Shown here piece after piece: positions 1 through 64,000 of a stretch of DNA of 64,000 nucleotides (the first letter of the stretch is position 1; each line of letters opens with the position of its first letter). The stretch lies in contig NZ_CP109031.1 of the NCBI RefSeq assembly GCF_036226925.1, positions 3,782,001 to 3,846,000 on the forward strand, written 5' to 3'. The DNA comes from Streptomyces sp. NBC_00659 (GTDB lineage: Bacteria > Actinomycetota > Actinomycetes > Streptomycetales > Streptomycetaceae). The notes beneath the pieces were generated by a model. The model was given only the letters and a program-made list of their open reading frames with translations, did no database searches and had not been told where the DNA came from. Position numbers and translations under genes: made by a program.

Positions 1-853
1 CAAGACCCCGGCGAACATCGTCGCCTTCACCGGTGTCGCCGCCGCCCTGTTCGACTACGGCGTCGAGGTCAAGGGCGTCTTCGGCCCGACCACGACCAAG
101 GACGGCAAGGCCGATGTCCAGGCCGGCGACATGGACGTCAGTAAGCTGACGGTCCTCGGCAACGAGTGGGGCCAGTTCAACATCGAGAAGTACGCGGGTC
201 TCGCCCCCGACGTGCTGATCTCCACGATGTTCGACACCGCGGGCACCCTCTGGTACGTCCCCGAGGAGTCCAAGGACAAGATCCTCAAGCTCGCGCCGAG
301 CGTCGGCATCTCCGTCTACGACCGTCAGATGCCGCAGTCCCTGGAGCGGATGTACGCGCTGGCCGAGTCCCTCGGCGCCGACGTGAAGTCCGCGAAGACC
401 GTCGAGGCGAAGAAGAAGTTCGAGGCCGCCGCCGAGCGGCTGCGCAAGGCCGCCAAGGCGCGCCCGGAGATCAAGGTGCTGGCCGGCTCCGCGAGCCAGG
501 ACATCTTCTACGTCTCCGGCTCCAACCTCTCCATCGACCTGGAGTACTTCAAGGCGCTCGGCGTGAACATCGTCGAGCCCTCCGCCAAGGCCCTGAAGGC
601 CAGTGGCGGCTGGTTCGAGAACCTGAGCTGGGAGAACGTCGACAAGTACCCGGCCGACATCATCATCATGGACGACCGCAGCGCGACCATCCAGCCGGCC
701 GACATCACCGAGGCCACCTGGAAGAAGCTGCCCGCCGTCAAGGCCGGCCAGGTCATCGCCCGCACGCCCGAGGCGATCCTGTCGTACGACAAGTGCACCC
801 CGATCATCGAGCGCCTCGCCGAAGCCATCGAGAACGCCAAGAAGGTCGCCTGA
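1..853 (+). CDS. desE: Ferrioxamine-binding lipoprotein of an iron ABC transporter, DesE-like (5' truncated)
   Basis: This is the C-terminal part of a periplasmic-binding-protein-2 (TroA/FepB fold) siderophore receptor. The frame is open from base 2 to the TGA at 851-853, so the true start, signal peptide and lipobox lie outside the window. The fragment has the long helical backbone region rich in Lys/Ala near its middle and the FepB-type segments LYVPEESKDKI and DIIIMDDRS. In Streptomyces, DesE captures ferric desferrioxamines E and B at the cell surface. It sits 42 bases upstream of the desF start and upstream of desABCD, which fixes its role. The iron box that probably governs it would be upstream and is not visible. 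Confidence 0.88.
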   Translation, partial: KTPANIVAFTGVAAALFDYGVEVKGVFGPTTTKDGKADVQAGDMDVSKLTVLGNEWGQFNIEKYAGLAPDVLISTMFDTAGTLWYVPEESKDKILKLAPSVGISVYDRQMPQSLERMYALAESLGADVKSAKTVEAKKKFEAAAERLRKAAKARPEIKVLAGSASQDIFYVSGSNLSIDLEYFKALGVNIVEPSAKALKASGGWFENLSWENVDKYPADIIIMDDRSATIQPADITEATWKKLPAVKAGQVIARTPEAILSYDKCTPIIERLAEAIENAKKVA

Positions 854-895
854 CACCCTCCGCGGTGACCACCTGACGATCACTCAGGAGTGCAC

Positions 896-1753
896 ATGAC
901 GACGGCCGTAGCCGCCCCGTTCCGTTTCTTCACCCTCCGGGTCGTACGGACGAGGCGGCTCGGCCCGTCTCTGCTCCGGGTGACCTTCGGCGGACCCGAC
1001 CTGGTGGACTTCCACTCCGACGGGCGGGACCAGTCCCTGTCGCTGTTCCTCCCGCACCCCGGCCAGAGCGAGCCGGCCGTGCCGATCGAACTCGGCGACG
1101 GCTGGTGGCAGGGCTGGCGCGAACTGCCCGACGACGTACGGGCGGTGATGCGCTCGTACACCCTGCGCGAACTGCGCCGCGATCCCGACGAGATCGACAT
1201 CGACTTCGCGCTGCACGGCCTGGAGCCGGGTGCGGCCGTCCCCGCCGGGCCCGCCGCGCGCTGGGCGTCCGGCGCGCGGGCCGGTGACCGTGTCGTGCTG
1301 CTCGGGCCCGCCATGGCGGACAACCGGGCCATCCGCTTCAGGCCGCCCGCGGACACCGACCTGGTGGTCCTGTGGGGCGACGAGACGGCCCTTCCCGCCG
1401 CCTCGGCCATCCTCGAATCGCTGCCGGCGGGGCTGCGTGTCCGCGCCTGGCTGGAGGTCCACCACGCCGCCGACATCCAGGATCTGGTGACCTCGGCCGA
1501 CGCCGAGATCACCTGGCTCGTACGGGACGAACTCACCGCCGGGAGTCACCCGTCGGCTCTCGACACGCTGCGGAACGACCGACTCCCGTCGGCCCGGGCC
1601 CCGTACGCCTGGATCGCGGGTGAGTCCGGCCGCGTGAAGGAGCTGCGCCGCCATCTCGTGGGCGAGCGCGGCATCGACCGCAGGCGGGTCACCTTCGTGG
1701 GCTACTGGCGGCAGGGCCTGAGCGAGGAACAACTGCGGGAGCAGGGCGAGTAG
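896..1753 (+). CDS. desF: Siderophore-interacting FAD protein, DesF-like ferric reductase
   Basis: This 285-residue protein belongs to the siderophore-interacting (ViuB/YqjH) family, which uses FAD and NAD(P)H to reduce ferric siderophores and release iron in the cytoplasm. It shows the N-terminal FAD-binding barrel (RRLGPSLLRVTF), the flavin-binding RSYTLREL motif near residue 85 and the C-terminal SIP domain ending VTFVGYWRQG. I chose ATG at 896 because AGGAG at 886-890 lies five bases upstream. A GTG at 890 is in frame but overlaps that Shine-Dalgarno. It follows desE by 42 bases and is probably co-transcribed with it. Confidence 0.88.
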   Translation: MTTAVAAPFRFFTLRVVRTRRLGPSLLRVTFGGPDLVDFHSDGRDQSLSLFLPHPGQSEPAVPIELGDGWWQGWRELPDDVRAVMRSYTLRELRRDPDEIDIDFALHGLEPGAAVPAGPAARWASGARAGDRVVLLGPAMADNRAIRFRPPADTDLVVLWGDETALPAASAILESLPAGLRVRAWLEVHHAADIQDLVTSADAEITWLVRDELTAGSHPSALDTLRNDRLPSARAPYAWIAGESGRVKELRRHLVGERGIDRRRVTFVGYWRQGLSEEQLREQGE

Positions 1754-1840
1754 TTCGCGGGCACCCGCAGGCGCCTCCCGGCAGTCCGGACCGAGGCGTG
1801 CGTCACGAAAGACCAGGTGGGGCGGGGTCGCACGGTTAAC

Positions 1841-1859
1841 TTAGGTTAGGCTAACCTTA
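1841..1859. promoter_or_regulatory. Iron box (DmdR1/IdeR-type operator) before desA
   Basis: The 19-base sequence TTAGGTTAGGCTAACCTTA is an almost perfect match to the actinobacterial DtxR/IdeR/DmdR operator. It lies 69 bases upstream of the desA start. Under the known family model, Fe2+-loaded DmdR1 binds here and shuts off desABCD when iron is plentiful. It is the only iron box I found in the window. Confidence 0.93.
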
Positions 1860-1927
1860 GTTGAACGTCGCGACTCCGCCCTTTCTCCTGTCCCGCTCGG
1901 ACTCTCCCCCGCACGGAGGACCCCCAC

Positions 1928-3412
1928 ATGCGCTCGCACCTGCTCAATGACACCACCGCGGACCGGTACCGCCGTTCCGTGACCGAAGGGGTCGAGCGGG
2001 TGGCGGCCAGACTCGCCACCACCGACCGCCCGTTCACGGGTGTCACGGTCGACGACCTCGCTCCCCGCATCGAGCGGATCGACCTCGACAAGCCCCTGCA
2101 CGACACCACGGCCGTCCTCGACGAGCTGGAAGAGGTCTACCTCCAGGACGCGATCTACTTCCACCACCCCCGCTACCTCGCCCACCTCAACTGCCCGGTC
2201 GTCATCCCGGCCGTGCTCGGCGAGGCCGTCCTGTCCGCCGTCAACTCCTCACTGGACACCTGGGACCAGTCGGCCGGCGGCACCCTCATCGAGCGCAAGC
2301 TCATCGACTGGACGAACGAGCGGATCGGCCTCGGACCGGCCGCCGACGGCGTGTTCACCAGCGGCGGCAGTCAGTCCAACCTCCAGGCCCTGCTGCTGGC
2401 CCGCGAGGAGGCCAAGCCCGGCGGGGAGGGCTGGGAGGGCTGGGAGGGCGAGGGAACGAGGGCCGACCTCGGCAGGCTGCGGATCTTCGCCTCCGAGGCC
2501 AGCCACTTCAGCGTGAAGAAATCGGCCAAACTCCTCGGCCTCGCCCCCGACGCCGTCGTCTCGATCCCCGTCGACCACGACAAGCGCATGCAGACCGTCG
2601 CCCTCGCCCACGAGCTGGAGCGCTGCCGGCAGGACGGCCTCGTCCCCATGGCCGTCGTCGCCACCGCGGGCACCACCGACTTCGGCTCCATCGATCCGCT
2701 GCCCGAAATCGCGGAGCTGTGCTCCCAGTTCGGCGCCTGGATGCACGTGGACGCGGCCTACGGCTGCGGACTGCTCACCTCACTGAAGAACCGGGACCGG
2801 ATCGACGGCATCGAACGGGCCGACTCCGTCACCGTCGACTACCACAAGTCCTTCTTCCAGCCCGTGAGTTCCTCGGCCGTACTGGTTCGCGACGCCACGA
2901 CCCTGCGCCACGCGACCTACCACGCGGAGTACCTCAACCCGCGTCGCATGGTCCAGGAGCGCATCCCCAACCAGGTCGACAAGTCCCTCCAGACCACCCG
3001 CCGCTTCGACGCGCTGAAGCTGTGGATGACGCTGCGCGTCATGGGCGCCGACGGCATCGGCGAACTCTTCGACGAGGTCTGCGACCTGGCCGCCGAGGGC
3101 TGGAAACTGCTCGCCGCCGACCCGCGCTTCGACGTCGTCGTGCAGCCGTCGCTCTCCACCCTCGTCTACCGGTACATCCCGGCCGCCGTCACCGACCCGG
3201 CCGAGATCGACCGCGCCAACCTCTATGCCCGCAAGGCCCTGTTCGCCTCCGGTGACGCCGTCGTCGCGGGCACCAAGGTCGGCGGACGCCACTACCTGAA
3301 GTTCACGTTGCTCAACCCCGAGACCACGACGGACGACATCACCGCCGTCCTCGACCTGATCGCCGGCCACGCCGAGCAGTACCTGGGAGAGTCCCTTGAC
3401 CGCGCTTGCTGA
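1928..3412 (+). CDS. desA: PLP-dependent lysine decarboxylase, first step of desferrioxamine synthesis
   Basis: This 494-residue group II PLP decarboxylase resembles DesA, which converts L-lysine to cadaverine. The PLP lysine is in [13 protein letters not shown] (around residue 310), and the aspartate and histidine that contact the cofactor are in MHVDAAYG. The ATG at 1928 follows ACGGAGGA at 1913-1920. A short glycine/glutamate/tryptophan run near residue 165 (GWEGWEGEG) comes from a nine-base DNA repeat and probably sits in a surface loop. It is the first gene of desABCD, its 3' end overlaps desB by 17 bases, and it sits behind the iron box. Confidence 0.95.
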
Positions 3413-4673
3413 ATCCACGGACACCACCTACGACTTCGTAGGCATCGGGCTCGGGCCCTTCAACCTCGGGCTCGCCTGCCTCACCGAGCCGATCGCCGAA
3501 CTCAGTGGCGTCTTCCTGGAGTCGAAGCCCCACTTCGAGTGGCACTCCGGCATGTTCCTGGAGGGCGCGCACCTGCAGACCCCGTTCATGTCGGACCTGG
3601 TCACCCTCGCCGACCCGACCTCCCCGTACTCCTTCCTCAACTACCTGAAGGAATCGGGCCGTCTGTACGCGTTCTACATCCGCGAGAACTTCTACCCGCT
3701 GCGGGTCGAGTACGACGACTACTGCCGCTGGGCCGCGGCCAAGCTGAGCAGCATCCGCTTCTCCACGACGGTCGCGGAGGTGACGTACGAGGACGAGGTG
3801 TACACCGTGCGGACCGAGGCCGGCGAGCTGTTCCGCGCCCGCCACCTGGTCCTCGGCACCGGCACCTCGCCCCATGTCCCGGACTCCTGCGCGGACCTCG
3901 GCGGCGACTTCATCCACAACTCCCGCTACACGCAGCACAAGCAAGAGCTCCAGGCCAAGGACTCGATCACCCTGGTCGGCAGCGGCCAGTCCGCCGCCGA
4001 GATCTTCTACGACCTGCTCGGCGAGATCGACGTCCACGGCTACCGGCTGAACTGGGTCACCCGCTCGCCGCGCTTCTTCCCCCTCGAATACACCAAGCTC
4101 ACCCTGGAGATGACCTCCCCGGAGTACATCGACTACTTCCACGCGCTGCCCGAGCCGACCCGCTACCGCCTCCAGTCGGAGCAGAAGGGCCTGTTCAAGG
4201 GCATCGACGGCGAGCTGATCAACGAGATCTTCGACCTGCTCTACCAGAAGAACCTCGGCGGCCCGGTTCCCGCCCGGCTCCTCACCAACTCCTCACTGGA
4301 GAGCGCACGGTACGACCAGGGCACGTACACCCTCGGGTTCCGCCAGCAGGAGCAGGGCAAGGACTACGAACTGAGCTCGGCGGGCCTGGTACTGGCCACC
4401 GGCTACCGCTACGCCGAGCCCGCGTTCCTCGCACCGGTCCGCGACCGGCTCCGCTACGACACCCAGGGCAACTTCGACGTGGCCCGCAACTACGCCATCG
4501 ACACCACCGGGCGCGGGATCTTCCTGCAGAACGCGGGCGTCCACACCCACTCGGTCACCTCGCCGGACCTCGGCATGGGCCCGTACCGCAACGCGTCCAT
4601 CATCCGTGAGCTGCTCGGCACCGAGTACTACCCGGTCGAGAAGACCATCGCGTTCCAGGAGTTCGCCATATGA
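3396..4673 (+). CDS. desB: Cadaverine N-monooxygenase (lysine/ornithine N-hydroxylase family)
   Basis: This 425-residue flavoprotein belongs to the IucD/SidA/PvdA N-hydroxylating monooxygenase family. It shows the FAD-binding [14 protein letters not shown] near residue 17, the NADPH-binding [13 protein letters not shown] near residue 195 and the C-terminal ATGYRY motif. In the desferrioxamine pathway it turns cadaverine into N-hydroxycadaverine. The start is a TTG at 3396 with GGGAGA at 3385-3390. It overlaps desA by 17 bases and desC by four, so translation is probably coupled. Confidence 0.95.
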
Positions 4674-5227
4674 CCACCTCCACCTCCACCTCCACCGCCG
4701 TCGGCACCTTCACCGTCCGCCCCCTCGACCCCGTCGAGGACGCGCCGGTTCTGCACCGGTGGGTGACCCACCCCAAGTCCGCCTTCTGGATGATGCAGGA
4801 GGCGAAACTGCACGACGTGGAACGCGAGTACATGGCCATCGTGGCCAGTGACCACCACGACGCCTTCCTCGGTCTCCTGGACGGCGAGCCCGTCTTCCTG
4901 ATGGAGCGCTACGACCCCCGGTACGTCGAACTCGTCGGCCTGTACGAGCCGCAGCCGGGCGATGTCGGCATGCACTTCCTGGTCGCCCCGAGCGACACCC
5001 CCGTGCACGGCTTCACCCGGGCCGTGATCACCACGGTGATGGAGCACCTCTTCGCCGACCCGGCGACCGAGCGCGTCGTCGTCGAACCCGATGTGAACAA
5101 CACGGCCGTGCACGCCCTCAACGAGGCCGTCGGCTTCGTGCCCGTGCGGGAGATCCAGAAGCCGGAGAAGAAGGCCCTGCTGAGCTTCTGCACCCGCGAG
5201 CAGTTCACGAAGGCGGTGACGGCATGA
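4670..5227 (+). CDS. desC: N-hydroxycadaverine acyltransferase (GNAT)
   Basis: This 185-residue GNAT acyltransferase has the IucB/RhbD-type siderophore acetyltransferase layout. [18 protein letters not shown] is the acyl-CoA-binding region, and [21 protein letters not shown] is the conserved C-terminal strand. In the pathway it adds succinyl or acetyl from CoA to N-hydroxycadaverine, giving the hydroxamate monomers for DesD. The start ATG overlaps the desB stop (ATGA) and its own stop overlaps the desD start in the same way. Confidence 0.94.
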
Positions 5228-6996
5228 CCCTCGCCGACAGCGTCGCCCACCTGTCCCCCGAGCGCTGGGCCCTCGCCAACCGCCTCCTCGTCCGCAAGGC
5301 GCTCGCCGAGTTCGCCCACGAGCGGCTGATCGCCCCGCGGACCCTGCCGGACGGCCGCTACGAGGTCCGCGGCGACGACGGCCTGACGAGCTACCGGTTC
5401 ACCGCGACCAGGTGGTCCCTCGACCACTGGCAGGTGGCCGCCGAGTCGATCACCCGGCACCGGGACGGCGACGAACTCCCGCTGTCCGCGATCGACTTCT
5501 TCGTCGAGCTGAAGAAGTCGCTCGGCCTGAGCGACGAGATCCTGCCCGTCTACCTGGAGGAGATCTCCTCCACCCTCGCGGGCACCTGCTACAAGCTCAC
5601 CAAGCCGCGGATCCCCGTCCGCGAGCTGGCCGGCTCCGGTTTCCAGGCCATCGAGACCGGCATGACCGAGGGGCACCCCTGCTTCGTCGCCAACAACGGG
5701 CGGCTGGGCTTCGGTGTGCACGACTACCGCGCCTACGCGCCCGAGACCGCGAGCCCGGTGCGGCTCGTGTGGCTGGCCGCGCACCGCTCACGGGCCGCCT
5801 TCACGGCGGGCGTCGGCATCGCGTACGAGTCGTTCGTGCGCGACGAGCTGGGCGCGGAGACGGTCGAGCGGTTCGACGGGATCCTGCGCGAGCGGGGGCT
5901 CGACCCCGAGGACTACCTCCTCATACCCGTCCACCCCTGGCAGTGGTGGAACAAGCTGTCGGTGACGTTCGCCGCCGAGGTCGCCCAGCGGCGCCTGGTC
6001 TGTCTCGGCGAGGGCGACGACGAGTACCTGGCCCAGCAATCCATCCGGACGTTCTTCAACACGACCAGCCCCGAGAAGCACTATGTGAAGACGGCGCTGA
6101 GCGTGCTGAACATGGGCTTCATGCGGGGCCTGTCCGCCGCCTACATGGAGGCGACCCCGGCCATCAACGACTGGCTGGCCCAGCTCGTCGAGAACGACCC
6201 GGTGCTGAAGTCGACGGGTCTGTCGATCATCCGTGAGCGGGCGGCCGTCGGCTACCGGCACCTGGAGTACGAGGCGGCCACCGACCGGTACTCCCCGTAC
6301 CGCAAGATGCTCGCCGCGCTGTGGCGCGAGAGCCCGGTCCCCTCTCTCCAGGAGGGCGAGTCCCTGGCGACGATGGCGTCCCTCGTCCATGTCGACCACG
6401 AGGGCGCCTCGTTCACGGCCGCGCTGATCGAGCGGTCGGGCCTGACGCCGGTGGAGTGGCTGCGCGGCTATCTGCGCGCCTACCTCACCCCGCTCCTGCA
6501 CAGCTTCTACGCGTACGACCTGGTCTACATGCCGCACGGCGAGAACGTCATCCTCGTCCTGAAGGACGGCGCCGTGCGGCGGGCGGTCTACAAGGACATC
6601 GCCGAGGAGATCGCGGTCATGGACCCGCAGGCGGTGCTGCCGCCCGCGGTGGAGCGGATCCGGGTCGAGGTCCCCGAGGACACGAAACTGCTGTCCATCT
6701 TCACGGACGTCTTCGACTGCTTCTTCCGGTTCCTGGCGGCCCAGTTGGCCGACGAGGGCGTCCTCGGCGAGGAGGACTTCTGGCGGACGGTCGCCGAGTC
6801 GGTGCGCGCCTACCAGGAGGCGACGCCCGAACTCGAGGACAAGTTCCGGCAGTACGACCTGTTCGCGCCCGAGTTCGCGCTGTCCTGCCTCAACCGGCTC
6901 CAGCTGCGCGACAACCGGCAGATGGTCGACCTGGCGGACCCGTCGGGCGCGCTCCAGCTCATCGGCACCCTGAAGAACCCGATCGCCGGGTTCTGA
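5224..6996 (+). CDS. desD: NIS siderophore synthetase, desferrioxamine E/B assembly
   Basis: This 590-residue IucA/IucC-family synthetase matches DesD in length and context. It activates the carboxylate of succinyl-hydroxycadaverine with ATP, then condenses and macrocyclises three units to nocardamine, or makes desferrioxamine B. Visible family motifs are HPWQWWNK (ATP-site region, near residue 238), EKHYVKTALSVLNMGF (near residue 280), and MPHGENVILVLKDG near residue 437. Its FhuF-like C-terminal half is complete. It is the last gene of the operon and is followed by a strong hairpin at 7039-7072. Confidence 0.95.
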   Translation: MTLADSVAHLSPERWALANRLLVRKALAEFAHERLIAPRTLPDGRYEVRGDDGLTSYRFTATRWSLDHWQVAAESITRHRDGDELPLSAIDFFVELKKSLGLSDEILPVYLEEISSTLAGTCYKLTKPRIPVRELAGSGFQAIETGMTEGHPCFVANNGRLGFGVHDYRAYAPETASPVRLVWLAAHRSRAAFTAGVGIAYESFVRDELGAETVERFDGILRERGLDPEDYLLIPVHPWQWWNKLSVTFAAEVAQRRLVCLGEGDDEYLAQQSIRTFFNTTSPEKHYVKTALSVLNMGFMRGLSAAYMEATPAINDWLAQLVENDPVLKSTGLSIIRERAAVGYRHLEYEAATDRYSPYRKMLAALWRESPVPSLQEGESLATMASLVHVDHEGASFTAALIERSGLTPVEWLRGYLRAYLTPLLHSFYAYDLVYMPHGENVILVLKDGAVRRAVYKDIAEEIAVMDPQAVLPPAVERIRVEVPEDTKLLSIFTDVFDCFFRFLAAQLADEGVLGEEDFWRTVAESVRAYQEATPELEDKFRQYDLFAPEFALSCLNRLQLRDNRQMVDLADPSGALQLIGTLKNPIAGF

Positions 6997-7038
6997 TCAC
7001 CGGGCCCCTGGTGCGTTCCCAGGAGCTCCTGAGACGGG

Positions 7039-7072
7039 CGGGCGCCCCGGAGACGGTCCTCCGGGGCGCCCG
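7039..7072. terminator. Hairpin terminator shared by desD and the convergent hexosaminidase gene
   Basis: A perfect 14-bp inverted repeat (7039-7052 and 7059-7072) with a six-base loop lies 43 bases after the desD stop and 12 bases beyond the end of the opposite-strand hexosaminidase gene. There is no long U tract, as is usual in Streptomyces. It can act in both directions. Confidence 0.85.
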
Positions 7073-7084
7073 TCGGCATTCCCT

Positions 7085-8668
7085 CTAGCCCGCGGGCCAG
7101 GGGACCTGGGGTGAGCGGTAGTAGCCGATGCCCAGGGCGTCCCAGCGGGGCGCCTGGGCGGCGAGGCGCACCTTGTAGGTGTCCCAGTCGTGCGTCGAGG
7201 CGGGGGACCAGCCGAGTTCGGCGGCCCCGGGCAGCCTTGGGAAGGCCATGACGTCGATGTCCGCGGAGCTCTGGATCGTCTCCGTCCACAGCGGCGCCTC
7301 GACGCCCTTGACGGCCGAGGCGGGCACCCCGGGAAGGTAGCTGCCCGGGTCCCAGTCGTAGGCCCGCCGCACCTCCACCAGACCGGCCCAGTCCTGGCCG
7401 AGCGGGGTGTCGGCGGTGTACTTCATGTCGAGGTAGAGCCGGTCCGCGGGCGACAGCACGAGCCCGGTCCCGTTCCGCGCGGCCTCGGCGACCTGCGCCT
7501 TCTCCTCGGCACCGGTGTCGTCGAGACCCCAGTACTGCGCGAGGGCGCCCGCCGCCGGGGTGGCCCCGGTCAGCTGGTGCCAGCCCATCACCTTCTTGCC
7601 GTACCTGGCGACCAGTGGCTGCACCTTGTCCATGAAGGTCACGTAGTCGGCGTGGCTGGTGGAGTGCGCCTCGTCGCCGCCGATGTGGAGGTACCCGCCG
7701 GGGGTGAGCGCGGCCAGCTCCCGGATCACGTCGTCCACGAAGGTGTACGTCAGCGGCTTGCCCACGCACAGCGAGCTGAAGCCGACCTCGGTTCCGGTGT
7801 AGAGCGGCGGCGCGATCCCGTCGCAGTTCAGTTCGGCGTACGAGGCGAGGGCGGCGTTGGTGTGCCCGGGCATGTCGATCTCCGGGACGACCTCCAGATG
7901 GCGCGAGGCGGCGTACCGGACGATCTCGCGGTAGTCGGCCTTGGTGTAGAAGCCGCCCGGTCCGCCGCCGACCTCGGTGGAACCGCCGTGGGCCGCCAGC
8001 CTCGGCCAGGAGTCGACGGCGATGCGCCAGCCCTGGTCGTCGCTCAGGTGCAGATGCAGCTTGTTGACCTTGTAGAGCGCGAGTTCGTCGATGTAGCGCT
8101 CGACCTGACCGACGGTGAAGAAGTGCCGGGAGACGTCGAGCATGGCGCCGCGGTAGGCGTAGCGCGGGGTGTCCCTGATGGTGCCGCCGGCGATCAGCCA
8201 GGGGCCTCGCTGCACGGACTTCCTCTCGACGGCGGCGGGCAGCAGCTGACGCAGGGTCTGGACGCCGTGGAAGAGGCCCGCGGGCCTGCCGGCCGTGATG
8301 GTGACGCCCGAGGCGCCGCTGTCGAGCCGGTAGCCCTCGTCGCCCAGCCCCTTGCCGCCGAGCCGGAGCCGGATCGCTCCGGAGCCGTGCGAGCCGACCG
8401 GCAGCCGGTAGCCGGTCGAGGGCCGCAGGATACCGGCGAGGTACTCGCCGACAGCGCGGGCCGCACGCGAGTCGTCGACGCGGATGCGGGTGTCACCGGT
8501 GATGCGGTACGGGGCTCCGCCCGGCTCGACGGAGGCGGGGGCCGGGACGACGCGGCCCAGCGGGGCGGCGGTCCCGGTGTGCGGTGCCGCGCCGACGAGG
8601 GAGAAGCCGGCCGTCGCCACGAGCAGCAGCGTACCGAGAAGGCGGGGCGTTCTGTGGTGCTGTCTCAC
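7085..8668 (-). CDS. Secreted GH20 beta-N-acetylhexosaminidase
   Basis: This 527-residue exported glycoside hydrolase removes terminal GlcNAc from chitobiose and other chitin fragments outside the cell. It begins with a signal peptide (hydrophobic LLGTLLLVATAGFSLVG). An N-terminal GH20b domain follows, and then the TIM barrel with the catalytic Asp-Glu pair in YLHIGGDEAHST near residue 330. LHLHLSDDQGWR is another GH20 signature. The GTG at 8668 has GGGAG five bases upstream. A longer open frame exists but runs into the divergent gene. Two DasR-type sites sit 72-104 bases upstream, so induction by GlcNAc is expected. Confidence 0.93.
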   Translation of the reverse strand: MRQHHRTPRLLGTLLLVATAGFSLVGAAPHTGTAAPLGRVVPAPASVEPGGAPYRITGDTRIRVDDSRAARAVGEYLAGILRPSTGYRLPVGSHGSGAIRLRLGGKGLGDEGYRLDSGASGVTITAGRPAGLFHGVQTLRQLLPAAVERKSVQRGPWLIAGGTIRDTPRYAYRGAMLDVSRHFFTVGQVERYIDELALYKVNKLHLHLSDDQGWRIAVDSWPRLAAHGGSTEVGGGPGGFYTKADYREIVRYAASRHLEVVPEIDMPGHTNAALASYAELNCDGIAPPLYTGTEVGFSSLCVGKPLTYTFVDDVIRELAALTPGGYLHIGGDEAHSTSHADYVTFMDKVQPLVARYGKKVMGWHQLTGATPAAGALAQYWGLDDTGAEEKAQVAEAARNGTGLVLSPADRLYLDMKYTADTPLGQDWAGLVEVRRAYDWDPGSYLPGVPASAVKGVEAPLWTETIQSSADIDVMAFPRLPGAAELGWSPASTHDWDTYKVRLAAQAPRWDALGIGYYRSPQVPWPAG

Positions 8669-8739
8669 ATGCGCTCCCTTCGGTGCCCGGCGAGAAAACC
8701 CCGGCCCGTCCGGCCGCGCGCTCTCGCCGTGCCCTTCGA

Positions 8740-8772
8740 TCTGGTCGAGACCTCGAATTGGTCGAGACCACT
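8740..8772. promoter_or_regulatory. Two adjacent DasR-responsive elements (dre)
   Basis: Two copies of the palindrome GGTCGAGACC lie at 8743-8752 and 8760-8769. With flanks, the second (8757-8772, ATTGGTCGAGACCACT) closely matches the DasR consensus A(C/G)TGGTCTAGACCA(C/G)T. The first (8740-8755) is a weaker match. They lie between the divergent hexosaminidase gene and the DUF4429 gene, so either or both could be repressed. DasR releases such sites when glucosamine-6-phosphate is present. Confidence 0.85.
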
Positions 8773-8803
8773 CTGCCGCAGACGGGGTGGAACAATCCCC
8801 CGC

Positions 8804-9685
8804 ATGGCGGAAATCATCCAGCGGGACGGCACGTGGATCTTCGACGGCGACACTCTGCGGCTGACGCCGGGGCGGGACAAGAACGTCAGCCTGCTGCGCC
8901 GGACCCTGGGTGAACTCACCGTGCCGCTCGGCGCGTTGGCGGGTGTCTCGCTGGAGCAGGGAAAGAAGGCCGGGCGGCTCAGGCTCCGGCTGCGCGACGG
9001 CGCCGACCCGCTGCTCCAGGCGACCGGCGGCAAGCTCGCGGAGCCGAACGACCCGTATCAGCTCACGGTGGAGGCCGACCGTCTCGGGGTCGCCGAGTAC
9101 CTCGTGGACGAGGTGCGGGGCGCGCTGCTCCTCGACCAGGTCCCGGCCGGTCCGGTCGACGGCTATCTGGTGCCCGGCCCGGCGGTGCCGCTGTCCGCGT
9201 CCGCGGGTGACGGTACGGCGAGCTTCGACGGCGAGCGCGTACGCCTGGAGTGGAACTGGAAGACGGAGGAGGCGAAGTCCGCGGCGGGTGCCCGGACGCT
9301 CGCGCTCGTGGACATAACGGCCGTCGAGTGGCGGCCCGCGGCCGGGCTGGAGAACGGCTGTCTGCGCTTCACCGTCCGCGGCGCCGACACCAAGGCGCCG
9401 CCGAAGTACGACCCCAACTCCGTGGAGCTGTGGGGCTTCAAGCGGGACCCGCTGATGGCACTGGTGGCGGCCGCCGTGCAGGCGAGGCTGCCGCACCCGG
9501 CGGCGGCGGTGGAGGACCGTCCCGTCGAGGAGCCGGACGGGGCCCCGGCCCTGGGACCGGGACCCGAGGCCGACCACGACGCCCTCCTGCGCAGGCTGCG
9601 CGAACTGGGCGAGCTGCACAAGGAGGGCGTCCTGACGGACGAGGAGTTCGCCCTGGCCAAGCAGGCGGTCCTCAAGCGCCTCTAG
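8804..9685 (+). CDS. DUF4429/SHOCT domain protein
   Basis: This 293-residue cytoplasmic-looking protein has no signal peptide or membrane segment. It seems to hold two copies of a DUF4429-like beta domain (about residues 10-110 and 130-230; compare TWIFDGDTLRL with GTASFDGERVRLEW). An acidic linker follows, then a C-terminal SHOCT motif (LRELGELHKEGVLTDEEF), a short oligomerisation or binding module found at the ends of many Actinobacterial proteins. Its function is unknown. It is divergent from the hexosaminidase gene and starts 32 bases after the second DasR-type site, so it may share that control. Confidence 0.8.
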   Translation: MAEIIQRDGTWIFDGDTLRLTPGRDKNVSLLRRTLGELTVPLGALAGVSLEQGKKAGRLRLRLRDGADPLLQATGGKLAEPNDPYQLTVEADRLGVAEYLVDEVRGALLLDQVPAGPVDGYLVPGPAVPLSASAGDGTASFDGERVRLEWNWKTEEAKSAAGARTLALVDITAVEWRPAAGLENGCLRFTVRGADTKAPPKYDPNSVELWGFKRDPLMALVAAAVQARLPHPAAAVEDRPVEEPDGAPALGPGPEADHDALLRRLRELGELHKEGVLTDEEFALAKQAVLKRL

Positions 9686-9737
9686 AAACAGGCGGGCGAC
9701 GACCGCCGCGCGGGGGCCGGCCGCCGGTCAGGGAGGC

Positions 9738-9763
9738 GGTACGCCCCGCCTTCCGGGCGTACC
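9738..9763. terminator. Hairpin terminator after the DUF4429 gene
   Basis: A nine-base inverted repeat (GGTACGCCC at 9738-9746, GGGCGTACC at 9755-9763) lies in the 128-base gap between two convergent genes. It can serve either of them. Confidence 0.6.
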
Positions 9764-9813
9764 TGGTTCCTGGGGGCCGACGGTACCCGGAGCGCCCGGG
9801 CAGGGGCCCGGGG

Positions 9814-11397
9814 CTACTTGGCCCGGCGCGCGATCGTGAAGTGGTCGACCTCCGCACCGGTCTCGGCGATGCCGCGGACCTTCAGGGTGGTCAGGCGTCC
9901 CTTCGGGGCCGGCTGGACGTCGACGCGCAGGAACGAGTAGTTGAGGTAGCGCACGCGCGACCAGGCGACCGTCTCGTTCTGCCTGCCCCCCTTCAGGTTG
10001 ACGAAGGAGGCGACGGACTCGACCTCGTTCTCCTTGCCCTCGTAGGACTCCGGGGCGCTGAACGCGTACAGGCTGCGGCCGGCCGCGCCCGCCGTCACGT
10101 ACACGACACCGTCGGTCTCGGTGTACGCCGTGCCGCCGATCGGCAGCTTCTTGGTGACGGCGTTCGCCTTGATGACGTCCGTGCGCTCGTACTGGTGGTT
10201 GTGGCCGTTGATCACCAGGTCGACGGTGTACTTCTCGAACAGCGGCACCCACTCCTGTCGCACGCCCCCCTCCGAGGCGTGCGCCGTGGAGGTGCAGTAC
10301 GCGCAGTGGTGGAAGAAGATCACGACGAAGTCGATGTCCCGCGCGGCGCGGTACTTCTTGAGCTGCGCCTCCAGCCACTTGGTCTGGGTGCCGCCCGAGA
10401 CGCCGAGGTTGGCCGGGATCTCGAAGGAGACGTCGTTGGCGTCGAGCGAGATGACCGCCGTGTTGCCGTGGACGAAGGAGTAGACGCCGGGCAGGTTGGC
10501 CTTGTCGGGGCCGTTGTCCGGCAGCGTCCAGCGGGCCTCCTCGCCGCCGTAGCCGTTGGGCGAGTACCAGGCCTCCATGTCGTGGTTGCCGTACGCCGGC
10601 ATCCACGGGACCTGCTTGGCGACCGTCTCGGTCTGGGCGAGGAACTGGTCCCAGATGCGCGAGTCGAAGCCGGTGTCGGCGGTCTTGCCCTGGCCCGCCG
10701 GGTCCGCGTACGCGATGTCGCCGGCGTGCAGGTGGAAGGCGGGGTTCTGGGCGAGCAGCAGGGCGTCGTTGGCGAGGCCGTGGTAGCCGACGCCCTCGTC
10801 GCCGAAGGCGGTGAAGGTGAAGGGCTCGGCACGGTCGGGCGCGGTGGTGAAGGTGCCGAGCGTGCCGAGGAGGTGCGGCTGGGCGGGGTCGAAGCCCGCG
10901 TGGCCGACGCCGTAGTAGTAGGTCCGGCCGGGGCGCAGGTGGGTGAGCCTGGCGTGCAGGTAGTACTGGGTGTGGTCGCCGCTCGCGCCCACGCCGGCCG
11001 GGGTGTACAGGGTGCGGACCTCGGCGTCGATCTTGCGGGAGAGGTCCCAGGGGTGGGCGCCGATGCGGATGTAGGGCTTGGCGACCGCGGCCGGCACCTG
11101 CCAGGAGACGGTCATCTCGGTGCGCGGGTCGTTGCCGAAGGCGAGGTGTCGGCCGAAGGGGGCGACGAGCGCGCCGTCGACCTTCTCCGCCGAGGCCGGG
11201 GCGGAGGTCCGCTGCGCCGGGGCGGCGGCCTGGGCGACGCCGGGCACGAAGGCGCCGCCCGCGACGGCACCGAGGGTCACGGCGCCGCCTCTGATCATGT
11301 TGCGCCGCGAGAACTTGGCGCGAAGGTACTCGTGCTGCTCGGCCATGGTCATCTTCTCGGCGAGCCGCTCGGGTACGCCCATACGTGGAGTGTCCAT
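9814..11397 (-). CDS. Tat-exported purple acid phosphatase-like metallophosphoesterase
   Basis: This 527-residue protein carries a twin-arginine signal (SRRNMIRGGAVTLG near residue 30, cleavage after AQA). A fibronectin-III-like purple-acid-phosphatase N domain (WQVP, YYYGVG) and the metallophosphatase core follow. The core shows all the motifs for a dinuclear metal centre: FGDEG, AGDIAYAD, YGNHD, FFHHCAY and NGHNHQYERT. It should hydrolyse phosphate monoesters at the cell surface or in the medium. I chose the ATG at 11397. An in-frame ATG 15 codons later (MTMAEQ) is possible and keeps the Tat signal. Confidence 0.9.
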   Translation of the reverse strand: MDTPRMGVPERLAEKMTMAEQHEYLRAKFSRRNMIRGGAVTLGAVAGGAFVPGVAQAAAPAQRTSAPASAEKVDGALVAPFGRHLAFGNDPRTEMTVSWQVPAAVAKPYIRIGAHPWDLSRKIDAEVRTLYTPAGVGASGDHTQYYLHARLTHLRPGRTYYYGVGHAGFDPAQPHLLGTLGTFTTAPDRAEPFTFTAFGDEGVGYHGLANDALLLAQNPAFHLHAGDIAYADPAGQGKTADTGFDSRIWDQFLAQTETVAKQVPWMPAYGNHDMEAWYSPNGYGGEEARWTLPDNGPDKANLPGVYSFVHGNTAVISLDANDVSFEIPANLGVSGGTQTKWLEAQLKKYRAARDIDFVVIFFHHCAYCTSTAHASEGGVRQEWVPLFEKYTVDLVINGHNHQYERTDVIKANAVTKKLPIGGTAYTETDGVVYVTAGAAGRSLYAFSAPESYEGKENEVESVASFVNLKGGRQNETVAWSRVRYLNYSFLRVDVQPAPKGRLTTLKVRGIAETGAEVDHFTIARRAK

Positions 11398-11546
11398 GGC
11401 TCCAGAAGTTGCTCCGGGCAATCGACGGGACACAAGACGCCAGCTGGACAGCCCGCAAACAGCACACCATGAGAGCTTCAACAAGGCCTTGCCCGATATC
11501 GGGCAGGATTCTTGCGAATCGTCTTCCGGTACCCCAGGATCAACGG

Positions 11547-11804
11547 GTGCACGACGAACTCGTTGATCATTTGACGCGGTCGACCCCCCTGAACCGGGGT
11601 GAGGCGCTGCGGGTGATCCAGGACGTTCTCGCCTATTTCGACGAGACGACCCAGGAGTTCGTCCGCCGCCGCCACCGCGAGCTCCAGGCCCAGGGCCTGG
11701 TGAACGAGTCGATCTTCGAACGGATCGAGGCGGACCTGAAATATCGCGCGGTCGCGCCGCCGGAGCTCACGCTCAGGCAGCTCCGCCGCATCGTCTATGG
11801 CTGA
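11547..11804 (+). CDS. Small conserved helical protein upstream of glmS
   Basis: This is a predicted 85-residue, charged, alpha-helical cytoplasmic protein with no domain I can name. The segment GEALRVIQDVLAYFDETTQE and the C-terminal LRQLRRIVYG look well conserved in style. I chose the GTG at 11547 because AGGAT lies upstream and the longer frame, which opens near 11385, overlaps the divergent phosphatase gene and reads as poor protein. It ends 14 bases before glmS, so the two are probably co-transcribed. Confidence 0.65.
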   Translation: MHDELVDHLTRSTPLNRGEALRVIQDVLAYFDETTQEFVRRRHRELQAQGLVNESIFERIEADLKYRAVAPPELTLRQLRRIVYG

Positions 11805-11818
11805 GGGAATCTACCTGT

Positions 11819-13636
11819 ATGTGCGGAATCGTCGGATACATCGGCAGGCGTGATGTGACCCCGCTGCTCCTCGAAGGCCTTCAGCGCCTGGAGTACCGCG
11901 GTTACGACTCGGCGGGCATAGTCGTGACCTCCCCGAAGTCGGCCGGCCTGAAGATGGTCAAGGCGAAGGGGCGGGTCCGCGACCTGGAGGCGAAGGTCCC
12001 CAAGCGCTTCGCCGGCACCACGGGTATCGCCCACACCCGCTGGGCCACGCACGGCGCCCCCTCCGACGAGAACGCGCACCCGCACATGTCCGCCGACAGC
12101 AAGGTCGCGGTCGTCCACAACGGCATCATCGACAACGCCTCCGACCTGCGCAAGAAGCTGGAGGCCGACGGCGTCGAGTTCCTCTCCGAGACCGACACCG
12201 AGGTCCTCACGCACCTCGTCGCCCGCTCCCAGCAGGAGAAGCTGGAGGACAAGGTCCGCGAGGCGCTGCGCGTCATCGAGGGCACCTACGGCATCGCCGT
12301 GATGCACGCCGACTTCCCCGACCGCATCGTGGTGGCGCGAAACGGCTCCCCCGTCGTGCTCGGCATCGGCGAGAAGGAGATGTTCGTCGCCTCGGACATC
12401 GCCGCCCTGGTCACCCACACCCGCCAGATCGTCACGCTGGACGACGGCGAGATGGCCACGCTCAAGGCCGACGACTTCCGGACGTACACCACCGAGGGCA
12501 CCCGGACGACGTCCGAGCCGACCACCGTCGAGTGGGAGGCCGCGTCGTACGACATGGGCGGCCACGACACGTACATGCACAAGGAGATCCACGAGCAGGT
12601 CGAGGCCGTGGACCGCGTGCTGCGCGGCCGTATCGACGACCGGTTCTCGACGGTCCACCTCGGCGGCCTGAACCTGGACGCCCGCGACGCGCGCGCCGTG
12701 CGCCGCGTGAAGATCCTCGGCTGCGGCACCTCGTACCACGCGGGCATGATCGGCGCGCAGATGATCGAGGAGCTGGCCCGTATCCCCGCGGACGCCGAGC
12801 CGGCCTCCGAGTTCCGCTACCGCAACGCGGTCGTCGACCCCGACACCCTGTACATCGCGGTCTCCCAGTCCGGTGAGACGTACGACGTCCTCGCCGCCGT
12901 GCAGGAGCTCAAGCGCAAGGGCGCGCGGGTCCTCGGCGTGGTCAACGTCGTCGGTTCGGCGATCGCCCGCGAGGCGGACGGCGGCATGTACGTGCACGCG
13001 GGCCCCGAGGTCTGCGTCGTCTCGACGAAGTGCTTCACCAACACCACCGTCGCCTTCGCGCTGCTCGCCCTGCACCTCGGCCGTACCCGCGACCTGTCGG
13101 TCCGCGACGGCAAGCGGATCATCGAGGGCCTGCGCAAACTCCCCGCCCAGATCGCCGAGATCCTGGAGCAGGAGGACGAGATCAAGAAGCTGGCCGCGGA
13201 GTACGCCGAGGCCCGCTCGATGCTCTTCATCGGCCGCGTCCGGGGCTACCCGGTGGCCCGTGAGGCCTCCCTGAAGCTCAAGGAGGTCTCGTACATCCAC
13301 GCCGAGGCGTACCCGGCCTCCGAGCTCAAGCACGGTCCGCTGGCGCTCATCGAGCCGGCGCTCCCCACCGTCGCGATCGTCCCCGACGACGACCTGCTGG
13401 AGAAGAACCGCGCCGCCCTGGAGGAGATCAAGGCCCGCAGCGGCCAGATCCTCGCCGTCGCGCACCGGCACCAGGAGAAGGCCGACCAGACGATCGTCGT
13501 CCCGAAGAACGAGGACGAGCTCGACCCGATCCTGATGGGCATCCCGCTCCAGCTCCTCGCGTACCACACGGCGCTGGCGCTCGGCCGGGACATCGACAAG
13601 CCGCGCAACCTCGCCAAGTCGGTCACCGTCGAGTAG
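11819..13636 (+). CDS. glmS: Glutamine-fructose-6-phosphate aminotransferase (isomerising)
   Basis: This 605-residue enzyme makes glucosamine-6-phosphate from fructose-6-phosphate and glutamine, feeding peptidoglycan and teichoic acid precursors. The N-terminal glutaminase domain starts MCGIVGYIGRR with the catalytic Cys2. Two SIS domains follow (GCGTSYHAG, SQSGETYDVL) and then the conserved ELKHGPLALI and the C-terminal AKSVTVE. By synteny this is the second glmS of Streptomyces (GlmS2, SCO2789). Its product is also the ligand that releases DasR, which links it to the chitin genes here. Confidence 0.96.
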   Translation: MCGIVGYIGRRDVTPLLLEGLQRLEYRGYDSAGIVVTSPKSAGLKMVKAKGRVRDLEAKVPKRFAGTTGIAHTRWATHGAPSDENAHPHMSADSKVAVVHNGIIDNASDLRKKLEADGVEFLSETDTEVLTHLVARSQQEKLEDKVREALRVIEGTYGIAVMHADFPDRIVVARNGSPVVLGIGEKEMFVASDIAALVTHTRQIVTLDDGEMATLKADDFRTYTTEGTRTTSEPTTVEWEAASYDMGGHDTYMHKEIHEQVEAVDRVLRGRIDDRFSTVHLGGLNLDARDARAVRRVKILGCGTSYHAGMIGAQMIEELARIPADAEPASEFRYRNAVVDPDTLYIAVSQSGETYDVLAAVQELKRKGARVLGVVNVVGSAIAREADGGMYVHAGPEVCVVSTKCFTNTTVAFALLALHLGRTRDLSVRDGKRIIEGLRKLPAQIAEILEQEDEIKKLAAEYAEARSMLFIGRVRGYPVAREASLKLKEVSYIHAEAYPASELKHGPLALIEPALPTVAIVPDDDLLEKNRAALEEIKARSGQILAVAHRHQEKADQTIVVPKNEDELDPILMGIPLQLLAYHTALALGRDIDKPRNLAKSVTVE

Positions 13637-13702
13637 TCACCACCGGGCGGCGGTCCGCCGCCCCTTCGTCGCCACGCAACTCCCTTGCCGGCGGCCGGAC
13701 AT

Positions 13703-13743
13703 GAACGGTCCCCGTGCGCACCACCCGCGCACGGGGACCGTTC
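13703..13743. terminator. Strong terminator after glmS
   Basis: A perfect 17-bp inverted repeat (13703-13719 and 13727-13743) with a seven-base loop is followed by TTCTTC. It lies 67 bases after glmS and 44 bases beyond the 3' end of the convergent membrane-protein gene, so it probably stops both. Confidence 0.9.
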
Positions 13744-13786
13744 TTCGAGGGGCCGGAGCCGCCCAATACCCCGGCCCGCGCCGGGG

Positions 13787-14350
13787 TCAGCCGGTGGCCG
13801 TCACCCCCCGGCCGGCGGCGCGTCGCGGAACTGCGGTGGGCCAGTGGGCGAGAGCCGCGGTGGCCGCGTACCAGGCGACCGCGCCGGCCGCGACGGCGAA
13901 CCAGCCGCCGGCCTTGCCCAGGCCGGTGCTGTCCGCGAAACGGCCGACGGCGAGAAGCAGCAGGGAGACGAAGAACAGTCCGTAGGTGCCCTGGCCGAGG
14001 GTGTCCCCGCCCGCGAGGGCGAGCGAGAGCACGACGAGCGCGAAGAGCAGCAGGAAGAGTCCCGCCGCGTTGTCGGAGACCTGGCCGCCGGCCGAGACGG
14101 CCCAGGTGAACCAGAGGGCGCCGAGTCCCGTGAAGGCCGTGCCGTCGGCCGTGTCACGGTCGCGGAAGGCGAGCAGACCGGCGACGAACAGCGCGACGCC
14201 GCCTACGTAGTGGGCCAGTGACACGGCGTCGGCCGCCGTCACCCCGTCGATCAAGTCGGTGTACCCGAGGCCGAAGGCCAGCAGGGTCACGCCGAGCGCG
14301 AGTCTTCCTACGATGGTGGTGGTGCTTCCCGCAGAGACGTCGTTGTCCAC
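13787..14350 (-). CDS. GPR1/FUN34/YaaH-family membrane protein
   Basis: This 187-residue protein has about six membrane segments over its whole length. The stretch YVGGVALFVAGLLAFRDRDT followed by TAFTGLGALWFTW matches the second helix and loop of the acetate/succinate transporter family (YaaH/SatP). The family's N-terminal NPAPLGL signature is not present here, so substrate transport is uncertain. The GTG at 14350 has AGGGAG six bases upstream. It stands alone, convergent to glmS. Confidence 0.72.
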   Translation of the reverse strand: MDNDVSAGSTTTIVGRLALGVTLLAFGLGYTDLIDGVTAADAVSLAHYVGGVALFVAGLLAFRDRDTADGTAFTGLGALWFTWAVSAGGQVSDNAAGLFLLLFALVVLSLALAGGDTLGQGTYGLFFVSLLLLAVGRFADSTGLGKAGGWFAVAAGAVAWYAATAALAHWPTAVPRRAAGRGVTATG

Positions 14351-14514
14351 GGCGGGCTCCCTTCATGCCTGTGCAGTTGTGCTGCGCCATACCGGTCGCC
14401 GCGTAGGACCGGCGTCCCGTATATGCCCTTCACAAAGGCACAAACACCTCTACGCGCCGGTAGGTTCACTCACCGCACAGAGAACACCGCCGGTCGCGCG
14501 CGGCGCGGCCGGAC

Positions 14515-14535
14515 CGCCCCGTAAGGGACGGGGCG
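14515..14535. terminator. Short hairpin terminator of the universal stress protein gene
   Basis: An eight-base inverted repeat (CGCCCCGT at 14515-14522, ACGGGGCG at 14528-14535) sits directly beyond the stop codon of the minus-strand usp gene. Confidence 0.6.
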
Positions 14536-15063
14536 TCAGGGAATGACGATGACAGGGCGCTTGGCGCGCTTGGCGAGCCGTCCCGCGACCGAGCCGAAGA
14601 TGCGCCCGACGATGCCGTGCGTGGAGCCCACGACTATCGCGTCCGCCTCGTACTCCCGGCCCACTTCCTCGAGTTCGTGGCAGATGTCTCCGCCCCGCTC
14701 GACCAGGATCCAGGGCACCTCGGAGAGGTATTCGGCGCAGGCGAGTTCGAGACCCAGCACCTCGGTGCGGTGGTCCGGGACGTCGACGAAGACAGGCGGC
14801 TCGCAGCCCGCCCACACCGTGGTGGGCAGCCGGTTGGCCACATGGACGATGATCAGGCCTGAGCCCGAGCGGTGCGCCATCCCGATCGCGTAGGCGAGGG
14901 CACGCTCGCTGGACGTCGAGCCGTCGAAACCGACGACGACGCCGTGCTTGAAGGCGGGATCGCAGGAGTGGCGGAGTTCTTCCGCCGCCAGGGGCTCGGC
15001 CGCCGTGGGATCGGCGAGCGGGCGCTTGCGGTCCGCGGGATCGAAGAATTCGTGACCGGCCAT
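14536..15063 (-). CDS. Universal stress protein (UspA family)
   Basis: This 175-residue single-domain USP has an N-terminal extension of about 35 residues. The ATP-binding fold is clear: VVVGFDGSTSSERAL at the start of the domain and VVGSTHGIVGRIFGSVAGRL near the end, which fits the Gx2Gx9G(S/T) nucleotide-binding pattern, then VIVIP. Such proteins bind ATP and accumulate in stress or stationary phase. I chose the ATG at 15063. The frame extends upstream but into sequence with no Shine-Dalgarno and poor coding character. Confidence 0.88.
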   Translation of the reverse strand: MAGHEFFDPADRKRPLADPTAAEPLAAEELRHSCDPAFKHGVVVGFDGSTSSERALAYAIGMAHRSGSGLIIVHVANRLPTTVWAGCEPPVFVDVPDHRTEVLGLELACAEYLSEVPWILVERGGDICHELEEVGREYEADAIVVGSTHGIVGRIFGSVAGRLAKRAKRPVIVIP

Positions 15064-15492
15064 GGGTGTCTCGGCGTTTGGATCCTCGTGGTGGGGACGA
15101 CAACGAACGGCAGAGCTGTGTCTGGGAAACATCTTCCCAACCCCATACCCCCAAGGGTACGGCGGCACGCCTCCTCTGCCCAGATCCCGCGCGCCTTACG
15201 CGGCATTCCAGGGAGCATGCACGAGAGGGTGCCCGTAACGCAATGGTTGCTGCCCTGTACAGGTGGTTTGCGCTGAGCCCCCGGTGAATTTGCACGGAAC
15301 TCCCGGGAACCGGGAGTTCCGCCGGCGGACGGGACCGGGCGGCCCCCTTCCGGACACTCGCCCCGCGGGCCGGGCAGTGACCGGCGCGTCGAACACGCGT
15401 TGAACCGGTCGCAGCCGCCGCGGAGAAGGCACGCCACGGAGATCACATGCCGTGCGGAGCGCGGAGAACACCGGAGCACCAGGGAGCAGAAC
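15064..15492. other. 429-base intergenic region with a hairpin
   Basis: No gene is supported here. The region separates the divergent usp gene and the gene at 15493. It contains an 11-bp inverted repeat (15295-15305 and 15311-15321, GGAACTCCC arms) with a five-base loop, which could be an operator or a terminator. No clear -10/-35 pair stands out. Confidence 0.6.
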
Positions 15493-16047
15493 GTGTCCGG
15501 ACCCGACACCGCCCCCCGCTCCTCCACACCCTTCGCACCCTCCGCCCCGCCGGCCCGCCCCGCCCGTTCCACCTCGCCCGCGGCGCACCCCGGAGCCCGA
15601 CCCGGATCACACCCCGGATCGCGATCGGGAACATGCTCCGGTTCACGCCCCCCGGCTCCTCCCGCGCCGGACGCGGTGGGCGACGTGGTCCGCTGGGCGG
15701 CCTTCAGCTGCGTCCTGGTCCCGGCGGTTCTCCTCTGGTACGGCAGCTCGCTCGCCGACGCGGCCGGTACGGCACTGGGCCTCGCGGCCGTGACAGGGGT
15801 CTGTGTGATCCTGCTGCGCCAGTCCGAGCGGGGGGCGGCGCTCCTGGCCGACGAGCGGCGGAGCGTGTCGCGCCCCCGTCGACGAGCCCCGCGACAGCGC
15901 GGACGGCACGGGAGGACCGGCACGGGGAGCACGGGAGCCACGGGGCACGGGAGCGAAGCGGGCCCGAGGGTCGTCCCATGGGGCGCAAGCGGCACGGGAG
16001 TTCACCGAGGCGCTCGTCACACTGGGAGGAACGAGTCGGTCGACTGA
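15493..16047 (+). CDS. Proline-rich membrane protein upstream of adpA
   Basis: This predicted 184-residue protein of unknown function begins with about 65 residues rich in Pro, Ser, Ala and Gly. Two membrane-spanning segments follow (AAFSCVLVPAVLLWYGSS and TALGLAAVTGVCVILL), then a long Arg/Gly-rich tail. The GTG at 15493 has AGGGAG six bases upstream. By position it matches the small gene that precedes adpA in S. coelicolor. The low-complexity tail is not convincing as folded protein, so the true end of selection may be earlier. Confidence 0.6.
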   Translation: MSGPDTAPRSSTPFAPSAPPARPARSTSPAAHPGARPGSHPGSRSGTCSGSRPPAPPAPDAVGDVVRWAAFSCVLVPAVLLWYGSSLADAAGTALGLAAVTGVCVILLRQSERGAALLADERRSVSRPRRRAPRQRGRHGRTGTGSTGATGHGSEAGPRVVPWGASGTGVHRGARHTGRNESVD

Positions 16048-16421
16048 CCGGTTTGCGCGTACACCTACGCTTCTTTTCAGCCAACTTCCGGCAGTGGCGC
16101 ATCCCTTGCTCGAACGACCCCCCAACCCCCGTTCGACCTGCACCTAAAGGGGTACGGAGGCCGCGCGCACCCTATGTGGATTGGCCACTGCCACGAGGCG
16201 CACTTCCCTGCGGCGCCCACGAGTGCAACGCTTCGTGATCGAATGCTTCACGCCAAGTTGCCATGTCGACATTCTACGGAGTACCGAACTGGTCACCCTG
16301 GCGTGACGGGACACAGTAGATTCGATCTTGTCTTACGGCGGGGGACTCGTGCAGGACCGAGGGGAAACGTGCAGGAGCGACACAACCGAGGAGCCGCGAC
16401 CACCGAGGGGGGCTTAGCAGG
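16048..16421. promoter_or_regulatory. Long leader and promoter region of adpA
   Basis: These 374 bases hold no gene. The long upstream region of adpA is known in Streptomyces to bind several regulators, including AdpA itself and gamma-butyrolactone receptors. This region is less GC-rich than its surroundings (for example 16060-16100 and 16225-16335), as expected for a promoter. I could not pick out a single site with confidence. Confidence 0.55.
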
Positions 16422-17660
16422 ATGAGCCACGACTCCACTGCCGCGCCGGAAACCGCGGCCCGGAAACTGTCCGGGCGACGCCGCAAGGAGATCGTCGCGG
16501 TGCTGCTGTTCAGCGGCGGCCCCATTTTCGAGAGTTCCATTCCGTTGTCGGTGTTCGGGATTGACCGCCAGGACGCCGGCGTGCCGCGCTACCGCCTTTT
16601 GGTGTGTGCCGGCGAGGATGGCCCGCTGCGGACCACAGGGGGCCTGGAACTCACCGCACCACATGGCCTGGAAGCGATCTCCAGGGCAGGCACGGTCGTC
16701 GTGCCCGCCTGGCGGTCGATCACCTCGCCACCACCGGAGGAGGCGCTCGACGCACTGCGCCGTGCCCATGAGGAAGGCGCCCGCATAGTCGGGCTGTGCA
16801 CCGGCGCCTTCGTGCTCGCCGCGGCCGGCTTACTGGACGGCCGTCCGGCGACCACCCACTGGATGTACGCGCCGACGCTGGCCAAACGCTATCCGTCGGT
16901 GCACGTCGACCCCCGCGAGCTCTTCGTGGACGACGGCGACGTCCTGACATCGGCGGGTACGGCGGCCGGAATCGATCTCTGTCTCCACATCGTGCGGACG
17001 GACCACGGCAACGAGGCGGCCGGCGCGCTCGCCCGGCGTCTGGTGGTCCCGCCGCGGCGCAGCGGAGGCCAGGAGCGCTATCTCGACCGGTCACTGCCGG
17101 AAGAGATCGGCGCCGACCCCCTCGCGGAGGTCGTCGCCTGGGCGCTGGAGCATCTCCACGAGCAGTTCGACGTCGAGACGCTGGCGGCTCGCGCCTACAT
17201 GAGCCGCCGCACCTTCGACCGCCGGTTCCGCTCGCTCACCGGAAGCGCTCCCCTGCAGTGGCTGATCACTCAGCGCGTCCTGCAGGCGCAGCGCCTCCTG
17301 GAGACGTCCGACTACTCGGTGGACGAGGTCGCGGGCCGCTGCGGCTTCCGTTCGCCGGTCGCGCTGCGGGGCCACTTCCGGCGGCAGCTGGGTTCGTCCC
17401 CGGCCGCGTACCGGGCGGCGTACCGCGCCCGCAGGCCACAGGCCGAGCGGAACGCGGATCCGGACGGCCCTTCGGGTCCGGTCGGACCGCCGACGTCGCT
17501 GCACCAGGAGCACTCGGGCCCGGTCCCGATGCAGACCCGCCGCACCGCGGTGGCCGGCCTGGGCGCGGCGGCGGCGCTCTCCGCGGAGGCGATGCGGGAA
17601 CGGGCGGAGCTGTACGCCACGGGCAGGCCGAGCCTGCCCGGACAGCGCAGCGCGCCATAG
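16422..17660 (+). CDS. adpA: AdpA (BldH) developmental master regulator, AraC family
   Basis: This 412-residue protein is recognisable almost residue for residue as AdpA, the pleiotropic activator of sporulation and secondary metabolism. The N-terminal ThiJ/PfpI/DJ-1-like dimerisation domain covers about residues 25-200 ([13 protein letters not shown]). The AraC DNA-binding domain with two helix-turn-helix motifs covers about 225-330 ([38 protein letters not shown]). Leu137 is encoded by TTA at 16830-16832, so translation should need the bldA tRNA. The C-terminal tail is disordered and includes a hydrophobic alanine run. ornA follows after a hairpin. Confidence 0.98.
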
Positions 17661-17689
17661 GTCCGGCGGCAGCCGGCAGGACACGCGGG

Positions 17690-17711
17690 GCCCGCACCTT
17701 CGGGTGCGGGC
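17690..17711. terminator. adpA terminator with UUCG loop
   Basis: GCCCGCACC (17690-17698) and GGTGCGGGC (17703-17711) form a nine-base stem with a stable TTCG tetraloop, followed by TCCTTCG. It separates adpA from ornA. Confidence 0.8.
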
Positions 17712-17823
17712 TCCTTCGTATGCGGACCCCTTCACCCGCGAACCCGGACCCGGTGCGATGCGCCGACCCGGCGGGGCGCACGGGCGGGTCCGCCTGAGGG
17801 AGGCTGGCCGTAGGGTGAGACAC

Positions 17824-18426
17824 ATGAACGATCGCATGGTGTGGATCGACTGCGAGATGACCGGACTCTCGCTGTCGGATGACGCGCTCATCGAAGTGGC
17901 CGCGCTGGTCACCGACTCTGAGCTGAACGTGCTCGGCGAAGGGGTGGACATCGTGATCCGCCCGCCGGACGCGGCCCTGGAGACGATGCCGGACGTGGTG
18001 CGCCAGATGCACACGGCCTCCGGCCTGCTGGAGGAGCTCGCCGGGGGTACGACCCTGGCGGACGCCGAGGCGCAGGTCCTCTCCTACGTACGTGAGCACG
18101 TCAAGGAGCCGGGCAAGGCCCCGCTCTGCGGGAACTCCGTCGGCACGGACCGCGGTTTCCTGCTGCGCGACATGCCGACGCTGGAGGACTACCTCCACTA
18201 CCGCATCGTGGACGTGTCCTCCGTCAAGGAGCTGGCCCGCCGCTGGTATCCCCGGGCGTACTTCAACAGCCCGGAGAAGAACGGCAACCACCGCGCCCTG
18301 GCCGACATCCGCGAGTCCATCGCCGAGCTCCGCTACTACCGCGAGGCGGTCTTCGTCCCGCAGCCCGGCCCGGACTCGGACACGGCCCGCACCATCGCGG
18401 CCAAGCACGTCCTGCCCGCCGAATAG
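17824..18426 (+). CDS. ornA: Oligoribonuclease
   Basis: This 200-residue DEDDh exonuclease degrades two- to five-base RNA fragments and pGpG in the cytoplasm. It has the family start [11 protein letters not shown], where the Asp and Glu are ExoI metal ligands. [21 protein letters not shown] is characteristic of Orn, and the C-terminal [13 protein letters not shown] holds the ExoIII His and Asp. The ATG at 17824 follows GGGTGAG. It lies next to adpA as in S. coelicolor, where ornA is needed for normal growth and development. Confidence 0.97.
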
Positions 18427-18534
18427 GCCTTTGACGGGGCCCTGACGGGCCCCGGAAAAAGCTGTGCACGAGCACCCCTCGGAACCCTGTACACTTTTTC
18501 TCGGCCGGTCAGGGAAGTCCCGAAGACCGGACAT

Positions 18535-18608
18535 GGTGGGTGTAGCTCAGTTGGTAGAGCACCTGGTTGTGGTCCAGGTGGCCGCGGGTTCAAGTCCCGT
18601 CACTCACC
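18535..18608 (+). tRNA. tRNA-His (GTG anticodon)
   Basis: The cloverleaf is complete. The acceptor stem GTGGGTG (18536-18542) pairs with CACTCAC (18601-18607), with the extra G-1 at 18535 opposite C18608, as expected for tRNA-His. The D arm is TAGCTCAGTTGGTAGAGC. The anticodon stem CCTGG/CCAGG carries GTG at 18569-18571, and the T arm contains GGTTCAAGTCC. There is no encoded CCA. Confidence 0.97.
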
Positions 18609-18615
18609 CTGAGTG

Positions 18616-18652
18616 ATCAGCCGGTGACCTGTTGAACAGGTCACCGGCTGAT
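18616..18652 (+). terminator. Very strong terminator after tRNA-His
   Basis: A perfect 18-bp inverted repeat (18616-18633 and 18635-18652) with a single-base centre lies eight bases after the tRNA. The stem includes CCGGTGACCTGTT and its complement. Confidence 0.9.
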
Positions 18653-18688
18653 TGCGTTCCCGGACCCTGCGGCCCGTACGCTCCCCTG

Positions 18689-19195
18689 GTGTCCCACCCC
18701 ACGAAGCCCCTCGCCACCACCCGGCTCGATCTCCTCCCGTTGCGGACCGAGCACGCCGAGGAGATGGCCGCGGTGCTGGCCGATCCGGCGTTGCACGCGT
18801 TCATCGGCGGGGCGCCGGACACTCCACAGGCACTGCGGGCCCGCTACGAGCGCCTCGTCGCGGGTTCGCCGGATCCGGACGTCCTCTGGTGCAACTGGGT
18901 GCTGCGGGAACGGGCCCTGGGCTGCCTGGTGGGGACGGTGCAGGCGACTGTCTCGGAAGAGACCGCGGAGGTCGCCTGGGTCGTGGGCACGCCCTGGCAG
19001 GGCCGGGGATACGCGGTGGAGGCGGCGAGGTCACTGGTCCGGCACGCGGTCCGGGCGTTCCCCGTCCGCACGGTCGTGGCCCATGTGCACCCCGCTCACC
19101 ACGCCTCGGCCGCCGTCGCCGCGGCCGCGGGACTCACCGCGACCGCGGAACTCCAGGACGGCGAGGTCCGCTGGGAGCTGACGGTACGACGATGA
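18689..19195 (+). CDS. GNAT-family N-acetyltransferase (RimJ/RimL type)
   Basis: This is a predicted 168-residue acetyltransferase of the RimJ/RimL-like group. It opens with TTRLDLLPLRTEHAEEM and has the acetyl-CoA pyrophosphate-binding segment VVGTPWQGRGYAVEAARS (Q/RxxGxG/A pattern) near residue 110 and the HPAHHASAAVAAAAG strand near the end. The substrate is unknown. I chose the GTG at 18689. An upstream in-frame ATG falls inside the tRNA-His terminator hairpin. Its last codons lie in the first copy of an imperfect DNA duplication. Confidence 0.82.
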   Translation: MSHPTKPLATTRLDLLPLRTEHAEEMAAVLADPALHAFIGGAPDTPQALRARYERLVAGSPDPDVLWCNWVLRERALGCLVGTVQATVSEETAEVAWVVGTPWQGRGYAVEAARSLVRHAVRAFPVRTVVAHVHPAHHASAAVAAAAGLTATAELQDGEVRWELTVRR

Positions 19196-19277
19196 CCTCA
19201 CCCGGTTCCGGGGCGGACGGCGAGGTCCGTCCACGAGGAGCTGACGGTACGACGGTGACCCCGCCCGGTCCAGGGCA
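19156..19277. repeat. Imperfect tandem duplication of about 60 bases at the end of the GNAT gene
   Basis: GGACGGCGAGGTCCG occurs at 19156-19170 and 19215-19229, and GAGCTGACGGTACGAC at 19175-19190 and 19238-19253. Each is followed by a similar GTGACC/ATGACC and CCCGGT stretch. The second copy lies outside the reading frame, so it seems to be a non-coding remnant of the gene's 3' end. Confidence 0.8.
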
Positions 19278-19422
19278 TGACGCCGAGGACCCGGAACGGT
19301 CCGGCGGACGGCACCCCTGAGCGCCGTCCGGCGTCGCGGGGCCGCCCCGTGCGGCATCCCGAGGGCGCCCTCCGGGCGAAGCCGCCCCGAAGGCGGGCCA
19401 TGAGGGCCGCCCCTCGCGCGCC

Positions 19423-20478
19423 TCAGGACGAGGCCCGCACCACCAGTTCCGCGGGCAGCACCAGTTGACGCTTCTCCAGCCCCCGGGAGGCCACGGGCCG
19501 GCGGTCCGCGATCTCTCCGAGCAGGAGGTCGATCATGGCCCGGCCCATCTCCTCGATGGGCTGGCGGACGCTGGTCAGGGGCGGATCCATGTGACGGGCT
19601 ATGGCGGAGTCGTCGTAGCCGATGAGCGCCACGTCGTCCGGGATGCGCCGGCCGCTCTCGCGCAGCACCTGCCGGGCACCCGCCGCCATGACGTCGGAGC
19701 CGGCGAAGACCGCGTCGAGGTCGGGGAAGCGCTCCAGCAGCAGGGTCATGGCGCGCCGGCCCCCTTCCTCGGTGAAGTCGCCGGGGACGATCAGCCGGTC
19801 GTCCACCTCGCGGCCCGCGTCCCGCAGACCCTGGCGGTAGCCGTCGACGCGCCGCTGGGCGCCGTAGACGTCCATGCGGCCGGCGAGGTGGCCGATTCTG
19901 CCGCGGCCCCGGGAGACGAGATGTTCCACGGCCGCGCGCCCGCCGCCGTAGTTGTCGGAGTCCACCGACGGAAGCGTCTCCTCCGCCGAGCGCCGGCCGC
20001 TGATCACGGCCGGGATCTCCAACTGGGAGAGCAGGTCGGGGAGCGGGTCGTCGGCGTGCACCGAGACCAGCAGGACGCCGTCCACGCGGTGCGCCGCGAG
20101 GTACTGGGCCAGGCGCTGCCGCTCCCGGTCGCTGCCCGCGAATATCAACAGCAACTGCATCTCGGTCTCGGAGAGTTCGGCACCGACACCGCGCAGCATG
20201 TCCGAGAAGTACGGTTCCGCGAAGAAACGCGTCTCCGGTTCGGGGACGACCAGGGCGATCGCGTCCGTGCGGTTGGCCGCGAGGGCGCGGGCCGCCGTGT
20301 TCGGAACATATCCGAGCTCCGCGACCGCCGCCTCGACCGCGGCCCGGGTCGCGTCACTGACCCGCGGGGAACCGTTGATCACCCGGGAGACCGTGCCACG
20401 GCCCACTCCCGCGCGCGCGGCCACCTCTTCGAGGGTCGGCCGCCCACCACCGCGGCCCCGCGCTCCGTGGACTGCCAT
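19423..20478 (-). CDS. cebR: LacI-family cellobiose repressor CebR
   Basis: This 351-residue regulator has an N-terminal LacI helix-turn-helix (TLEEVAARAGVGRGTVSRVI, about residues 15-35), the hinge helix PNTAARALA and a C-terminal sugar-binding domain of the periplasmic-binding-protein fold. It is divergent from cebEFG-bglC, and a perfect CebR box lies in the intergenic region. In Streptomyces, CebR represses these genes until cellobiose or cellotriose binds. In plant pathogens the same protein controls thaxtomin synthesis. Confidence 0.95.
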   Translation of the reverse strand: MAVHGARGRGGGRPTLEEVAARAGVGRGTVSRVINGSPRVSDATRAAVEAAVAELGYVPNTAARALAANRTDAIALVVPEPETRFFAEPYFSDMLRGVGAELSETEMQLLLIFAGSDRERQRLAQYLAAHRVDGVLLVSVHADDPLPDLLSQLEIPAVISGRRSAEETLPSVDSDNYGGGRAAVEHLVSRGRGRIGHLAGRMDVYGAQRRVDGYRQGLRDAGREVDDRLIVPGDFTEEGGRRAMTLLLERFPDLDAVFAGSDVMAAGARQVLRESGRRIPDDVALIGYDDSAIARHMDPPLTSVRQPIEEMGRAMIDLLLGEIADRRPVASRGLEKRQLVLPAELVVRASS

Positions 20479-20867
20479 GGCCTCCGCCTCCCGTTGAAAC
20501 CAAGTTGGCCTGGAATCTAACAGCCTCGCCGGGCGAGGCTCGCGTCACTGGGCCGCAGCCCAGGAGGCGTCTCCTCGCGAAACCGCCGCCCTTCAGGCAC
20601 CGGACGCACCATGAGACGCTTCCGGCCATGTGGCGGAATGACATCTTCAGCTAACAGGCCGATAACTGAACGCATCTCTCCGCTCCCCCACCCTTGACAC
20701 CCCCGCCGGAACCGACGACTCTTCAACACATCACCTGTGGGAGCGCTCCCACAGTACCTGACACATACACATCCCGCACGTTCCCCGCCCGAGCCGCAGC
20801 GAGAAACAACGGGCGCCACCAATGCAGTTGGCCGGGGGGTCGGCACGTCAGGCAACAGGAGGACGCA
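20479..20867. promoter_or_regulatory. 389-base divergent cebR/cebE control region
   Basis: The region has no gene. It holds the CebR operator (annotated separately) and the promoters of cebR and cebE. The stretch 20630-20730 is relatively AT-rich. The cebE Shine-Dalgarno CAGGAGGA is at 20856-20863. Confidence 0.7.
20738..20751. promoter_or_regulatory. CebR operator, perfect match
   Basis: TGGGAGCGCTCCCA is the exact 14-bp palindrome known as the CebR-binding site. It lies 117 bases before the cebE start codon, in the divergent promoter region. Confidence 0.96.
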
Positions 20868-22190
20868 ATGCGCACGAGTACCCGCCGGTCCCGCAGGCTG
20901 GGGGCCATCGCGGTCGTCGCCGCGCTGGCTACGGGACTGCTGGCCGGCTGTTCCAGCGACCCGGACGACAGCTCGTCGGACGACAACGGTGGAAGCGGCA
21001 AGGGCAAGACGACCCTGACCGTAGGCACGTTCGGCGTCTTCGGCTACAAGCAGGCCGGCCTCTACGACGAGTACACGAAGCTGCACCCCGACATCACGAT
21101 CAAGGAGAACGTCACCACCCGTACCGACGTCTACTGGCCCAAGACGCTCACGCGTCTCCAGGCCGGCTCCGGGACCGACGACATCCAGGCGATCGAGGTC
21201 GGCAACGTCACCGAGGCCGTCCAGACCCAGGCCGACAAGTTCGTCGACCTCGGCAAGGAGGTCGACAAGTCGCAGTTCCTGCCCTGGAAGGTGGCCCAGG
21301 CCACCACCAAGGACGGCAAGACCATCGCGCTCGGCACCGACATCGGCCCGATGGCGATCTGCTACCGCAAGGACCTCTTCGAGAAGGCCGGTCTGGAGAC
21401 CGACCGCGCCAAGCTCGCCGAGCAGTGGAAGGGCGACTGGGCGAAGTACGTCGCGCTGGGCAAGGACTACATGAAGAAGGCGCCCAGCGGCACCAAGTTC
21501 GTGGACTCCGCCTCCTCGGTCTACAACGCGGCCCTCGGCGGCGAGAGCGAGCGGTACTACGACAAGGACGGCAACGTCATCTGGGACAAGTCCACGGGCG
21601 TGAAGAAGTCCTGGAACGCCGCGATGACCGTGGCGACCAGCAACATGTCGGCGAAGCTGAAGCAGTTCGACCCGACGTGGGACCAGGGCTTCGCCAAGGG
21701 CTCGTTCGCGACCGTGGCCTGCCCCGCCTGGATGATGGGCTACATCCAGGAGAAGTCCGGCGACTCCGGCAAGGGCAAGTGGGACGTGGCCGCCGCGCCG
21801 ACCGCGGCCAACTGGGGCGGCTCGTTCATCGGTGTGCCGGTGGCGGGCAAGCACCAGAAGGAGGCCATCGCGCTGGCCAAGTGGCTGACCGCGCCCGAGC
21901 AGCAGGCGAAGGTCTTCGCCAAGCAGGCGAGCTTCCCGTCGACCCCGTCGGCCTACTCGACCCTGACGCCGGCCGCCGCCACCACGGAGTACTTCTCCAA
22001 CGCGCCGATCACGCAGATCTTCGGCGACTCGGCGAAGACCATCCCGGTCCAGTACTTCGGTACCAAGGACCAGCCGATCAACACCGCGATCTCCGACGTC
22101 GGCATCCTCCAGGTCGAGCAGAAGGGCAAGTCCCCCGACCAGGGCTGGAACGCGGCAAAGGCTGAGATCAAGGACGTGCTCGGCCAGTGA
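20868..22190 (+). CDS. cebE: Cellobiose/cellotriose-binding lipoprotein CebE
   Basis: This 440-residue extracellular solute-binding protein (family 1) starts with a lipoprotein signal and lipobox LLAGC (Cys near residue 27), followed by a Ser/Asp-rich linker. The mature domain shows the usual FGVFGYKQAGLYDEYTKLHP start and a C-terminal EQQAKVFAKQASFPS segment. It binds cellobiose and cellotriose at the membrane surface and hands them to CebF/CebG. The ATG at 20868 has AGGAGGA five bases upstream. Its stop overlaps the cebF start. Confidence 0.93.
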   Translation: MRTSTRRSRRLGAIAVVAALATGLLAGCSSDPDDSSSDDNGGSGKGKTTLTVGTFGVFGYKQAGLYDEYTKLHPDITIKENVTTRTDVYWPKTLTRLQAGSGTDDIQAIEVGNVTEAVQTQADKFVDLGKEVDKSQFLPWKVAQATTKDGKTIALGTDIGPMAICYRKDLFEKAGLETDRAKLAEQWKGDWAKYVALGKDYMKKAPSGTKFVDSASSVYNAALGGESERYYDKDGNVIWDKSTGVKKSWNAAMTVATSNMSAKLKQFDPTWDQGFAKGSFATVACPAWMMGYIQEKSGDSGKGKWDVAAAPTAANWGGSFIGVPVAGKHQKEAIALAKWLTAPEQQAKVFAKQASFPSTPSAYSTLTPAAATTEYFSNAPITQIFGDSAKTIPVQYFGTKDQPINTAISDVGILQVEQKGKSPDQGWNAAKAEIKDVLGQ

Positions 22191-23215
22191 CCAGCTCCAA
22201 GCAGGCTCTCGCGCACCCCGCGACGAGCGCCGACGCCGCGCCCGGCTCTCAGCCGGGCGCGGCCCGGGGCGCTCAGGGTCGCGGTACGCCGCCGCAGGAC
22301 CCGGGGTCCTGGCGCAGCCGGATGTACCGCTGGGACATGAAGGCGTCGCCGTACGCATTCATCGCCCCCTTCTTCATCGTCTTCGGGGCCTTCGGGCTCG
22401 TACCGCTGCTCTACACGGCCTGGTACTCGCTGCACAATGTGCAGCTTTCCGGTCTCGACCACCAGACCTGGGCCGGTCTGGACAACTACAAGAACCTGCT
22501 GTCCTCGGAGTTCTTCTGGAACGCCCTGGGGAACACCTTCACCATCGGTGTGATCTCCACGGTGCCGCAGCTCCTGATGGCGATCGGCATCGCCCACCTG
22601 CTCAACTACCGGCTCCGCGGCTCGACCGTGTGGCGGGTCGTGATGCTCACCCCGTACGCCACCTCGGTGGCGGCGGCGACGCTGGTCTTCACGCTGCTGT
22701 ACTCGTGGGACGGCGGCATGATCAACTGGCTGCTGCACTTCGTCGGGGTGGACCCGATCAACTGGCGCGAGTCCGACTGGGGCGGTCAGTTCGCCGTCTC
22801 CTCGATCGTGATCTGGCGCTGGACCGGCTACAACGCGCTGATCTATCTCGCGGCGATGCAGGCGATCCCCACGGACCTGTACGAGTCGGCCGCCCTCGAC
22901 GGCGCCGGCCGCTGGCAGCAGTTCCGCCACGTGACGATCCCCATGCTGCGGCCGACGATCCTGTTCACGGTCGTCGTGTCCACGATCGGCGCGACCCAGC
23001 TCTTCGGTGAACCGCTCCTGTTCGGCGGGGTCAGCGGCTCGAAGGGCGGCTCCGCGCACCAGTACCAGACGCTCGGCCTGTACATGTACGACCAGGGCTG
23101 GAACATCGGCAACCTCGGCAAGGCGTCGGCAATCGCATGGACGATGTTCCTGATCCTGCTGATCATCGCCGCGATCAACCTGCTGATCACCCGACGGCTG
23201 AGGAAATCCCAATGA
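22187..23215 (+). CDS. cebF: Cellobiose ABC transporter permease CebF
   Basis: This 342-residue MalF-type permease has about six membrane helices after a 55-residue cytoplasmic N-terminus. The EAA loop that contacts the ATPase is ESAALDGAGRWQQFRHVTIP near residue 235. The GTG start overlaps the cebE stop (GTGA). No ATPase gene is in the cluster. In Streptomyces the shared ATPase MsiK, encoded elsewhere, energises this transporter. Confidence 0.93.
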   Translation: MTSSKQALAHPATSADAAPGSQPGAARGAQGRGTPPQDPGSWRSRMYRWDMKASPYAFIAPFFIVFGAFGLVPLLYTAWYSLHNVQLSGLDHQTWAGLDNYKNLLSSEFFWNALGNTFTIGVISTVPQLLMAIGIAHLLNYRLRGSTVWRVVMLTPYATSVAAATLVFTLLYSWDGGMINWLLHFVGVDPINWRESDWGGQFAVSSIVIWRWTGYNALIYLAAMQAIPTDLYESAALDGAGRWQQFRHVTIPMLRPTILFTVVVSTIGATQLFGEPLLFGGVSGSKGGSAHQYQTLGLYMYDQGWNIGNLGKASAIAWTMFLILLIIAAINLLITRRLRKSQ

Positions 23216-24120
23216 CCACGACCGAACTGACTGCCCCTCAGGCGGAGACGAAGACGACCACGGACGGCCGCCCCGGACGCCGCAGGGTGCTCGGCGCGGG
23301 CAAGCAGCTCCACGCGGGTCCGGTCACCTATGTCGTCCTGACCGTCTTCGCGCTGGTCTCGCTCGCGCCGCTGGTCTGGACGGCCATGGCGGCCTCACGC
23401 AACAACGAGCGGCTGGCTCAGTCACCGCCGCCGCTGTGGTTCGGCGGGAACCTGTTCAAGAACCTCGAGGCCGCGTGGGAGCAGGCCGGGCTCGGCACCG
23501 CGATGGTCAACTCCACGATCGTCGCCGGGACCATCACCGTCGGCACGGTCGTGTTCTCCACGCTCGCCGGATTCGCCTTCGCCAAGCTGCGGTTCAAGTT
23601 CTCCGGACTTCTGCTGCTGCTGACCATCGGCACGATGATGATCCCGCCGCAGCTCGCCGTCGTACCGCTGTATCTGTGGATGAGCGACCTGGGCTGGTCC
23701 AACCAGCTCCAGACGGTCATCCTGCCCACCCTGGTGAGCGCCTTCGGTACGTTCTTCATGCGGCAGTATCTGTTGCAGGCCCTGCCCTCCGAGCTCATCG
23801 AGGCGGCGCGGGTCGACGGCGCGAACAGTCTGCGCGTGGTGTGGCACGTCGTCTTCCCGGCGGCGCGCCCGGCGATGGCGGTGCTCGGCCTGCTGACGTT
23901 CGTGATGGCCTGGAACGACTTCCTGTGGCCGATCATCGCCCTGAACCAGCAGGAGCCGACCGTGCAGGTCGCCCTCAACGCGCTGGGCACCGGCTACATC
24001 CCCGACCAGGCCGTGATCATGGCGGGCGCGCTGCTCGGCACCCTGCCGCTGCTCATCGCCTTCCTCCTGTTCGGCAAGCAGATCGTGGGCGGGATCATGC
24101 AGGGCGCGATCAAGGGCTGA
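23212..24120 (+). CDS. cebG: Cellobiose ABC transporter permease CebG
   Basis: This 302-residue MalG-type permease has six membrane helices and the EAA loop IEAARVDGANSLRVVWHVVFP near residue 200. It starts with an ATGA overlap with cebF. A longer open frame upstream overlaps cebF and is not needed. It forms the membrane channel with CebF and depends on an ATPase encoded elsewhere. Confidence 0.93.
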   Translation: MTTTELTAPQAETKTTTDGRPGRRRVLGAGKQLHAGPVTYVVLTVFALVSLAPLVWTAMAASRNNERLAQSPPPLWFGGNLFKNLEAAWEQAGLGTAMVNSTIVAGTITVGTVVFSTLAGFAFAKLRFKFSGLLLLLTIGTMMIPPQLAVVPLYLWMSDLGWSNQLQTVILPTLVSAFGTFFMRQYLLQALPSELIEAARVDGANSLRVVWHVVFPAARPAMAVLGLLTFVMAWNDFLWPIIALNQQEPTVQVALNALGTGYIPDQAVIMAGALLGTLPLLIAFLLFGKQIVGGIMQGAIKG

Positions 24121-24212
24121 CCGCCCTTCCAGGGGCCGGGTCACCGCCGCCTCGGCCCCTTTGTCCCGCCTCTCCTTCCCCACCTCCAACTCGTCGGTCT
24201 TCACGACCCCCT

Positions 24213-24225
24213 TGGGAGCGCTTCC

Positions 24226-24226
<1 letters not shown>
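24213..24226. promoter_or_regulatory. CebR operator overlapping the bglC start codon
   Basis: TGGGAGCGCTTCCA differs from the CebR consensus by one base. Its last base is the A of the bglC ATG, so a bound repressor would block transcription or translation entry directly at the gene start. Confidence 0.88.
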
Positions 24227-25656
<1,430 letters not shown>

Positions 25657-25747
25657 GCCGGCGCCCGAAAGACACGGGGGACACGGGAGACACGGGGCGC
25701 GACACCCGAGGGGGTGCCGCGCCCCGGCATGTTCCGGGGGCCTCCAA

Positions 25748-25789
25748 GCACGTTCGTGGGACGTCCAGGCACGTTCGCGGGACGTCCAG
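25748..25789. repeat. Tandem 21-bp repeat, two copies
   Basis: GCACGTTCGYGGGACGTCCAG occurs twice head to tail (25748-25768 and 25769-25789) with one base difference. It lies in the gap between the convergent bglC and tetR genes, just beyond the tetR stop. A smaller GACACGGGG-type repetition precedes it near 25670-25700. Confidence 0.85.
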
Positions 25790-25796
25790 GACGCGG

Positions 25797-26519
25797 CTAG
25801 CGGATGAGTCCCGCGACGATCGTGGTCAGGGTGCGCTCGACCACCGCGTCGCGCTGGTCCGGGGGCAGGAGGGCCAGCGGGCCGTCGAGGATGAGCAGGG
25901 ACAGGCCGTGCACGGTCGCCCAGGCGGCCGCCTCGGCGGCGGGGCGGTTCTCCGGTCGCATCCGGCCCGTCACGACCAGCGCGTCGAGGGTGTCGGAGAG
26001 TTCCCTGAACGCGGCGAACTCGGCCCCGGCGTCCGGTGCTTCGATGCCGGTGAAGTCGTGTTCCGCCGCCGCCTCGGTGCGGCAGAAGGCGGTGCGGTAG
26101 AGGCCGGGGTGCTCGATCGCGAAGCGGACGTAGCCGCGCCCGACGGCCTCGGTCCTGCGCACCGCCGCCTCGCCCGGGTCGTCGGACGCGGGCAGAGCGC
26201 GTACGGCCTCCATCATCGAGGCGGCGAGGGCCTGCTGGCCGTGGATCTTCACTTCCTCCAGCAGTTCCCCCTGGCCCCCGAAGTGGCGGTAGGCGGCGGT
26301 GGGCGACACCCCGACACTGCGGGCGGCCTCCCGCAGCACGACCCGCTCCGGGCCGCCCTCCGTCGCGAGTTCGACCGCGGCCTCGATCAGGGCGTTGCGC
26401 AGGTCGCCGTGGTGGTACCGGGACCGGCCGCCCGTCCGCGTGCGGGCACCCGCTGTCCGCCGGTCGTCCGCGCCCGCGTCGCCGCCGGTGTCCGCCGCGC
26501 CGTCCGTGATCGATTCCAT
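25797..26519 (-). CDS. TetR-family repressor, probable regulator of the adjacent MMPL exporter
   Basis: This 240-residue regulator has a disordered N-terminal 35 residues. The TetR DNA-binding domain follows (helix-turn-helix LREAARSVGVSPTAAYRHFG near residue 65), and then an all-helical ligand domain of the TetR_C (WHG) type. It is divergent from the MMPL gene, and a twin palindrome lies in the 152-base gap. The usual role would be repression of both genes until a substrate of the pump binds. Confidence 0.9.
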   Translation of the reverse strand: MESITDGAADTGGDAGADDRRTAGARTRTGGRSRYHHGDLRNALIEAAVELATEGGPERVVLREAARSVGVSPTAAYRHFGGQGELLEEVKIHGQQALAASMMEAVRALPASDDPGEAAVRRTEAVGRGYVRFAIEHPGLYRTAFCRTEAAAEHDFTGIEAPDAGAEFAAFRELSDTLDALVVTGRMRPENRPAAEAAAWATVHGLSLLILDGPLALLPPDQRDAVVERTLTTIVAGLIR

Positions 26520-26605
26520 GACTCCATCCTGCCCGAATCGGTGGTTCCACCCGCACCCCCGTTCCGGTCCTCCGGCCTGCCCCTCTCCCTACCCCGCGCT
26601 TCGAA

Positions 26606-26654
26606 GTTGACGCCGTTAACATCCTATGCCATCGTCGATGTTAACGGCGTAAAC
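26606..26654. promoter_or_regulatory. Twin operator between tetR and the MMPL gene
   Basis: ACGCCGTTAACAT at 26610-26622 is repeated in inverse as ATGTTAACGGCGT at 26638-26650 (perfect 13-base arms, 15-base spacer). With flanks the arms match over 17 bases with one mismatch. Each arm is itself a near-palindrome of 17 bases (TGTTNACG.CGTNAACA form), the size bound by one TetR dimer. The right half ends 17 bases before the MMPL start and so covers its promoter or leader. Confidence 0.85.
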
Positions 26655-26671
26655 ATTCGGAGGCGATCACC

Positions 26672-28891
26672 GTGTTCGACCGCATCGCACAACTGGCCCT
26701 CCATCGGAGCCGGCTTCTGCTCGCCCTCGCCGCGGTGGCCGTCGTCGCCATGGCCGCTGTCGGACTCGGAGCGTTCGGCAAGCTCCAGAGCGGCGGTTTC
26801 GAGGATCCGAGCGCACCCTCGGCCCGCGCGCAGACCCTCATCGACCAGAAGTTCGGCGGCGAGAGCAACCTCGTCCTGCTCGCCCGGTCCGACGACGGCG
26901 GGGCCATCGGCTCCCCCGCCGCCGACCGCGCCGGGCGCGACCTGACCTCCCGGCTCAAGAACGAGCCCGCCCTGTCGAACGTGATCTCGTACTGGGACAC
27001 CGGCGCCTCCGCGCTGACCTCCCGGGACGGCAAGCAGGCCCTCGTACTGGCGCACGTCAAGGGCGACGACACCCAGCGGGGCGACAACGCCTCGGCGGTC
27101 ATCGGCCGGTACACCGGCGACCGGAACGGGCTCACCGTGCAGGCAGGTGGTGAGGCCGCGGTCGGCGACGAGGTGCCCACCCAGGTCGCCAAGGACCTGG
27201 CGGTGGCCGAGGCCATCGCCGTACCGCTGATCCTCGTCCTGCTGGTGATCGCCTTCGGCAGTTTCGTCGCGGCGCTGCTGCCGCTGGTCATCGGGCTGAT
27301 CGCGATCGTCGGCACCTTCGCCGAGCTCTATGTCCTGGGCAGCCTCACCAGCGTGTCGGTGTTCTCGATCAACCTCACCACCGCGCTGGGCCTGGGCCTC
27401 GGCATCGACTACGCCCTGCTCATGATCAGCCGGTTCCGTGAACACCTCGCGGAGGGCGCCGAGGTCCCCGACGCCCTGCGGCACACGGTCCGCACCGCGG
27501 GACGCACCATCACCTTCTCCGCCGCGACCGTCGCCGCCGCACTCGCCGCGCTGCTGGTCTTCCCGCAGTTCTTCCTCCGCTCCTTCGCCTACGCGGGCAT
27601 CGGCGTGGTGGCCATCGCCGCCCTGAGCGCGCTGCTGGTCATGCCGGCCGTGCTCGCCCTGCTGGGCCACCGCGTCAACAAGGGCCGGCTGCCCTGGGCG
27701 AAGACGGTCCGCAGCGCCGAGGCCCCGCTCTGGGCCAGGCTCTCCCGCACGGTGATGCGCAGGCCCGCCCTGACCGCGCTCCCGGTCCTGGCCGTCCTGC
27801 TGCTCGCGGCCTCCCCGCTGCTCGGCGTCGTCTTCGGCACACCCGACGAACGGGTCCTGCCCGAGAGCGCGCAGAGCCGGCAGGTCGCCACCGCCGTCCA
27901 GCACGACTTCACCGGCAGCGACGAGTCGGCGGTGCAGATCGTGACGACGGGCCCGGTGTCACCGGGCGCGCTGAGCACGTACGCGACCACGCTGTCGCGG
28001 CTCGACGGCGCGGCCCGCGTCGAGACCTCCGCCGGCACCTACACCGACGGCCGTTCCGGTCCGCCCGGACCGGCCGCCGCCTCGCTCGGCCGCCCCGACG
28101 CCCAGCGGATCAGCGTCGTCACGGACCTCACCCCGAAGTCGGACCGGGCCCAGGGACTGGTCAAGGCCGTACGGGCGGTCGACGCGCCCGGCGGGACCGA
28201 GGCGCTGGTCGGCGGCACGGACGCCCGGCTGGTCGACTCCAAGTCCTCGATCGCGGACCGGCTCCCGGCCGCCATCGGCCTGGTGGCCGGCAGCACCTTC
28301 CTGATCCTGTTCCTCTTCACCGGAAGCGTGGTCCAGCCCCTGCGGGCCCTGGTCCTGAACGCCGTCAGTCTCACCGCGGCCATCGGTGTCATGGTGTGGA
28401 TCTTCCAGGACGGTCATCTGTCCTCCCTGTTCGGCTTCACGCCACAGCCGATGGACACCTCGATGACCGTGCTGATGTTCTGCATCGCCTTCGGTCTGTC
28501 CATGGACTACGAGGTGTTCGTGACCAGCCGTATCAAGGAACTCCACGACGCGGGCGCCGACACCGGGACCGCGGTCACCAGCGGGCTCTCGCACACCGGC
28601 CGGATCGTGACCATGGCCGCCGGGCTGCTCGCGGTGAGCTTCTTCGCCTTCGGCACGTCTCACGTCAGCTTCATCCAGATGTTCGGCCTCGGCAGCGGTC
28701 TGGCGATCCTGATCGACGCGGTGGCCGTACGGGGTGTGCTCGTCCCGGCCGCCATGCGGCTGCTGGGCCCCGCGGCCTGGTACGCGCCGAAGCCCCTGCG
28801 CGCGCTGCACGGACGGCTCGGACTCAGCGAGGGTTCGCCCCCCTCGGACGCCTCCGCCGCCTCTCCCGGGCGGTCACCCGCGAAGGTCTGA
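26672..28891 (+). CDS. MMPL-family (RND-type) membrane exporter
   Basis: This 739-residue exporter has the duplicated RND layout. There is one membrane helix at residues 13-33, an extracytoplasmic loop, a five-helix cluster at about 175-340, another helix near 370, a second loop and a last five-helix cluster at about 535-710. LGLGIDYALLMISRFRE and FGLSMDYEVFVTSRIKE are the paired Asp-Tyr proton-relay motifs of MMPL proteins. The substrate may be a lipid or a toxic compound. The GTG at 26672 has CGGAGG upstream. It overlaps the convergent ATPase gene by 18 bases. Confidence 0.92.
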   Translation: MFDRIAQLALHRSRLLLALAAVAVVAMAAVGLGAFGKLQSGGFEDPSAPSARAQTLIDQKFGGESNLVLLARSDDGGAIGSPAADRAGRDLTSRLKNEPALSNVISYWDTGASALTSRDGKQALVLAHVKGDDTQRGDNASAVIGRYTGDRNGLTVQAGGEAAVGDEVPTQVAKDLAVAEAIAVPLILVLLVIAFGSFVAALLPLVIGLIAIVGTFAELYVLGSLTSVSVFSINLTTALGLGLGIDYALLMISRFREHLAEGAEVPDALRHTVRTAGRTITFSAATVAAALAALLVFPQFFLRSFAYAGIGVVAIAALSALLVMPAVLALLGHRVNKGRLPWAKTVRSAEAPLWARLSRTVMRRPALTALPVLAVLLLAASPLLGVVFGTPDERVLPESAQSRQVATAVQHDFTGSDESAVQIVTTGPVSPGALSTYATTLSRLDGAARVETSAGTYTDGRSGPPGPAAASLGRPDAQRISVVTDLTPKSDRAQGLVKAVRAVDAPGGTEALVGGTDARLVDSKSSIADRLPAAIGLVAGSTFLILFLFTGSVVQPLRALVLNAVSLTAAIGVMVWIFQDGHLSSLFGFTPQPMDTSMTVLMFCIAFGLSMDYEVFVTSRIKELHDAGADTGTAVTSGLSHTGRIVTMAAGLLAVSFFAFGTSHVSFIQMFGLGSGLAILIDAVAVRGVLVPAAMRLLGPAAWYAPKPLRALHGRLGLSEGSPPSDASAASPGRSPAKV

Positions 28892-29299
28892 CCGTCCCAG
28901 TTCGAACCAGGTCGCCTTGCCCCGCCCCGGCCCGTGCCCGCACACGCCCCAGGCGTCGGCGCTCCTGGAGATCAGCTGTATCCCCCGGCCTCCCTCCTCA
29001 TCGGGGCCGGGGGTACGGCAGTCGGGACGGCCCGGGGCCTCGTCGTGCACGAGGACACGCAGGCGGCGGGGGCCCGCCCAGCCGGCGTGCAGCGTGACCG
29101 GGGCCGAACAGCCCTGACCAGTACAGGCGTTGACAGCATTGGTGACGGCCTCGGAGGTCAGCAGCACCGCGATGTCGGTGAGTTCGGGCCGGTGCGACGC
29201 GGCGAGGAGGGTACGGACGGTCTCCCGGGCGGTGCGCACCCAGACGGAGAGCGGCGGAAAGACGAGGGAGACGTCGGTGGGGCGCGGGGGGTCCTCCAT
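28874..29299 (-). CDS. Histidine-kinase-like ATPase (anti-sigma/RsbW type)
   Basis: This 141-residue protein is a single GHKL ATPase domain of the HATPase_c_2 group. It has LTSEAVTNAVNAC (N box, near residue 50), VLVHDEAPGRPD (G1 box) and EEGGRGIQLISRSAD (G2 box). Streptomyces has dozens of such stand-alone ATPases, some of them serine kinases of the anti-sigma/anti-anti-sigma type. It is divergent from an XRE/DUF5753 regulator followed by a DUF397 gene, the arrangement seen at whiJ- and abaA-like loci. Confidence 0.88.
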   Translation of the reverse strand: MEDPPRPTDVSLVFPPLSVWVRTARETVRTLLAASHRPELTDIAVLLTSEAVTNAVNACTGQGCSAPVTLHAGWAGPRRLRVLVHDEAPGRPDCRTPGPDEEGGRGIQLISRSADAWGVCGHGPGRGKATWFELGRSDLRG

Positions 29300-29453
29300 C
29301 GGAAGGGCTCCTTCACATTGCGCGCGACCGTGGTGACCAAGTCCGGGTCCTCAACTCCGTTGAGACCAGGGGTACTTCCTCGGAGCGCGGGGGCGAGGTG
29401 GATCGCCTCGACGGTAGGGAAATGTTTTCCCTCGACGCAAGCGTCTCCCGCTT

Positions 29454-29475
29454 ATGTCACCCACGTGAGTGACAT
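29454..29475. promoter_or_regulatory. 22-base palindrome in the ATPase/XRE divergent promoter
   Basis: ATGTCAC at 29454-29460 and GTGACAT at 29469-29475 flank a central CACGTG. The whole 22 bases are palindromic with one mismatch. It lies 62 bases before the XRE gene start and is a natural candidate for that regulator's own operator. No binding data are known to me. Confidence 0.6.
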
Positions 29476-29537
29476 GCCGACGGGTCGGCAACTCGCGGGC
29501 GCCGAGATCGGCAGACTGCTCCGCGAGGAGGTCGGCC

Positions 29538-30419
29538 ATGGCACCCAGGAGCAACCCGAGCGAGCGCCAGCGCAGGCTCGGTGCGGAGCTGCGCAGACTA
29601 CGCGTCCGCGCCGGGCTCTCGGGCGAGCGCGCGGCAGCCATCCTCGACGCCGACCGTGCTCGCGTCAGCAACATCGAGACCGGACGCATCGACGTCTCGC
29701 GCAACCGCCTGCACAAGGTGCTCCAGGAGTACGGCTGTCCGCCCGGACCCTACTTCGACGGGCTGATGGCGATGGCCCAGGAGAACGGCAGGGGATGGTG
29801 GGACGAGTTCAACGACACGATCGGCCCGGCGGCCCGGGACCTGGCCGAACTGGAATCCCGGTCGACGGTGCTGCGGACGCACGAGCCGCTCGTGATCCCG
29901 GGGATGCTCCAGACCGAGGAGTACGCCCGAGCGGTGCTGGAAGCCACCGAGAAGGACCGCCGACGCGCCCACCGCTACGCGGAGTTCCGCCTGGCCCGCC
30001 AGCGCGTGCTCACCGGCGAGTCGCCCGTGATGTACCGGGCCGTCGTCCACGAAGCCGCGCTGCACACCCAGGTAGGGGGCGCGGCGGTCATGCGGCGCCA
30101 GCTGCTGCGCCTCATGGAGATGTCGCGGCTGCCCAACCTGACCGTGCAGGTGTACCCGTTCGAGGCGGGGATCTACGCGGCCCACACCCAGTCGTTCGTC
30201 CTCTACGGAAGCGCCGCACCCGAACTGGAGACGGTCTACCTGGAGCACCCGACGAACTCCCTCTTTCTCCGGGACGTGAGCCATCTCGATGAGTACACAA
30301 AAATGTTCGAACGGCTGTCAGAGCTGGCGCTGGCGCCGGTCGACCCCGAGTCGGCCCCGGAGTCGCACGCGTCACGCGACTCCCTGAGCCTGATCCAGCA
30401 CGTCATGTACGCCCTGTGA
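29538..30419 (+). CDS. XRE-family regulator with DUF5753 domain (WhiJ-like)
   Basis: This 293-residue protein has an N-terminal helix-turn-helix (LRVRAGLSGERAAAILDADR followed by ARVSNIETGRIDVS) and a C-terminal DUF5753 domain. The latter runs from about residue 95 (STVLRTHEPLVIPGMLQTEE) to 270. The ATG at 29538 has GAGGAG seven bases upstream; an upstream ATG in frame lacks one. Proteins of this kind are paired with a small DUF397 partner, here 12 bases downstream, and in WhiJ act as developmental repressors. Confidence 0.9.
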   Translation: MAPRSNPSERQRRLGAELRRLRVRAGLSGERAAAILDADRARVSNIETGRIDVSRNRLHKVLQEYGCPPGPYFDGLMAMAQENGRGWWDEFNDTIGPAARDLAELESRSTVLRTHEPLVIPGMLQTEEYARAVLEATEKDRRRAHRYAEFRLARQRVLTGESPVMYRAVVHEAALHTQVGGAAVMRRQLLRLMEMSRLPNLTVQVYPFEAGIYAAHTQSFVLYGSAAPELETVYLEHPTNSLFLRDVSHLDEYTKMFERLSELALAPVDPESAPESHASRDSLSLIQHVMYAL

Positions 30420-30431
30420 AAGGAACCCCTC

Positions 30432-30635
30432 ATGCCCCGACCGGTCTGGCAGAAGTCCTCGTTCAGCACGGGCGGCGAAGGCAACTGCGTGGAACTGGCG
30501 CCGGCGGTGTCCGGTCACATCCACCTCCGCGAGAGCGACCAGCCGTACGACATCGCCACGGCCGCGCCCCACGCCCTGGCCGGTCTGCTCCACGCGCTCA
30601 AGGACGACTCCTGGGGGCCGCCTCGGAGCCGGTGA
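30432..30635 (+). CDS. DUF397 small acidic partner protein
   Basis: This 67-residue protein has the DUF397 signature WQKSSFSTGGEGNCVELA at its start and HIHLRESDQP in the middle. It starts 12 bases after the XRE/DUF5753 gene, with AAAGGA upstream. Such proteins are thought to bind and antagonise the neighbouring regulator. Confidence 0.93.
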   Translation: MPRPVWQKSSFSTGGEGNCVELAPAVSGHIHLRESDQPYDIATAAPHALAGLLHALKDDSWGPPRSR

Positions 30636-30639
30636 GGAG

Positions 30640-30692
30640 AAAAGGGCCTGGGCCGCGTCCGGAAGATCACCGGACACCGCCCAGGCCCTTTT
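30640..30692. terminator. Bidirectional terminator between DUF397 and chitinase genes
   Basis: AAAAGGGCCTGGGC (30640-30653) and GCCCAGGCCCTTTT (30679-30692) form a perfect 14-base stem. An inner GTCCGG/CCGGAC stem extends it. The A and T ends give a U tract in both directions, so it can end both convergent transcripts. Confidence 0.95.
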
Positions 30693-30772
30693 CGTGGTCC
30701 GACTACGACGCCCCGGCCGGGTGGGGGGTGGAGAAGTCCGGCCGGGGCGCGCAACCCCCGTTCTCGCGATGG

Positions 30773-32257
30773 CTACTTGAGAGCGGCGAACGCCTTGGAG
30801 AAGGCGCCGTCGCTCTGGACGATGGAGCTGCAGACCGCGTCCGCCGTGTTCTTGGCACCGCCGGCGCACTGCTTGTCACGGGTGGCGGACCACATCGACA
30901 GCCAGCCGATGCCCTTGGACTGAGCGAAGGTCACGAGCTGCGAGGCGTCGTCGACCTTGAAGATCTCCGAGGCCACGTCGTTGACGCCGATCATCGGGGT
31001 GATGGCGACCGTCTTCCACGCGGCACTGTCGGAGAGGCCGAGGACGCTCTTGATCTGCGCCTGCGTGGCCGTGGCGGCCTGCTGGGCGAGGTCGCCCATG
31101 TCACCGCTGAACGCGGGGCCGTAGTCCATCGCCATGATGTTCACGGTGTTGATCTTCACGCCGTTGGACTTGGCGTCGGAGAGCAGGTTGACGCCGTCCT
31201 GGGTGAGGCCCTGGGGCAGGACCGGCAGGGTGAAGGAGACGTCCAGGCCCGGGTGCTGCTGCTGGAGCTTGGCGATGGCCTTCGCGCGCTTGGAGTTCGC
31301 GGCCGTGTCGGGCAGCGCGCCGCCCTCGACGTCGAAGTCGACCTTCGTGAGCTTGTAGGCGTCCACGGCCTTGCCGTACGCGGCCGCCAGCGCGTCGGCC
31401 GAGGAGCAGGTGGTGGCCAGCTCCGAGCCGGAGGCCCCGCCGAAGGAGACCCTGACGTCGCCGCCCTTGGCGCGCAGCGCGCCGATCTGCGCCGCCACCG
31501 CGTCACTGGCGAGGTCGCTCACGCCGCCCCACTTCGGCGTACAGCCGCCGCCGTCGGTGACGAACGCGAGGTTGTAGTTCTTCACTCCGGTGGCGTCGGC
31601 CGCCTTGAGCAGGTCGAAGGCCGGGAAGAGAGAGGTGTCGACGTAGGGCGCGAAGCCCGCGGTCGTCGTGGTGCCGCCGCCCGAGCTCTGGGTGGGGGAC
31701 GGGGTGGCGGTGGCGGTGGCGGTGGCCGTCGGCTTCGGGGTCGCGGTCTGCGTCGCGCTCGCGGTCGGGGTGGGCGCGGCCGTGGGGGTCGCGGTCTGCG
31801 TGGGGCGGCCGCTCGGTTCGGGCGTCGCTCCGTCCACCGAGCACTTGGTGCCGTCGATGACACAGCCCGTCGGGTTCGCGGTGCCGTTCACGACGAAGCC
31901 GACGGTGACGGACTCGCCGGCCGCCAGACCGTCCTTGTCCCAGGACGGCGGCGTCACGGTGACGTGCTGCCCGCTCACCGACGAGGTCGCGTCCCACAGC
32001 GAGCTGAGCCTGGAGCCCGAGGGCAGGTCGAACTCCAGCTTCCAGTCGGGCTTCCGCTGGCCCGTGTCGTTGGAGACGACGTACTGCCCGGTGTACCCCG
32101 TGGACCACTCGCTGGTCCTGGTGTAGGCGGCGCCGACGCTCGACGCGTTCGCGATGCCGGTGAACACGAGGGCGCCACCGCCGGCCACGGCCGCCGCGAC
32201 GATGCCGCCTATCGCCTTGTTCCTGCCACTGACCTTGCGCCGGTGCGTGCTGCTCAT
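30773..32257 (-). CDS. Secreted chitinase: CBM2 plus GH18
   Basis: This 494-residue exported enzyme has an N-terminal signal (AIGGIVAAAVAGGGALVFTG, ending NASS). A family-2 carbohydrate-binding module covers about residues 40-135 and includes CVIDGTKC. A Pro/Thr/Ser linker (about 140-190) leads into a GH18 catalytic barrel with the active-site motif KVDFDVEGG (DxDxE) near residue 305. It cleaves internal bonds in chitin. I chose the ATG at 32257. The frame continues upstream across the promoter palindrome. A DasR-type site lies 158 bases upstream. Confidence 0.93.
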   Translation of the reverse strand: MSSTHRRKVSGRNKAIGGIVAAAVAGGGALVFTGIANASSVGAAYTRTSEWSTGYTGQYVVSNDTGQRKPDWKLEFDLPSGSRLSSLWDATSSVSGQHVTVTPPSWDKDGLAAGESVTVGFVVNGTANPTGCVIDGTKCSVDGATPEPSGRPTQTATPTAAPTPTASATQTATPKPTATATATATPSPTQSSGGGTTTTAGFAPYVDTSLFPAFDLLKAADATGVKNYNLAFVTDGGGCTPKWGGVSDLASDAVAAQIGALRAKGGDVRVSFGGASGSELATTCSSADALAAAYGKAVDAYKLTKVDFDVEGGALPDTAANSKRAKAIAKLQQQHPGLDVSFTLPVLPQGLTQDGVNLLSDAKSNGVKINTVNIMAMDYGPAFSGDMGDLAQQAATATQAQIKSVLGLSDSAAWKTVAITPMIGVNDVASEIFKVDDASQLVTFAQSKGIGWLSMWSATRDKQCAGGAKNTADAVCSSIVQSDGAFSKAFAALK

Positions 32258-32727
32258 CGCGTGTGCCTGCCTTCGCGGAATCACGGGGGTTCGCTGGGGG
32301 TCGTCCCAGGGAGGTGCGGGCATCACGCTAGCGATCCGGAATCGGTCAAACCGATTGTTCCGGACGGCGGTTGAGGATCTTAGGGTCCGCTTAAGGAAGG
32401 CATCGGGAGGCGTTAAAGGTCGAGACCAATGTGAGCGGTTTGGCACGTGCCGGCTGCCTGCTCGGAGCAGGCCCCCCAGGCGTACTCAGCGCAGAACACG
32501 GATCCCGCTCGGCGCAGGCCGCGGGCCTGGGAAGCGCAAGGCACGGGCCTGGGAGCACAGGGCGCTGGGCGGCGCGGCGCGACGCGACATGTTGCCGCCG
32601 GCCCGGCCCCCTCAACGCAGAACGCCGACCGCGCAGCGCAACGCGGGAGTCCCGCTCGGTGCAACGGGCAAGTCCCGCTCAGCGGGGTACGCGGGCCCAC
32701 TCGGAGCACCAGGTCGCCCATGGCGTG
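32258..32727. other. 470-base chitinase promoter region and kinase 3' flank
   Basis: No gene is supported. It holds a seven-base inverted repeat AATCGGT-CAA-ACCGATT (32340-32356), flanked by TCCGGA on both sides, about 85 bases before the chitinase start. The DasR-type palindrome follows at 32418-32427. From 32500 to 32700 a loose TCCCGCTCGG(C/T)GC motif recurs near 32503, 32650 and 32672. This part lies between two minus-strand genes and looks like degenerate repeat sequence. Confidence 0.6.
32415..32430. promoter_or_regulatory. DasR-responsive element upstream of the chitinase gene
   Basis: AAAGGTCGAGACCAAT contains the perfect ten-base palindrome GGTCGAGACC, identical to the two sites before the hexosaminidase gene. 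It lies 158 bases upstream of the chitinase start codon, on the promoter side. Confidence 0.82.
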
Positions 32728-34104
32728 TCAGCGCACGCCCACGCCGCGCCTTCGGCGCCGTACGCTGCCGCGGTGTCCGCTGCGGACCGGCGCCCTGCCG
32801 TCCAGCTGGATCCAGATGCGCACCTCGGTTCCGCCCAGCACGGAGGAACCGATCCGTACGTCCCCGCCCGTCGACTCCGCGAGCCGCCGCACGATGTCGA
32901 GGCCGAGGCCCGTCGACCCGTCGTTGCCCGAGCCCCGTCCGCGGGCCATCGCCGCCTCCGGATCCACGATTCCGGCGCCCGCGTCCGACACCAGCACGAT
33001 CACGGCGTCCTCCGCGTTGTGCACGTCGACCGCGAAGGCCGTGCCCTCGGGGGTGTGCCGGAAGACGTTGCCGAGGAGGGCGTCGAGCGCGGCGGCGAGA
33101 TCGGCGCGGGCCACGGGTATGCGGCACGGCCGGTCCACGCCGGCCACCCGCACCTTGCGTCCCTCGTCCTCCGCGAGCGCCGACCAGAAGTCCATGCGCT
33201 CACGGACGACCTCGGAGGCGTCGCACCCGGCTCCGGCTCCGATCGCCGCGGTCTGCGGCTTGGCCTCCCGGGCCGTCCTGATGATCGTGTCGACCTCGCG
33301 CTCCAGTTGCTCGACGGCGGCCCGGGTCTGCTCGGCGGCCGGCCCGTCGCCGAGCGAGGCGGTGTTGAGCCGGAGCACGGTCAGCGGGGTACGCAGGCGG
33401 TGCGAGAGGTCGGCGGCGAGTTCTCTTTCGTTGGCGAGCAGTTGGACGACCTGGTCGGCCATGGAGTTGAAGGCGACGGCGGCCTGCCGCAGTTCGGTCG
33501 GCCCTTCCTCCGGCACGCGGGAGCCCAGCTTCCCCTCGCCCAGCTCGTGCGCGCTCTCGGCGAGGCGCTGCGCGGGCTGCACCATCCGCACGCCCAGCCG
33601 GTCGGCGACCGCGACCGAGCCGACGATGAGGGCGGCTCCGACCCCAGCGAGGACCGCCCAGGCCGTGCCGACGCCGTTGCTGACCTCGGCCTCGGGGACG
33701 TACACCTCGATGACCGCGATCTCGCCGGAGCTGAGCGCGACGGGCTGGAGCAGCGTGGAGCCGCCGGGCACCTCCGCGATGGAGGCCCGGCCCAGCCGCC
33801 GGGTCATGACGATGTCCTTGGCGACGGCACGCCGCTCGCCGATCTCGACGGCCGGCTTGCCGTCGGCGGCGGGGATGTGCACGGCCATCTGCGCGTCCGA
33901 TCCGGCGGAGGCGACCACGCGCTCCAGCTCGTCCCGGTCGGTGGTGATGGAGAGCGCGGGCGCGATGGCGGCGGCCTGCCGCTCGGCGTTCGAGAACGCC
34001 CGGTCGCGCGCCATCTCCTTGATCACCAGGCCGAGCGGGACCGCGAAGGCGACGACGACCATCGTCGTCACCGCCACGCACACCTTGACCAGTGCCCACC
34101 TCAC
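32728..34104 (-). CDS. Two-component sensor histidine kinase
   Basis: This 458-residue membrane kinase has a first helix at residues 7-27 and an extracytoplasmic sensor of about 125 residues. A second helix (AWAVLAGVGAALIVGSVAVA) leads into HAMP and then HisKA with the phosphorylated His in ADLSHRLRTPLTVLRLN near residue 230. The ATPase domain has DALLGNVFRHTPEG (N box), VSDAGAGI (G1) and STGLGLDIVRRLAE (G2). The GTG start overlaps the stop of the response-regulator gene (GTGA), so the two are translationally coupled. The signal is unknown. Confidence 0.93.
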   Translation of the reverse strand: MRWALVKVCVAVTTMVVVAFAVPLGLVIKEMARDRAFSNAERQAAAIAPALSITTDRDELERVVASAGSDAQMAVHIPAADGKPAVEIGERRAVAKDIVMTRRLGRASIAEVPGGSTLLQPVALSSGEIAVIEVYVPEAEVSNGVGTAWAVLAGVGAALIVGSVAVADRLGVRMVQPAQRLAESAHELGEGKLGSRVPEEGPTELRQAAVAFNSMADQVVQLLANERELAADLSHRLRTPLTVLRLNTASLGDGPAAEQTRAAVEQLEREVDTIIRTAREAKPQTAAIGAGAGCDASEVVRERMDFWSALAEDEGRKVRVAGVDRPCRIPVARADLAAALDALLGNVFRHTPEGTAFAVDVHNAEDAVIVLVSDAGAGIVDPEAAMARGRGSGNDGSTGLGLDIVRRLAESTGGDVRIGSSVLGGTEVRIWIQLDGRAPVRSGHRGSVRRRRRGVGVR

Positions 34105-34805
34105 AGCGGACGCTCCGCTCTCGGCGGCTCCAGCTTCACGCCGACGCCCCGCAGGGTGTGGAGATAGCGCGGGCGTGCCGCCGTCTCCCCCAGTTTCCGG
34201 CGCAGCCACGAGAGATGGACGTCTATGGTCTGGTCGTCGCCGTAGGCCTGCTGCCACACCTCGGCGAGCAGTTCCTTGCGCGGTACGACGACACCGGGGC
34301 GGCCGGCCAGGAAGGCGAGCAGGTCGAACTCGCGCCGGGTCAGGTCGAGTCGTACGCCTTCCAGTTCCGCCTGGCGGCGCAGCGGGTCGATGGCGAGCCC
34401 GCCGACGCGGATGACCGTCGACACGGGGGCCTCTCCCACGGTGGCGCGCGAACGGCGCAGCACCGCCGCCATCCGCGCGGACAGGTGCTCGACCGAGAAC
34501 GGCTTGGTCAGATAGTCGTCCGCGCCGGCGTTCAGGAGTCGGACGATCTCCGTCTCGTCGTCCCGCGCGGTGGCGATGATCACCGGGACGTCGGTGATCC
34601 CGCGCAGCATCTTCAGTGCCTCGGACCCGTCCAGATCGGGCAGTCCGAGATCGAGGATCACGACGTCGAAGGAGAAATGGGCGACCTCGCGCAGCGCCTC
34701 CAGGGCGGTGCCGACGCTGCGCACGATGTGCGCGGCCTCGGTCAGATGCCGGATGAGCGCCGAGCGTACGAACTGATCGTCCTCGACGACGAGCACACTT
34801 GCCAT
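34101..34805 (-). CDS. OmpR-family response regulator
   Basis: This 234-residue regulator has a receiver domain (VLVVEDD at the start, phosphoacceptor Asp in VVILDLGLPDLDG near residue 50, Lys in DYLTKPF near 100). A winged-helix OmpR/PhoB DNA-binding domain follows (TRREFDLLAFLAGRPG, DVHLSWLRRKLGE, LRGVGVKLE). The ATG at 34805 gives the usual MASVLVVEDD start. A GTG three codons earlier is also in frame, and neither has a good Shine-Dalgarno. It precedes its kinase in one operon. Confidence 0.93.
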   Translation of the reverse strand: MASVLVVEDDQFVRSALIRHLTEAAHIVRSVGTALEALREVAHFSFDVVILDLGLPDLDGSEALKMLRGITDVPVIIATARDDETEIVRLLNAGADDYLTKPFSVEHLSARMAAVLRRSRATVGEAPVSTVIRVGGLAIDPLRRQAELEGVRLDLTRREFDLLAFLAGRPGVVVPRKELLAEVWQQAYGDDQTIDVHLSWLRRKLGETAARPRYLHTLRGVGVKLEPPRAERPL

Positions 34806-34951
34806 GGGCGGCACCGTACGCCATCCGGGCGCGGCCGTCCGGAGCCTGTGGACAACCCTCGTGCGGCACTTGTGGACAATCCCGGACCGTTCCCCGGGAC
34901 ATTCCGGATCTTGGCAGGGCCGGGAGACACCCGTGGTGCTCGTGGTGCAGT

Positions 34952-35503
34952 ATGGCCGCGATGCGCAGAGGACTCGTACACGTACTCGCGTGGTCGCTCG
35001 CCACGGGCGCGGCGGTCACGCTGTCGTGGTGGGGTGTCCACACCGTCATGACGGGGACGGCCTACGACCCGCCGCGGGCCCTGCCCATCACGGCGGCCGG
35101 CGCGACGACGCGGGAGACGGGACCGCCGGCGTCCTCGACCCGGCGGACCGAGCCGTCCAGGAGCGCGCCGAGCAGTCCGTCCACGAGCCCGAGGCCGAGC
35201 GCGGCACCCTCGAAGTCCGCGCCGGAGAGCGGCAGTCCGTCTTCTGCCGCCCCTGCCCCGACGGCCTCCCCGACCTCCTCCGGACAGGTCAAGAGCTACG
35301 ACTCCGACGGCGGCCGGGTGGTCTTCGACATCGCCGCCACCTACGGGACGCTGGTGTCCGCGACGCCGAACACCGGCTGGTCGATGCAGGTGTGGAAGTT
35401 CGACACCTATATCCGCGTGGAGTTCACCTCTGGCGCCGACCGGGTGTCGGTGTTCTGCGACTGGCACGACGGGCCGCCGCATGTCGACATCGGGACGTAC
35501 TGA
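34952..35503 (+). CDS. Secreted or membrane-anchored protein with Ser/Pro-rich linker
   Basis: This is a predicted 183-residue protein of unknown function. It begins with a short basic stretch and one hydrophobic helix (GLVHVLAWSLATGAAVTLSW). A linker of about 75 residues rich in Ser, Pro and Ala follows. It ends in a compact 65-residue C-terminal domain with several aromatic residues (FDIAATYGTLV, WKFDTYIRVEF, VFCDWHDG). It is divergent from the response-regulator gene, so it may be a target of that system. An ATG three codons later (34961) is an equally good start. Confidence 0.75.
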   Translation: MAAMRRGLVHVLAWSLATGAAVTLSWWGVHTVMTGTAYDPPRALPITAAGATTRETGPPASSTRRTEPSRSAPSSPSTSPRPSAAPSKSAPESGSPSSAAPAPTASPTSSGQVKSYDSDGGRVVFDIAATYGTLVSATPNTGWSMQVWKFDTYIRVEFTSGADRVSVFCDWHDGPPHVDIGTY

Positions 35504-35543
35504 CCCGACGGACGTGCCGGGTGGCGCGCGGGCGGCCTGAGCG

Positions 35544-35597
35544 GGCGAGCGGGAGTACGTGACCGGCCGGCGAGCAGGCGAGCGGGAGTACGCGACC
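35544..35597. repeat. Direct repeat of 21 bases
   Basis: GGCGAGCGGGAGTACGYGACC occurs at 35544-35564 and 35577-35597, 33 bases apart, with one difference. It lies between two convergent genes. A seven-base hairpin (35641-35659) overlaps the stop codon of the next minus-strand gene. Confidence 0.8.
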
Positions 35598-35653
35598 TCC
35601 TGACGAGCCGGTGGACGTGTCGGCGCCGCCGTCCAGGGCGCGCTGACGCCGGG

Positions 35654-36553
35654 TCAGCGGAACACGGACGGCGGCGGTGCCGGTGAGGCGACCGCCACCG
35701 CGTCCGTGACCGGTGCCGCGCCGCCCGTGAAGTCCAGGAGTTCCCTGCCGTGTTCGACCCGGGCGGGATGCGGGTCGGAGGCGGCGCGGCGGGTCAGTTC
35801 GGCGATGGGCAGGGGCAGGCCGGAGGCGACGAGGACGGCGTTCCCGAAGCGTTTGCCGCGCAGCACCGTCGGGTCGGCGACCAGGGCGAGCTCGGGGAAG
35901 ACGGAGGCGACGGTGGCGATCTGGCCGCGGAGGTGCGCGAGCGGGGGTCCGTCGGCGAGGTTCGCGGCGTAGACCCCGGAGTCCTTCACGGCCCGGCGGA
36001 CCTCCGTGACGAACTCGGCGGACGTCAGGTGGGCCGGGGTGCGCGCACCGCTGAAGACATCGGCGATGACCAGGTCCGCCCAGCCGTCGGGCACCTTGGC
36101 GAGGCCTTCCCGCGCGTCCACGGAACGCACCCTGATCCGGGCGTTCGGGTCCAGTGGCAGTTCGCGGCGCACCAGTTGGACGAGGGCCGCGTCGCGCTCG
36201 ACGACCTGCTGGGTGGACCGGGGGCGGGTGGCGGCGGTGTAGCGGGCCAGGCTGAGGGCGCCGCCGCCGAGGTGGACGACCTGCACGGGCCTGCCGGGCG
36301 GGGCGACGAGGTCGATGACATGGCCGAGGCGGCGCTGGTACTCGAAGCTCAGGTACGCGGGATCGTCGAGGTCGACGTGGGACTGCGGGGCTCCGTCGAT
36401 GAGCAGGGTCCAGCCGCGGGCCCGGTCGCGGTCGGGCAGCAGCTCGGCGAGCCCGCCGTCGACGGCCTCGACGACCGCCTCGGCCGGCCCGCGCCGTCCG
36501 CCCCGTCCGGTGTCACGGCCGTCGTCCGCCCGCTGTTTCCTCGCCCTTGCCAT
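35654..36553 (-). CDS. Spermidine-synthase-like methyltransferase-fold protein
   Basis: This 299-residue protein has the PABS/Rossmann fold of polyamine aminopropyltransferases: YLSFEYQRRLGHVIDL, VHLGGGALSLARY (nucleotide loop), VVERDAALVQLV and VIADVFSGARTP. The catalytic D-(S/T)-(S/T)-D-P segment of true spermidine synthases is replaced by DVFSGARTP, so aminopropyl transfer is doubtful. Such stand-alone forms are common in Actinobacteria and their reaction is unknown. The 35-residue N-terminus is basic and disordered. It is cytoplasmic. Confidence 0.82.
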   Translation of the reverse strand: MARARKQRADDGRDTGRGGRRGPAEAVVEAVDGGLAELLPDRDRARGWTLLIDGAPQSHVDLDDPAYLSFEYQRRLGHVIDLVAPPGRPVQVVHLGGGALSLARYTAATRPRSTQQVVERDAALVQLVRRELPLDPNARIRVRSVDAREGLAKVPDGWADLVIADVFSGARTPAHLTSAEFVTEVRRAVKDSGVYAANLADGPPLAHLRGQIATVASVFPELALVADPTVLRGKRFGNAVLVASGLPLPIAELTRRAASDPHPARVEHGRELLDFTGGAAPVTDAVAVASPAPPPSVFR

Positions 36554-36617
36554 CTGGCCATTATCGGGGCGCGGGGGCGGGTCGGCTCAGCGACCGGTCC
36601 CCGGGGTGCGCGCCCGC

Positions 36618-37055
36618 TCACCGGCAGCCGTCGGCCGCCTCGATCAGCCGCGCGGCCTCGCCCAGCGCGGCCCGCAGCACCGCCGGATCGGTCGCGAGGT
36701 CCGCGTCGCCGGGCGGGAGCAGCCAGTCCGAGCCCTCGACCGGAGGCTCGGGGGCCGGCCGCAGGCCGCGGCCGTCGGTCTGCGTACAGGTGCTGCCGGG
36801 CACGTCCCAGGCGTCGGCGGTGCCGGGCGGCACCAGGAAGCCGAGGGTGTCGCGGCCGCCGTCGTGCAGGACGGGCCCCACGAGGTCGGCCGCGCCCCGG
36901 CGCAGGATGTCGACCGCTTCCAGTCCCTGGCGGGCCGGAACGGTCACCAGGTCGCACTCGGCGGCCGGCCCCGGCGGGACGCCGTGCTCCGGGGACGGCC
37001 TGTGCTGTGCGGTCGACGGCGGCGTACGGAACTCGATGCTCTGCGTGATCTGCAT
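36618..37055 (-). CDS. Small protein related to the primase-polymerase N-terminal-like family
   Basis: This 145-residue cytoplasmic protein has no certain function. CDLVTVPARQGLEAVDILRR, LGFLVPPGTADAWDVPGS and SDWLLPPGD can be lined up by eye with matching segments of the protein at 45778-46446, so the two seem to be distant relatives. Streptomyces members are often labelled bifunctional primase/polymerase N-terminal domain. I see no catalytic Asp pair. The ATG at 37055 has GGAGG five bases upstream and is preferred to a TTG four codons earlier. Confidence 0.6.
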   Translation of the reverse strand: MQITQSIEFRTPPSTAQHRPSPEHGVPPGPAAECDLVTVPARQGLEAVDILRRGAADLVGPVLHDGGRDTLGFLVPPGTADAWDVPGSTCTQTDGRGLRPAPEPPVEGSDWLLPPGDADLATDPAVLRAALGEAARLIEAADGCR

Positions 37056-37352
37056 CCCGGCCTCCAACGGAACCCCTCCTCATGACGAGTGGGTCGGGAG
37101 TTCGGGCGGCTCCCGGTCCACCCGGTTCAACGCGCCAGGACGTCAACGGCTACGGCGGGACTCCGCCACAAAGGATGGCAGTTCATGGCAGATCGTGGAT
37201 GAGATATCCGGTTTGTAGCTAAACCCAGCGTGGCGGCGTTGTCACAGCAGGTACGTTCTTGCCCCGCCGGAAGCAGGCACCTACCGGGCACAACCCGGTC
37301 AAGTCAGCCTCGGTTCCGGCGTGGTTCACGGTTCGCAAGAGAGGGCCCGGCC

Positions 37353-38921
37353 ATGGCGTCGTCATCGGTGACCTCGTCCCCGTCCCCCCGGCCACCACGG
37401 CCGAATCTCGCCTTCCGGAGGCTGCGCGGCCAGCGCTCCCCGGGCGAGTTCGCCGCGCTGGTGCGGAGGGCCGCGCGCGAGATCGGCGAGCGGGTCAGCT
37501 GCGACGCGCGCTACATCGGGCGCGTCGAGGCGGGAGAGATCCGCTGTCCCAACTACGCGTACGAGCGGGTGTTCCTGCACATGTTTCCCGGCCGCACGCT
37601 GACCGACCTCGGTTTCACGCCCCGCTCATGGGTACGCGGACGCGGGGCGCGCGACACCGAGCCACCTCTCGCGCACTCCACGAACCTCCCGCACGTCCCG
37701 CACGAGGATGAGACGGACGGGGCGCACGAGACGTATGAGACGTCGGGTCCGCTCCACGTCCCGGCTCCGTACGGCCCGCGCACCGCGCACCACACGGACA
37801 GCCCGCACGATCCGTACAGCCCGCACGATCCGTACGACCCGCACCACTTGTGCGATCCGTACGACCCGTACGACAAACGCGATCAGAACCACGAGGAGAG
37901 CGACGTGCAGCGTCGCGCATTCATGACCGGAGGCACCGCCACGGTGGCGGCCTCACTGGGACCCTTCGCGGGCGCCTTCGGCGGCACCGCCGGGGCCTGC
38001 GAACGACGCGTCCACCGGGCGGGTACGTCCGAGGCGGGAGCCCTCGAAGAGGCCGTCCGCAGAATCCGGCTGCTCGACGACAGACACGGGGCCGACGGGC
38101 TCTACCGACGCGCGGCGGCACCCCTGCGCACGGCCTACGAACTGCTCGACGCGGGCACCACCCGGCAGACGACCGCAGACCGGCTGTACTCCGGAGCCGG
38201 CGAACTGGCCATCTCGGTGGGCTGGCTGGCACACGACTCCGGGCGCTTCGACGACGCGCGCTCGCACTACGCGGAAGCCCTCGCGACCGCCCGGATGGCG
38301 GGCGACTCGGGCCTGGAGGCCCACGCCTTCTGCAACACGGCGTTCCTCGCCCGCGACGCGGGACGCCCGCGCGAGGCCGTACGCGCGGCCCAGGCCGCCC
38401 AGCGCGCCGCACGCACCCTCGGATCCCCCCGGCTGCTCTCCCTGCTCGCGCTGCGCGAGGCCGGCGGCTGGGCCGGGCTCGCCGACCGCCGGGGATGCGA
38501 GCAGGCGATGGCCCGCGCACAGGCCCTCTACGGACGCGGCCCCTCGGAGACCGACCCCGAGTGGATGACCTTCTACGGAGAGGCCGAGCTGGAAGGGCTC
38601 GAGGCGCAGTGCTGGTCGACGCTGGGCGACTGGACCCGGGCCGCCCGCCACGCACGCCGCGCCGCCCGCCTGCAGGACCCGCACTTCACCCGCAACATCG
38701 CCCTCTACACCGCCGAACTCGCCGACGACCTCGCCCGCGGCGGCCGCCCCGACGAGGCCGCCGTCGCCGGTCTGCGCGTCCTGGACCTGCTGAACGAGGT
38801 CCAGTCCTCCCGCATCCAGACCATGCTGGCGGCGACGGCCCGCGTGCTGCTGCCGCACCGCCGGGCCTCGGGAGTCTCGGCGTTCCTCGACCGGCACGCG
38901 AGCCTGCCCCGCACGGCGTGA
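37353..38921 (+). CDS. Regulator-like TPR protein with DPY-repeat linker
   Basis: This 522-residue protein has a Ser/Pro-rich start and a helix-turn-helix-like domain (about residues 20-95; FAALVRRAAREIGERVSCDA, YIGRVEAGEIRCPNY). A linker from about 95 to 185 is rich in His, Asp, Pro and Tyr (PHDPYSPHDPYDP). A large all-helical TPR region follows from about 235 (SGAGELAISVGWLAHDSGRF). Proteins of this build, such as NsdA, modulate development and antibiotic synthesis. QRRAFMTGGTATVAASLG at the linker end resembles a Tat signal but is internal. The ATG at 37353 has AGAGAGGG upstream. Confidence 0.78.
   Translation: MASSSVTSSPSPRPPRPNLAFRRLRGQRSPGEFAALVRRAAREIGERVSCDARYIGRVEAGEIRCPNYAYERVFLHMFPGRTLTDLGFTPRSWVRGRGARDTEPPLAHSTNLPHVPHEDETDGAHETYETSGPLHVPAPYGPRTAHHTDSPHDPYSPHDPYDPHHLCDPYDPYDKRDQNHEESDVQRRAFMTGGTATVAASLGPFAGAFGGTAGACERRVHRAGTSEAGALEEAVRRIRLLDDRHGADGLYRRAAAPLRTAYELLDAGTTRQTTADRLYSGAGELAISVGWLAHDSGRFDDARSHYAEALATARMAGDSGLEAHAFCNTAFLARDAGRPREAVRAAQAAQRAARTLGSPRLLSLLALREAGGWAGLADRRGCEQAMARAQALYGRGPSETDPEWMTFYGEAELEGLEAQCWSTLGDWTRAARHARRAARLQDPHFTRNIALYTAELADDLARGGRPDEAAVAGLRVLDLLNEVQSSRIQTMLAATARVLLPHRRASGVSAFLDRHASLPRTA
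37800..37835. repeat. Exact 18-bp tandem repeat inside the TPR regulator gene
   Basis: AGCCCGCACGATCCGTAC occurs twice head to tail, encoding SPHDPY twice. Diverged copies continue to about 37873 (DPHHLCDPYDPYD). Such in-frame repeats can expand or contract by slippage without breaking the gene. Confidence 0.9.
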
Positions 38922-38940
38922 GGGCGGCCGGGGGCGCCGG

Positions 38941-39537
38941 TCAGGCGTTCAGGTGCCCGCAGTCGTTCCACACCTCGATCGCGGGTTCCCCGTAGGCCCA
39001 GCCGAGCACCGACAAAGAGGTCGGGTTGAGGCGGATACGGGCCGCGAAGTCCAGCGGAAGGCCCAGCCAGCGGGCGCCTATGGAACGCAGGATGTGGCCG
39101 TGGGCGAAGACCAGCACATCGCGGTCCTCGGAGCGGGCCCACGAGACGACCTCGTCCGCGCGCGCGGTGACCTGCTCCAGGGTCTCCCCCTCGGGAACCC
39201 CGTCGCGCCAGATGAACCAGCCGGGGCGGATGTCCTGTATCCCGGCCGGGGTCATGCCCTCGTAGGCGCCGTAGTCCCACTCCATGAGCGCGTCCCAGGC
39301 CGTCGCCCGCTCCCCGAAGCCGGCGAGTCCGCACGTCTCGCTCGCGCGCGAGAGCGGGCTGGTCCGCACCTCGGCGGCGGGCAGCGAGTCGAACGGTGAC
39401 CGGTGGAGCCGCTCGCCCAGCAGCTTGGCTCCCCGCCGCCCCTCCTCCAGGAGGGGGATGTCGGTCCTGCCGGTGTGCTTTCCGGACAGCGACCATTCGG
39501 TCTGTCCGTGCCGGGCCAGCAGGATGCGCGGTGCCAT
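38941..39537 (-). CDS. Histidine phosphatase (phosphoglycerate mutase-like)
   Basis: This 198-residue cytoplasmic phosphatase has the family motif [11 protein letters not shown] at residue 5 (His nucleophile), the Arg of RTSPLSRA near residue 60 and the second catalytic His in [11 protein letters not shown] near 150. The Glu in [10 protein letters not shown] is the likely acid. These enzymes remove phosphate from small metabolites, and the substrate here is unknown. I chose the ATG at 39537 because family members start close to the RHG motif. It is convergent with the TPR gene, 19 bases apart. Confidence 0.9.
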
Positions 39538-39780
39538 GAAGAGGAGCCTTTCCGTGACGGGCGGCACGGACGAGAGGGTCGGCTCACCCGTGGACGACTG
39601 AGGAGTGGGTCACTCCATCATCGCTCACGTCCGCTCCGGGCAACCCGGAGGGCGATCTCCGCGTCTTTGACATCCGGGGCGCCCCTTCGGGGCATTCACG
39701 CACACCGTAAAATCCCCGGGTGGCCACGGACCGGGTCACCACGAACGAACAAGCACGAGCAGTTGGGGGAGGGCGATCGG

Positions 39781-40782
39781 ATGCCGCAGACCGATGCACC
39801 GCGTACCGAAGCGGCACCGCGCGCCCGGCCGGGCCGGTGGGACGCCCTGCGCGCGTCCGCCGCGTCGCAGGCCCGTCTGCGCTGGTGGACCGAGGTCCCG
39901 CTGATCCTGCTCGTGTACGCGGCGTACACCGCTGGCCGGCTGCTCGCCCGGGGCAACACCTCCGGCGCGATAGACCACGGCCTGGAGATCCTGCGTATCG
40001 AGAAGGCCCTCCACCTCAACGCCGAACATCCGCTGAACCGGCTGTTCACGCGGGAGGCCTGGCTCGGTGTGCCCGCCGACTTCGGGTACGCGTCGCTGCA
40101 CTACGTGGTGACGCCGGCGATCCTGATATGGCTCTTCCGCTCCCGGTCCGTGCGCTACCGCGCGGCCCGCACCTGGCTGTGGACCTCCACGTTCATCGGT
40201 CTGATCGGCTTCACCCTGCTGCCGACCTGCCCGCCCCGGCTGCTGTCGCCCGAGCACGGCTTCGTCGACACGATGGCCCAGTACAGCGATTACGGCTGGT
40301 GGGGCGGCGAGGCGAGTGCGCCACGCGGCATGGGCGGGATGACGAACCAGTACGCGGCGATGCCGAGCCTGCACGTCGGCTGGGCGCTGTGGTGCGGGGT
40401 GATGCTGTGGCGTCACGGCCGTACTCCCGCCGCCAAGGTCGCCGCCGTCGTCTATCCGCTGTTCACCACGATCGTCGTGATGGGCACGGCCAACCACTAC
40501 TTCCTGGACGCCGTCGCGGGCGTCGCCGTGATGGGGGCCGGCCTGCTGCTGACCCCGTTCGTGATGCGGGCGGCGGACCGTGTGCGGACGCTGCTGAACG
40601 TCGTCGTCCCGTGGGGCAAGGGTGCCTCGGGGGGCGAGGGTTCCGCGATTGTCAGTGCGGGGTGCCAGACTTCCCCGGGTGAACGAATTCCCCGACAGCG
40701 CGAGCCCCGTCCCGGGCCGGGAGCCGAGCCGGATTCCGCCGCCACGGACGCGGGAGACAGCGCTGCGACAGCAGCTCGCTGA
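39781..40782 (+). CDS. PAP2-superfamily membrane phosphatase/phosphotransferase
   Basis: This 333-residue protein has five or six membrane helices and the PAP2 catalytic motifs in the arrangement used by inositolphosphorylceramide-synthase-like enzymes: MPSLHVGWALWCG (near residue 195) and TANHYFLDAVAGV (near 238). The active site faces outside, and the substrates are probably lipid phosphates. The ATG at 39781 has GGGGGAGGG upstream. The last 50 residues are low complexity and lie in a 104-base overlap with the next gene, so the functional protein may effectively end near residue 285. Confidence 0.88.
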   Translation: MPQTDAPRTEAAPRARPGRWDALRASAASQARLRWWTEVPLILLVYAAYTAGRLLARGNTSGAIDHGLEILRIEKALHLNAEHPLNRLFTREAWLGVPADFGYASLHYVVTPAILIWLFRSRSVRYRAARTWLWTSTFIGLIGFTLLPTCPPRLLSPEHGFVDTMAQYSDYGWWGGEASAPRGMGGMTNQYAAMPSLHVGWALWCGVMLWRHGRTPAAKVAAVVYPLFTTIVVMGTANHYFLDAVAGVAVMGAGLLLTPFVMRAADRVRTLLNVVVPWGKGASGGEGSAIVSAGCQTSPGERIPRQREPRPGPGAEPDSAATDAGDSAATAAR

Positions 40783-42115
40783 GCTGCGCGGTCCGGACAT
40801 CGCGCCGAAGGCTCTGGACGCGCGGGCCCTCGCGGCGCTCGCCGCCAACCCCGGGTGCGACCGGCGCGCCCTGCTGGACGGTGTGGGCGTCGACAAGGCG
40901 AAGCTGGCCGGTGCGCTCGGCGCGCCGTCCGCGTTCGGGATGTCGCAGTTCGCCTTCATGCGGGGCAACGCGTTCGAGGCGCGGGTCAAGGCCGACGGCG
41001 GCGCCGAGCTGCTGCGGCTGGTGCACGAGAAGCTGGACCCCGGGGCCGCGCCGCCCGGCGCCGGTGCCGTGCCCGACCTGAGCGCGATCGGCCCCGAGGG
41101 ACGCACGGAACGCACGGCACGGGCGTTGCGCGAGGCCACCGGGACCGGCGCCTGGACCCTGCTCGACCACCCCATGCTCGCCCTGGACGTGGCGGGCTCC
41201 CCCGCCTTCCTGGAGCCGGACGCCGTGGTCGTGCATCCCGACGGGGACTGGACGGTCGTCGAGATCAAGTCGTTCCCGATGCTCGACGGCTCGGCCGACC
41301 CCGCCAAGGTGGGCGCCGCCGCCCGGCAGTCCGCGGTGTACGTCCTGGCCCTGGAGGAGGTCGCGGCCGGTCTCGAGCCCGCTCCCGAGGTCCACCACCG
41401 TGTCCTGCTGGTCTGCCCGAAGGACTTCTCCAACCTCCCGGCCGCCTCGGCCGTCGACGTGCGCAAGCAGCGCGCGGTCACCCGCCGCCAGCTCGCCCGG
41501 CTCACCCGGGTCGAGGACATCGCGGCCGCCCTCCCCGAGGGCACCTGCTTCTCCCCCGGCCTTCCCGCCGAGGAACTGATCACGGCCGTCGAGGCGGTCC
41601 CCGCCACCTACGCCCCCGAGTGCCTGTCCGCCTGCGAGCTGGCCTTCCACTGCCGGGCCCGCTCGCGCGCGGAGGGCGCGGTGACCTCGCTCGGCCGCTC
41701 GCTGCGCGCGGAGCTCGGCGCTCTGACGACCGTCCCGGACGTCCTGGCCGCGGCGCGCGGGAAGGCGGGCGACCCCGAGGACCCCGCCGTCGCGGCCCTC
41801 AGGAGAGCGGCGCTGCTGCGGGCGGAGGCCCTGCGCGGGACGGCCGCGCAGACCCCTGCCCGAGCCCGGGAGGCCCGGGTACCGGTCGCGGTGGCGGCGC
41901 GGGCCGGCTTGCCGCAAGACCTCGCGGCAGGCCGGAGGGGCTCGGCCGGCGGCCTCCCCGAGGTACACACCGTGCCCGCACCAGGATCCCCGGCCCCGGA
42001 GACCGGCGCGCCCAGGGCCGAAGCACACGAAACGCCCGTGCCCACCGGTGCGGGCGCCCCCGAAGCCGCCGCCCCCGGCGACGTCGGCGGCCGGGAGGCG
42101 GGCGCATGTCTCTGA
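40679..42115 (+). CDS. PD-(D/E)XK nuclease with cysteine cluster, RecB/Cas4/Dna2-like
   Basis: This 478-residue protein contains a classic PD-(D/E)XK nuclease core: Pro-Asp181 in LEPDAVVV and Glu195-x-Lys197 in DWTVVEIKSF. A cysteine cluster follows at C315, C319 and C325 (CLSACELAFHC), with further cysteines at C290 and upstream of the core at C60. This resembles the split 4Fe-4S ligand set of Dna2, Cas4 and AddB, though here the first spacing is Cx3C instead of CxxC. The last 100 residues are disordered. It is the first of three overlapping genes with the putative helicase at 43698. The GTG start at 40679 is the first plausible one and is not certain. Confidence 0.8.
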   Translation: MNEFPDSASPVPGREPSRIPPPRTRETALRQQLAELRGPDIAPKALDARALAALAANPGCDRRALLDGVGVDKAKLAGALGAPSAFGMSQFAFMRGNAFEARVKADGGAELLRLVHEKLDPGAAPPGAGAVPDLSAIGPEGRTERTARALREATGTGAWTLLDHPMLALDVAGSPAFLEPDAVVVHPDGDWTVVEIKSFPMLDGSADPAKVGAAARQSAVYVLALEEVAAGLEPAPEVHHRVLLVCPKDFSNLPAASAVDVRKQRAVTRRQLARLTRVEDIAAALPEGTCFSPGLPAEELITAVEAVPATYAPECLSACELAFHCRARSRAEGAVTSLGRSLRAELGALTTVPDVLAAARGKAGDPEDPAVAALRRAALLRAEALRGTAAQTPARAREARVPVAVAARAGLPQDLAAGRRGSAGGLPEVHTVPAPGSPAPETGAPRAEAHETPVPTGAGAPEAAAPGDVGGREAGACL

Positions 42116-43701
42116 TCACCGCCCTCGCCCGGCTGGAGGCCGTCGAGAGCGGCCGGGCGCAGCCCGCCGCCACCGTCCTCCACCGCCATCTCGTCGAACG
42201 GCCGCTGGTGTTCGTGCCGCTCACCACCGCGGGCGAGGCGGGAGCCCCGCTCGGGGCGCTCGTCGGCACGGACCGGGACGCGCCCCGGCTGCTCGTCGTG
42301 CCGCAGCCGCGCGACCGCGACCTGCGTTTCGCCTTCCTCGCCGAACTCGCGGACGTCGTCCTGCCCTACATCGACTCGTTCGCGGATGTCGTCGAGGCGG
42401 CCGAGCGCAGCGAGACCGACCCGGAGACCGGCAAGCGCGTCAAGGTCGAGGTCGAGCTGTCCGCGGACGCTCCGCAGCTGATCGTGCCGGGCCGGGCCGG
42501 CATCGAGTTCATCCGCCTCCTCGGGCGCTCCACCCGCTTTCGCCGCACCGCCGAGCAGGATCCCGAGACTCCGCATCCTGCGCCTCCCCGGGTGCCGCTG
42601 TTCGGGCGCTGGCTGACCCACTTCGGGGAGCGCGCCCGGGTGCCCGGCTCCGCCCTGCTCCTCGCCCTCACCGACGTGCTGTCCCGGCACTGGGCCACCG
42701 GTCAGAGCAGCCTGGAGGACCAGCATCTGGGCGCGCTGCTCGCCTGGCTCGATCCTCCGGACGGCGAGCCGGGCGCCGAGGCGGCGGTACGGGCCGAGCT
42801 CCAGCGGGACGCGCGCGGTCAGCTCGTCTGCCCGCCCGCCGGACCGGCCACCGACCCCGCCTTCGACAACGAGCTGCTGGCCCCCGCGATCGAACGCTAC
42901 GACCGTGCGCGTACGGCGCTGGCCGCCGCCGAGGACGGCATCGAGGCGGACGACCGGCTCGGTGAACTCACCGCGGCCGAGCGGAGGATCCGCGACCTGG
43001 TCGAGAGCGTCACCCGGCCCACCTGGGACGCGGTCTGGCACGGTCTCGACCTGCTGCGGGCGCTGCCGGAAGGAGCGCACTCCGCCGACCGGTGGACCCG
43101 TGACCGCTGGTCGTTCACCGGACACCGCGACCGGGTGGTGGCGGGCGAGCCGCCGCAGCCGCGCCGCGACGACGCGGTCACCGCCGCGAACAAGCTGGCC
43201 ACCCGGGAGCGGGAGCAGGCCCGGCTGGAGGCGCAGGAGGCTCTCGACGACCCGCTGGTCATGGCCGGCCGGCGGCTCGCCGGAGAGGCGTTCGCCGGAG
43301 AGGTCACCGAGGTCGTGACGGCGTACAGCGAAGGCAAGCGGCCGAGCCCCCGCCCGCTGGTGACCGTCCGCACGGACGACCGCCCGCACCTGGGGGAACG
43401 GGCCAAGGTGTACCGCTCGCTCGGCGGGAAGCCGCAGGCCGCGGAGTTCGTGGGGTACGACGACGAGGGTGCGGCCGTGGTGCTGCGGATCGTCGACAAG
43501 ATGGGGCGCGGCAAGGAACCGGAGGCCGGGTCCGTGCCGGAGAACGGGGATGCCGTCTGCTTCACGCTCTTCGAGCACGAGCAGCGCGGCGGTGCCAAGC
43601 TGCCCGACCCGGAGGAGACGCCGTGGACGCACGGAGGGCCGCCGGGCGAGCCCGACGCGCTGCCGCTGCCGGACCCGGTGACCGAGGAGGACGTGCTGTG
43701 A
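42106..43701 (+). CDS. Uncharacterised 531-residue protein between nuclease and helicase genes
   Basis: I do not recognise a named domain. The N-terminal 200 residues are alpha/beta with ADAPQLIVPGRAGIEFIRLL. The middle is helical and highly charged. A predicted coiled segment near residue 360 (KLATREREQARLEAQEALDD) precedes a beta-rich C-terminal region (VTVRTDDRPHLGERAKVY, AAVVLRIVDKMG, DAVCFTLFEHEQR). A helical stalk next to a small beta-barrel is what SF1B helicases of the Dna2/UPF1 group carry before or within their core, and the helicase next door lacks it. The ATG at 42106 has GGGAGG upstream, and it overlaps both neighbours. Confidence 0.75.
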   Translation: MSLITALARLEAVESGRAQPAATVLHRHLVERPLVFVPLTTAGEAGAPLGALVGTDRDAPRLLVVPQPRDRDLRFAFLAELADVVLPYIDSFADVVEAAERSETDPETGKRVKVEVELSADAPQLIVPGRAGIEFIRLLGRSTRFRRTAEQDPETPHPAPPRVPLFGRWLTHFGERARVPGSALLLALTDVLSRHWATGQSSLEDQHLGALLAWLDPPDGEPGAEAAVRAELQRDARGQLVCPPAGPATDPAFDNELLAPAIERYDRARTALAAAEDGIEADDRLGELTAAERRIRDLVESVTRPTWDAVWHGLDLLRALPEGAHSADRWTRDRWSFTGHRDRVVAGEPPQPRRDDAVTAANKLATREREQARLEAQEALDDPLVMAGRRLAGEAFAGEVTEVVTAYSEGKRPSPRPLVTVRTDDRPHLGERAKVYRSLGGKPQAAEFVGYDDEGAAVVLRIVDKMGRGKEPEAGSVPENGDAVCFTLFEHEQRGGAKLPDPEETPWTHGGPPGEPDALPLPDPVTEEDVL

Positions 43702-45032
43702 CCGCCGTGTTCGACCCGGGTGCCGAGGCCACCCGCGCCACCGACGCGATCCTGCGCGACACCCTGCACGGCACCGACCGCGGAGTCGTGGTCGACTCCC
43801 CGCCGGGCGCCGGCAAGTCGACCCTCGTCGTCCGGGCCGCTCTCGAACTGGCGGCCGCCGGGCGCCCGTTGATGGTCATCGCGCAGACGAACGCCCAGGT
43901 CGACGATCTGGTGCTGCGGCTCGCGGAGAAGGCGCCGGACCTGCCCGTGGGCCGGCTGCACAGCAGCGACTCCGACCCGTACGACAAGGCGCTCGACGGC
44001 CTGGACCAGGTCCGCAAGTCCGCGAAGGCGGCAGACCTGGCCGGCCTGGACGTCGTCGTCTCGACCGCCGCGAAGTGGGCCCACGTCAAGGGCGTCGAGC
44101 CCTGGCGGCACGCCATCGTCGACGAGGCGTACCAGATGCGCTCGGACGCGCTGCTCGCGGTCGCCGGGCTCTTCGAGCGGGCGCTGTTCGTGGGCGACCC
44201 GGGGCAGTTGGACCCGTTCGCGATCGTCGGCTCGGAGCAGTGGGCGGGACTGTCCTACGACCCGTCCGCGTCCGCGGTGTCCACGCTGCTCGCGCACAAT
44301 CCGCAGTTGCCGCAGCACCGGCTGCCGGTGTCCTGGCGGCTGCCCGCGTCGGCCGCGCCCCTGGTGTCGGGCGCCTTCTACCCGTACACGCCGTTCCGCA
44401 GCGGCACCGGTCACGGCGACCGGCGGCTGAACTTCGCCGTCCCGTCGGACGGTTCGGGCACCGACCAGGTCATCGACGAGGCGGCCGAGTCCGGTTGGGG
44501 GCTGCTGGAACTGCCGGCCCGGCACACTCCGCGCACGGACCCGGAGGCGGTCCACGCGGTGGCCGGGGTCGTACGGCGGCTGCTCGACCGGGGCGGCGCG
44601 GCCACGTCGGAGCGGGCGGAGGATCCGGTGCCCCTGACGGCCGACCGGATCGCCGTCGGCACGGCGCACCGCGACCAGGCCGCGGCCGTACGGGCGGCGC
44701 TGACCGGTCTCGGCGTCACGGACGTCACCGTGGACACGGCGAACCGGCTCCAGGGACGGGAGTTCGACGTCACCGTCGTCCTGCACCCGCTGTCGGGACG
44801 GCCCGACGCCACGGCCTTCCATCTGGAGACCGGACGTCTGTGCGTACTCGCTTCCCGGCACCGGCACGCGTGCATCGTGATCTGCCGGGAAGGAATCACG
44901 GAGTTGCTGGACGACCACCCGTCGACCGAGCCCGTACAGCTGGGGGTGACCGTGAAGTTTCCGGATGGCTGGGAGGCCAATCATTCGGTGCTGTCGCATC
45001 TGGCGGAACACCGGGTGACCTGGCGGCCCTGA
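43698..45032 (+). CDS. SF1 (UPF1/Dna2-like) helicase core protein
   Basis: This 444-residue protein is a nearly bare SF1 helicase core. Walker A is SPPGAGKST (Lys40), motif II is VDEAYQM (Asp142, Glu143) and motif III is VGDPGQLDPF. The second RecA-like domain carries TANRLQGREFDVTVV (motif V) and ASRHRHACIV (motif VI Arg). The motif set fits the AAA_11/AAA_12 (UPF1/Dna2) pattern better than UvrD. It would move along single-stranded DNA or RNA with ATP. Its GTG start overlaps the preceding stop (GTGA), so it is translated with the two upstream genes. Confidence 0.88.
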   Translation: MTAVFDPGAEATRATDAILRDTLHGTDRGVVVDSPPGAGKSTLVVRAALELAAAGRPLMVIAQTNAQVDDLVLRLAEKAPDLPVGRLHSSDSDPYDKALDGLDQVRKSAKAADLAGLDVVVSTAAKWAHVKGVEPWRHAIVDEAYQMRSDALLAVAGLFERALFVGDPGQLDPFAIVGSEQWAGLSYDPSASAVSTLLAHNPQLPQHRLPVSWRLPASAAPLVSGAFYPYTPFRSGTGHGDRRLNFAVPSDGSGTDQVIDEAAESGWGLLELPARHTPRTDPEAVHAVAGVVRRLLDRGGAATSERAEDPVPLTADRIAVGTAHRDQAAAVRAALTGLGVTDVTVDTANRLQGREFDVTVVLHPLSGRPDATAFHLETGRLCVLASRHRHACIVICREGITELLDDHPSTEPVQLGVTVKFPDGWEANHSVLSHLAEHRVTWRP

Positions 45033-45187
45033 GCCGGCGGGCGGCCCGCTCCGACGGCCCCACGATCCGGCGAGGTCCGGGTCCCGCGGGGGATGCTCGA
45101 CCCTGCGGGCCCACTTGCGCGGGCGCGAGACAATGGACGGTGGCCCTTTGCCGAGAGGGGCCCCGAACCGTACGAGGAGGAGAAGAC

Positions 45188-45565
45188 ATGGCGGAGCCCA
45201 CGCCGCGTCGGAACGAACCGCGGCTACGCCCCGCGCCCCTGCTCTTCGAGCCCGCGGAAGCCGCCGGGGATCCGGAGCATTTCTTCGACCTGGAGTCGAT
45301 CGACGATCCGCGCGCGCTCCTTGACCGGTCCACGGAGCTGGCGCACGCGTTTCGCGCCGCCGCCGACCGGGCCGTCGAGTTCCAGGCCATCGCCGCCGCT
45401 CAGCTCGCCGATCCGCGCCGTTTCGACCGGCTGACCACCGCCTCGATCGCCGAGCGGGCCGAATGGACCGAGGACTACGCGAAGAAGATGGTCGAGTTCG
45501 GCCAGGACCTGCTGCGGGGCACGGAGGGCAACGGACACGGTCACGGAGTGACCGACCCACTCTGA
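45188..45565 (+). CDS. Small conserved helical protein after the nuclease-helicase module
   Basis: This 125-residue cytoplasmic protein of unknown function has a Pro/Arg-rich start and then two long helices (DDPRALLDRSTELAHAFRAA, SIAERAEWTEDYAKKMVEFG). It ends in a Gly/His tail (GNGHGHGV). The ATG at 45188 has a strong GAGGAGGAGA upstream. A 155-base gap separates it from the helicase gene, so it may have its own promoter. Confidence 0.78.
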   Translation: MAEPTPRRNEPRLRPAPLLFEPAEAAGDPEHFFDLESIDDPRALLDRSTELAHAFRAAADRAVEFQAIAAAQLADPRRFDRLTTASIAERAEWTEDYAKKMVEFGQDLLRGTEGNGHGHGVTDPL

Positions 45566-45673
45566 CGTGGACACCCGGGACGACCAGGACGCCCGGAACC
45601 AGGGCGGTCGAAACCCTGGCGGTCGGGACCAGGGCGGTCGGGCGACCCCGTGAGCGCGGTCGGTCACCCCTCC

Positions 45674-45687
45674 CTGGCATATGCCAG
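45674..45687. promoter_or_regulatory. Palindrome CTGGCATATGCCAG upstream of the primase-like gene
   Basis: This perfect 14-base palindrome lies 90 bases before the gene at 45778. The same core TGGCATATGCCA occurs at 57732-57743 before an IclR gene. It may be a shared operator. Degenerate CCAGGGCGGTCG-type repeats precede it at 45595-45645. Confidence 0.55.
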
Positions 45688-45777
45688 CCGGGCAAGATAC
45701 TCCACCTCACCCCTGCCTGTCCCGGTTTCGGGCAACCCTCCGGAACGGGACGCTCACCGCCGGTAGATGTATGCGGC

Positions 45778-46446
45778 ATGAGCAGCACACGGAACCCGCC
45801 GAGCAGCAGCCCGCACAGCCCCGGAGCGAGGTCGTCCGAAGGGCTGGACGTCTCCGGTGTCACGGCCGAGGGCGCCGCCTGGCTCGCCTCCGCCGGAACG
45901 TATCCGCGCAGCACGCTCGCTCTGTGGCGCGAACGGCCCGACGCCCCGGTCGTCCTGCTCTGCGGCAGCGCGTTCGACGTCGTCAGCGCCTCGGCCCTGT
46001 TCGGGCGGCGGATGCTCGACCGGCTCTGGGACGAGGGGCCGGGCTCGGGCCCGGTGGCGGCGTACCGCGGACGGATCCTGCTGTTCGCCGCGCCCGGCAC
46101 CGCCCAGCGGCTCCCCTCGCTCATGGAGTGGGAGGAGTGGGGCGGGAGGCCGGGCGTCGGGGCGGGGCGGTGCCGGGAGGTTCCTCCGCTGCTCTGCCAC
46201 GGCACGGGAGACGCGGTCACCGTGCCCCCGCTGACCCCCGGGAGCGACGGACCGGGGGCCGTCCGGACCGATTCCCGCTGGCTGGTCGCCCCCGACACGC
46301 AGCGGCCCTGGCTTCCCGGCCCCGAGATCCTGCTCTGGGCGGCCGTGCGGGCGGCCCGCGCGGCGGCGTCGGCTGCGGTACGGATATCGATTTTTCCTCG
46401 TGCCGATCAGGATGCTAAGGTCTACGACGTCAGCAGGCGCCGCTAG
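45778..46446 (+). CDS. Primase-polymerase N-terminal-like protein
   Basis: This 222-residue cytoplasmic protein belongs to a Streptomyces family commonly labelled bifunctional DNA primase/polymerase N-terminal domain. Characteristic segments are GAAWLASAGTYPRSTLALW, LFGRRMLDRLWDEGPGSGPV and CHGTGDAVTVPPL. No primase catalytic Asp/His set is obvious, so the activity is unproven. The stop codon at 46444-46446 lies inside the tRNA-Lys gene, so the last three codons and the stop overlap the tRNA 5' end. An ATG at 45778 is used; the frame is open further upstream without a ribosome-binding site. Confidence 0.72.
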   Translation: MSSTRNPPSSSPHSPGARSSEGLDVSGVTAEGAAWLASAGTYPRSTLALWRERPDAPVVLLCGSAFDVVSASALFGRRMLDRLWDEGPGSGPVAAYRGRILLFAAPGTAQRLPSLMEWEEWGGRPGVGAGRCREVPPLLCHGTGDAVTVPPLTPGSDGPGAVRTDSRWLVAPDTQRPWLPGPEILLWAAVRAARAAASAAVRISIFPRADQDAKVYDVSRRR

Positions 46447-46510
46447 CTCAGTTGGTTAGAGCAGCTGACTCTTAATCAGCGGGTCCGGGGTTCGAGTCCC
46501 TGGCGGCGCA
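46437..46510 (+). tRNA. tRNA-Lys (CTT anticodon), first copy
   Basis: The acceptor stem GCGCCGC (46437-46443) pairs with GCGGCGC (46503-46509), with discriminator A46510. The anticodon stem GCTGA/TCAGC holds CTT at 46471-46473. The T arm is GGGGTTCGAGTCCC. No CCA is encoded. It is identical over all 74 bases to the copy at 58789-58862. Confidence 0.97.
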
Positions 46511-46515
46511 CGCCA

Positions 46516-46560
46516 ACGAGAGCGGGATGATTCGCGGAAACGCGAGCGTCCCGCTCTCGT
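46516..46560. terminator. Terminator after tRNA-Lys, shared with the M6 protease gene
   Basis: ACGAGAGCGGGA (46516-46527) and TCCCGCTCTCGT (46549-46560) form a 12-base stem. An inner CGCG-GAAA-CGCG hairpin sits in its loop. It lies between the tRNA and the end of the convergent protease gene and can serve both. Confidence 0.88.
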
Positions 46561-46584
46561 CGTTTCCGCGGTCGCGGAGCCCGC

Positions 46585-48123
46585 TCAGCCTGTCGTGATC
46601 CGCACCGTCCAGGCCCCCGAGGCGGTCCGGTCCTCCACCTGGACCCGGACGTTCGCGCCCGGCACCTCGAAGCTCTCCCCGAGGCGCACCGGGGCGTCCG
46701 CGAGCGGCGGGTACACCGAGTCCTCCCAGCAGGACTCGGAGCCGGGGTGCGCGTCGAGGACCTGGACGGGGCCGCTGCCCGACTCGGTCCGGCTGCGGAC
46801 CCGGTAGACGAGGACGCCCCGCTCGCACGTCGACCTGTCGTTGCCCGCCGGCCCCCTGGCCTCGAAGGCGATCGCGCTGTCCGGGCCCGTCGGGACCACC
46901 GCCAGCTTGGTGCCCCGGCCGATGCCGACGGTCTGTGATCCGGGGGGCGCCGCCACACCCACCGCGTTCACGGAGGCGCCCGGCGCGCCCGGACCACGCA
47001 CGGACGTCCGCAGCCCGCCCGAGGGCACCCGCGGCCCCTGCCACGCCACCCCCGCCCCACTCGTACCGGTCTTCCCGCTCGCCCCGCCCGACGCGGCCGC
47101 ACCACTCCCCGCCGACGCGGCCGGGCCGGTGGCCAGCACCCCGGTGCCGGCGGCTTCCCGGGCGCTCGCGCCGGCCGAACCGACCGTGGAGTGCGCGGGT
47201 CCGGCCTCCAGCGGCTCCAGCGTCAGCCGGGTGGTGCCGGAGCCCAGTACGCACGCCACCTGGTGCGGTTCCAGCCACCCCAGCCGCCACTTGTGCCAGC
47301 CGAAGAGGTCGGGGGCGAGGCCGAACTGGCTGCCCATGAGGTCCCAGTCGCCCACATAGGTGTCCCAGTCGCCCTTGCCGTCGGTGGGGCGGTGGTAGAG
47401 GTCGGGCAGGTCGAAGACATGGCCGGTCTCGTGCGCGAGGACGAGACGGTCCGGCGGGTGCTTCTCGAAGACCGTGACGACGCGCCGGATGTCCTTGCCG
47501 TCCGCGCGCAGAGGTGTGTCCAGGTTGACGACCTTCGTGGCGTCCGAGTCGACGCCCGGAGCGTCCGGGTCCGCGATGAAGTAGACGACGTCGTAGCGCG
47601 AGAAGTCGACCCGCGGGTCGGCCACGGCGAGGGCGTCGCGCAGATAGGCGGCACGGTCGCCGGAGTTCCAGTCGCGCTGTATGGCGTACGAGGTGGAGGC
47701 GTGCGGCATCTGGATCCAGGCGCGCCGGGGGTGCGGCCGGACCGTGAACTTTCCGTACGAGGCCTGCTCGAAGAAGCGGCTGGTGGCCGGGAAGTAGTCG
47801 CCTGTCAGCTCGGCGGGCGTGGTGTGCGGGGTGGAGTCCGGGAAGGACAGGAAGACCATCACGGCGTCGAGGGGGCGGGTGGGACGCACATAGGCGGTGT
47901 TCCAGGTGTCGGCGCCCTCCGAGTGGTGCGCCGCTGTCCGCGTCAGGGCGCAGGGCGACGCGAGGGGTTCGGCGAGCGCGTGGCCCGGCCCCAGGGAGGT
48001 CGCCGCGAGCGCGGTCATCGAGGTGAACATGGCCGCGGTGCTGCGCCAGCGGGCCGCCCCGTCGCGGGCGGGACCACGCAGGAGCCCGCGAGCGAGAACC
48101 CTCAAGGGGAGCGGACGCGGCAC
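46585..48123 (-). CDS. Secreted M6-family zinc metalloprotease
   Basis: This 512-residue exported protease of the immune-inhibitor-A (M6) type has an N-terminal signal (AAMFTSMTALAATSLG, ending ALA). The catalytic domain has HETGH in LVLAHETGHVFDLPDLYH near residue 235 and WDLMGSQFG as the Met-turn region. At about residues 305-400 there is a long Ala/Gly/Ser-rich insertion (for example ASAGSGAAASGGASG), followed by a beta domain. The GTG at 48123 has CGGAGG upstream. Confidence 0.9.
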   Translation of the reverse strand: MPRPLPLRVLARGLLRGPARDGAARWRSTAAMFTSMTALAATSLGPGHALAEPLASPCALTRTAAHHSEGADTWNTAYVRPTRPLDAVMVFLSFPDSTPHTTPAELTGDYFPATSRFFEQASYGKFTVRPHPRRAWIQMPHASTSYAIQRDWNSGDRAAYLRDALAVADPRVDFSRYDVVYFIADPDAPGVDSDATKVVNLDTPLRADGKDIRRVVTVFEKHPPDRLVLAHETGHVFDLPDLYHRPTDGKGDWDTYVGDWDLMGSQFGLAPDLFGWHKWRLGWLEPHQVACVLGSGTTRLTLEPLEAGPAHSTVGSAGASAREAAGTGVLATGPAASAGSGAAASGGASGKTGTSGAGVAWQGPRVPSGGLRTSVRGPGAPGASVNAVGVAAPPGSQTVGIGRGTKLAVVPTGPDSAIAFEARGPAGNDRSTCERGVLVYRVRSRTESGSGPVQVLDAHPGSESCWEDSVYPPLADAPVRLGESFEVPGANVRVQVEDRTASGAWTVRITTG

Positions 48124-48476
48124 GTCGACCTCCGGATGCGGTTGTGGGTCACCGCATCCAGCCTGATTGAATTTGTACTATTTCGCCCTGTTTGTCTGCA
48201 CCGGAAGAGTGAGTGCCCGAGCGGGTCGACACCCCCGGACATGCACGGAACGTCACGTACGGTCGACGGGACAGGGAACCGTCCGGATAACAGGCAGAAA
48301 CGATCTGTCAGAACAGGCGGTTGTTCCTGGACACTGGACAGTGGCCGCACCGTTTCGCGGGCAGCCTCTATGATCGGCACACTTTCCTGCACGGACACGG
48401 CTTGTGCGGCCGCCCATCACCGGCCGACCGCCCCGAAAGACCCATACGAAGAACGAGTGCACTGCGGGAGCGAGCG
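48124..48476. promoter_or_regulatory. 353-base divergent region between the M6 protease and cdgA
   Basis: There is no gene here. AT-richer patches at 48165-48195 and 48285-48305 may be promoters for the two divergent genes. cdgA is a known BldD target in S. coelicolor, but I could not find a convincing BldD box by eye. Confidence 0.55.
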
Positions 48477-50414
48477 GTGAGCGGAACGTCCGAAGGGCCG
48501 GCGCCCGCGGGAGACCTCGTCCGGCCGGCCGTCACAGAACGTCACGTCGACACGTCTTCTCGTACGTCCGCCGGAATCTCTCCCGGCCCACCCGCCCCCT
48601 CCGTACCCTCCGTACCGTCCGTGGCGCCGGGGCCGCCTTCCGGGACGCCGGCACTCCTGGCGGTTCCCGACGGAACGTCACTCCGTACCTTCCACGCGGC
48701 CTTCGCCACCGCGCCCCTCGCGATGGCCGTCGTCGACCGCGAGGGTCTCGTCGTCACCGCCAACGAGGCACTGGGCACGCTGCTCGGCGCCGAGGCGCGG
48801 ACGTTCACCGGGCGGGCCGCCGCCGACCTGGTGGACCTGGCCTCCGACGCCCGCACCTGGCACGCGTACCGCGAGATGCTGGGCGGCAGCCGGGCCCGGC
48901 TGCGCTGCACCCGCCGGCTCAAGCATCCCGACGGCCAGGTGGTCTGGGCGCAGGTCACGATCGCGCCACTGCCCCCGCAGGAGCGGGCGGTGCTGATCTC
49001 GGTCACCGACATCGGCGCGCGGCGTGAACTCCAGGCGCGGCTGCGCCACTTGCAGATGCACGACCCGGTGACCCGGCTGCCCAACCGCACCCTGTTCTTC
49101 GAACGCCTCTCGGCGGCGCTGGAGGCGGAGGCGTACGAGGAGTGCGGCACCGGCCGGATCGGGCTCTGCTATCTGGACCTGGACGGGTTCAAGGCCGTCA
49201 ACGACACACTCGGGCACCGGGTCGGGGACCGGCTGCTCGCGGCGGTCGCCGAGCGTCTGACGCGCTGCGCCGAGGAGGCCGGCCTCACGCGGACGGCCAG
49301 TCCCCTGGTGGCCCGGCTGGGAGGGGACGAGTTCGCGCTGCTCGTCGAGGACTCCACGGGCACCGACCAGCTCGCGGATCTCGCCGAGTCCGTGCTGAAG
49401 TCGCTCCAGGCACCGTTCGACCTGTCGGGGCAGCGGCTGTCCCTGTCGGCGTCGATCGGGGTCGTCGAGCGGCGCGCCACCGGCACCACGGCGACCGGTC
49501 TGATGCAGGCCGCGGACACCACGCTGTACTGGGCGAAGGCGGACGGCAAAGGCCGCTGGACGCTCTTCGACCCGGAGCGCAACGCCCACCGCATGACCCG
49601 CCAGGCATTGTCGTCCACCCTGCGCGCGGCCGTCGAACGGGGTGAATTCGCCCTGGAGTACCAGCCGTTGGTGGGGATGGAAGACGGCGGTGTGCACGGG
49701 GTGGAGGCGCTCGTCCGCTGGAACCACCCGCGATTCGGGATGCTCACGCCGAACCGGTTCATCGGACTGGCCGAGGAGAACGGCTCGATCGTCCAGCTCG
49801 GCCGCTGGGTGCTGGCCACCGCCTGCAGCCAGGCGCGCCGTTGGCAGCTCGACCGTCCGGACGCCCCGCCGATCTTCGTCAGCGTCAACGTCGCCGTGCG
49901 CCAGGTCTGGGACTCCGACCTGGTGGCGGACGTGGCGAAGATCCTGGCGGAGACCGGACTGGCCCCGCATCTGCTCCAGTTGGAACTGACGGAGTCGGCG
50001 GTGATGGGTTCGGCGGGCCGTCCGCTCCAGGCGTTGCAGGCACTCAGCGACATGGGGGTGCGCATCGCCATCGACGATTTCGGCACCGGCTACTCGAACC
50101 TCGCCTACCTGAGCAGGCTCCCGGTGTCGGTGCTGAAGCTGGACGGCTCGTTCGTCCGCGGCTTCCAGTACGAGAACGCCGACGGTTCGTCCGCCCACCC
50201 CAACCCGGCCGACGAGGTCATCGTCGAGGCGCTCATCCAGCTCGCCCATCGGCTCGGCCTGACGGTCACCGCCGAATGCGTGGAGACCGCCTCGCAGGCG
50301 TCACGGCTGCGCGGGATCGGCTGCGACACCGGCCAGGGCTGGCTGTACTCCCGGCCGGTGGCGCCGGAACGCATCTCCGCGCTCCTGATGTCGGCGACCT
50401 GCCCTCAGGCCTGA
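48477..50414 (+). CDS. cdgA: Cyclic di-GMP synthase/phosphodiesterase CdgA (PAS-GGDEF-EAL)
   Basis: This 645-residue soluble protein has a Pro/Ser-rich start and a PAS domain (about residues 65-185). Its GGDEF domain covers about 200-365, with the intact active site RLGGDEFALLVED. The EAL domain covers about 380-635, with GVEALVRWNHPRFGML and IDDFGTGYSNLAYL intact. Both catalytic sites look functional, so it may make or break cyclic di-GMP. By synteny and domains it matches CdgA (SCO2817), whose overexpression affects development and antibiotic production. The GTG at 48477 has GGGAG seven bases upstream. It overlaps the convergent gene by ten bases. Confidence 0.92.
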   Translation: MSGTSEGPAPAGDLVRPAVTERHVDTSSRTSAGISPGPPAPSVPSVPSVAPGPPSGTPALLAVPDGTSLRTFHAAFATAPLAMAVVDREGLVVTANEALGTLLGAEARTFTGRAAADLVDLASDARTWHAYREMLGGSRARLRCTRRLKHPDGQVVWAQVTIAPLPPQERAVLISVTDIGARRELQARLRHLQMHDPVTRLPNRTLFFERLSAALEAEAYEECGTGRIGLCYLDLDGFKAVNDTLGHRVGDRLLAAVAERLTRCAEEAGLTRTASPLVARLGGDEFALLVEDSTGTDQLADLAESVLKSLQAPFDLSGQRLSLSASIGVVERRATGTTATGLMQAADTTLYWAKADGKGRWTLFDPERNAHRMTRQALSSTLRAAVERGEFALEYQPLVGMEDGGVHGVEALVRWNHPRFGMLTPNRFIGLAEENGSIVQLGRWVLATACSQARRWQLDRPDAPPIFVSVNVAVRQVWDSDLVADVAKILAETGLAPHLLQLELTESAVMGSAGRPLQALQALSDMGVRIAIDDFGTGYSNLAYLSRLPVSVLKLDGSFVRGFQYENADGSSAHPNPADEVIVEALIQLAHRLGLTVTAECVETASQASRLRGIGCDTGQGWLYSRPVAPERISALLMSATCPQA

Positions 50415-51520
50415 GCGGTCCGCGCCCCCGGCAACCCGTAGGCGTCCGCGATCAGTTCGTACGAGCGCAGCCGTACGTCGCCACCGTGCGCGTTGCCCGT
50501 GATCATCAACTCGTCGGCGCCGGTGCGCTTCTGGAGGTCATCGAGGCTGGCGCGCACCTCGTCGGCGGTGCCGTGGATGACGTTGGCGTTCCAGGATCCG
50601 ACGAACTCCCGCTCCATCGGGCTGAATTCGTAGGCCTCCGCCTCCTCCGGGGTGGGCACGAGTCCGGGACGCCCGGTGCGCAGGCGGACCATGCTCAGCG
50701 CGGCCGCCAGCACCTGGCGGCGGGCCTCCTTCTCCTCGTCCGCGGCGAGCGCGGAGACGCCGATGAGGGCGTACGGGGCGTCGAGGACCGCGCTCGGCCG
50801 GAAGGACTCGCGGTAGAGGTCGAGCGCCGGGATGGTGTTCTGCGCCGAGAAATGGTGCGCGAAGGCGAACGGCAGGCCGAGGGCCCCGGCGAGGCGGGCG
50901 CTGAAGCCGGAGGAGCCGAGCAGCCAGACCGGGGGCCGGTGCGGGGACTGGACGCCGCCCGGTGAGGTCGCCTGGACGGGCCCGGGAACGGCGTGGATCC
51001 GGGCGTAGGGGTGGCCGTCGGGGAAGTCGTCGTCCAGGAAGCGGGTGAGCTCCGCGAGCTGTTCGGGGAAGTCGTCGGCGCCCTCGTCGAGGCGCTGGGT
51101 GCGGCGCAGCGCGGCGGCCGTCGCGCCGTCCGTGCCCGGGGCCCTGCCGAGACCCAGGTCGATGCGGCGCGGGGCCATCGCCTCGAGGGTGCCGAACTGC
51201 TCCGCGATGACCAGCGGGGCGTGGTTGGGGAGCATCACTCCGCCGGAGCCCAGGCGGATGCGGTCCGTGTGGGCGGCCAGGTGGGCGAGGATCACCGCGG
51301 GCGAGGAGCTGGCCACGCCGGGCATCGAGTGGTGTTCGGCCACCCAGTAGCGGTGGAATCCGCGGGACTCCGCGAGGCGGGCGATCTCGACGCTGGTGCG
51401 CAACGCGTCGGTCGCGGTGCGGCCCGCGCCCACGGTGACCAGGTCCAGTACGGACAGGGGCACGGGGGCGGTGCCCTGTGCCGTACCTCGGATCTCGTCC
51501 GTCTCGGCCGTCTCGTCCAC
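50405..51520 (-). CDS. LLM-class luciferase-like monooxygenase
   Basis: This 371-residue flavin-dependent monooxygenase belongs to the MsnO8-type luciferase-like group. Characteristic segments are YWVAEHHSMPGVASSSPAV, IRLGSGGVMLPNHAPL, RIDLGLGRAPGTDG and HRPPVWLLGSSGFSARLA. It should use FMNH2 or F420 supplied by another protein, and the substrate is unknown. The GTG at 51520 has AGGAGG nine bases upstream, but that Shine-Dalgarno lies inside a long inverted repeat (51527-51574). The 3' end overlaps cdgA. Confidence 0.92.
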   Translation of the reverse strand: MDETAETDEIRGTAQGTAPVPLSVLDLVTVGAGRTATDALRTSVEIARLAESRGFHRYWVAEHHSMPGVASSSPAVILAHLAAHTDRIRLGSGGVMLPNHAPLVIAEQFGTLEAMAPRRIDLGLGRAPGTDGATAAALRRTQRLDEGADDFPEQLAELTRFLDDDFPDGHPYARIHAVPGPVQATSPGGVQSPHRPPVWLLGSSGFSARLAGALGLPFAFAHHFSAQNTIPALDLYRESFRPSAVLDAPYALIGVSALAADEEKEARRQVLAAALSMVRLRTGRPGLVPTPEEAEAYEFSPMEREFVGSWNANVIHGTADEVRASLDDLQKRTGADELMITGNAHGGDVRLRSYELIADAYGLPGARTAQA

Positions 51521-51526
51521 CGGGGT

Positions 51527-51574
51527 GCCTCCTGTTGCGTACGCGATGGTGTCCTCGGCGTAGCAACAGGAGGC
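51527..51574 (-). promoter_or_regulatory. Hairpin covering the ribosome-binding site of the monooxygenase gene
   Basis: GCAACAGGAGGC and its exact complement (51527-51538 and 51563-51574) flank a short spacer. Allowing one bulged base, the stem extends to 17 pairs (51527-51544 with 51558-51574) around a 13-base loop. In the minus-strand transcript the 3' arm contains the AGGAGG of the gene starting at 51520. The fold would hide the ribosome-binding site. Alternatively the palindrome is a DNA operator. Confidence 0.7.
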
Positions 51575-51613
51575 TGTCTCCGCTTATTCCCCCGAGGTGG
51601 ACCGGGGAGCGCC

Positions 51614-51661
51614 CCGGGGCAGGGCTGGGAAGCTTGGTCTCGCCCCCCGCCCTTGCCCCGG
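51614..51661 (-). terminator. Imperfect hairpin after the racemase-family gene
   Basis: CCGGGGCAGGGC (51614-51625) pairs with GCCCTTGCCCCGG (51649-51661) with one bulged base. It lies 47 bases beyond the stop of the minus-strand gene ending at 51708 and probably ends its transcript before the monooxygenase gene. Confidence 0.6.
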
Positions 51662-51707
51662 CGGGATCCTTGGCCTCGGAGGGTCTGGATCCTTCGGGGC
51701 CGGATCC

Positions 51708-52439
51708 TCACACCTGGACGATGGGTTCCCTGGTGAAGAGGGTGCCGAGGGCCGGGGCGTTCACGCGGCGGCCCGTCAGGCGCAGGGCCTCCCAGACCGT
51801 GACCTGGTTGGCGGTGAGGACCGGTTTGGCGAGCTCCTTCTCCAGGGCCGTGAGATGGGAGGCCGTGTGCAGGGCCGTGTCGGGGAGGAGGATCGCGTCG
51901 GCGTCCGGGTGGTCCGCCTCCCGGGCCAGCGCGAGGACCTCGCCGTAGTCCCAGCCGGCGGCCTCGGCGGCGGTGACGGCACCGGAGCCGCGCACCGCGG
52001 CCACCTCCGTACCGGTCTCCTTCAGGAACCCCGCGAAGAGCGCGGCCACGTCGTCGGGGTAGGTCGCCCCGATCGCGACCCGCCTCGCCCCGAGCTCCCG
52101 CGCCGCGTGGGTGAAGGCGAAGGACGTCGAGGAGGCGGGCAGCCCGGCCGCCCTGGCGAGGCCGCGGACCTGCTCGTGGGCGCCCTGTACCCCGTACACG
52201 AAACTGCCGCTCGTGCACGCCCAGACCACGGCCTCCGCGCCGGACAGGCGCAGCTCCTCGACGCCCGCCTCGAGGCGGTGCGCCGAGCCCATTTCGAGGA
52301 GCCCGTCCACACTGTGGGCGTCCTCCCCCATGTCCGTGTGGACGACGGTCAGGCGGATGTCGCTGCCGATGAGCTGCTCGATGCGCGGGTAGTCGTCCTC
52401 GGCCGAGTGGCCCGGGTAGAGAAATCCGAGTGCGGTCAT
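51708..52439 (-). CDS. Asp/Glu racemase-superfamily protein (maleate isomerase/arylmalonate decarboxylase type)
   Basis: This 243-residue cytoplasmic enzyme has the family's two pseudo-symmetric domains. The first catalytic Cys is in VVWACTSGSFVYG near residue 73. The second domain shows LPDTALHTASHL where the second Cys is usually found, so a Thr or Ala replaces it, as in single-Cys decarboxylase-type members. KPVLTANQVTVWEALRLTG is the typical C-terminal signature. The substrate is unknown. The ATG at 52439 overlaps the stop of the decayed upstream paralogue (ATGA), so they were once a two-gene operon. Confidence 0.85.
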   Translation of the reverse strand: MTALGFLYPGHSAEDDYPRIEQLIGSDIRLTVVHTDMGEDAHSVDGLLEMGSAHRLEAGVEELRLSGAEAVVWACTSGSFVYGVQGAHEQVRGLARAAGLPASSTSFAFTHAARELGARRVAIGATYPDDVAALFAGFLKETGTEVAAVRGSGAVTAAEAAGWDYGEVLALAREADHPDADAILLPDTALHTASHLTALEKELAKPVLTANQVTVWEALRLTGRRVNAPALGTLFTREPIVQV

Positions 52440-52934
52440 GCCCAACCTTCCTGTTCTTCGGGAAGTACGGGTCCCCGGCGGGCGGCCTGATCAATCAGCC
52501 GCTGACAGGGGCCCACCGCCCGGGTACCCAGTTGGCGCAACGCCGCCCACATCGTCACCTGGTTGGCCGAGATCACCGGTATCCGCAGTTCCGCCTCCGC
52601 GAGCGAGGGCAGCGCGCCCGCCCGCGTCATCGCCTCGCACGTCGCCCGCTCCCCGGCGAGCCCGCCGACGAAGCTGCCGGACGTGCACGCGTACGCGACG
52701 ACCTCGGGCGCGAGCGTGCGGGGCGCGGACCGCGTCGGCGAGCGTCTCGTGCTCGGAGACCAGGCGGGCCAGGGCCAGGCCGACCTCGACGGGCACGAAC
52801 GGGGTGCGGGTCGGATGCAGGGAGACGTCGACGGGCACCCATCGCCACAGCTCACGGTCGAGGACGGAGTCGAACGGCGCGACGACGCCGACCCCGCGCT
52901 GCGGATGCGGACCGCCGAGAAAGGAAACGTCCAT
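52436..52934 (-). pseudogene. Decayed Asp/Glu racemase-family paralogue (frameshift plus internal deletion)
   Basis: The gene starts with MDVSFLGGPHPQRGVGVVAP and continues to LADAVRA in one frame. It then resumes in another frame as LAPEVVAYACTSGSFVGGLA, so a frameshift lies near 52720-52735. Further on, MTRAGALPSL runs straight into AEAELRIPVISANQVTMW. The intact neighbour has about 110 residues between the corresponding points, so most of the second domain is missing. Only about 165 codons remain in total. The C-terminal end still overlaps the intact paralogue's start. Confidence 0.85.
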
Positions 52935-53136
52935 GGCAGGCACCGGCCTCGAAGAGGGGAACGGGCGGCAACGGACCGTATGCGAGCCCGTGTTGACGAA
53001 GGTAGGTTCGGGTGCGAGCGTGGTCAATCCGCCCATCTCGGACGGCTCGGATCCCATTCGCCCGCACGTCTCCCCGGTCATTTCGCCCCAGGATCTCCCA
53101 GAGAAGCGGACTCCCCTTGCGAAACGGTTTCCTCCG

Positions 53137-54120
53137 ATGAACGCCCGTGTGTCCCCCGGCGCGTCCGGCCCGTCGGACCGGGCCACGCTGCTCGTCCTGG
53201 ACGCCGACCCGCTCCCCCGGCTGGGCCGGCTCACCGGCCGGGTACGGATCGAGCACGCCGACGAGTCCACGCTCGCGGAGCGGCTGCCGCACGCGGACGT
53301 GCTGCTCGTGTGGGACTTCACCTCGGGGGCCGTACGCCGTGCCTGGCCGGGCGAGGGGCCCCGGCCGCGCTGGGTGCACACCGCGAGCGCGGGCGTGGAC
53401 CATCTGATGTGTCCCGAGCTCGCCGCCTCCGACACGGTGGTGACCAACGCGCGCGGCGTCTTCGACCGGCCGATCGCCGAGTACGTGGCCGCTCTCGTCC
53501 TCGCCATGGCGAAGGATCTTCCGCGGACCTGGGACCTCCAGCGGCGGCACGAGTGGCGGCACCGCGAGTCGCAGCGGGTGGCCGGGACCCGCGCCTGTGT
53601 GGTGGGGTCGGGGCCGATCGGGCGGGCGATCGTGCGCACCCTCAAGGCGCTCGATGTCACCACGGCGCTGGTGGGACGCGTCCCGCGCACCGGGATCCAC
53701 GGTCCCGGGGAGCTGGACCGGCTGATGGCGCGCGCCGACTGGGTGGTGTCGGCGGCGCCGCTCACCGCGGAGACACGCGGCATGTTCGACGCCCGGCGCT
53801 TCGGGATGATGCAGCCCTCGGCCCGCTTCGTCAATGTCGGGCGCGGGCAGCTCGTCGTCGAGGAGGCGCTCGCCGAGGCGCTGTCGAAACGGTGGATCGC
53901 GGGCGCGGCCCTCGATGTCTTCCAGCACGAACCGCTCGGCCGCGACAGCCCGTTGTGGAACGTCCCGGGTCTGATCGTGTCGCCGCACATGAGCGGGGAC
54001 ACGGCCGGCTGGCGGGACGAGCTGGGTGAGCAGTTCGTGGAGCTGTACGAGCGCTGGGCGGCGGGCAGGCCGCTGTCGAACGTGGTCGACAAGAAGCGCG
54101 GGTACGTGCCCGGACACTGA
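53137..54120 (+). CDS. D-isomer-specific 2-hydroxyacid dehydrogenase family protein
   Basis: This 327-residue cytoplasmic NAD(P)-dependent enzyme has the cofactor-binding GSGPIGRAIVRTL (GxGxxG) near residue 153. The catalytic Arg is in FVNVGRGQLV near 230, the Glu in DVFQHEPL near 260 and the His in IVSPHMSGDT near 285. The set is complete, so activity on a 2-hydroxy or 2-keto acid is likely. The ATG at 53137 has no clear Shine-Dalgarno. It is divergent from the racemase-family pair, with 202 bases between. Confidence 0.9.
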   Translation: MNARVSPGASGPSDRATLLVLDADPLPRLGRLTGRVRIEHADESTLAERLPHADVLLVWDFTSGAVRRAWPGEGPRPRWVHTASAGVDHLMCPELAASDTVVTNARGVFDRPIAEYVAALVLAMAKDLPRTWDLQRRHEWRHRESQRVAGTRACVVGSGPIGRAIVRTLKALDVTTALVGRVPRTGIHGPGELDRLMARADWVVSAAPLTAETRGMFDARRFGMMQPSARFVNVGRGQLVVEEALAEALSKRWIAGAALDVFQHEPLGRDSPLWNVPGLIVSPHMSGDTAGWRDELGEQFVELYERWAAGRPLSNVVDKKRGYVPGH

Positions 54121-54414
54121 ACCGCCTCGGGAGGCAACGGTCGTTACAAGCCTCGGCCATCGCGTCGAGGCCGTCGACCAGTTGGCCCCGGACGATGCCC
54201 GGGGCCCGACCCACGTCTCCGCTTGAGGAGCAGCAGTGCGGGAGCACTCGCGAAGACTCCGCCAGGAGTACGAGAGCGACACTCCAAAACCGTGCCCGCA
54301 TTCGGCCCAGGGCAGTTCTGCGAAGGTCTTCATCCGCAGGGTCAAGAGCCCCTCGGCCGCACGGGGCCGGAACCGGTCCGCATACAACGCATGGTCTCGG
54401 GTAGCCGCGCGGCC

Positions 54415-55344
54415 ATGGCTCCACCACTTGAGAACGCACGTGCGAACACAACGGGAAACGAGAGACATCCGTCCGGGACGACCCGCCGGTCGCTGCTCGC
54501 GGGGGTCGCGGCGCTCGGCGCGCTCGGCGCCGCCGGCTGCAGTCGCGTGGCTACGACGTCGTCGAGGGACGGAGGAGATCTCCTCGACCGGCTGAAGGCA
54601 CAGGGCGTCGTCCGCCTCGGCATCGCGGGCGAGATCCCCTTCGGCTACATCGACCGGGACGGCGAACTGACCGGCGAGGCGCCGGAACTCGCCAAGGCCG
54701 TCTTCGAACGGCTGGGCGTCGACCGGGTCCAGCCCGTGCCGACCGAGTTCGGATCCCTCATACCCGGGCTCAACTCCCAGCAGTTCGACGTCGTCTCCGC
54801 CGGGATGTACATCAACGCCGAACGCTGCGAACAGGTCATCTTCGCCGACCCGGACTACCGGATGCTCGACGCGTTCATCGTGCGCAAGGGCAACCCGAAG
54901 GGGCTGCACGACTACAAGGACGTCGTGGCGAAGAAGGCCAGGTTCGCGACGGGGACCGGCTACGCGGAGATCCAGTACGCGGTCGAGGCCGGGTACAAGG
55001 AGAGCGAGATCCTCATCGTGCCCGACCAGGTAGCCGGGCTGAACGCGGTCGAGGCCGGGCGCGCCGACGTGTTCGCGGGGACCGCGCTGACCGTCCGCGA
55101 GGTGGTGAGGAAGTCCTCCAGGGCGGAGAGCACGAAGCCCTTCGCGCCGCTGGTCAAGGGCAAACCGCACGTCGACGGCGGCGGCTTCGCGTTCCGTTCG
55201 CCGGAGACGAGGCTGAGGGACGCCTTCAACGTCGAGCTGCGGAAGATGAAGGAGAGCGGCGAACTCTTCCGCATCCTGCGGCCGTTCGGCTTCACCAAGG
55301 CCGAGATGACCGACATGACCGCGAAGGAGCTGTGCCGCGGATGA
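54415..55344 (+). CDS. ehuB: Ectoine/hydroxyectoine-binding lipoprotein EhuB-like
   Basis: This 309-residue family-3 solute-binding protein has a basic N-terminus, a hydrophobic segment and lipobox GAAGC (Cys near residue 40). The mature domain reads GVVRLGIAGEIPFGYIDRDG, AELAKAVFERLG-type helix, then VSAGMYINAERCEQVIFADP. Residues and gene order (binding protein, two permeases, ATPase) match the EhuBCDA ectoine transporter. Amino acids other than ectoine remain possible. I chose the ATG at 54415; one at 54391 is also in frame. Its stop overlaps ehuC. Confidence 0.85.
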   Translation: MAPPLENARANTTGNERHPSGTTRRSLLAGVAALGALGAAGCSRVATTSSRDGGDLLDRLKAQGVVRLGIAGEIPFGYIDRDGELTGEAPELAKAVFERLGVDRVQPVPTEFGSLIPGLNSQQFDVVSAGMYINAERCEQVIFADPDYRMLDAFIVRKGNPKGLHDYKDVVAKKARFATGTGYAEIQYAVEAGYKESEILIVPDQVAGLNAVEAGRADVFAGTALTVREVVRKSSRAESTKPFAPLVKGKPHVDGGGFAFRSPETRLRDAFNVELRKMKESGELFRILRPFGFTKAEMTDMTAKELCRG

Positions 55345-56081
55345 CATCGGGACTCTGGAAACTCGTCCTCGAAGGGATCTGGGTCACCGTCCAACTGCTG
55401 TTCTTCAGCGCCTTGTCGGCCGGAGCCATGTCCTTCCTGGCGGGAATCGCGCGTACGTCGAACCGGTGGGCCGTCCGCTTCCTCACGGGCTTGTACACCG
55501 AGGTGTTCCGCGGCACCTCCGCGCTGATCATGATCTTCTGGGTGTACTTCGTACTGCCGCTCGCCTTCGGCTGGCAGCTCGTCCCGCTGTGGGCGGGCAC
55601 CCTGGCGCTGGGGCTGACGTACGGGGCGTACGGCTCCGAGATCGTGCGCGGCGCGCTGAACGCGGTCGACCCAGCCCAGCGCGAGGGCGGTATCGCGCTC
55701 AGCTTCACCCCCGGGCAGCGGATGCGGCTGATCCTGCTGCCGCAGGCGGTACCGGAGATGATCCCTCCCTTCTCCAACCTGCTGGTCGAACTGCTCAAGG
55801 GCACGGCACTCGTCTCGGTGATGGGGATGGGTGACCTGACCTTCAGCGCCAACCTGGTGCGGCTCGCCCTCCAGCAGAGCGCGGAGGTCTACACGTACGT
55901 CCTGCTCATCTACTTCGTCATCGCCTTCCTGCTCACCCGGCTGATGCGCGGCCTGGAGAAGCGGCTGAAGGCCGGGGTCGGCAGGGCGCCGGACAGCAGC
56001 CCGGCCCGCGAGGCGAAGCGGGCCGCGACGACCGGTGCGGGTGCCGGTGCGGGTGCCGCCACGGGCGGAGGTGCCTCATGA
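55341..56081 (+). CDS. ehuC: Ectoine-type ABC transporter permease EhuC-like
   Basis: This 246-residue HisM-type polar amino acid permease has about five membrane helices and the EAA-like loop VDPAQREGGIALSFTPGQRM near residue 115. The start overlaps the ehuB stop (ATGA). The C-terminal tail of about 35 residues is an Ala/Gly/Thr run (TTGAGAGAGAATGGG) encoded by a simple GGTGCGGGTGCC-type DNA repeat. Confidence 0.87.
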   Translation: MTSGLWKLVLEGIWVTVQLLFFSALSAGAMSFLAGIARTSNRWAVRFLTGLYTEVFRGTSALIMIFWVYFVLPLAFGWQLVPLWAGTLALGLTYGAYGSEIVRGALNAVDPAQREGGIALSFTPGQRMRLILLPQAVPEMIPPFSNLLVELLKGTALVSVMGMGDLTFSANLVRLALQQSAEVYTYVLLIYFVIAFLLTRLMRGLEKRLKAGVGRAPDSSPAREAKRAATTGAGAGAGAATGGGAS

Positions 56082-56166
56082 GCGCCACTCCCCTCACCTC
56101 GGCGCCCCTCGGCGCCACTTGCCTCAACGCCACGCCCCTCATGAAGACGACGATCGGTGGTGCCTC

Positions 56167-56806
56167 GTGACCTGGGACTGGAACGCCGTCGGCGACTTCA
56201 TGCCGCACTTCCGGGACGGTCTGCTGGTCACCCTTGAGGCGCTGGCCCTCGGCTCGGTGATCTCGTTCGTTCTCGGCCTGGTGTGGGCACTGCTGATGCG
56301 GGCGCCGACGCGCTGGGTGCGCTGGCCGGTCGGGGTGGCCACCGAGTTCGTACGCAACACCCCGCTGCTGGTGCAGCTGTTCTTCCTCTTCTACGTGCTG
56401 CCCGAGTGGAACATCACGTTCTCCGCGCCGACCACCGGGGTGATCGCGATCGGGCTGCACTACTCGACGTACACGATGCAGGTCTACCGGGCCGGCATCG
56501 AGGGCGTGCCCGCCGGCCAGTGGGAGGCGGCCACGGCGCTCGGCCTGCCCGCGCGGCGCACCTGGACGGCGGTGATCCTGCCGCAGGCGGTCCGCCGTGT
56601 GGTGCCGGCGCTCGGCAACTACGTCATCGCGATGCTGAAGGACACCCCGATGCTGATGACGATCACCGTGCTGGAGATGCTGGGCGAGGCGCGGCTGTAC
56701 TCGCAGCAGCACTTCCAGTTCACGGAGCCGCTCACGGTCATCGGCGTGGCCTTCGTCCTCATTTCCTACCCGGCTTCCCTGCTGCTGCGAGCCCTGGAGC
56801 GACGCC

Positions 56807-56817
<11 letters not shown>
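56167..56817 (+). CDS. ehuD: Ectoine-type ABC transporter permease EhuD-like
   Basis: This 216-residue permease of the same family has FVRNTPLLVQLFFLFYVLPE near residue 60 and the EAA loop GVPAGQWEAATALGLPARRT near 118. The start is a GTG at 56167. The 85 bases before it contain a diverged repeat (GGTGCCTCATGA at the ehuC end, GGTGCCTCGTGA at the ehuD start), as if the junction had been duplicated. It overlaps ehuA by 11 bases. Confidence 0.87.
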
Positions 56818-57643
<826 letters not shown>

Positions 57644-57730
57644 CGCCGGGGAGCGAACGGGGACGGAGGGGCGGCGCGCACGGCAAGGCGCGAGGTCCGG
57701 CCGGTGGGGCATGCCCGAAGGGTCATGCCT

Positions 57731-57744
57731 TTGGCATATGCCAG
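57731..57744. promoter_or_regulatory. Palindrome TTGGCATATGCCAG between ehuA and the IclR gene
   Basis: The 12-base palindrome TGGCATATGCCA (57732-57743) abuts the ehuA terminator and lies 152 bases before the iclR start. It repeats the core of the palindrome at 45674-45687. Confidence 0.5.
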
Positions 57745-57783
57745 GGTGGCGCGCTCCTGCTGAGGGGCGTGGAGCGCGCCACC
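57745..57783 (+). terminator. ehuBCDA terminator
   Basis: GGTGGCGCGCTCC (57745-57757) and GGAGCGCGCCACC (57771-57783) form a perfect 13-base stem with a 13-base loop, about 100 bases after the ehuA stop. Confidence 0.85.
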
Positions 57784-57895
57784 AATCTCGTCAACGGACC
57801 GCCACAGATGGCGTCTTGGCCGTTATCGTGTAGTGAGCCCAGGTGTCCGGACCGACGTCATTTTTGAGCCGGGCCATGAAGCGCAGGGGGAAACC

Positions 57896-58654
57896 GTGGC
57901 GCTGATGAACGAGCCGACCGCGCCGTACCACTCGGCCCAGGACGCGCTGCGCGTCCTGGAGACCGTGTCGCAGCACACGACCGGTGTCACCGCGAACGAA
58001 CTCGCCCGCCAGGCCGGCCTCGGCGCCGACCGGCTGACCGCACTGCTGCGCATGCTGCGCCGGGAGGGCTACGTCGAGCAGGTCACGGACGGCGCGTACG
58101 TCACCGGCGCCGCCCTCGGCCGTCTCGGTTCCGCCCACGGCCGCGAGCAGGCGCTGCGCGACAAACTCCAGCAGACGATCGACCGGCTCCGCGACTCGGT
58201 CGGCGCCGCGATCTACATCAGCCGCTACATCGACGGCGAGGTGCACGTCACCCAGTACGCGGAGAGCCCGTCCACCCCCGCGGTCAACGAATGGGTCGAC
58301 TTCCGCTCCTCCGCCCACGCCAGTGCGGTCGGCAAGAGCCTTCTCGGCCAGCTCGACCACAACGGCCGCCGCGACCATCTCGCCCGCCACAAGATGGCCC
58401 GGCTCACCTCGCGGACCATCACCAGCGAGCGGCTCCTGCTGTCCCGTCTCGACTCCCAGCCGGCCACCGTGCCCGTCCTCGACCTCCAGGAGTATGCGAT
58501 CGGCACGGTCTGCGCGGCGGTCCCGATCACCGCCGGCTCCTCCGTCGGCTGCCTCGCCCTCTCCCTGCCGGTCGAGCACGCCCATCGGCTCCGCCGCGCC
58601 GCGGACACGCTGAACCGCGGGGCGACTCCGGTACTGCTCTCCCTCGCGATCTGA
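57896..58654 (+). CDS. IclR-family transcriptional regulator
   Basis: This 252-residue regulator has an N-terminal winged helix (SAQDALRVLETVSQHTTGVT, ELARQAGLGADRLTALLRML) and a C-terminal GAF-like effector domain from about residue 90 (SSAHASAVGKSLLGQLD). The GTG at 57896 has GGGGGA a few bases upstream. An ATG three codons later is less well spaced. It follows the ehu operon and could regulate it, but no shared operator is proven. Confidence 0.88.
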   Translation: MALMNEPTAPYHSAQDALRVLETVSQHTTGVTANELARQAGLGADRLTALLRMLRREGYVEQVTDGAYVTGAALGRLGSAHGREQALRDKLQQTIDRLRDSVGAAIYISRYIDGEVHVTQYAESPSTPAVNEWVDFRSSAHASAVGKSLLGQLDHNGRRDHLARHKMARLTSRTITSERLLLSRLDSQPATVPVLDLQEYAIGTVCAAVPITAGSSVGCLALSLPVEHAHRLRRAADTLNRGATPVLLSLAI

Positions 58655-58788
58655 CAGCCGCCACCGGGCCCGTACGAGGTCTGCGGCCGTGGTCCGCGCG
58701 AGCGGTGCGCGCGGCTGGTCGGAAGTACCCCTGCGGACCAGGTAGTATTTCTTTTGTCGCCGACCGCGAAGCGGACGGCGAGAGTCAT

Positions 58789-58862
58789 GCGCCGCTAGCT
58801 CAGTTGGTTAGAGCAGCTGACTCTTAATCAGCGGGTCCGGGGTTCGAGTCCCTGGCGGCGCA
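58789..58862 (+). tRNA. tRNA-Lys (CTT anticodon), second copy
   Basis: All 74 bases equal the copy at 46437-46510: acceptor GCGCCGC/GCGGCGC, anticodon CTT at 58823-58825, discriminator A58862, no encoded CCA. The flanks differ, so this is an old gene duplication kept by selection. An AT-rich patch at 58741-58757 may be its promoter. Confidence 0.97.
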
Positions 58863-58867
58863 CATCG

Positions 58868-58901
58868 GTGAAGGCCCTCCACTTCGGTGGGGGGTCTTCA
58901 C
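58868..58901 (+). terminator. Terminator after the second tRNA-Lys
   Basis: A 15-base stem (58868-58882 with 58887-58901) closes a TTCG tetraloop, all paired if two G-U pairs are allowed. It begins five bases after the tRNA. Confidence 0.88.
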
Positions 58902-58917
58902 GTATGTCCGGACAACC

Positions 58918-60243
58918 TCAGGCGCCTCCGGTCACCCCGGTCCGCTCCGCCGTGACGAACGCGGTCAGCACCCGCGCCAGCAGCTCCGGGTCCCGTGCCC
59001 CGCACAGTTCACGCGCCGAGTGCATCGACAGCCCGGCCACCCCCACGTCGACGGTCGTCACGCCGAGGCGGGCCGCGGTGACCGGACCGATCGACGTCCC
59101 GCACGGCATCGCGTTGTGGGAGACGAACGGCTGCCACGGCACCCCGGCCCGTTCGCACGCGGCGGCGAAGGCGGCGACACCGACGCCGTCGCTGGCGTAC
59201 CGCTGATTGACGTTGACCTTGATCACGGGACCGCCGTTGGGCAGCGGCCGGTGGTCCGGGTCGTGGCGTTCGGCGTAGTTGGGGTGGACCGCGTGGGTCA
59301 TGTCGGAGGAGACGCACAGGGCGTCGGCGAGGGCACGGACGAAGTCCTCCGGCCCGCCGCCCCTGGCGGTCACGGCGCGGCCGAGCACCCGTTCCAGGAA
59401 GGGGCCCTGGGCACCGGACTCCGATCCGTTGCCGACCTCCTCGTGGTCGAAGGCGGCCAGCACCGGTATGAACGCGGGCGGCCGTTCCGAGCCGGCCGCG
59501 GCGACCAGGGCGGTGACACCCGCGTGCACCGAGATCTGGTTGTCGAGGCGCGGCGCGACGATGAACTCCTCGTCCGCCCCCAGGTATCCGGGCGGCTGGA
59601 TGTCGTGCAGCATGAGGTCCCAGCCGAGGACCTCCGCGGCGTCGGCACCCGCCTCGTCCGCGATCCGGCCGAGCAGGGCGCCGGGCGCGGAGCCGCCGAG
59701 CCCCCACAGCGGGGTCATGTGCCGCTGCCGGTCCAGGGCGAGCCCCTCGTTCACGGCCCGGTCGAGGTGGATGGCGAGCTGTGGCACCCGCAGCAGCGGC
59801 TTGTCGACGCGGACCAGCCGGGTCGAACCGTCCCGCAGGGCCAGCCGCCCCGAGACACCCAGGTCCCGGTCGAGCCAGGTGTTGAGCGGCACTCCGCCGT
59901 AGATCTCCACGGCGACCTGCCGCCACCCCGCCGAGCCGGTGTCCGGCGAGGGCTTGACCCGCAGGTTCGGTGAGTCGGTGTGGGTGCCGACGATCCGGAA
60001 CGGAGTGCCGGCCGGGGCGCCCGGCGGGACGTACCAGGCCACCAGCGCTCCCCCGCGCACCACATAACGGCCTCCCTCGGCTCCGGCCGTCCACTCGTCC
60101 CGCTCCCGCAACTCCGCGAAACCCGCCTTCTCCAGGCGCTGCGCCGCGCTCACCACCACGTGGTACGGCGAGGGGCTGGCTCTGACGAAGCTGAACAGGT
60201 CGTCATTGTGTCCGCGGTCGAGCGTGTCATGCGTGGGGGACAT
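58918..60243 (-). CDS. M18-family aspartyl-type aminopeptidase
   Basis: This 441-residue cytoplasmic zinc aminopeptidase of the ApeB/DNPEP type has the metal ligands spread as in the family: His in IVGTHTDSPNLRVKP, Asp in VAPRLDNQISVH, the Glu pair in AFDHEEVGNGSESGAQG, Asp in VSSDMTHAVHPNY and His in GLSMHSARE near the end. It removes N-terminal acidic residues from peptides. The ATG at 60243 gives the expected start; upstream sequence in the same frame is low complexity. Confidence 0.94.
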   Translation of the reverse strand: MSPTHDTLDRGHNDDLFSFVRASPSPYHVVVSAAQRLEKAGFAELRERDEWTAGAEGGRYVVRGGALVAWYVPPGAPAGTPFRIVGTHTDSPNLRVKPSPDTGSAGWRQVAVEIYGGVPLNTWLDRDLGVSGRLALRDGSTRLVRVDKPLLRVPQLAIHLDRAVNEGLALDRQRHMTPLWGLGGSAPGALLGRIADEAGADAAEVLGWDLMLHDIQPPGYLGADEEFIVAPRLDNQISVHAGVTALVAAAGSERPPAFIPVLAAFDHEEVGNGSESGAQGPFLERVLGRAVTARGGGPEDFVRALADALCVSSDMTHAVHPNYAERHDPDHRPLPNGGPVIKVNVNQRYASDGVGVAAFAAACERAGVPWQPFVSHNAMPCGTSIGPVTAARLGVTTVDVGVAGLSMHSARELCGARDPELLARVLTAFVTAERTGVTGGA

Positions 60244-60770
60244 GATTGCCTTTCGGGAGCCGTCGAGGGGGTGGGGGTGGGGGCGTCGGAGCATGCCGCC
60301 GGACGCGCGGTTCGGCCGGGGCGACGGTCCTGCCGGGAGGCGGCCTGGGACCCAGGGGCATGACACCCTCCCGACCGGGACCGGGCCTCGGTGCACGCGA
60401 CACCACCGACGTCACCGACGTCACCGACGTCACCGACACCATCGAGGTCACCGCCGGCACCGGCGCGGACGTGGGCCGGGGCGGCAGCGCCCCGCGGCTT
60501 CCGTGTCCGCGACCCGGATCAGGCAACGCAACGCCCTTCTTCCCTCGGTTCGGGGCTCTGGCGCACAGGCCCCTCGGCACACGTGCCCGGATATCCTCCC
60601 CGCGGAAAGCGGCCGGGATGCCTCATGTCCCGACCGTTCGCAAGACACCACCGGACGTCACCGGACACCACCGGACTCCCCGGCCCCGCGAACCATCGGG
60701 GCCGAACCCCACCGGACACCGCGCCCGCCCCGCCCCGCTGGAGTGGCGGTCTCCCGAACCGGCCCCGCGG
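60244..60770. repeat. 527-base gene-free region with short tandem repeats
   Basis: I find no credible gene. GTCACCGAC is repeated three times exactly at 60411-60437 with a diverged copy on each side, and CACCGGAC-type units recur at 60649-60720. Reading frames cross these repeats on both strands but have no ribosome-binding site or known domain. The region must contain the promoter of the minus-strand aminopeptidase gene near 60244-60350. Confidence 0.6.
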
Positions 60771-62528
60771 TCAGCGCGTCAGCAGTTCCTCCCGCCCGTG
60801 CGCCCGGTACTGGGCCACCAGCCCGGCCACGTCCGGCGCCGTCAGTCTCCGGTACGTCTCCTCGCCCGGGGGCCGCCACCACACCGGGTCGGCGCAGTGG
60901 AAGCCCTCGCGCCTCAGGGCCACTCGGTGGATCTTGTTGGTGGCGGTGACGGGCATCCGCTCCACGAGACGCAGGAACCGGGGCGCCATCTTCGTGCCCA
61001 GATCCGGCTGGGCGCGCAGGAACGCGGCGAAGGGCGAGGGGCCGAAGCGCGCGCCGTCCTTGAGGGCCAGTGTCGCCATCACCTGGTCGCCCGCCACCGG
61101 ATCCGGTACGGCGTACACCGCGACGGCGGCGGCATCCTCGTACCGGGCCAGGATGTTCTCGATCATCGCGGCGGCGAGGTTCTCGCTGTCGACGCGCAGC
61201 CGGTCGTCGGCCCGTCCGGCGAAGTAGAGGAAGCCGTCGGCGTCGCGGTAGAAGAGGTCACCGGTCCAGTACCAGCCCTCCCCCGCCTCACCGCTCCCTT
61301 TCCCCGCTCCCCCTGCCTCACCCTTCCCCCCTGCCCCGCCGTTCCGCGTCCCCGCCTCCCCCGGCCCTGGTGGCGCCCCCCGGCGCCGGGCCGCCTCGGC
61401 TCCGGGATTGCGCCAGTACCCCTCGAAGAGACTGGCGCCCCGGTTCACCAACTCCCCTATCGCGTCCGCGCCGTTGAGCAGACGTCCGTCCCCGGCGAAG
61501 ACGGCCGGCGGGCACTCGCGCCGGGTGTCCGGGTCGAGCACCGCGAGGTCGTCGGCGGGCGCCGCCCGGCCGATCGCCCCGGCCGGGGTGCCGGGCGTGC
61601 GCTGGATGGCGGCGCCGCCCTCGGAGGAGCCGTACCCCTCGACGAGCCGCACCCCGAACCGCTTCTCGAAGGCGGCCGCGTCGACCGCTCCGGCCTCCGT
61701 CCCGAACCCCAGGCGCAGCGGGTTGTCGCGATCGTCGGGGCGGGCGGGCGTGGCCAGCAGATACTGCACGGCACGGCCGACATAGGTGAAGTACGTGGCC
61801 CCGCAAGCCCGTACGTCGGGCAGGAACCCGGAGGCCGAGAAGCGGCGCCGCAGCGCGATCCCCGCGCCGGCCGCGAGTGCGGGAGCCCAGTCGGCGATCA
61901 CCGCGTTGCCGTGGAACATCGGCATGCAGATGTAGTGGGTGTCGTCGGCGCGCACCCCGAAGTGGTCGACGAGCGACCGCCCTGCCGCGGCGATCCTGCC
62001 CTGGGTGCAGATCGCGGCCTTGGGCGCGCCGGTCGAACCGGACGTGAACAGCAGCAGGAAACGGCTGTCCGGACGCGCCCCGCCGTCGTCCGGCCGCACG
62101 CCCTCGTACGTCCTCAGGAGCTCGGCGTAGGCGTCCGTATCGGTCACCAGGACGTGCAGGCCGGGCAGTTCGAGTCCGTCCAGAAGCGGGAGACGGGCCC
62201 GCTCGGTGACCAGGACGCGGCACTCGGTGTGCCGGATGTCCCGGGCCAGTTCGGGTCCGCGCCGGGTCGGGTTGATCCCCGCGACGGCGGCACCGGCGAG
62301 GGCGGCCGCGCCCAACCACTGGGGATACTCAGGGGTGTTGTCGAGCAGCACTCCCACATGCGGCTCCGCGCCCGGCGGCAGCAGCTCGGCGAGCAGCGCC
62401 GCGCGCGCCGCCGCGCCCTCCGCGACCTGGTGATGGCTGAGGACCCGGCCCTCGAACCACAGTCCCGGCCGGTGGTCGCCCCACCGCTCCCGCACGAGCT
62501 CCCCGACGGTACGCCTCCTGGACTCCAT
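60771..62528 (-). CDS. Acyl-CoA synthetase (AMP-forming, fatty-acid CoA ligase type)
   Basis: This 585-residue adenylating enzyme joins a carboxylic acid to CoA through an acyl-AMP. It has the phosphate loop LLFTSGSTGAPKAA near residue 165, the YGSSEGG motif near 295, YWTGDLFYRD and GRADDRLRVDSENLA near 430. The C-terminal catalytic Lys is in VTATNKIHRVAL. The layout is that of FadD17/FadD1-like fatty acyl synthetases. A Gly/Glu/Lys-rich insert of about 25 residues (GGAGGKGEAGG) precedes the C-terminal domain. Confidence 0.92.
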   Translation of the reverse strand: MESRRRTVGELVRERWGDHRPGLWFEGRVLSHHQVAEGAAARAALLAELLPPGAEPHVGVLLDNTPEYPQWLGAAALAGAAVAGINPTRRGPELARDIRHTECRVLVTERARLPLLDGLELPGLHVLVTDTDAYAELLRTYEGVRPDDGGARPDSRFLLLFTSGSTGAPKAAICTQGRIAAAGRSLVDHFGVRADDTHYICMPMFHGNAVIADWAPALAAGAGIALRRRFSASGFLPDVRACGATYFTYVGRAVQYLLATPARPDDRDNPLRLGFGTEAGAVDAAAFEKRFGVRLVEGYGSSEGGAAIQRTPGTPAGAIGRAAPADDLAVLDPDTRRECPPAVFAGDGRLLNGADAIGELVNRGASLFEGYWRNPGAEAARRRGAPPGPGEAGTRNGGAGGKGEAGGAGKGSGEAGEGWYWTGDLFYRDADGFLYFAGRADDRLRVDSENLAAAMIENILARYEDAAAVAVYAVPDPVAGDQVMATLALKDGARFGPSPFAAFLRAQPDLGTKMAPRFLRLVERMPVTATNKIHRVALRREGFHCADPVWWRPPGEETYRRLTAPDVAGLVAQYRAHGREELLTR

Positions 62529-62591
62529 GGAGACGTAAGGTAATTGACGGTACGTCAGATGGGGAGTCTCGTGCGCGGGCGCGCGCCCGCG

Positions 62592-63056
62592 TCAGCCCCC
62601 GAAGAACGGGTCGCCGGCGAGCGCCTCGTGGTACGTGATCATGAAGCCGACACAGAAGCTGACGATCACGCCGTAGAACACCAGCATGCCGAGGGTGCCC
62701 GCGGCCACCCTCGCCCGGCTCGGAGGGTACGCCGTGGCCTTCTCGGGGTGATGGGCGATGTAGTACGCCGGGACGATGTCGCCCTCGACGACCGTCGAGG
62801 GGCCGTTCGGCTCCTCGAAGCGTATCGTCCGGCCGTCGCGGGTCGTGAACTCGTAGACGTGATGCATGGTCGTGGTGACGTGCGTGTCGTTGCCTCCGCC
62901 GCGGACCGTCGTGTACGAACGCAGACAGCGCGCCTCCGCGGTCAGTCCACTGTTCCAGGCGCTGCGCAGCTCCAGCGAGCGGCGCACGGTCCTGGCCGCC
63001 ACGAACAGCACAAAGACGATCATCAGGCTGGGCAGGGCATAGAAGAAAGCACTCAT
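62592..63056 (-). CDS. DUF3592 membrane protein
   Basis: This 154-residue protein has one membrane helix at each end (ALPSLMIVFVLFVAARTV and AGTLGMLVFYGVIVSFCVGF). A beta-rich extracytoplasmic DUF3592 domain lies between them (HHVYEFTTRDGRTIRFEEPN, GDIVPAYYIAHHPEKA). The function is unknown. The ATG at 63056 has GGGGGA upstream. A longer frame begins inside the upstream terminator hairpin. Confidence 0.82.
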   Translation of the reverse strand: MSAFFYALPSLMIVFVLFVAARTVRRSLELRSAWNSGLTAEARCLRSYTTVRGGGNDTHVTTTMHHVYEFTTRDGRTIRFEEPNGPSTVVEGDIVPAYYIAHHPEKATAYPPSRARVAAGTLGMLVFYGVIVSFCVGFMITYHEALAGDPFFGG

Positions 63057-63084
63057 GACGGTCCCCCGGTGGTCGGATACTGGT

Positions 63085-63120
63085 CCCCGCACGTCGACCT
63101 GGTCATGTCGACGTGCGGGG
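63085..63120 (-). terminator. Terminator after the AA10 chitin monooxygenase gene
   Basis: CCCCGCACGTCGAC (63085-63098) and GTCGACGTGCGGGG (63107-63120) form a perfect 14-base stem with an eight-base loop, 54 bases beyond the stop of the minus-strand gene. Confidence 0.88.
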
Positions 63121-63174
63121 AACATACCCGCACCGGTGCCGTCAGCGCCTCAACGAAGGCTCAGAATTCGGGCC

Positions 63175-63828
63175 TCAGAACGTGACGTCCGCGCAGGAGT
63201 AGAACGCGTTCGTCGTGTCCGCGACCGTCCACACCCCGAGGATGACGTGGTGTCCGGTCCGGCCGCCGGGCAGGGTGCCGGTGTGCGAGAGCGTGGACGG
63301 GGGGCGCTGTCCGTTGTAGGGGACCGTCAGGAACGGGGTGGTCTCCAGGTCGGCGCGGGTCAGCGCGTGGTTCTGGTTCCAGCCGGTCTTGGTGATGAAG
63401 TACTTGAAGTCGGTCGTCGCGTGCATCGCGGTGAACTGCCAGCGGAAGGTGTAGGTCTGCCCCGCGGTCACCTTGGTCGTCGGCCAGGCCGTACCCGCGG
63501 GGGTCTTAGGCTGGTCGAGCTGGCCGAAGTTGGTGTGGTTCGCGGAGCAGATCCGGCCATCGGCCGGGCCCGCCGCCGGGAAGCCCTTGAGGCCCTCGAC
63601 GCTCTGCGGCTCCCACTGGATGTCACCGCAGTTGGCCACGATGCCGCCGTTCGCGGCGCACATCTTCTGCCGGCTGAGGGGCTGGTCGGTGTAACCGTGG
63701 GCGCTGGCTCCGCCCGTGGAGAGCACGAAAGTACCCGCCGTGGCGAGACCGAGCGCCGCCGCGTACAACTTCACTTTCCCGCCGGTGCGGGACCGGCCGG
63801 TGAGGTTCTGGTTCGTCCGTTTGCGCAT
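63175..63828 (-). CDS. Secreted AA10 lytic polysaccharide monooxygenase, chitin-active
   Basis: This 217-residue protein has a signal peptide ending GGASA and a mature N-terminus HGYTDQPLSRQ. The N-terminal His and the second His in FTAMHATTDF form the copper histidine brace. HHVILGVWTVADTTNAFYSC is the typical C-terminal strand, and no extra binding module follows. Such enzymes cut crystalline chitin oxidatively and open it to chitinases. A DasR-type palindrome lies 58 bases upstream of the start. By synteny it matches the chitin-binding protein SCO2833. Confidence 0.94.
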   Translation of the reverse strand: MRKRTNQNLTGRSRTGGKVKLYAAALGLATAGTFVLSTGGASAHGYTDQPLSRQKMCAANGGIVANCGDIQWEPQSVEGLKGFPAAGPADGRICSANHTNFGQLDQPKTPAGTAWPTTKVTAGQTYTFRWQFTAMHATTDFKYFITKTGWNQNHALTRADLETTPFLTVPYNGQRPPSTLSHTGTLPGGRTGHHVILGVWTVADTTNAFYSCADVTF

Positions 63829-63882
63829 GCTGCCGCTCCTGGAGGACGTGGGGGATGTTCCCGTGAGCCGTGCGCGCGAGGT

Positions 63883-63898
63883 TCAGGTCTAGACCAAG
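63883..63898. promoter_or_regulatory. DasR-responsive element before the AA10 gene
   Basis: TCAGGTCTAGACCAAG has the perfect core palindrome GGTCTAGACC (63886-63895), identical to the centre of the DasR consensus. It lies 55-70 bases upstream of the AA10 start codon. Confidence 0.88.
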
Positions 63899-64000
63899 TA
63901 TCAGATTATTGCGGGTAGTTGAACATGTCCATACCAATGCCCGACCCGGCCGGCCGCCCCGCCCGAGCCGCGCGAAAGTGCGAGGCCTACGAGGACACCT

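Follow-up and report, generated by a model that had tools for sequence, protein, structure and literature searches.

A three-gene nuclease-helicase locus of Streptomyces as a candidate split Dna2-like DNA-degrading machine

Introduction

Three overlapping genes on a Streptomyces chromosome raise the question of whether a nuclease, a protein without a named family and a helicase work together as one Dna2-like machine and, if so, whether that machine repairs the genome or acts against foreign DNA. The genes lie on the + strand at positions 40679-45032 of the window, by which we mean the whole stretch of 64,000 nucleotides that was analysed. An earlier note had read them as a Dna2-type nuclease-helicase split over three proteins and had favoured repair. 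The features are as follows.

40679..42115, + strand: gene 1 (478 aa), predicted PD-(D/E)XK nuclease of the RecB/Cas4/AddB/Dna2 class
42106..42115, + strand: overlap of gene 1 and gene 2 (10 bp)
42106..43701, + strand: gene 2 (531 aa), member of a family without a Pfam or NCBIfam model
43698..43701, + strand: overlap of gene 2 and gene 3 (4 bp)
43698..45032, + strand: gene 3 (444 aa), predicted UPF1/Dna2-type SF1 helicase core

If the proposal is true, a nuclease-helicase machine belongs to the core genome of Streptomyces, the main antibiotic producers, and two of its three proteins are without a family name. Moreover, motor, barrel and nuclease of a split machine could be tested singly, unlike those of the single-chain Dna2.

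Results and Discussion

Arrangement and inheritance of the three genes

We found that both overlaps, already described in the earlier note, are conserved across Streptomyces. For this comparison 80 loci were fetched and only those with a measurable gene pair were scored; genes 1 and 2 overlap by 10 bp in 66 of 75 loci, and genes 2 and 3 by 4 bp in 64 of 78. The nuclease, gene 2 and the helicase are separate open reading frames in the window as well as in all trio loci whose coordinates were read.

Of 197 genomes of the class, 29 carry the trio, and each of the three genes was found in exactly these 29; their association is therefore not due to chance. Within three families their distribution is patchy. 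A sample of 199 genomes of the genus was searched for genes 2 and 3, which were present in 187 and 188 genomes, respectively. Presence and absence of the two agree in 196 genomes, and the three that disagree have assemblies split into at least 630 contigs. Neither gene was found in ten genomes, four of which have assemblies with no more than 140 contigs, so that the trio seems to be dispensable. Gene 3 lies apart from the gene 1/gene 2 pair in two genomes, at 36 and 49 kb. In one genome it looks frameshifted.

Three genomes of another actinobacterial class carry the genes intact and in the same order, while a fourth trio in that class is broken by two in-frame stops in gene 2. A phylum-wide search detected gene 2 in 13 of 296 genomes; one of these (E 7.7e-4), whose frame contains stops, was regarded as a chance match. 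No relatives of the trio were found in the phage and viral contig collections. The idea of a single unit in Dna2 domain order, conserved together among Actinobacteria, has thus held up in the survey.

A Prim-Pol-like neighbour and a small gene were considered as further members of the unit and rejected, because a 155-bp gap separates them from it and no homologues of them turned up at the other trio loci compared. At E 1e-5, 20 such loci, drawn from other families, from the second class, from plasmids and from among the extra copies, yielded no homologue of these two genes, of the PAP2 gene or of the histidine phosphatase gene.

Nuclease and helicase

For gene 1, the catalytic residues Asp181, Glu195 and Lys197 had been proposed, with a cysteine cluster behind the core. 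Among 22 aligned sequences of two classes, D181, E195-I-K197 and the RecB-family motif Q217xxxY221 are all present in 21, and the last of these is conserved in all 22. The exception is a copy in a defence island, where LIR replaces EIK and the ExK motif is lost. In the Streptomyces alignment the catalytic residues are invariant in all 75 rows.

C315, C319 and C325 are kept in 22 of 22 sequences and C60 in 21, the remaining sequence having a called start that is too late. C290, the other cysteine pointed out before, is nearly constant among close Streptomyces sequences (74 of 75 rows), whereas the wider alignment has it in just 2 of 17 rows, so that C60 and not C290 is the fourth conserved cysteine. 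One cysteine therefore precedes the core and three follow it with the spacing C-x3-C-x5-C; in Cas4, AddB and Dna2 the spacing is x2/x5. Judging from this conservation, C60, C315, C319 and C325 are expected to hold an Fe-S cluster, which AddB and Dna2 have in common according to passages of the Dna2 paper (PMC4716839). The C-terminal tail of gene 1, from about residue 390, is poorly conserved.

The AF2 model of gene 1 has PD-(D/E)XK topology, with a core at about pLDDT 90 and the C315-C325 stretch below 50. Its structural matches are Cas4, EXO5, MGME1, RecB, AddAB and Dna2, none of which reached E 0.001 in Foldseek. There was no family match in Pfam, NCBIfam, PADLOC or PHROGs, and a search over all members gave PDDEXK_1 with a best E of 0.059, in 5 of 17. 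Against PDB sequences the gene-1 profile returned just two designed repeat proteins, set aside as composition artefacts, and no sequence-level homology to the Dna2 nuclease. Profile comparisons with the TM0106 nuclease, a UvrD-Cas4-like C-terminus and PprPDDEXK were not significant (E 0.13-0.22; reversed controls 0.34-0.67), the test being weak for TM0106, where truncated loci had brought non-nuclease stretches into the alignment. By its motifs and its modelled fold, gene 1 is a Cas4/AddB/Dna2-class PD-(D/E)XK nuclease, and the expected combination of this fold with four conserved cysteines was found.

Gene 3 contains the Walker A lysine K40, the DE pair at 142-143 and GDPGQ at 166-170, and matches both AAA_11 and AAA_12 over the Pfam cut-offs. 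Its best sequence relatives in the PDB are DNA2 and SMUBP-2; PADLOC-DB 2.0.0 gave partial matches only, mostly to longer proteins. Only about 30 residues precede Walker A, and since its lysine is residue 40, there is no N-terminal room for a 1B barrel or stalk. Judged by sequence, gene 3 is a bare UPF1/Dna2-type SF1 helicase core, as had been read from the conserved Lys40 and Asp142-Glu143.

The partner protein

Gene 2 had not been recognised before, and we found no family for it in Pfam, NCBIfam, PADLOC or PHROGs; a search with all members gave chance-level matches, and Foldseek no trustworthy one among the matches listed. Its model (mean pLDDT 58.9) comprises an N-terminal alpha/beta part and a helical middle, both more confident than the rest, and a C-terminal long helix with about six strands, where the barrel reaches about pLDDT 40-55. 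In this low-confidence model the barrel matches 1B of SETX, UPF1 and Sen1, but the barrels of ribosomal L3 and FNR match equally well. Profile comparison with the pre-helicase region of the fused TM0106 relatives was not significant, either for the C-terminus (E 0.026-0.13) or for the other parts (E 0.11-0.72). The helix-plus-strand C-terminus, with 1B among its matches, thus no more than suggests that gene 2 provides the stalk and 1B-type barrel absent from the helicase, given the low confidence of the model, the tied matches and the outcome of the profile test.

Gene 2 is homologous between the two actinobacterial classes (E 2.8e-14) and has diverged further than the other two proteins, with 16-22% identity to the protein of the other-class genome G427, compared with 33% for the helicase. 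It might instead be mainly a sensor or target-recognition subunit that recruits helicase and nuclease as effectors, which we regard as somewhat unlikely. Such a function would be in line with the divergence, with the large size of gene 2, with its more confidently modelled alpha/beta N-terminus and helical middle, and with plasmids on which a relative accompanies the helicase and no nuclease gene was found nearby. However, the C-terminus directly precedes the helicase gene and looks like a helix and barrel, and the helicase itself is without a barrel. Target recognition and a barrel/stalk function can both hold.

In the Dna2-like machine that we favour, the helicase, an SF1B enzyme with 5'-3' direction by family, would run on single-stranded DNA. 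Gene 2 would dock on it, probably by means of a stalk and barrel at its C-terminus, which are missing from the helicase itself. It would also bridge the helicase to the nuclease, which may cut the threaded strand as single-chain Dna2 does.

Relation to known systems

The literature searches listed no description of the three-gene module, and the defence-system models of PADLOC-DB 2.0.0 gave no match for gene 1 or gene 2. The order nuclease, gene 2, helicase corresponds to the domain order of eukaryotic Dna2 (PMC4716839). In Dna2 a single chain combines nuclease, barrel/stalk and helicase, whereas the trio consists of three separate proteins, with a different cysteine spacing in gene 1, a large extra N-terminal part in gene 2 and a barrel/stalk that is putative, by the low-confidence model.

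The TM0106 family (TIGR03491) also links a Cys-bearing RecB-like nuclease to a UPF1-type helicase, and plasmid proteins annotated as TM0106 match the helicase query. However, the two are fused in one chain where they are joined, with an RNase H-like domain. None of the three proteins of the window, nor G427 gene 1, nor any protein of the window's own genome scored over the TIGR03491 cut-off. AddAB, AdnAB and RecBCD likewise combine a helicase with a RecB-family nuclease for DNA ends, and gene 1 has AddAB/RecB fold matches. There, nuclease and UvrD-type motor share one chain, and to our knowledge none of these complexes has a gene 2. UvrD-Cas4 fusions with type III R-M, which occur in defence and other contexts, resemble the trio in pairing a Cas4-like nuclease with an SF1 helicase but differ, as far as they are described in passages of PMC5704561, in the UvrD-type helicase, the fusion and the lack of gene 2.

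Defence or repair

Extra copies of the trio were found in defence islands, adjoining Hma and pPIWI-RE genes or adjoining UvrD-Cas4-like and type III R-M genes. Further copies lie on plasmids beside Wadjet, with SbcCD also among the neighbours. This position hints at functions in the competition of mobile elements with one another. Because the trio is co-inherited across distant relatives and is present in anti-virus islands and on plasmids, it is probably one undescribed DNA-degrading machine. We consider it reasonably probable that the three genes form a Dna2-like machine whose most likely role is to degrade invading or aberrant DNA ends, in an anti-plasmid or anti-phage capacity.

The earlier note had argued for repair from the core position beside housekeeping genes. 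The position itself was confirmed: homologues of seven flanking genes are present in 62-74 of the 66-75 Streptomyces loci of sufficient length, almost always with the strand preserved, so that the main copy is syntenic and core, which is compatible with repair too. The trio could then serve Streptomyces and some other actinobacteria in housekeeping, as a machine for DNA-end processing or repair that is functionally analogous to Dna2 or AddAB, and its island copies would be secondary recruitments like the UvrD-Cas4 fusions. The core status of genes 2 and 3 in the genus and the invariant catalytic residues agree with this. Nevertheless, we consider it unlikely, given the patchy distribution in other families, the additional copies carried by plasmids and defence islands, the loss of the ExK motif in one island copy and the ten genomes with neither gene. 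An anti-mobile-element function is more likely than housekeeping repair. An RNA-directed machine, in which a UPF1-type motor and an RNase act on transcripts, is very improbable, since gene 1 resembles DNA exonucleases (Cas4, EXO5, MGME1, AddAB, Dna2) and the extra copies neighbour DNA-acting systems (SbcCD, Wadjet, R-M), even though the members of the UPF1 subfamily are described as RNA/DNA helicases in passages of the Dna2 paper (PMC4716839).

On plasmids of Rhodococcus and Mycobacterium we found MoxR and vWA genes followed by a gene-2 relative and the helicase, a gene content that recalls MoxR-vWA conflict systems (PMC7159879). These operons differ from the trio in that no Fe-S nuclease gene was detected near them. 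Separate occurrence, which if frequent the earlier note would have counted against one machine, was therefore seen in part, on these plasmids. With three plasmid sequences, the MoxR-linked protein gave E 0.0048 against gene 2 and E 0.32 against the other-class gene 2 alone; with seven sequences and a wider gene-2 profile the value was E 1.3e-9.

Gene 2 and the helicase may accordingly be a constant motor with interchangeable modules, either the nuclease, which in some cases is preceded by a 'gene 0', or MoxR plus vWA, and one copy would have become fixed in the Streptomyces core genome. We tentatively propose, as a possibility short of an even chance, an undescribed modular actinobacterial family of genome defence that has a split UPF1/Dna2-type motor at its base. 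In this family gene 2 would give stalk and 1B barrel in trans, the motor would plug into an Fe-S Cas4-like nuclease ('split Dna2') or a plasmid MoxR-vWA module, and the Streptomyces copy would be core immunity. If true, the exchange of modules around the same motor adds a building block to bacterial defence.

Other genes also accompany the trio. In two loci it adjoins a UvrD/PcrA-like protein whose C-terminus resembles Cas4 weakly, scoring under the curated cut-off; in one of these loci the protein is in two pieces. In G427 and one further genome, a protein over the TIGR03491 cut-off is encoded by a fourth overlapping gene after the trio.

Results

The trio lies on the forward strand of a single-contig genome of 9.66 Mb, and the gene coordinates bear out the successive overlaps of 10 and 4 bp described in an earlier note.

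Genes of the trio (window positions)
40679-42115, + strand: gene 1, PD-(D/E)XK nuclease
42106-43701, + strand: gene 2, family without a name
43698-45032, + strand: gene 3, SF1 helicase core

Among 80 gene-2 loci fetched from named genomes, all Streptomyces except one labelled only Actinobacteria, the 10-bp overlap of genes 1 and 2 is kept in 66 of 75 measurable loci and the 4-bp overlap of genes 2 and 3 in 64 of 78. Neither gene 1 (478 aa) nor gene 2 (531 aa) matched a family in Pfam, NCBIfam, PADLOC or PHROGs, so that gene 2 is indeed unrecognised, as had been claimed. Gene 3 (444 aa) scored over the cut-off for AAA_11/AAA_12 and also matched one PHROG of unknown function. The PDB entries nearest to it in sequence are DNA2 and SMUBP-2, and its Walker A lysine is residue 40, in agreement with the proposed bare helicase core of the UPF1/Dna2 type. 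In UPF1, IGHMBP2 and Dna2 the barrel is located ahead of the motor; with the lysine at residue 40, gene 3 has no room for such an N-terminal barrel. According to the accessible text of PMC4716839, Dna2 is similar to the UPF1 subfamily, and a two-helix stalk holds its barrel between nuclease and helicase.

Using one set of 197 genomes of the class, we found gene 1, gene 2 and gene 3 (at E <= 1e-180) in the identical 29 genomes, which span 7 of 90 genera; this is the outcome of the co-conservation survey that the earlier note had proposed. Weaker gene-3 matches occur in 30 further genomes, the best of them (1.9e-13) being a broken remnant in G107 (L158, near 9000-9800), a genome in which neither gene 1 nor gene 2 was detected. 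Thirteen of the 29 genomes are from other genera and represent families f4, f17, f18 and f37, with a patchy distribution within the first three. Larger regions were fetched for 12 of them, and the genes are adjacent and ordered in 10, including G056, in which gene 3 is apparently frameshifted. Gene 3 is 36 kb away in G095 and 49 kb away in G196, and in the thirteenth genome, G152, the genes are split over contigs. A partial N-terminal copy of gene 3 was also seen at G196:C4:1351995-1352255. Within the genus, a survey of genes 2 and 3 (E 1e-20) found them in 187 and 188 of 199 genomes. Neither was found in 10, of which four have assemblies with no more than 140 contigs; the two genes are discordant in three, all assemblies of at least 630 contigs.

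Homologues of the flanking genes, counted anywhere in the locus among loci long enough, were found for PAP2 in 74/74, for the histidine phosphatase in 71/73 and for the TPR gene in 72/72 Streptomyces loci. Two further neighbours are similarly frequent.

Genes 3' of the trio (window positions)
45188-45565: small gene, 125 aa, just 3' of the trio; 73/75 Streptomyces loci, mean identity 86.6%; no Pfam or NCBIfam match
45778-46446: Prim-Pol-like gene, SCO3374-like; PF09250 (bifunctional primase/polymerase N-terminal) just over cut-off; 68/70 Streptomyces loci

Since these homologues occur in nearly all such loci, the main Streptomyces copy is, judged by its neighbourhood, vertically inherited. PAP2, histidine phosphatase, small gene and Prim-Pol-like gene were not found in 20 other trio loci.

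In another actinobacterial class, the gene-3 profile matched 12 of 247 genomes (E 1e-10). Eight matches are weak (42-50 bits, within frames of 1127-1218 aa) and were taken for putative TM0106-type fusions, while four are strong (G427, G590, G664 and G618; 338-580 bits) and belong to trios in the order nuclease, gene 2, helicase. Three of these are intact, each with two 4-bp overlaps, and gene 2 is homologous to that of Streptomyces (hhalign 98.2%, E 2.8e-14). In G618 (L177 1304-6913), gene 2 has two in-frame stops and its UvrD-like neighbour is split in two, which suggests partial decay of the island or a faulty assembly. A TIGR03491 (TM0106) nuclease, over its cut-off, is a fourth overlapping gene in G427 and G590, which suggests a four-protein version with two nucleases.

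Of 48 plasmid records matching gene 3, among the matches listed all but three close ones are about 31-33% identical, mostly from Rhodococcus and Mycobacterium. Six loci (Rhodococcus, Mycobacterium, Mycolicibacterium, Xylanimonas) carry vWA, a small gene, a gene of about 390 aa and then the helicase; a MoxR/AAA ATPase gene precedes vWA in five, the plasmid gene table being incomplete. The 390-aa protein and gene 2 are homologues (hhalign 96.4%, E 1.3e-9, over columns 1-288 of 388 of the former; 93.3%, E 2.6e-7 with A2 alone). No gene-1 relative was found in nine helicase-bearing plasmid stretches of 8-15 kb (E 0.01). The three genes occur together in the class sample but, in the stretches searched, not on these plasmids, which is in part the occurrence of genes apart that the earlier note named as a refutation. 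Because the gene-2 relative and helicase occur there with no gene-1 relative found nearby, gene 2 is, by homology, the helicase's travelling companion; the nuclease seems to be an exchangeable module.

This arrangement of MoxR/AAA ATPase, vWA, small protein, gene-2 relative and UPF1-type helicase is a repeated operon on large actinobacterial plasmids, and has the appearance of an independent system for conflict or plasmid maintenance. Two Arthrobacter-type plasmids (L186, L188) have a different gene layout, and in L187 (Euzebya) a cytosine methyltransferase gene replaces MoxR-vWA.

Features of the trio and its relatives in fetched loci
L157 5059-6753; L175 4345-6201: TM0106-family nuclease gene overlapping trio end, two other-class genomes
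L182 3041-8143; L183, L184, L189, L191: MoxR-vWA-helicase operon, large actinobacterial plasmids
L180 1-16142; L181: trio cassette directly before Wadjet genes, Streptomyces plasmids (annotation)
L126 10717-11835: second-copy nuclease in a defence island, ExK lost (LIR), all four cysteines kept
L115 7377-8174; L121 11796-12563; L126 11926-12801; L127 7182-8039; L180 4437-5282: gene 0, just upstream of trio

Discussion

The sequences show that the nuclease and helicase motifs are intact and that the three genes are tightly co-inherited, ordered and coupled. The three proteins may form one complex, in which gene 2 would serve as a bridge and perhaps also as barrel/stalk; the helicase motor would move 5'-3' and the nuclease would cut the threaded strand. 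Searches of the open-access PMC library, which mostly lacks subscription papers, listed no paper on the trio, and the accessible parts of PMC5704561, PMC4716839, PMC12839542 and PMC10693628 do not describe it.

The trio may have a role in repair, as the earlier note argued from its place in core sequence. The main copy is indeed core in Streptomyces and vertically inherited, but extra copies lie in defence islands and on plasmids. Together with the patchy distribution and the joint absence of the genes from some genomes, these extra copies make action on foreign DNA the likelier role.

The second trio of G123 has Hma genes (HmaA and HmaC matches) on one side and PprPDDEXK, PprRE and PprDinG, partner genes of pPIWI-RE, on the other. 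The second trio of G101 is flanked on one side by SbcCD-like genes, SbcD scoring over and SbcC under its cut-off, and on the other by a helicase similar to type I/IIG restriction enzymes. Type III restriction-modification with UvrD-Cas4 has been published as a defence context (PMC5704561). Comparable neighbours adjoin the trio in G664 and G618, namely type III Mod and Res and a UvrD/PcrA-like gene, although its Cas4-like C-terminus is weak; in G664, a TrwC relaxase and coupling protein lie on the opposite side. Two Streptomyces plasmids carry, by annotation, gene 0, nuclease, gene 2, helicase, DUF3375, DUF4194, SMC-like ATPase and JetD, with SbcCD annotated upstream in L180.

Gene 0, with a called length of 190-291 aa, is found ahead of the trio in four loci outside Streptomyces, in each of the two second copies and on each of the two plasmids. 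A gene-0 query found it in two of 12 genomes searched, G000 (the source genome), G018 and G089 being among those where it was not found, and two members scanned had no Pfam or PADLOC match. The family has a coiled-coil-like start and a conserved box, LRRDEERSxxxxxxxRPYYxC.
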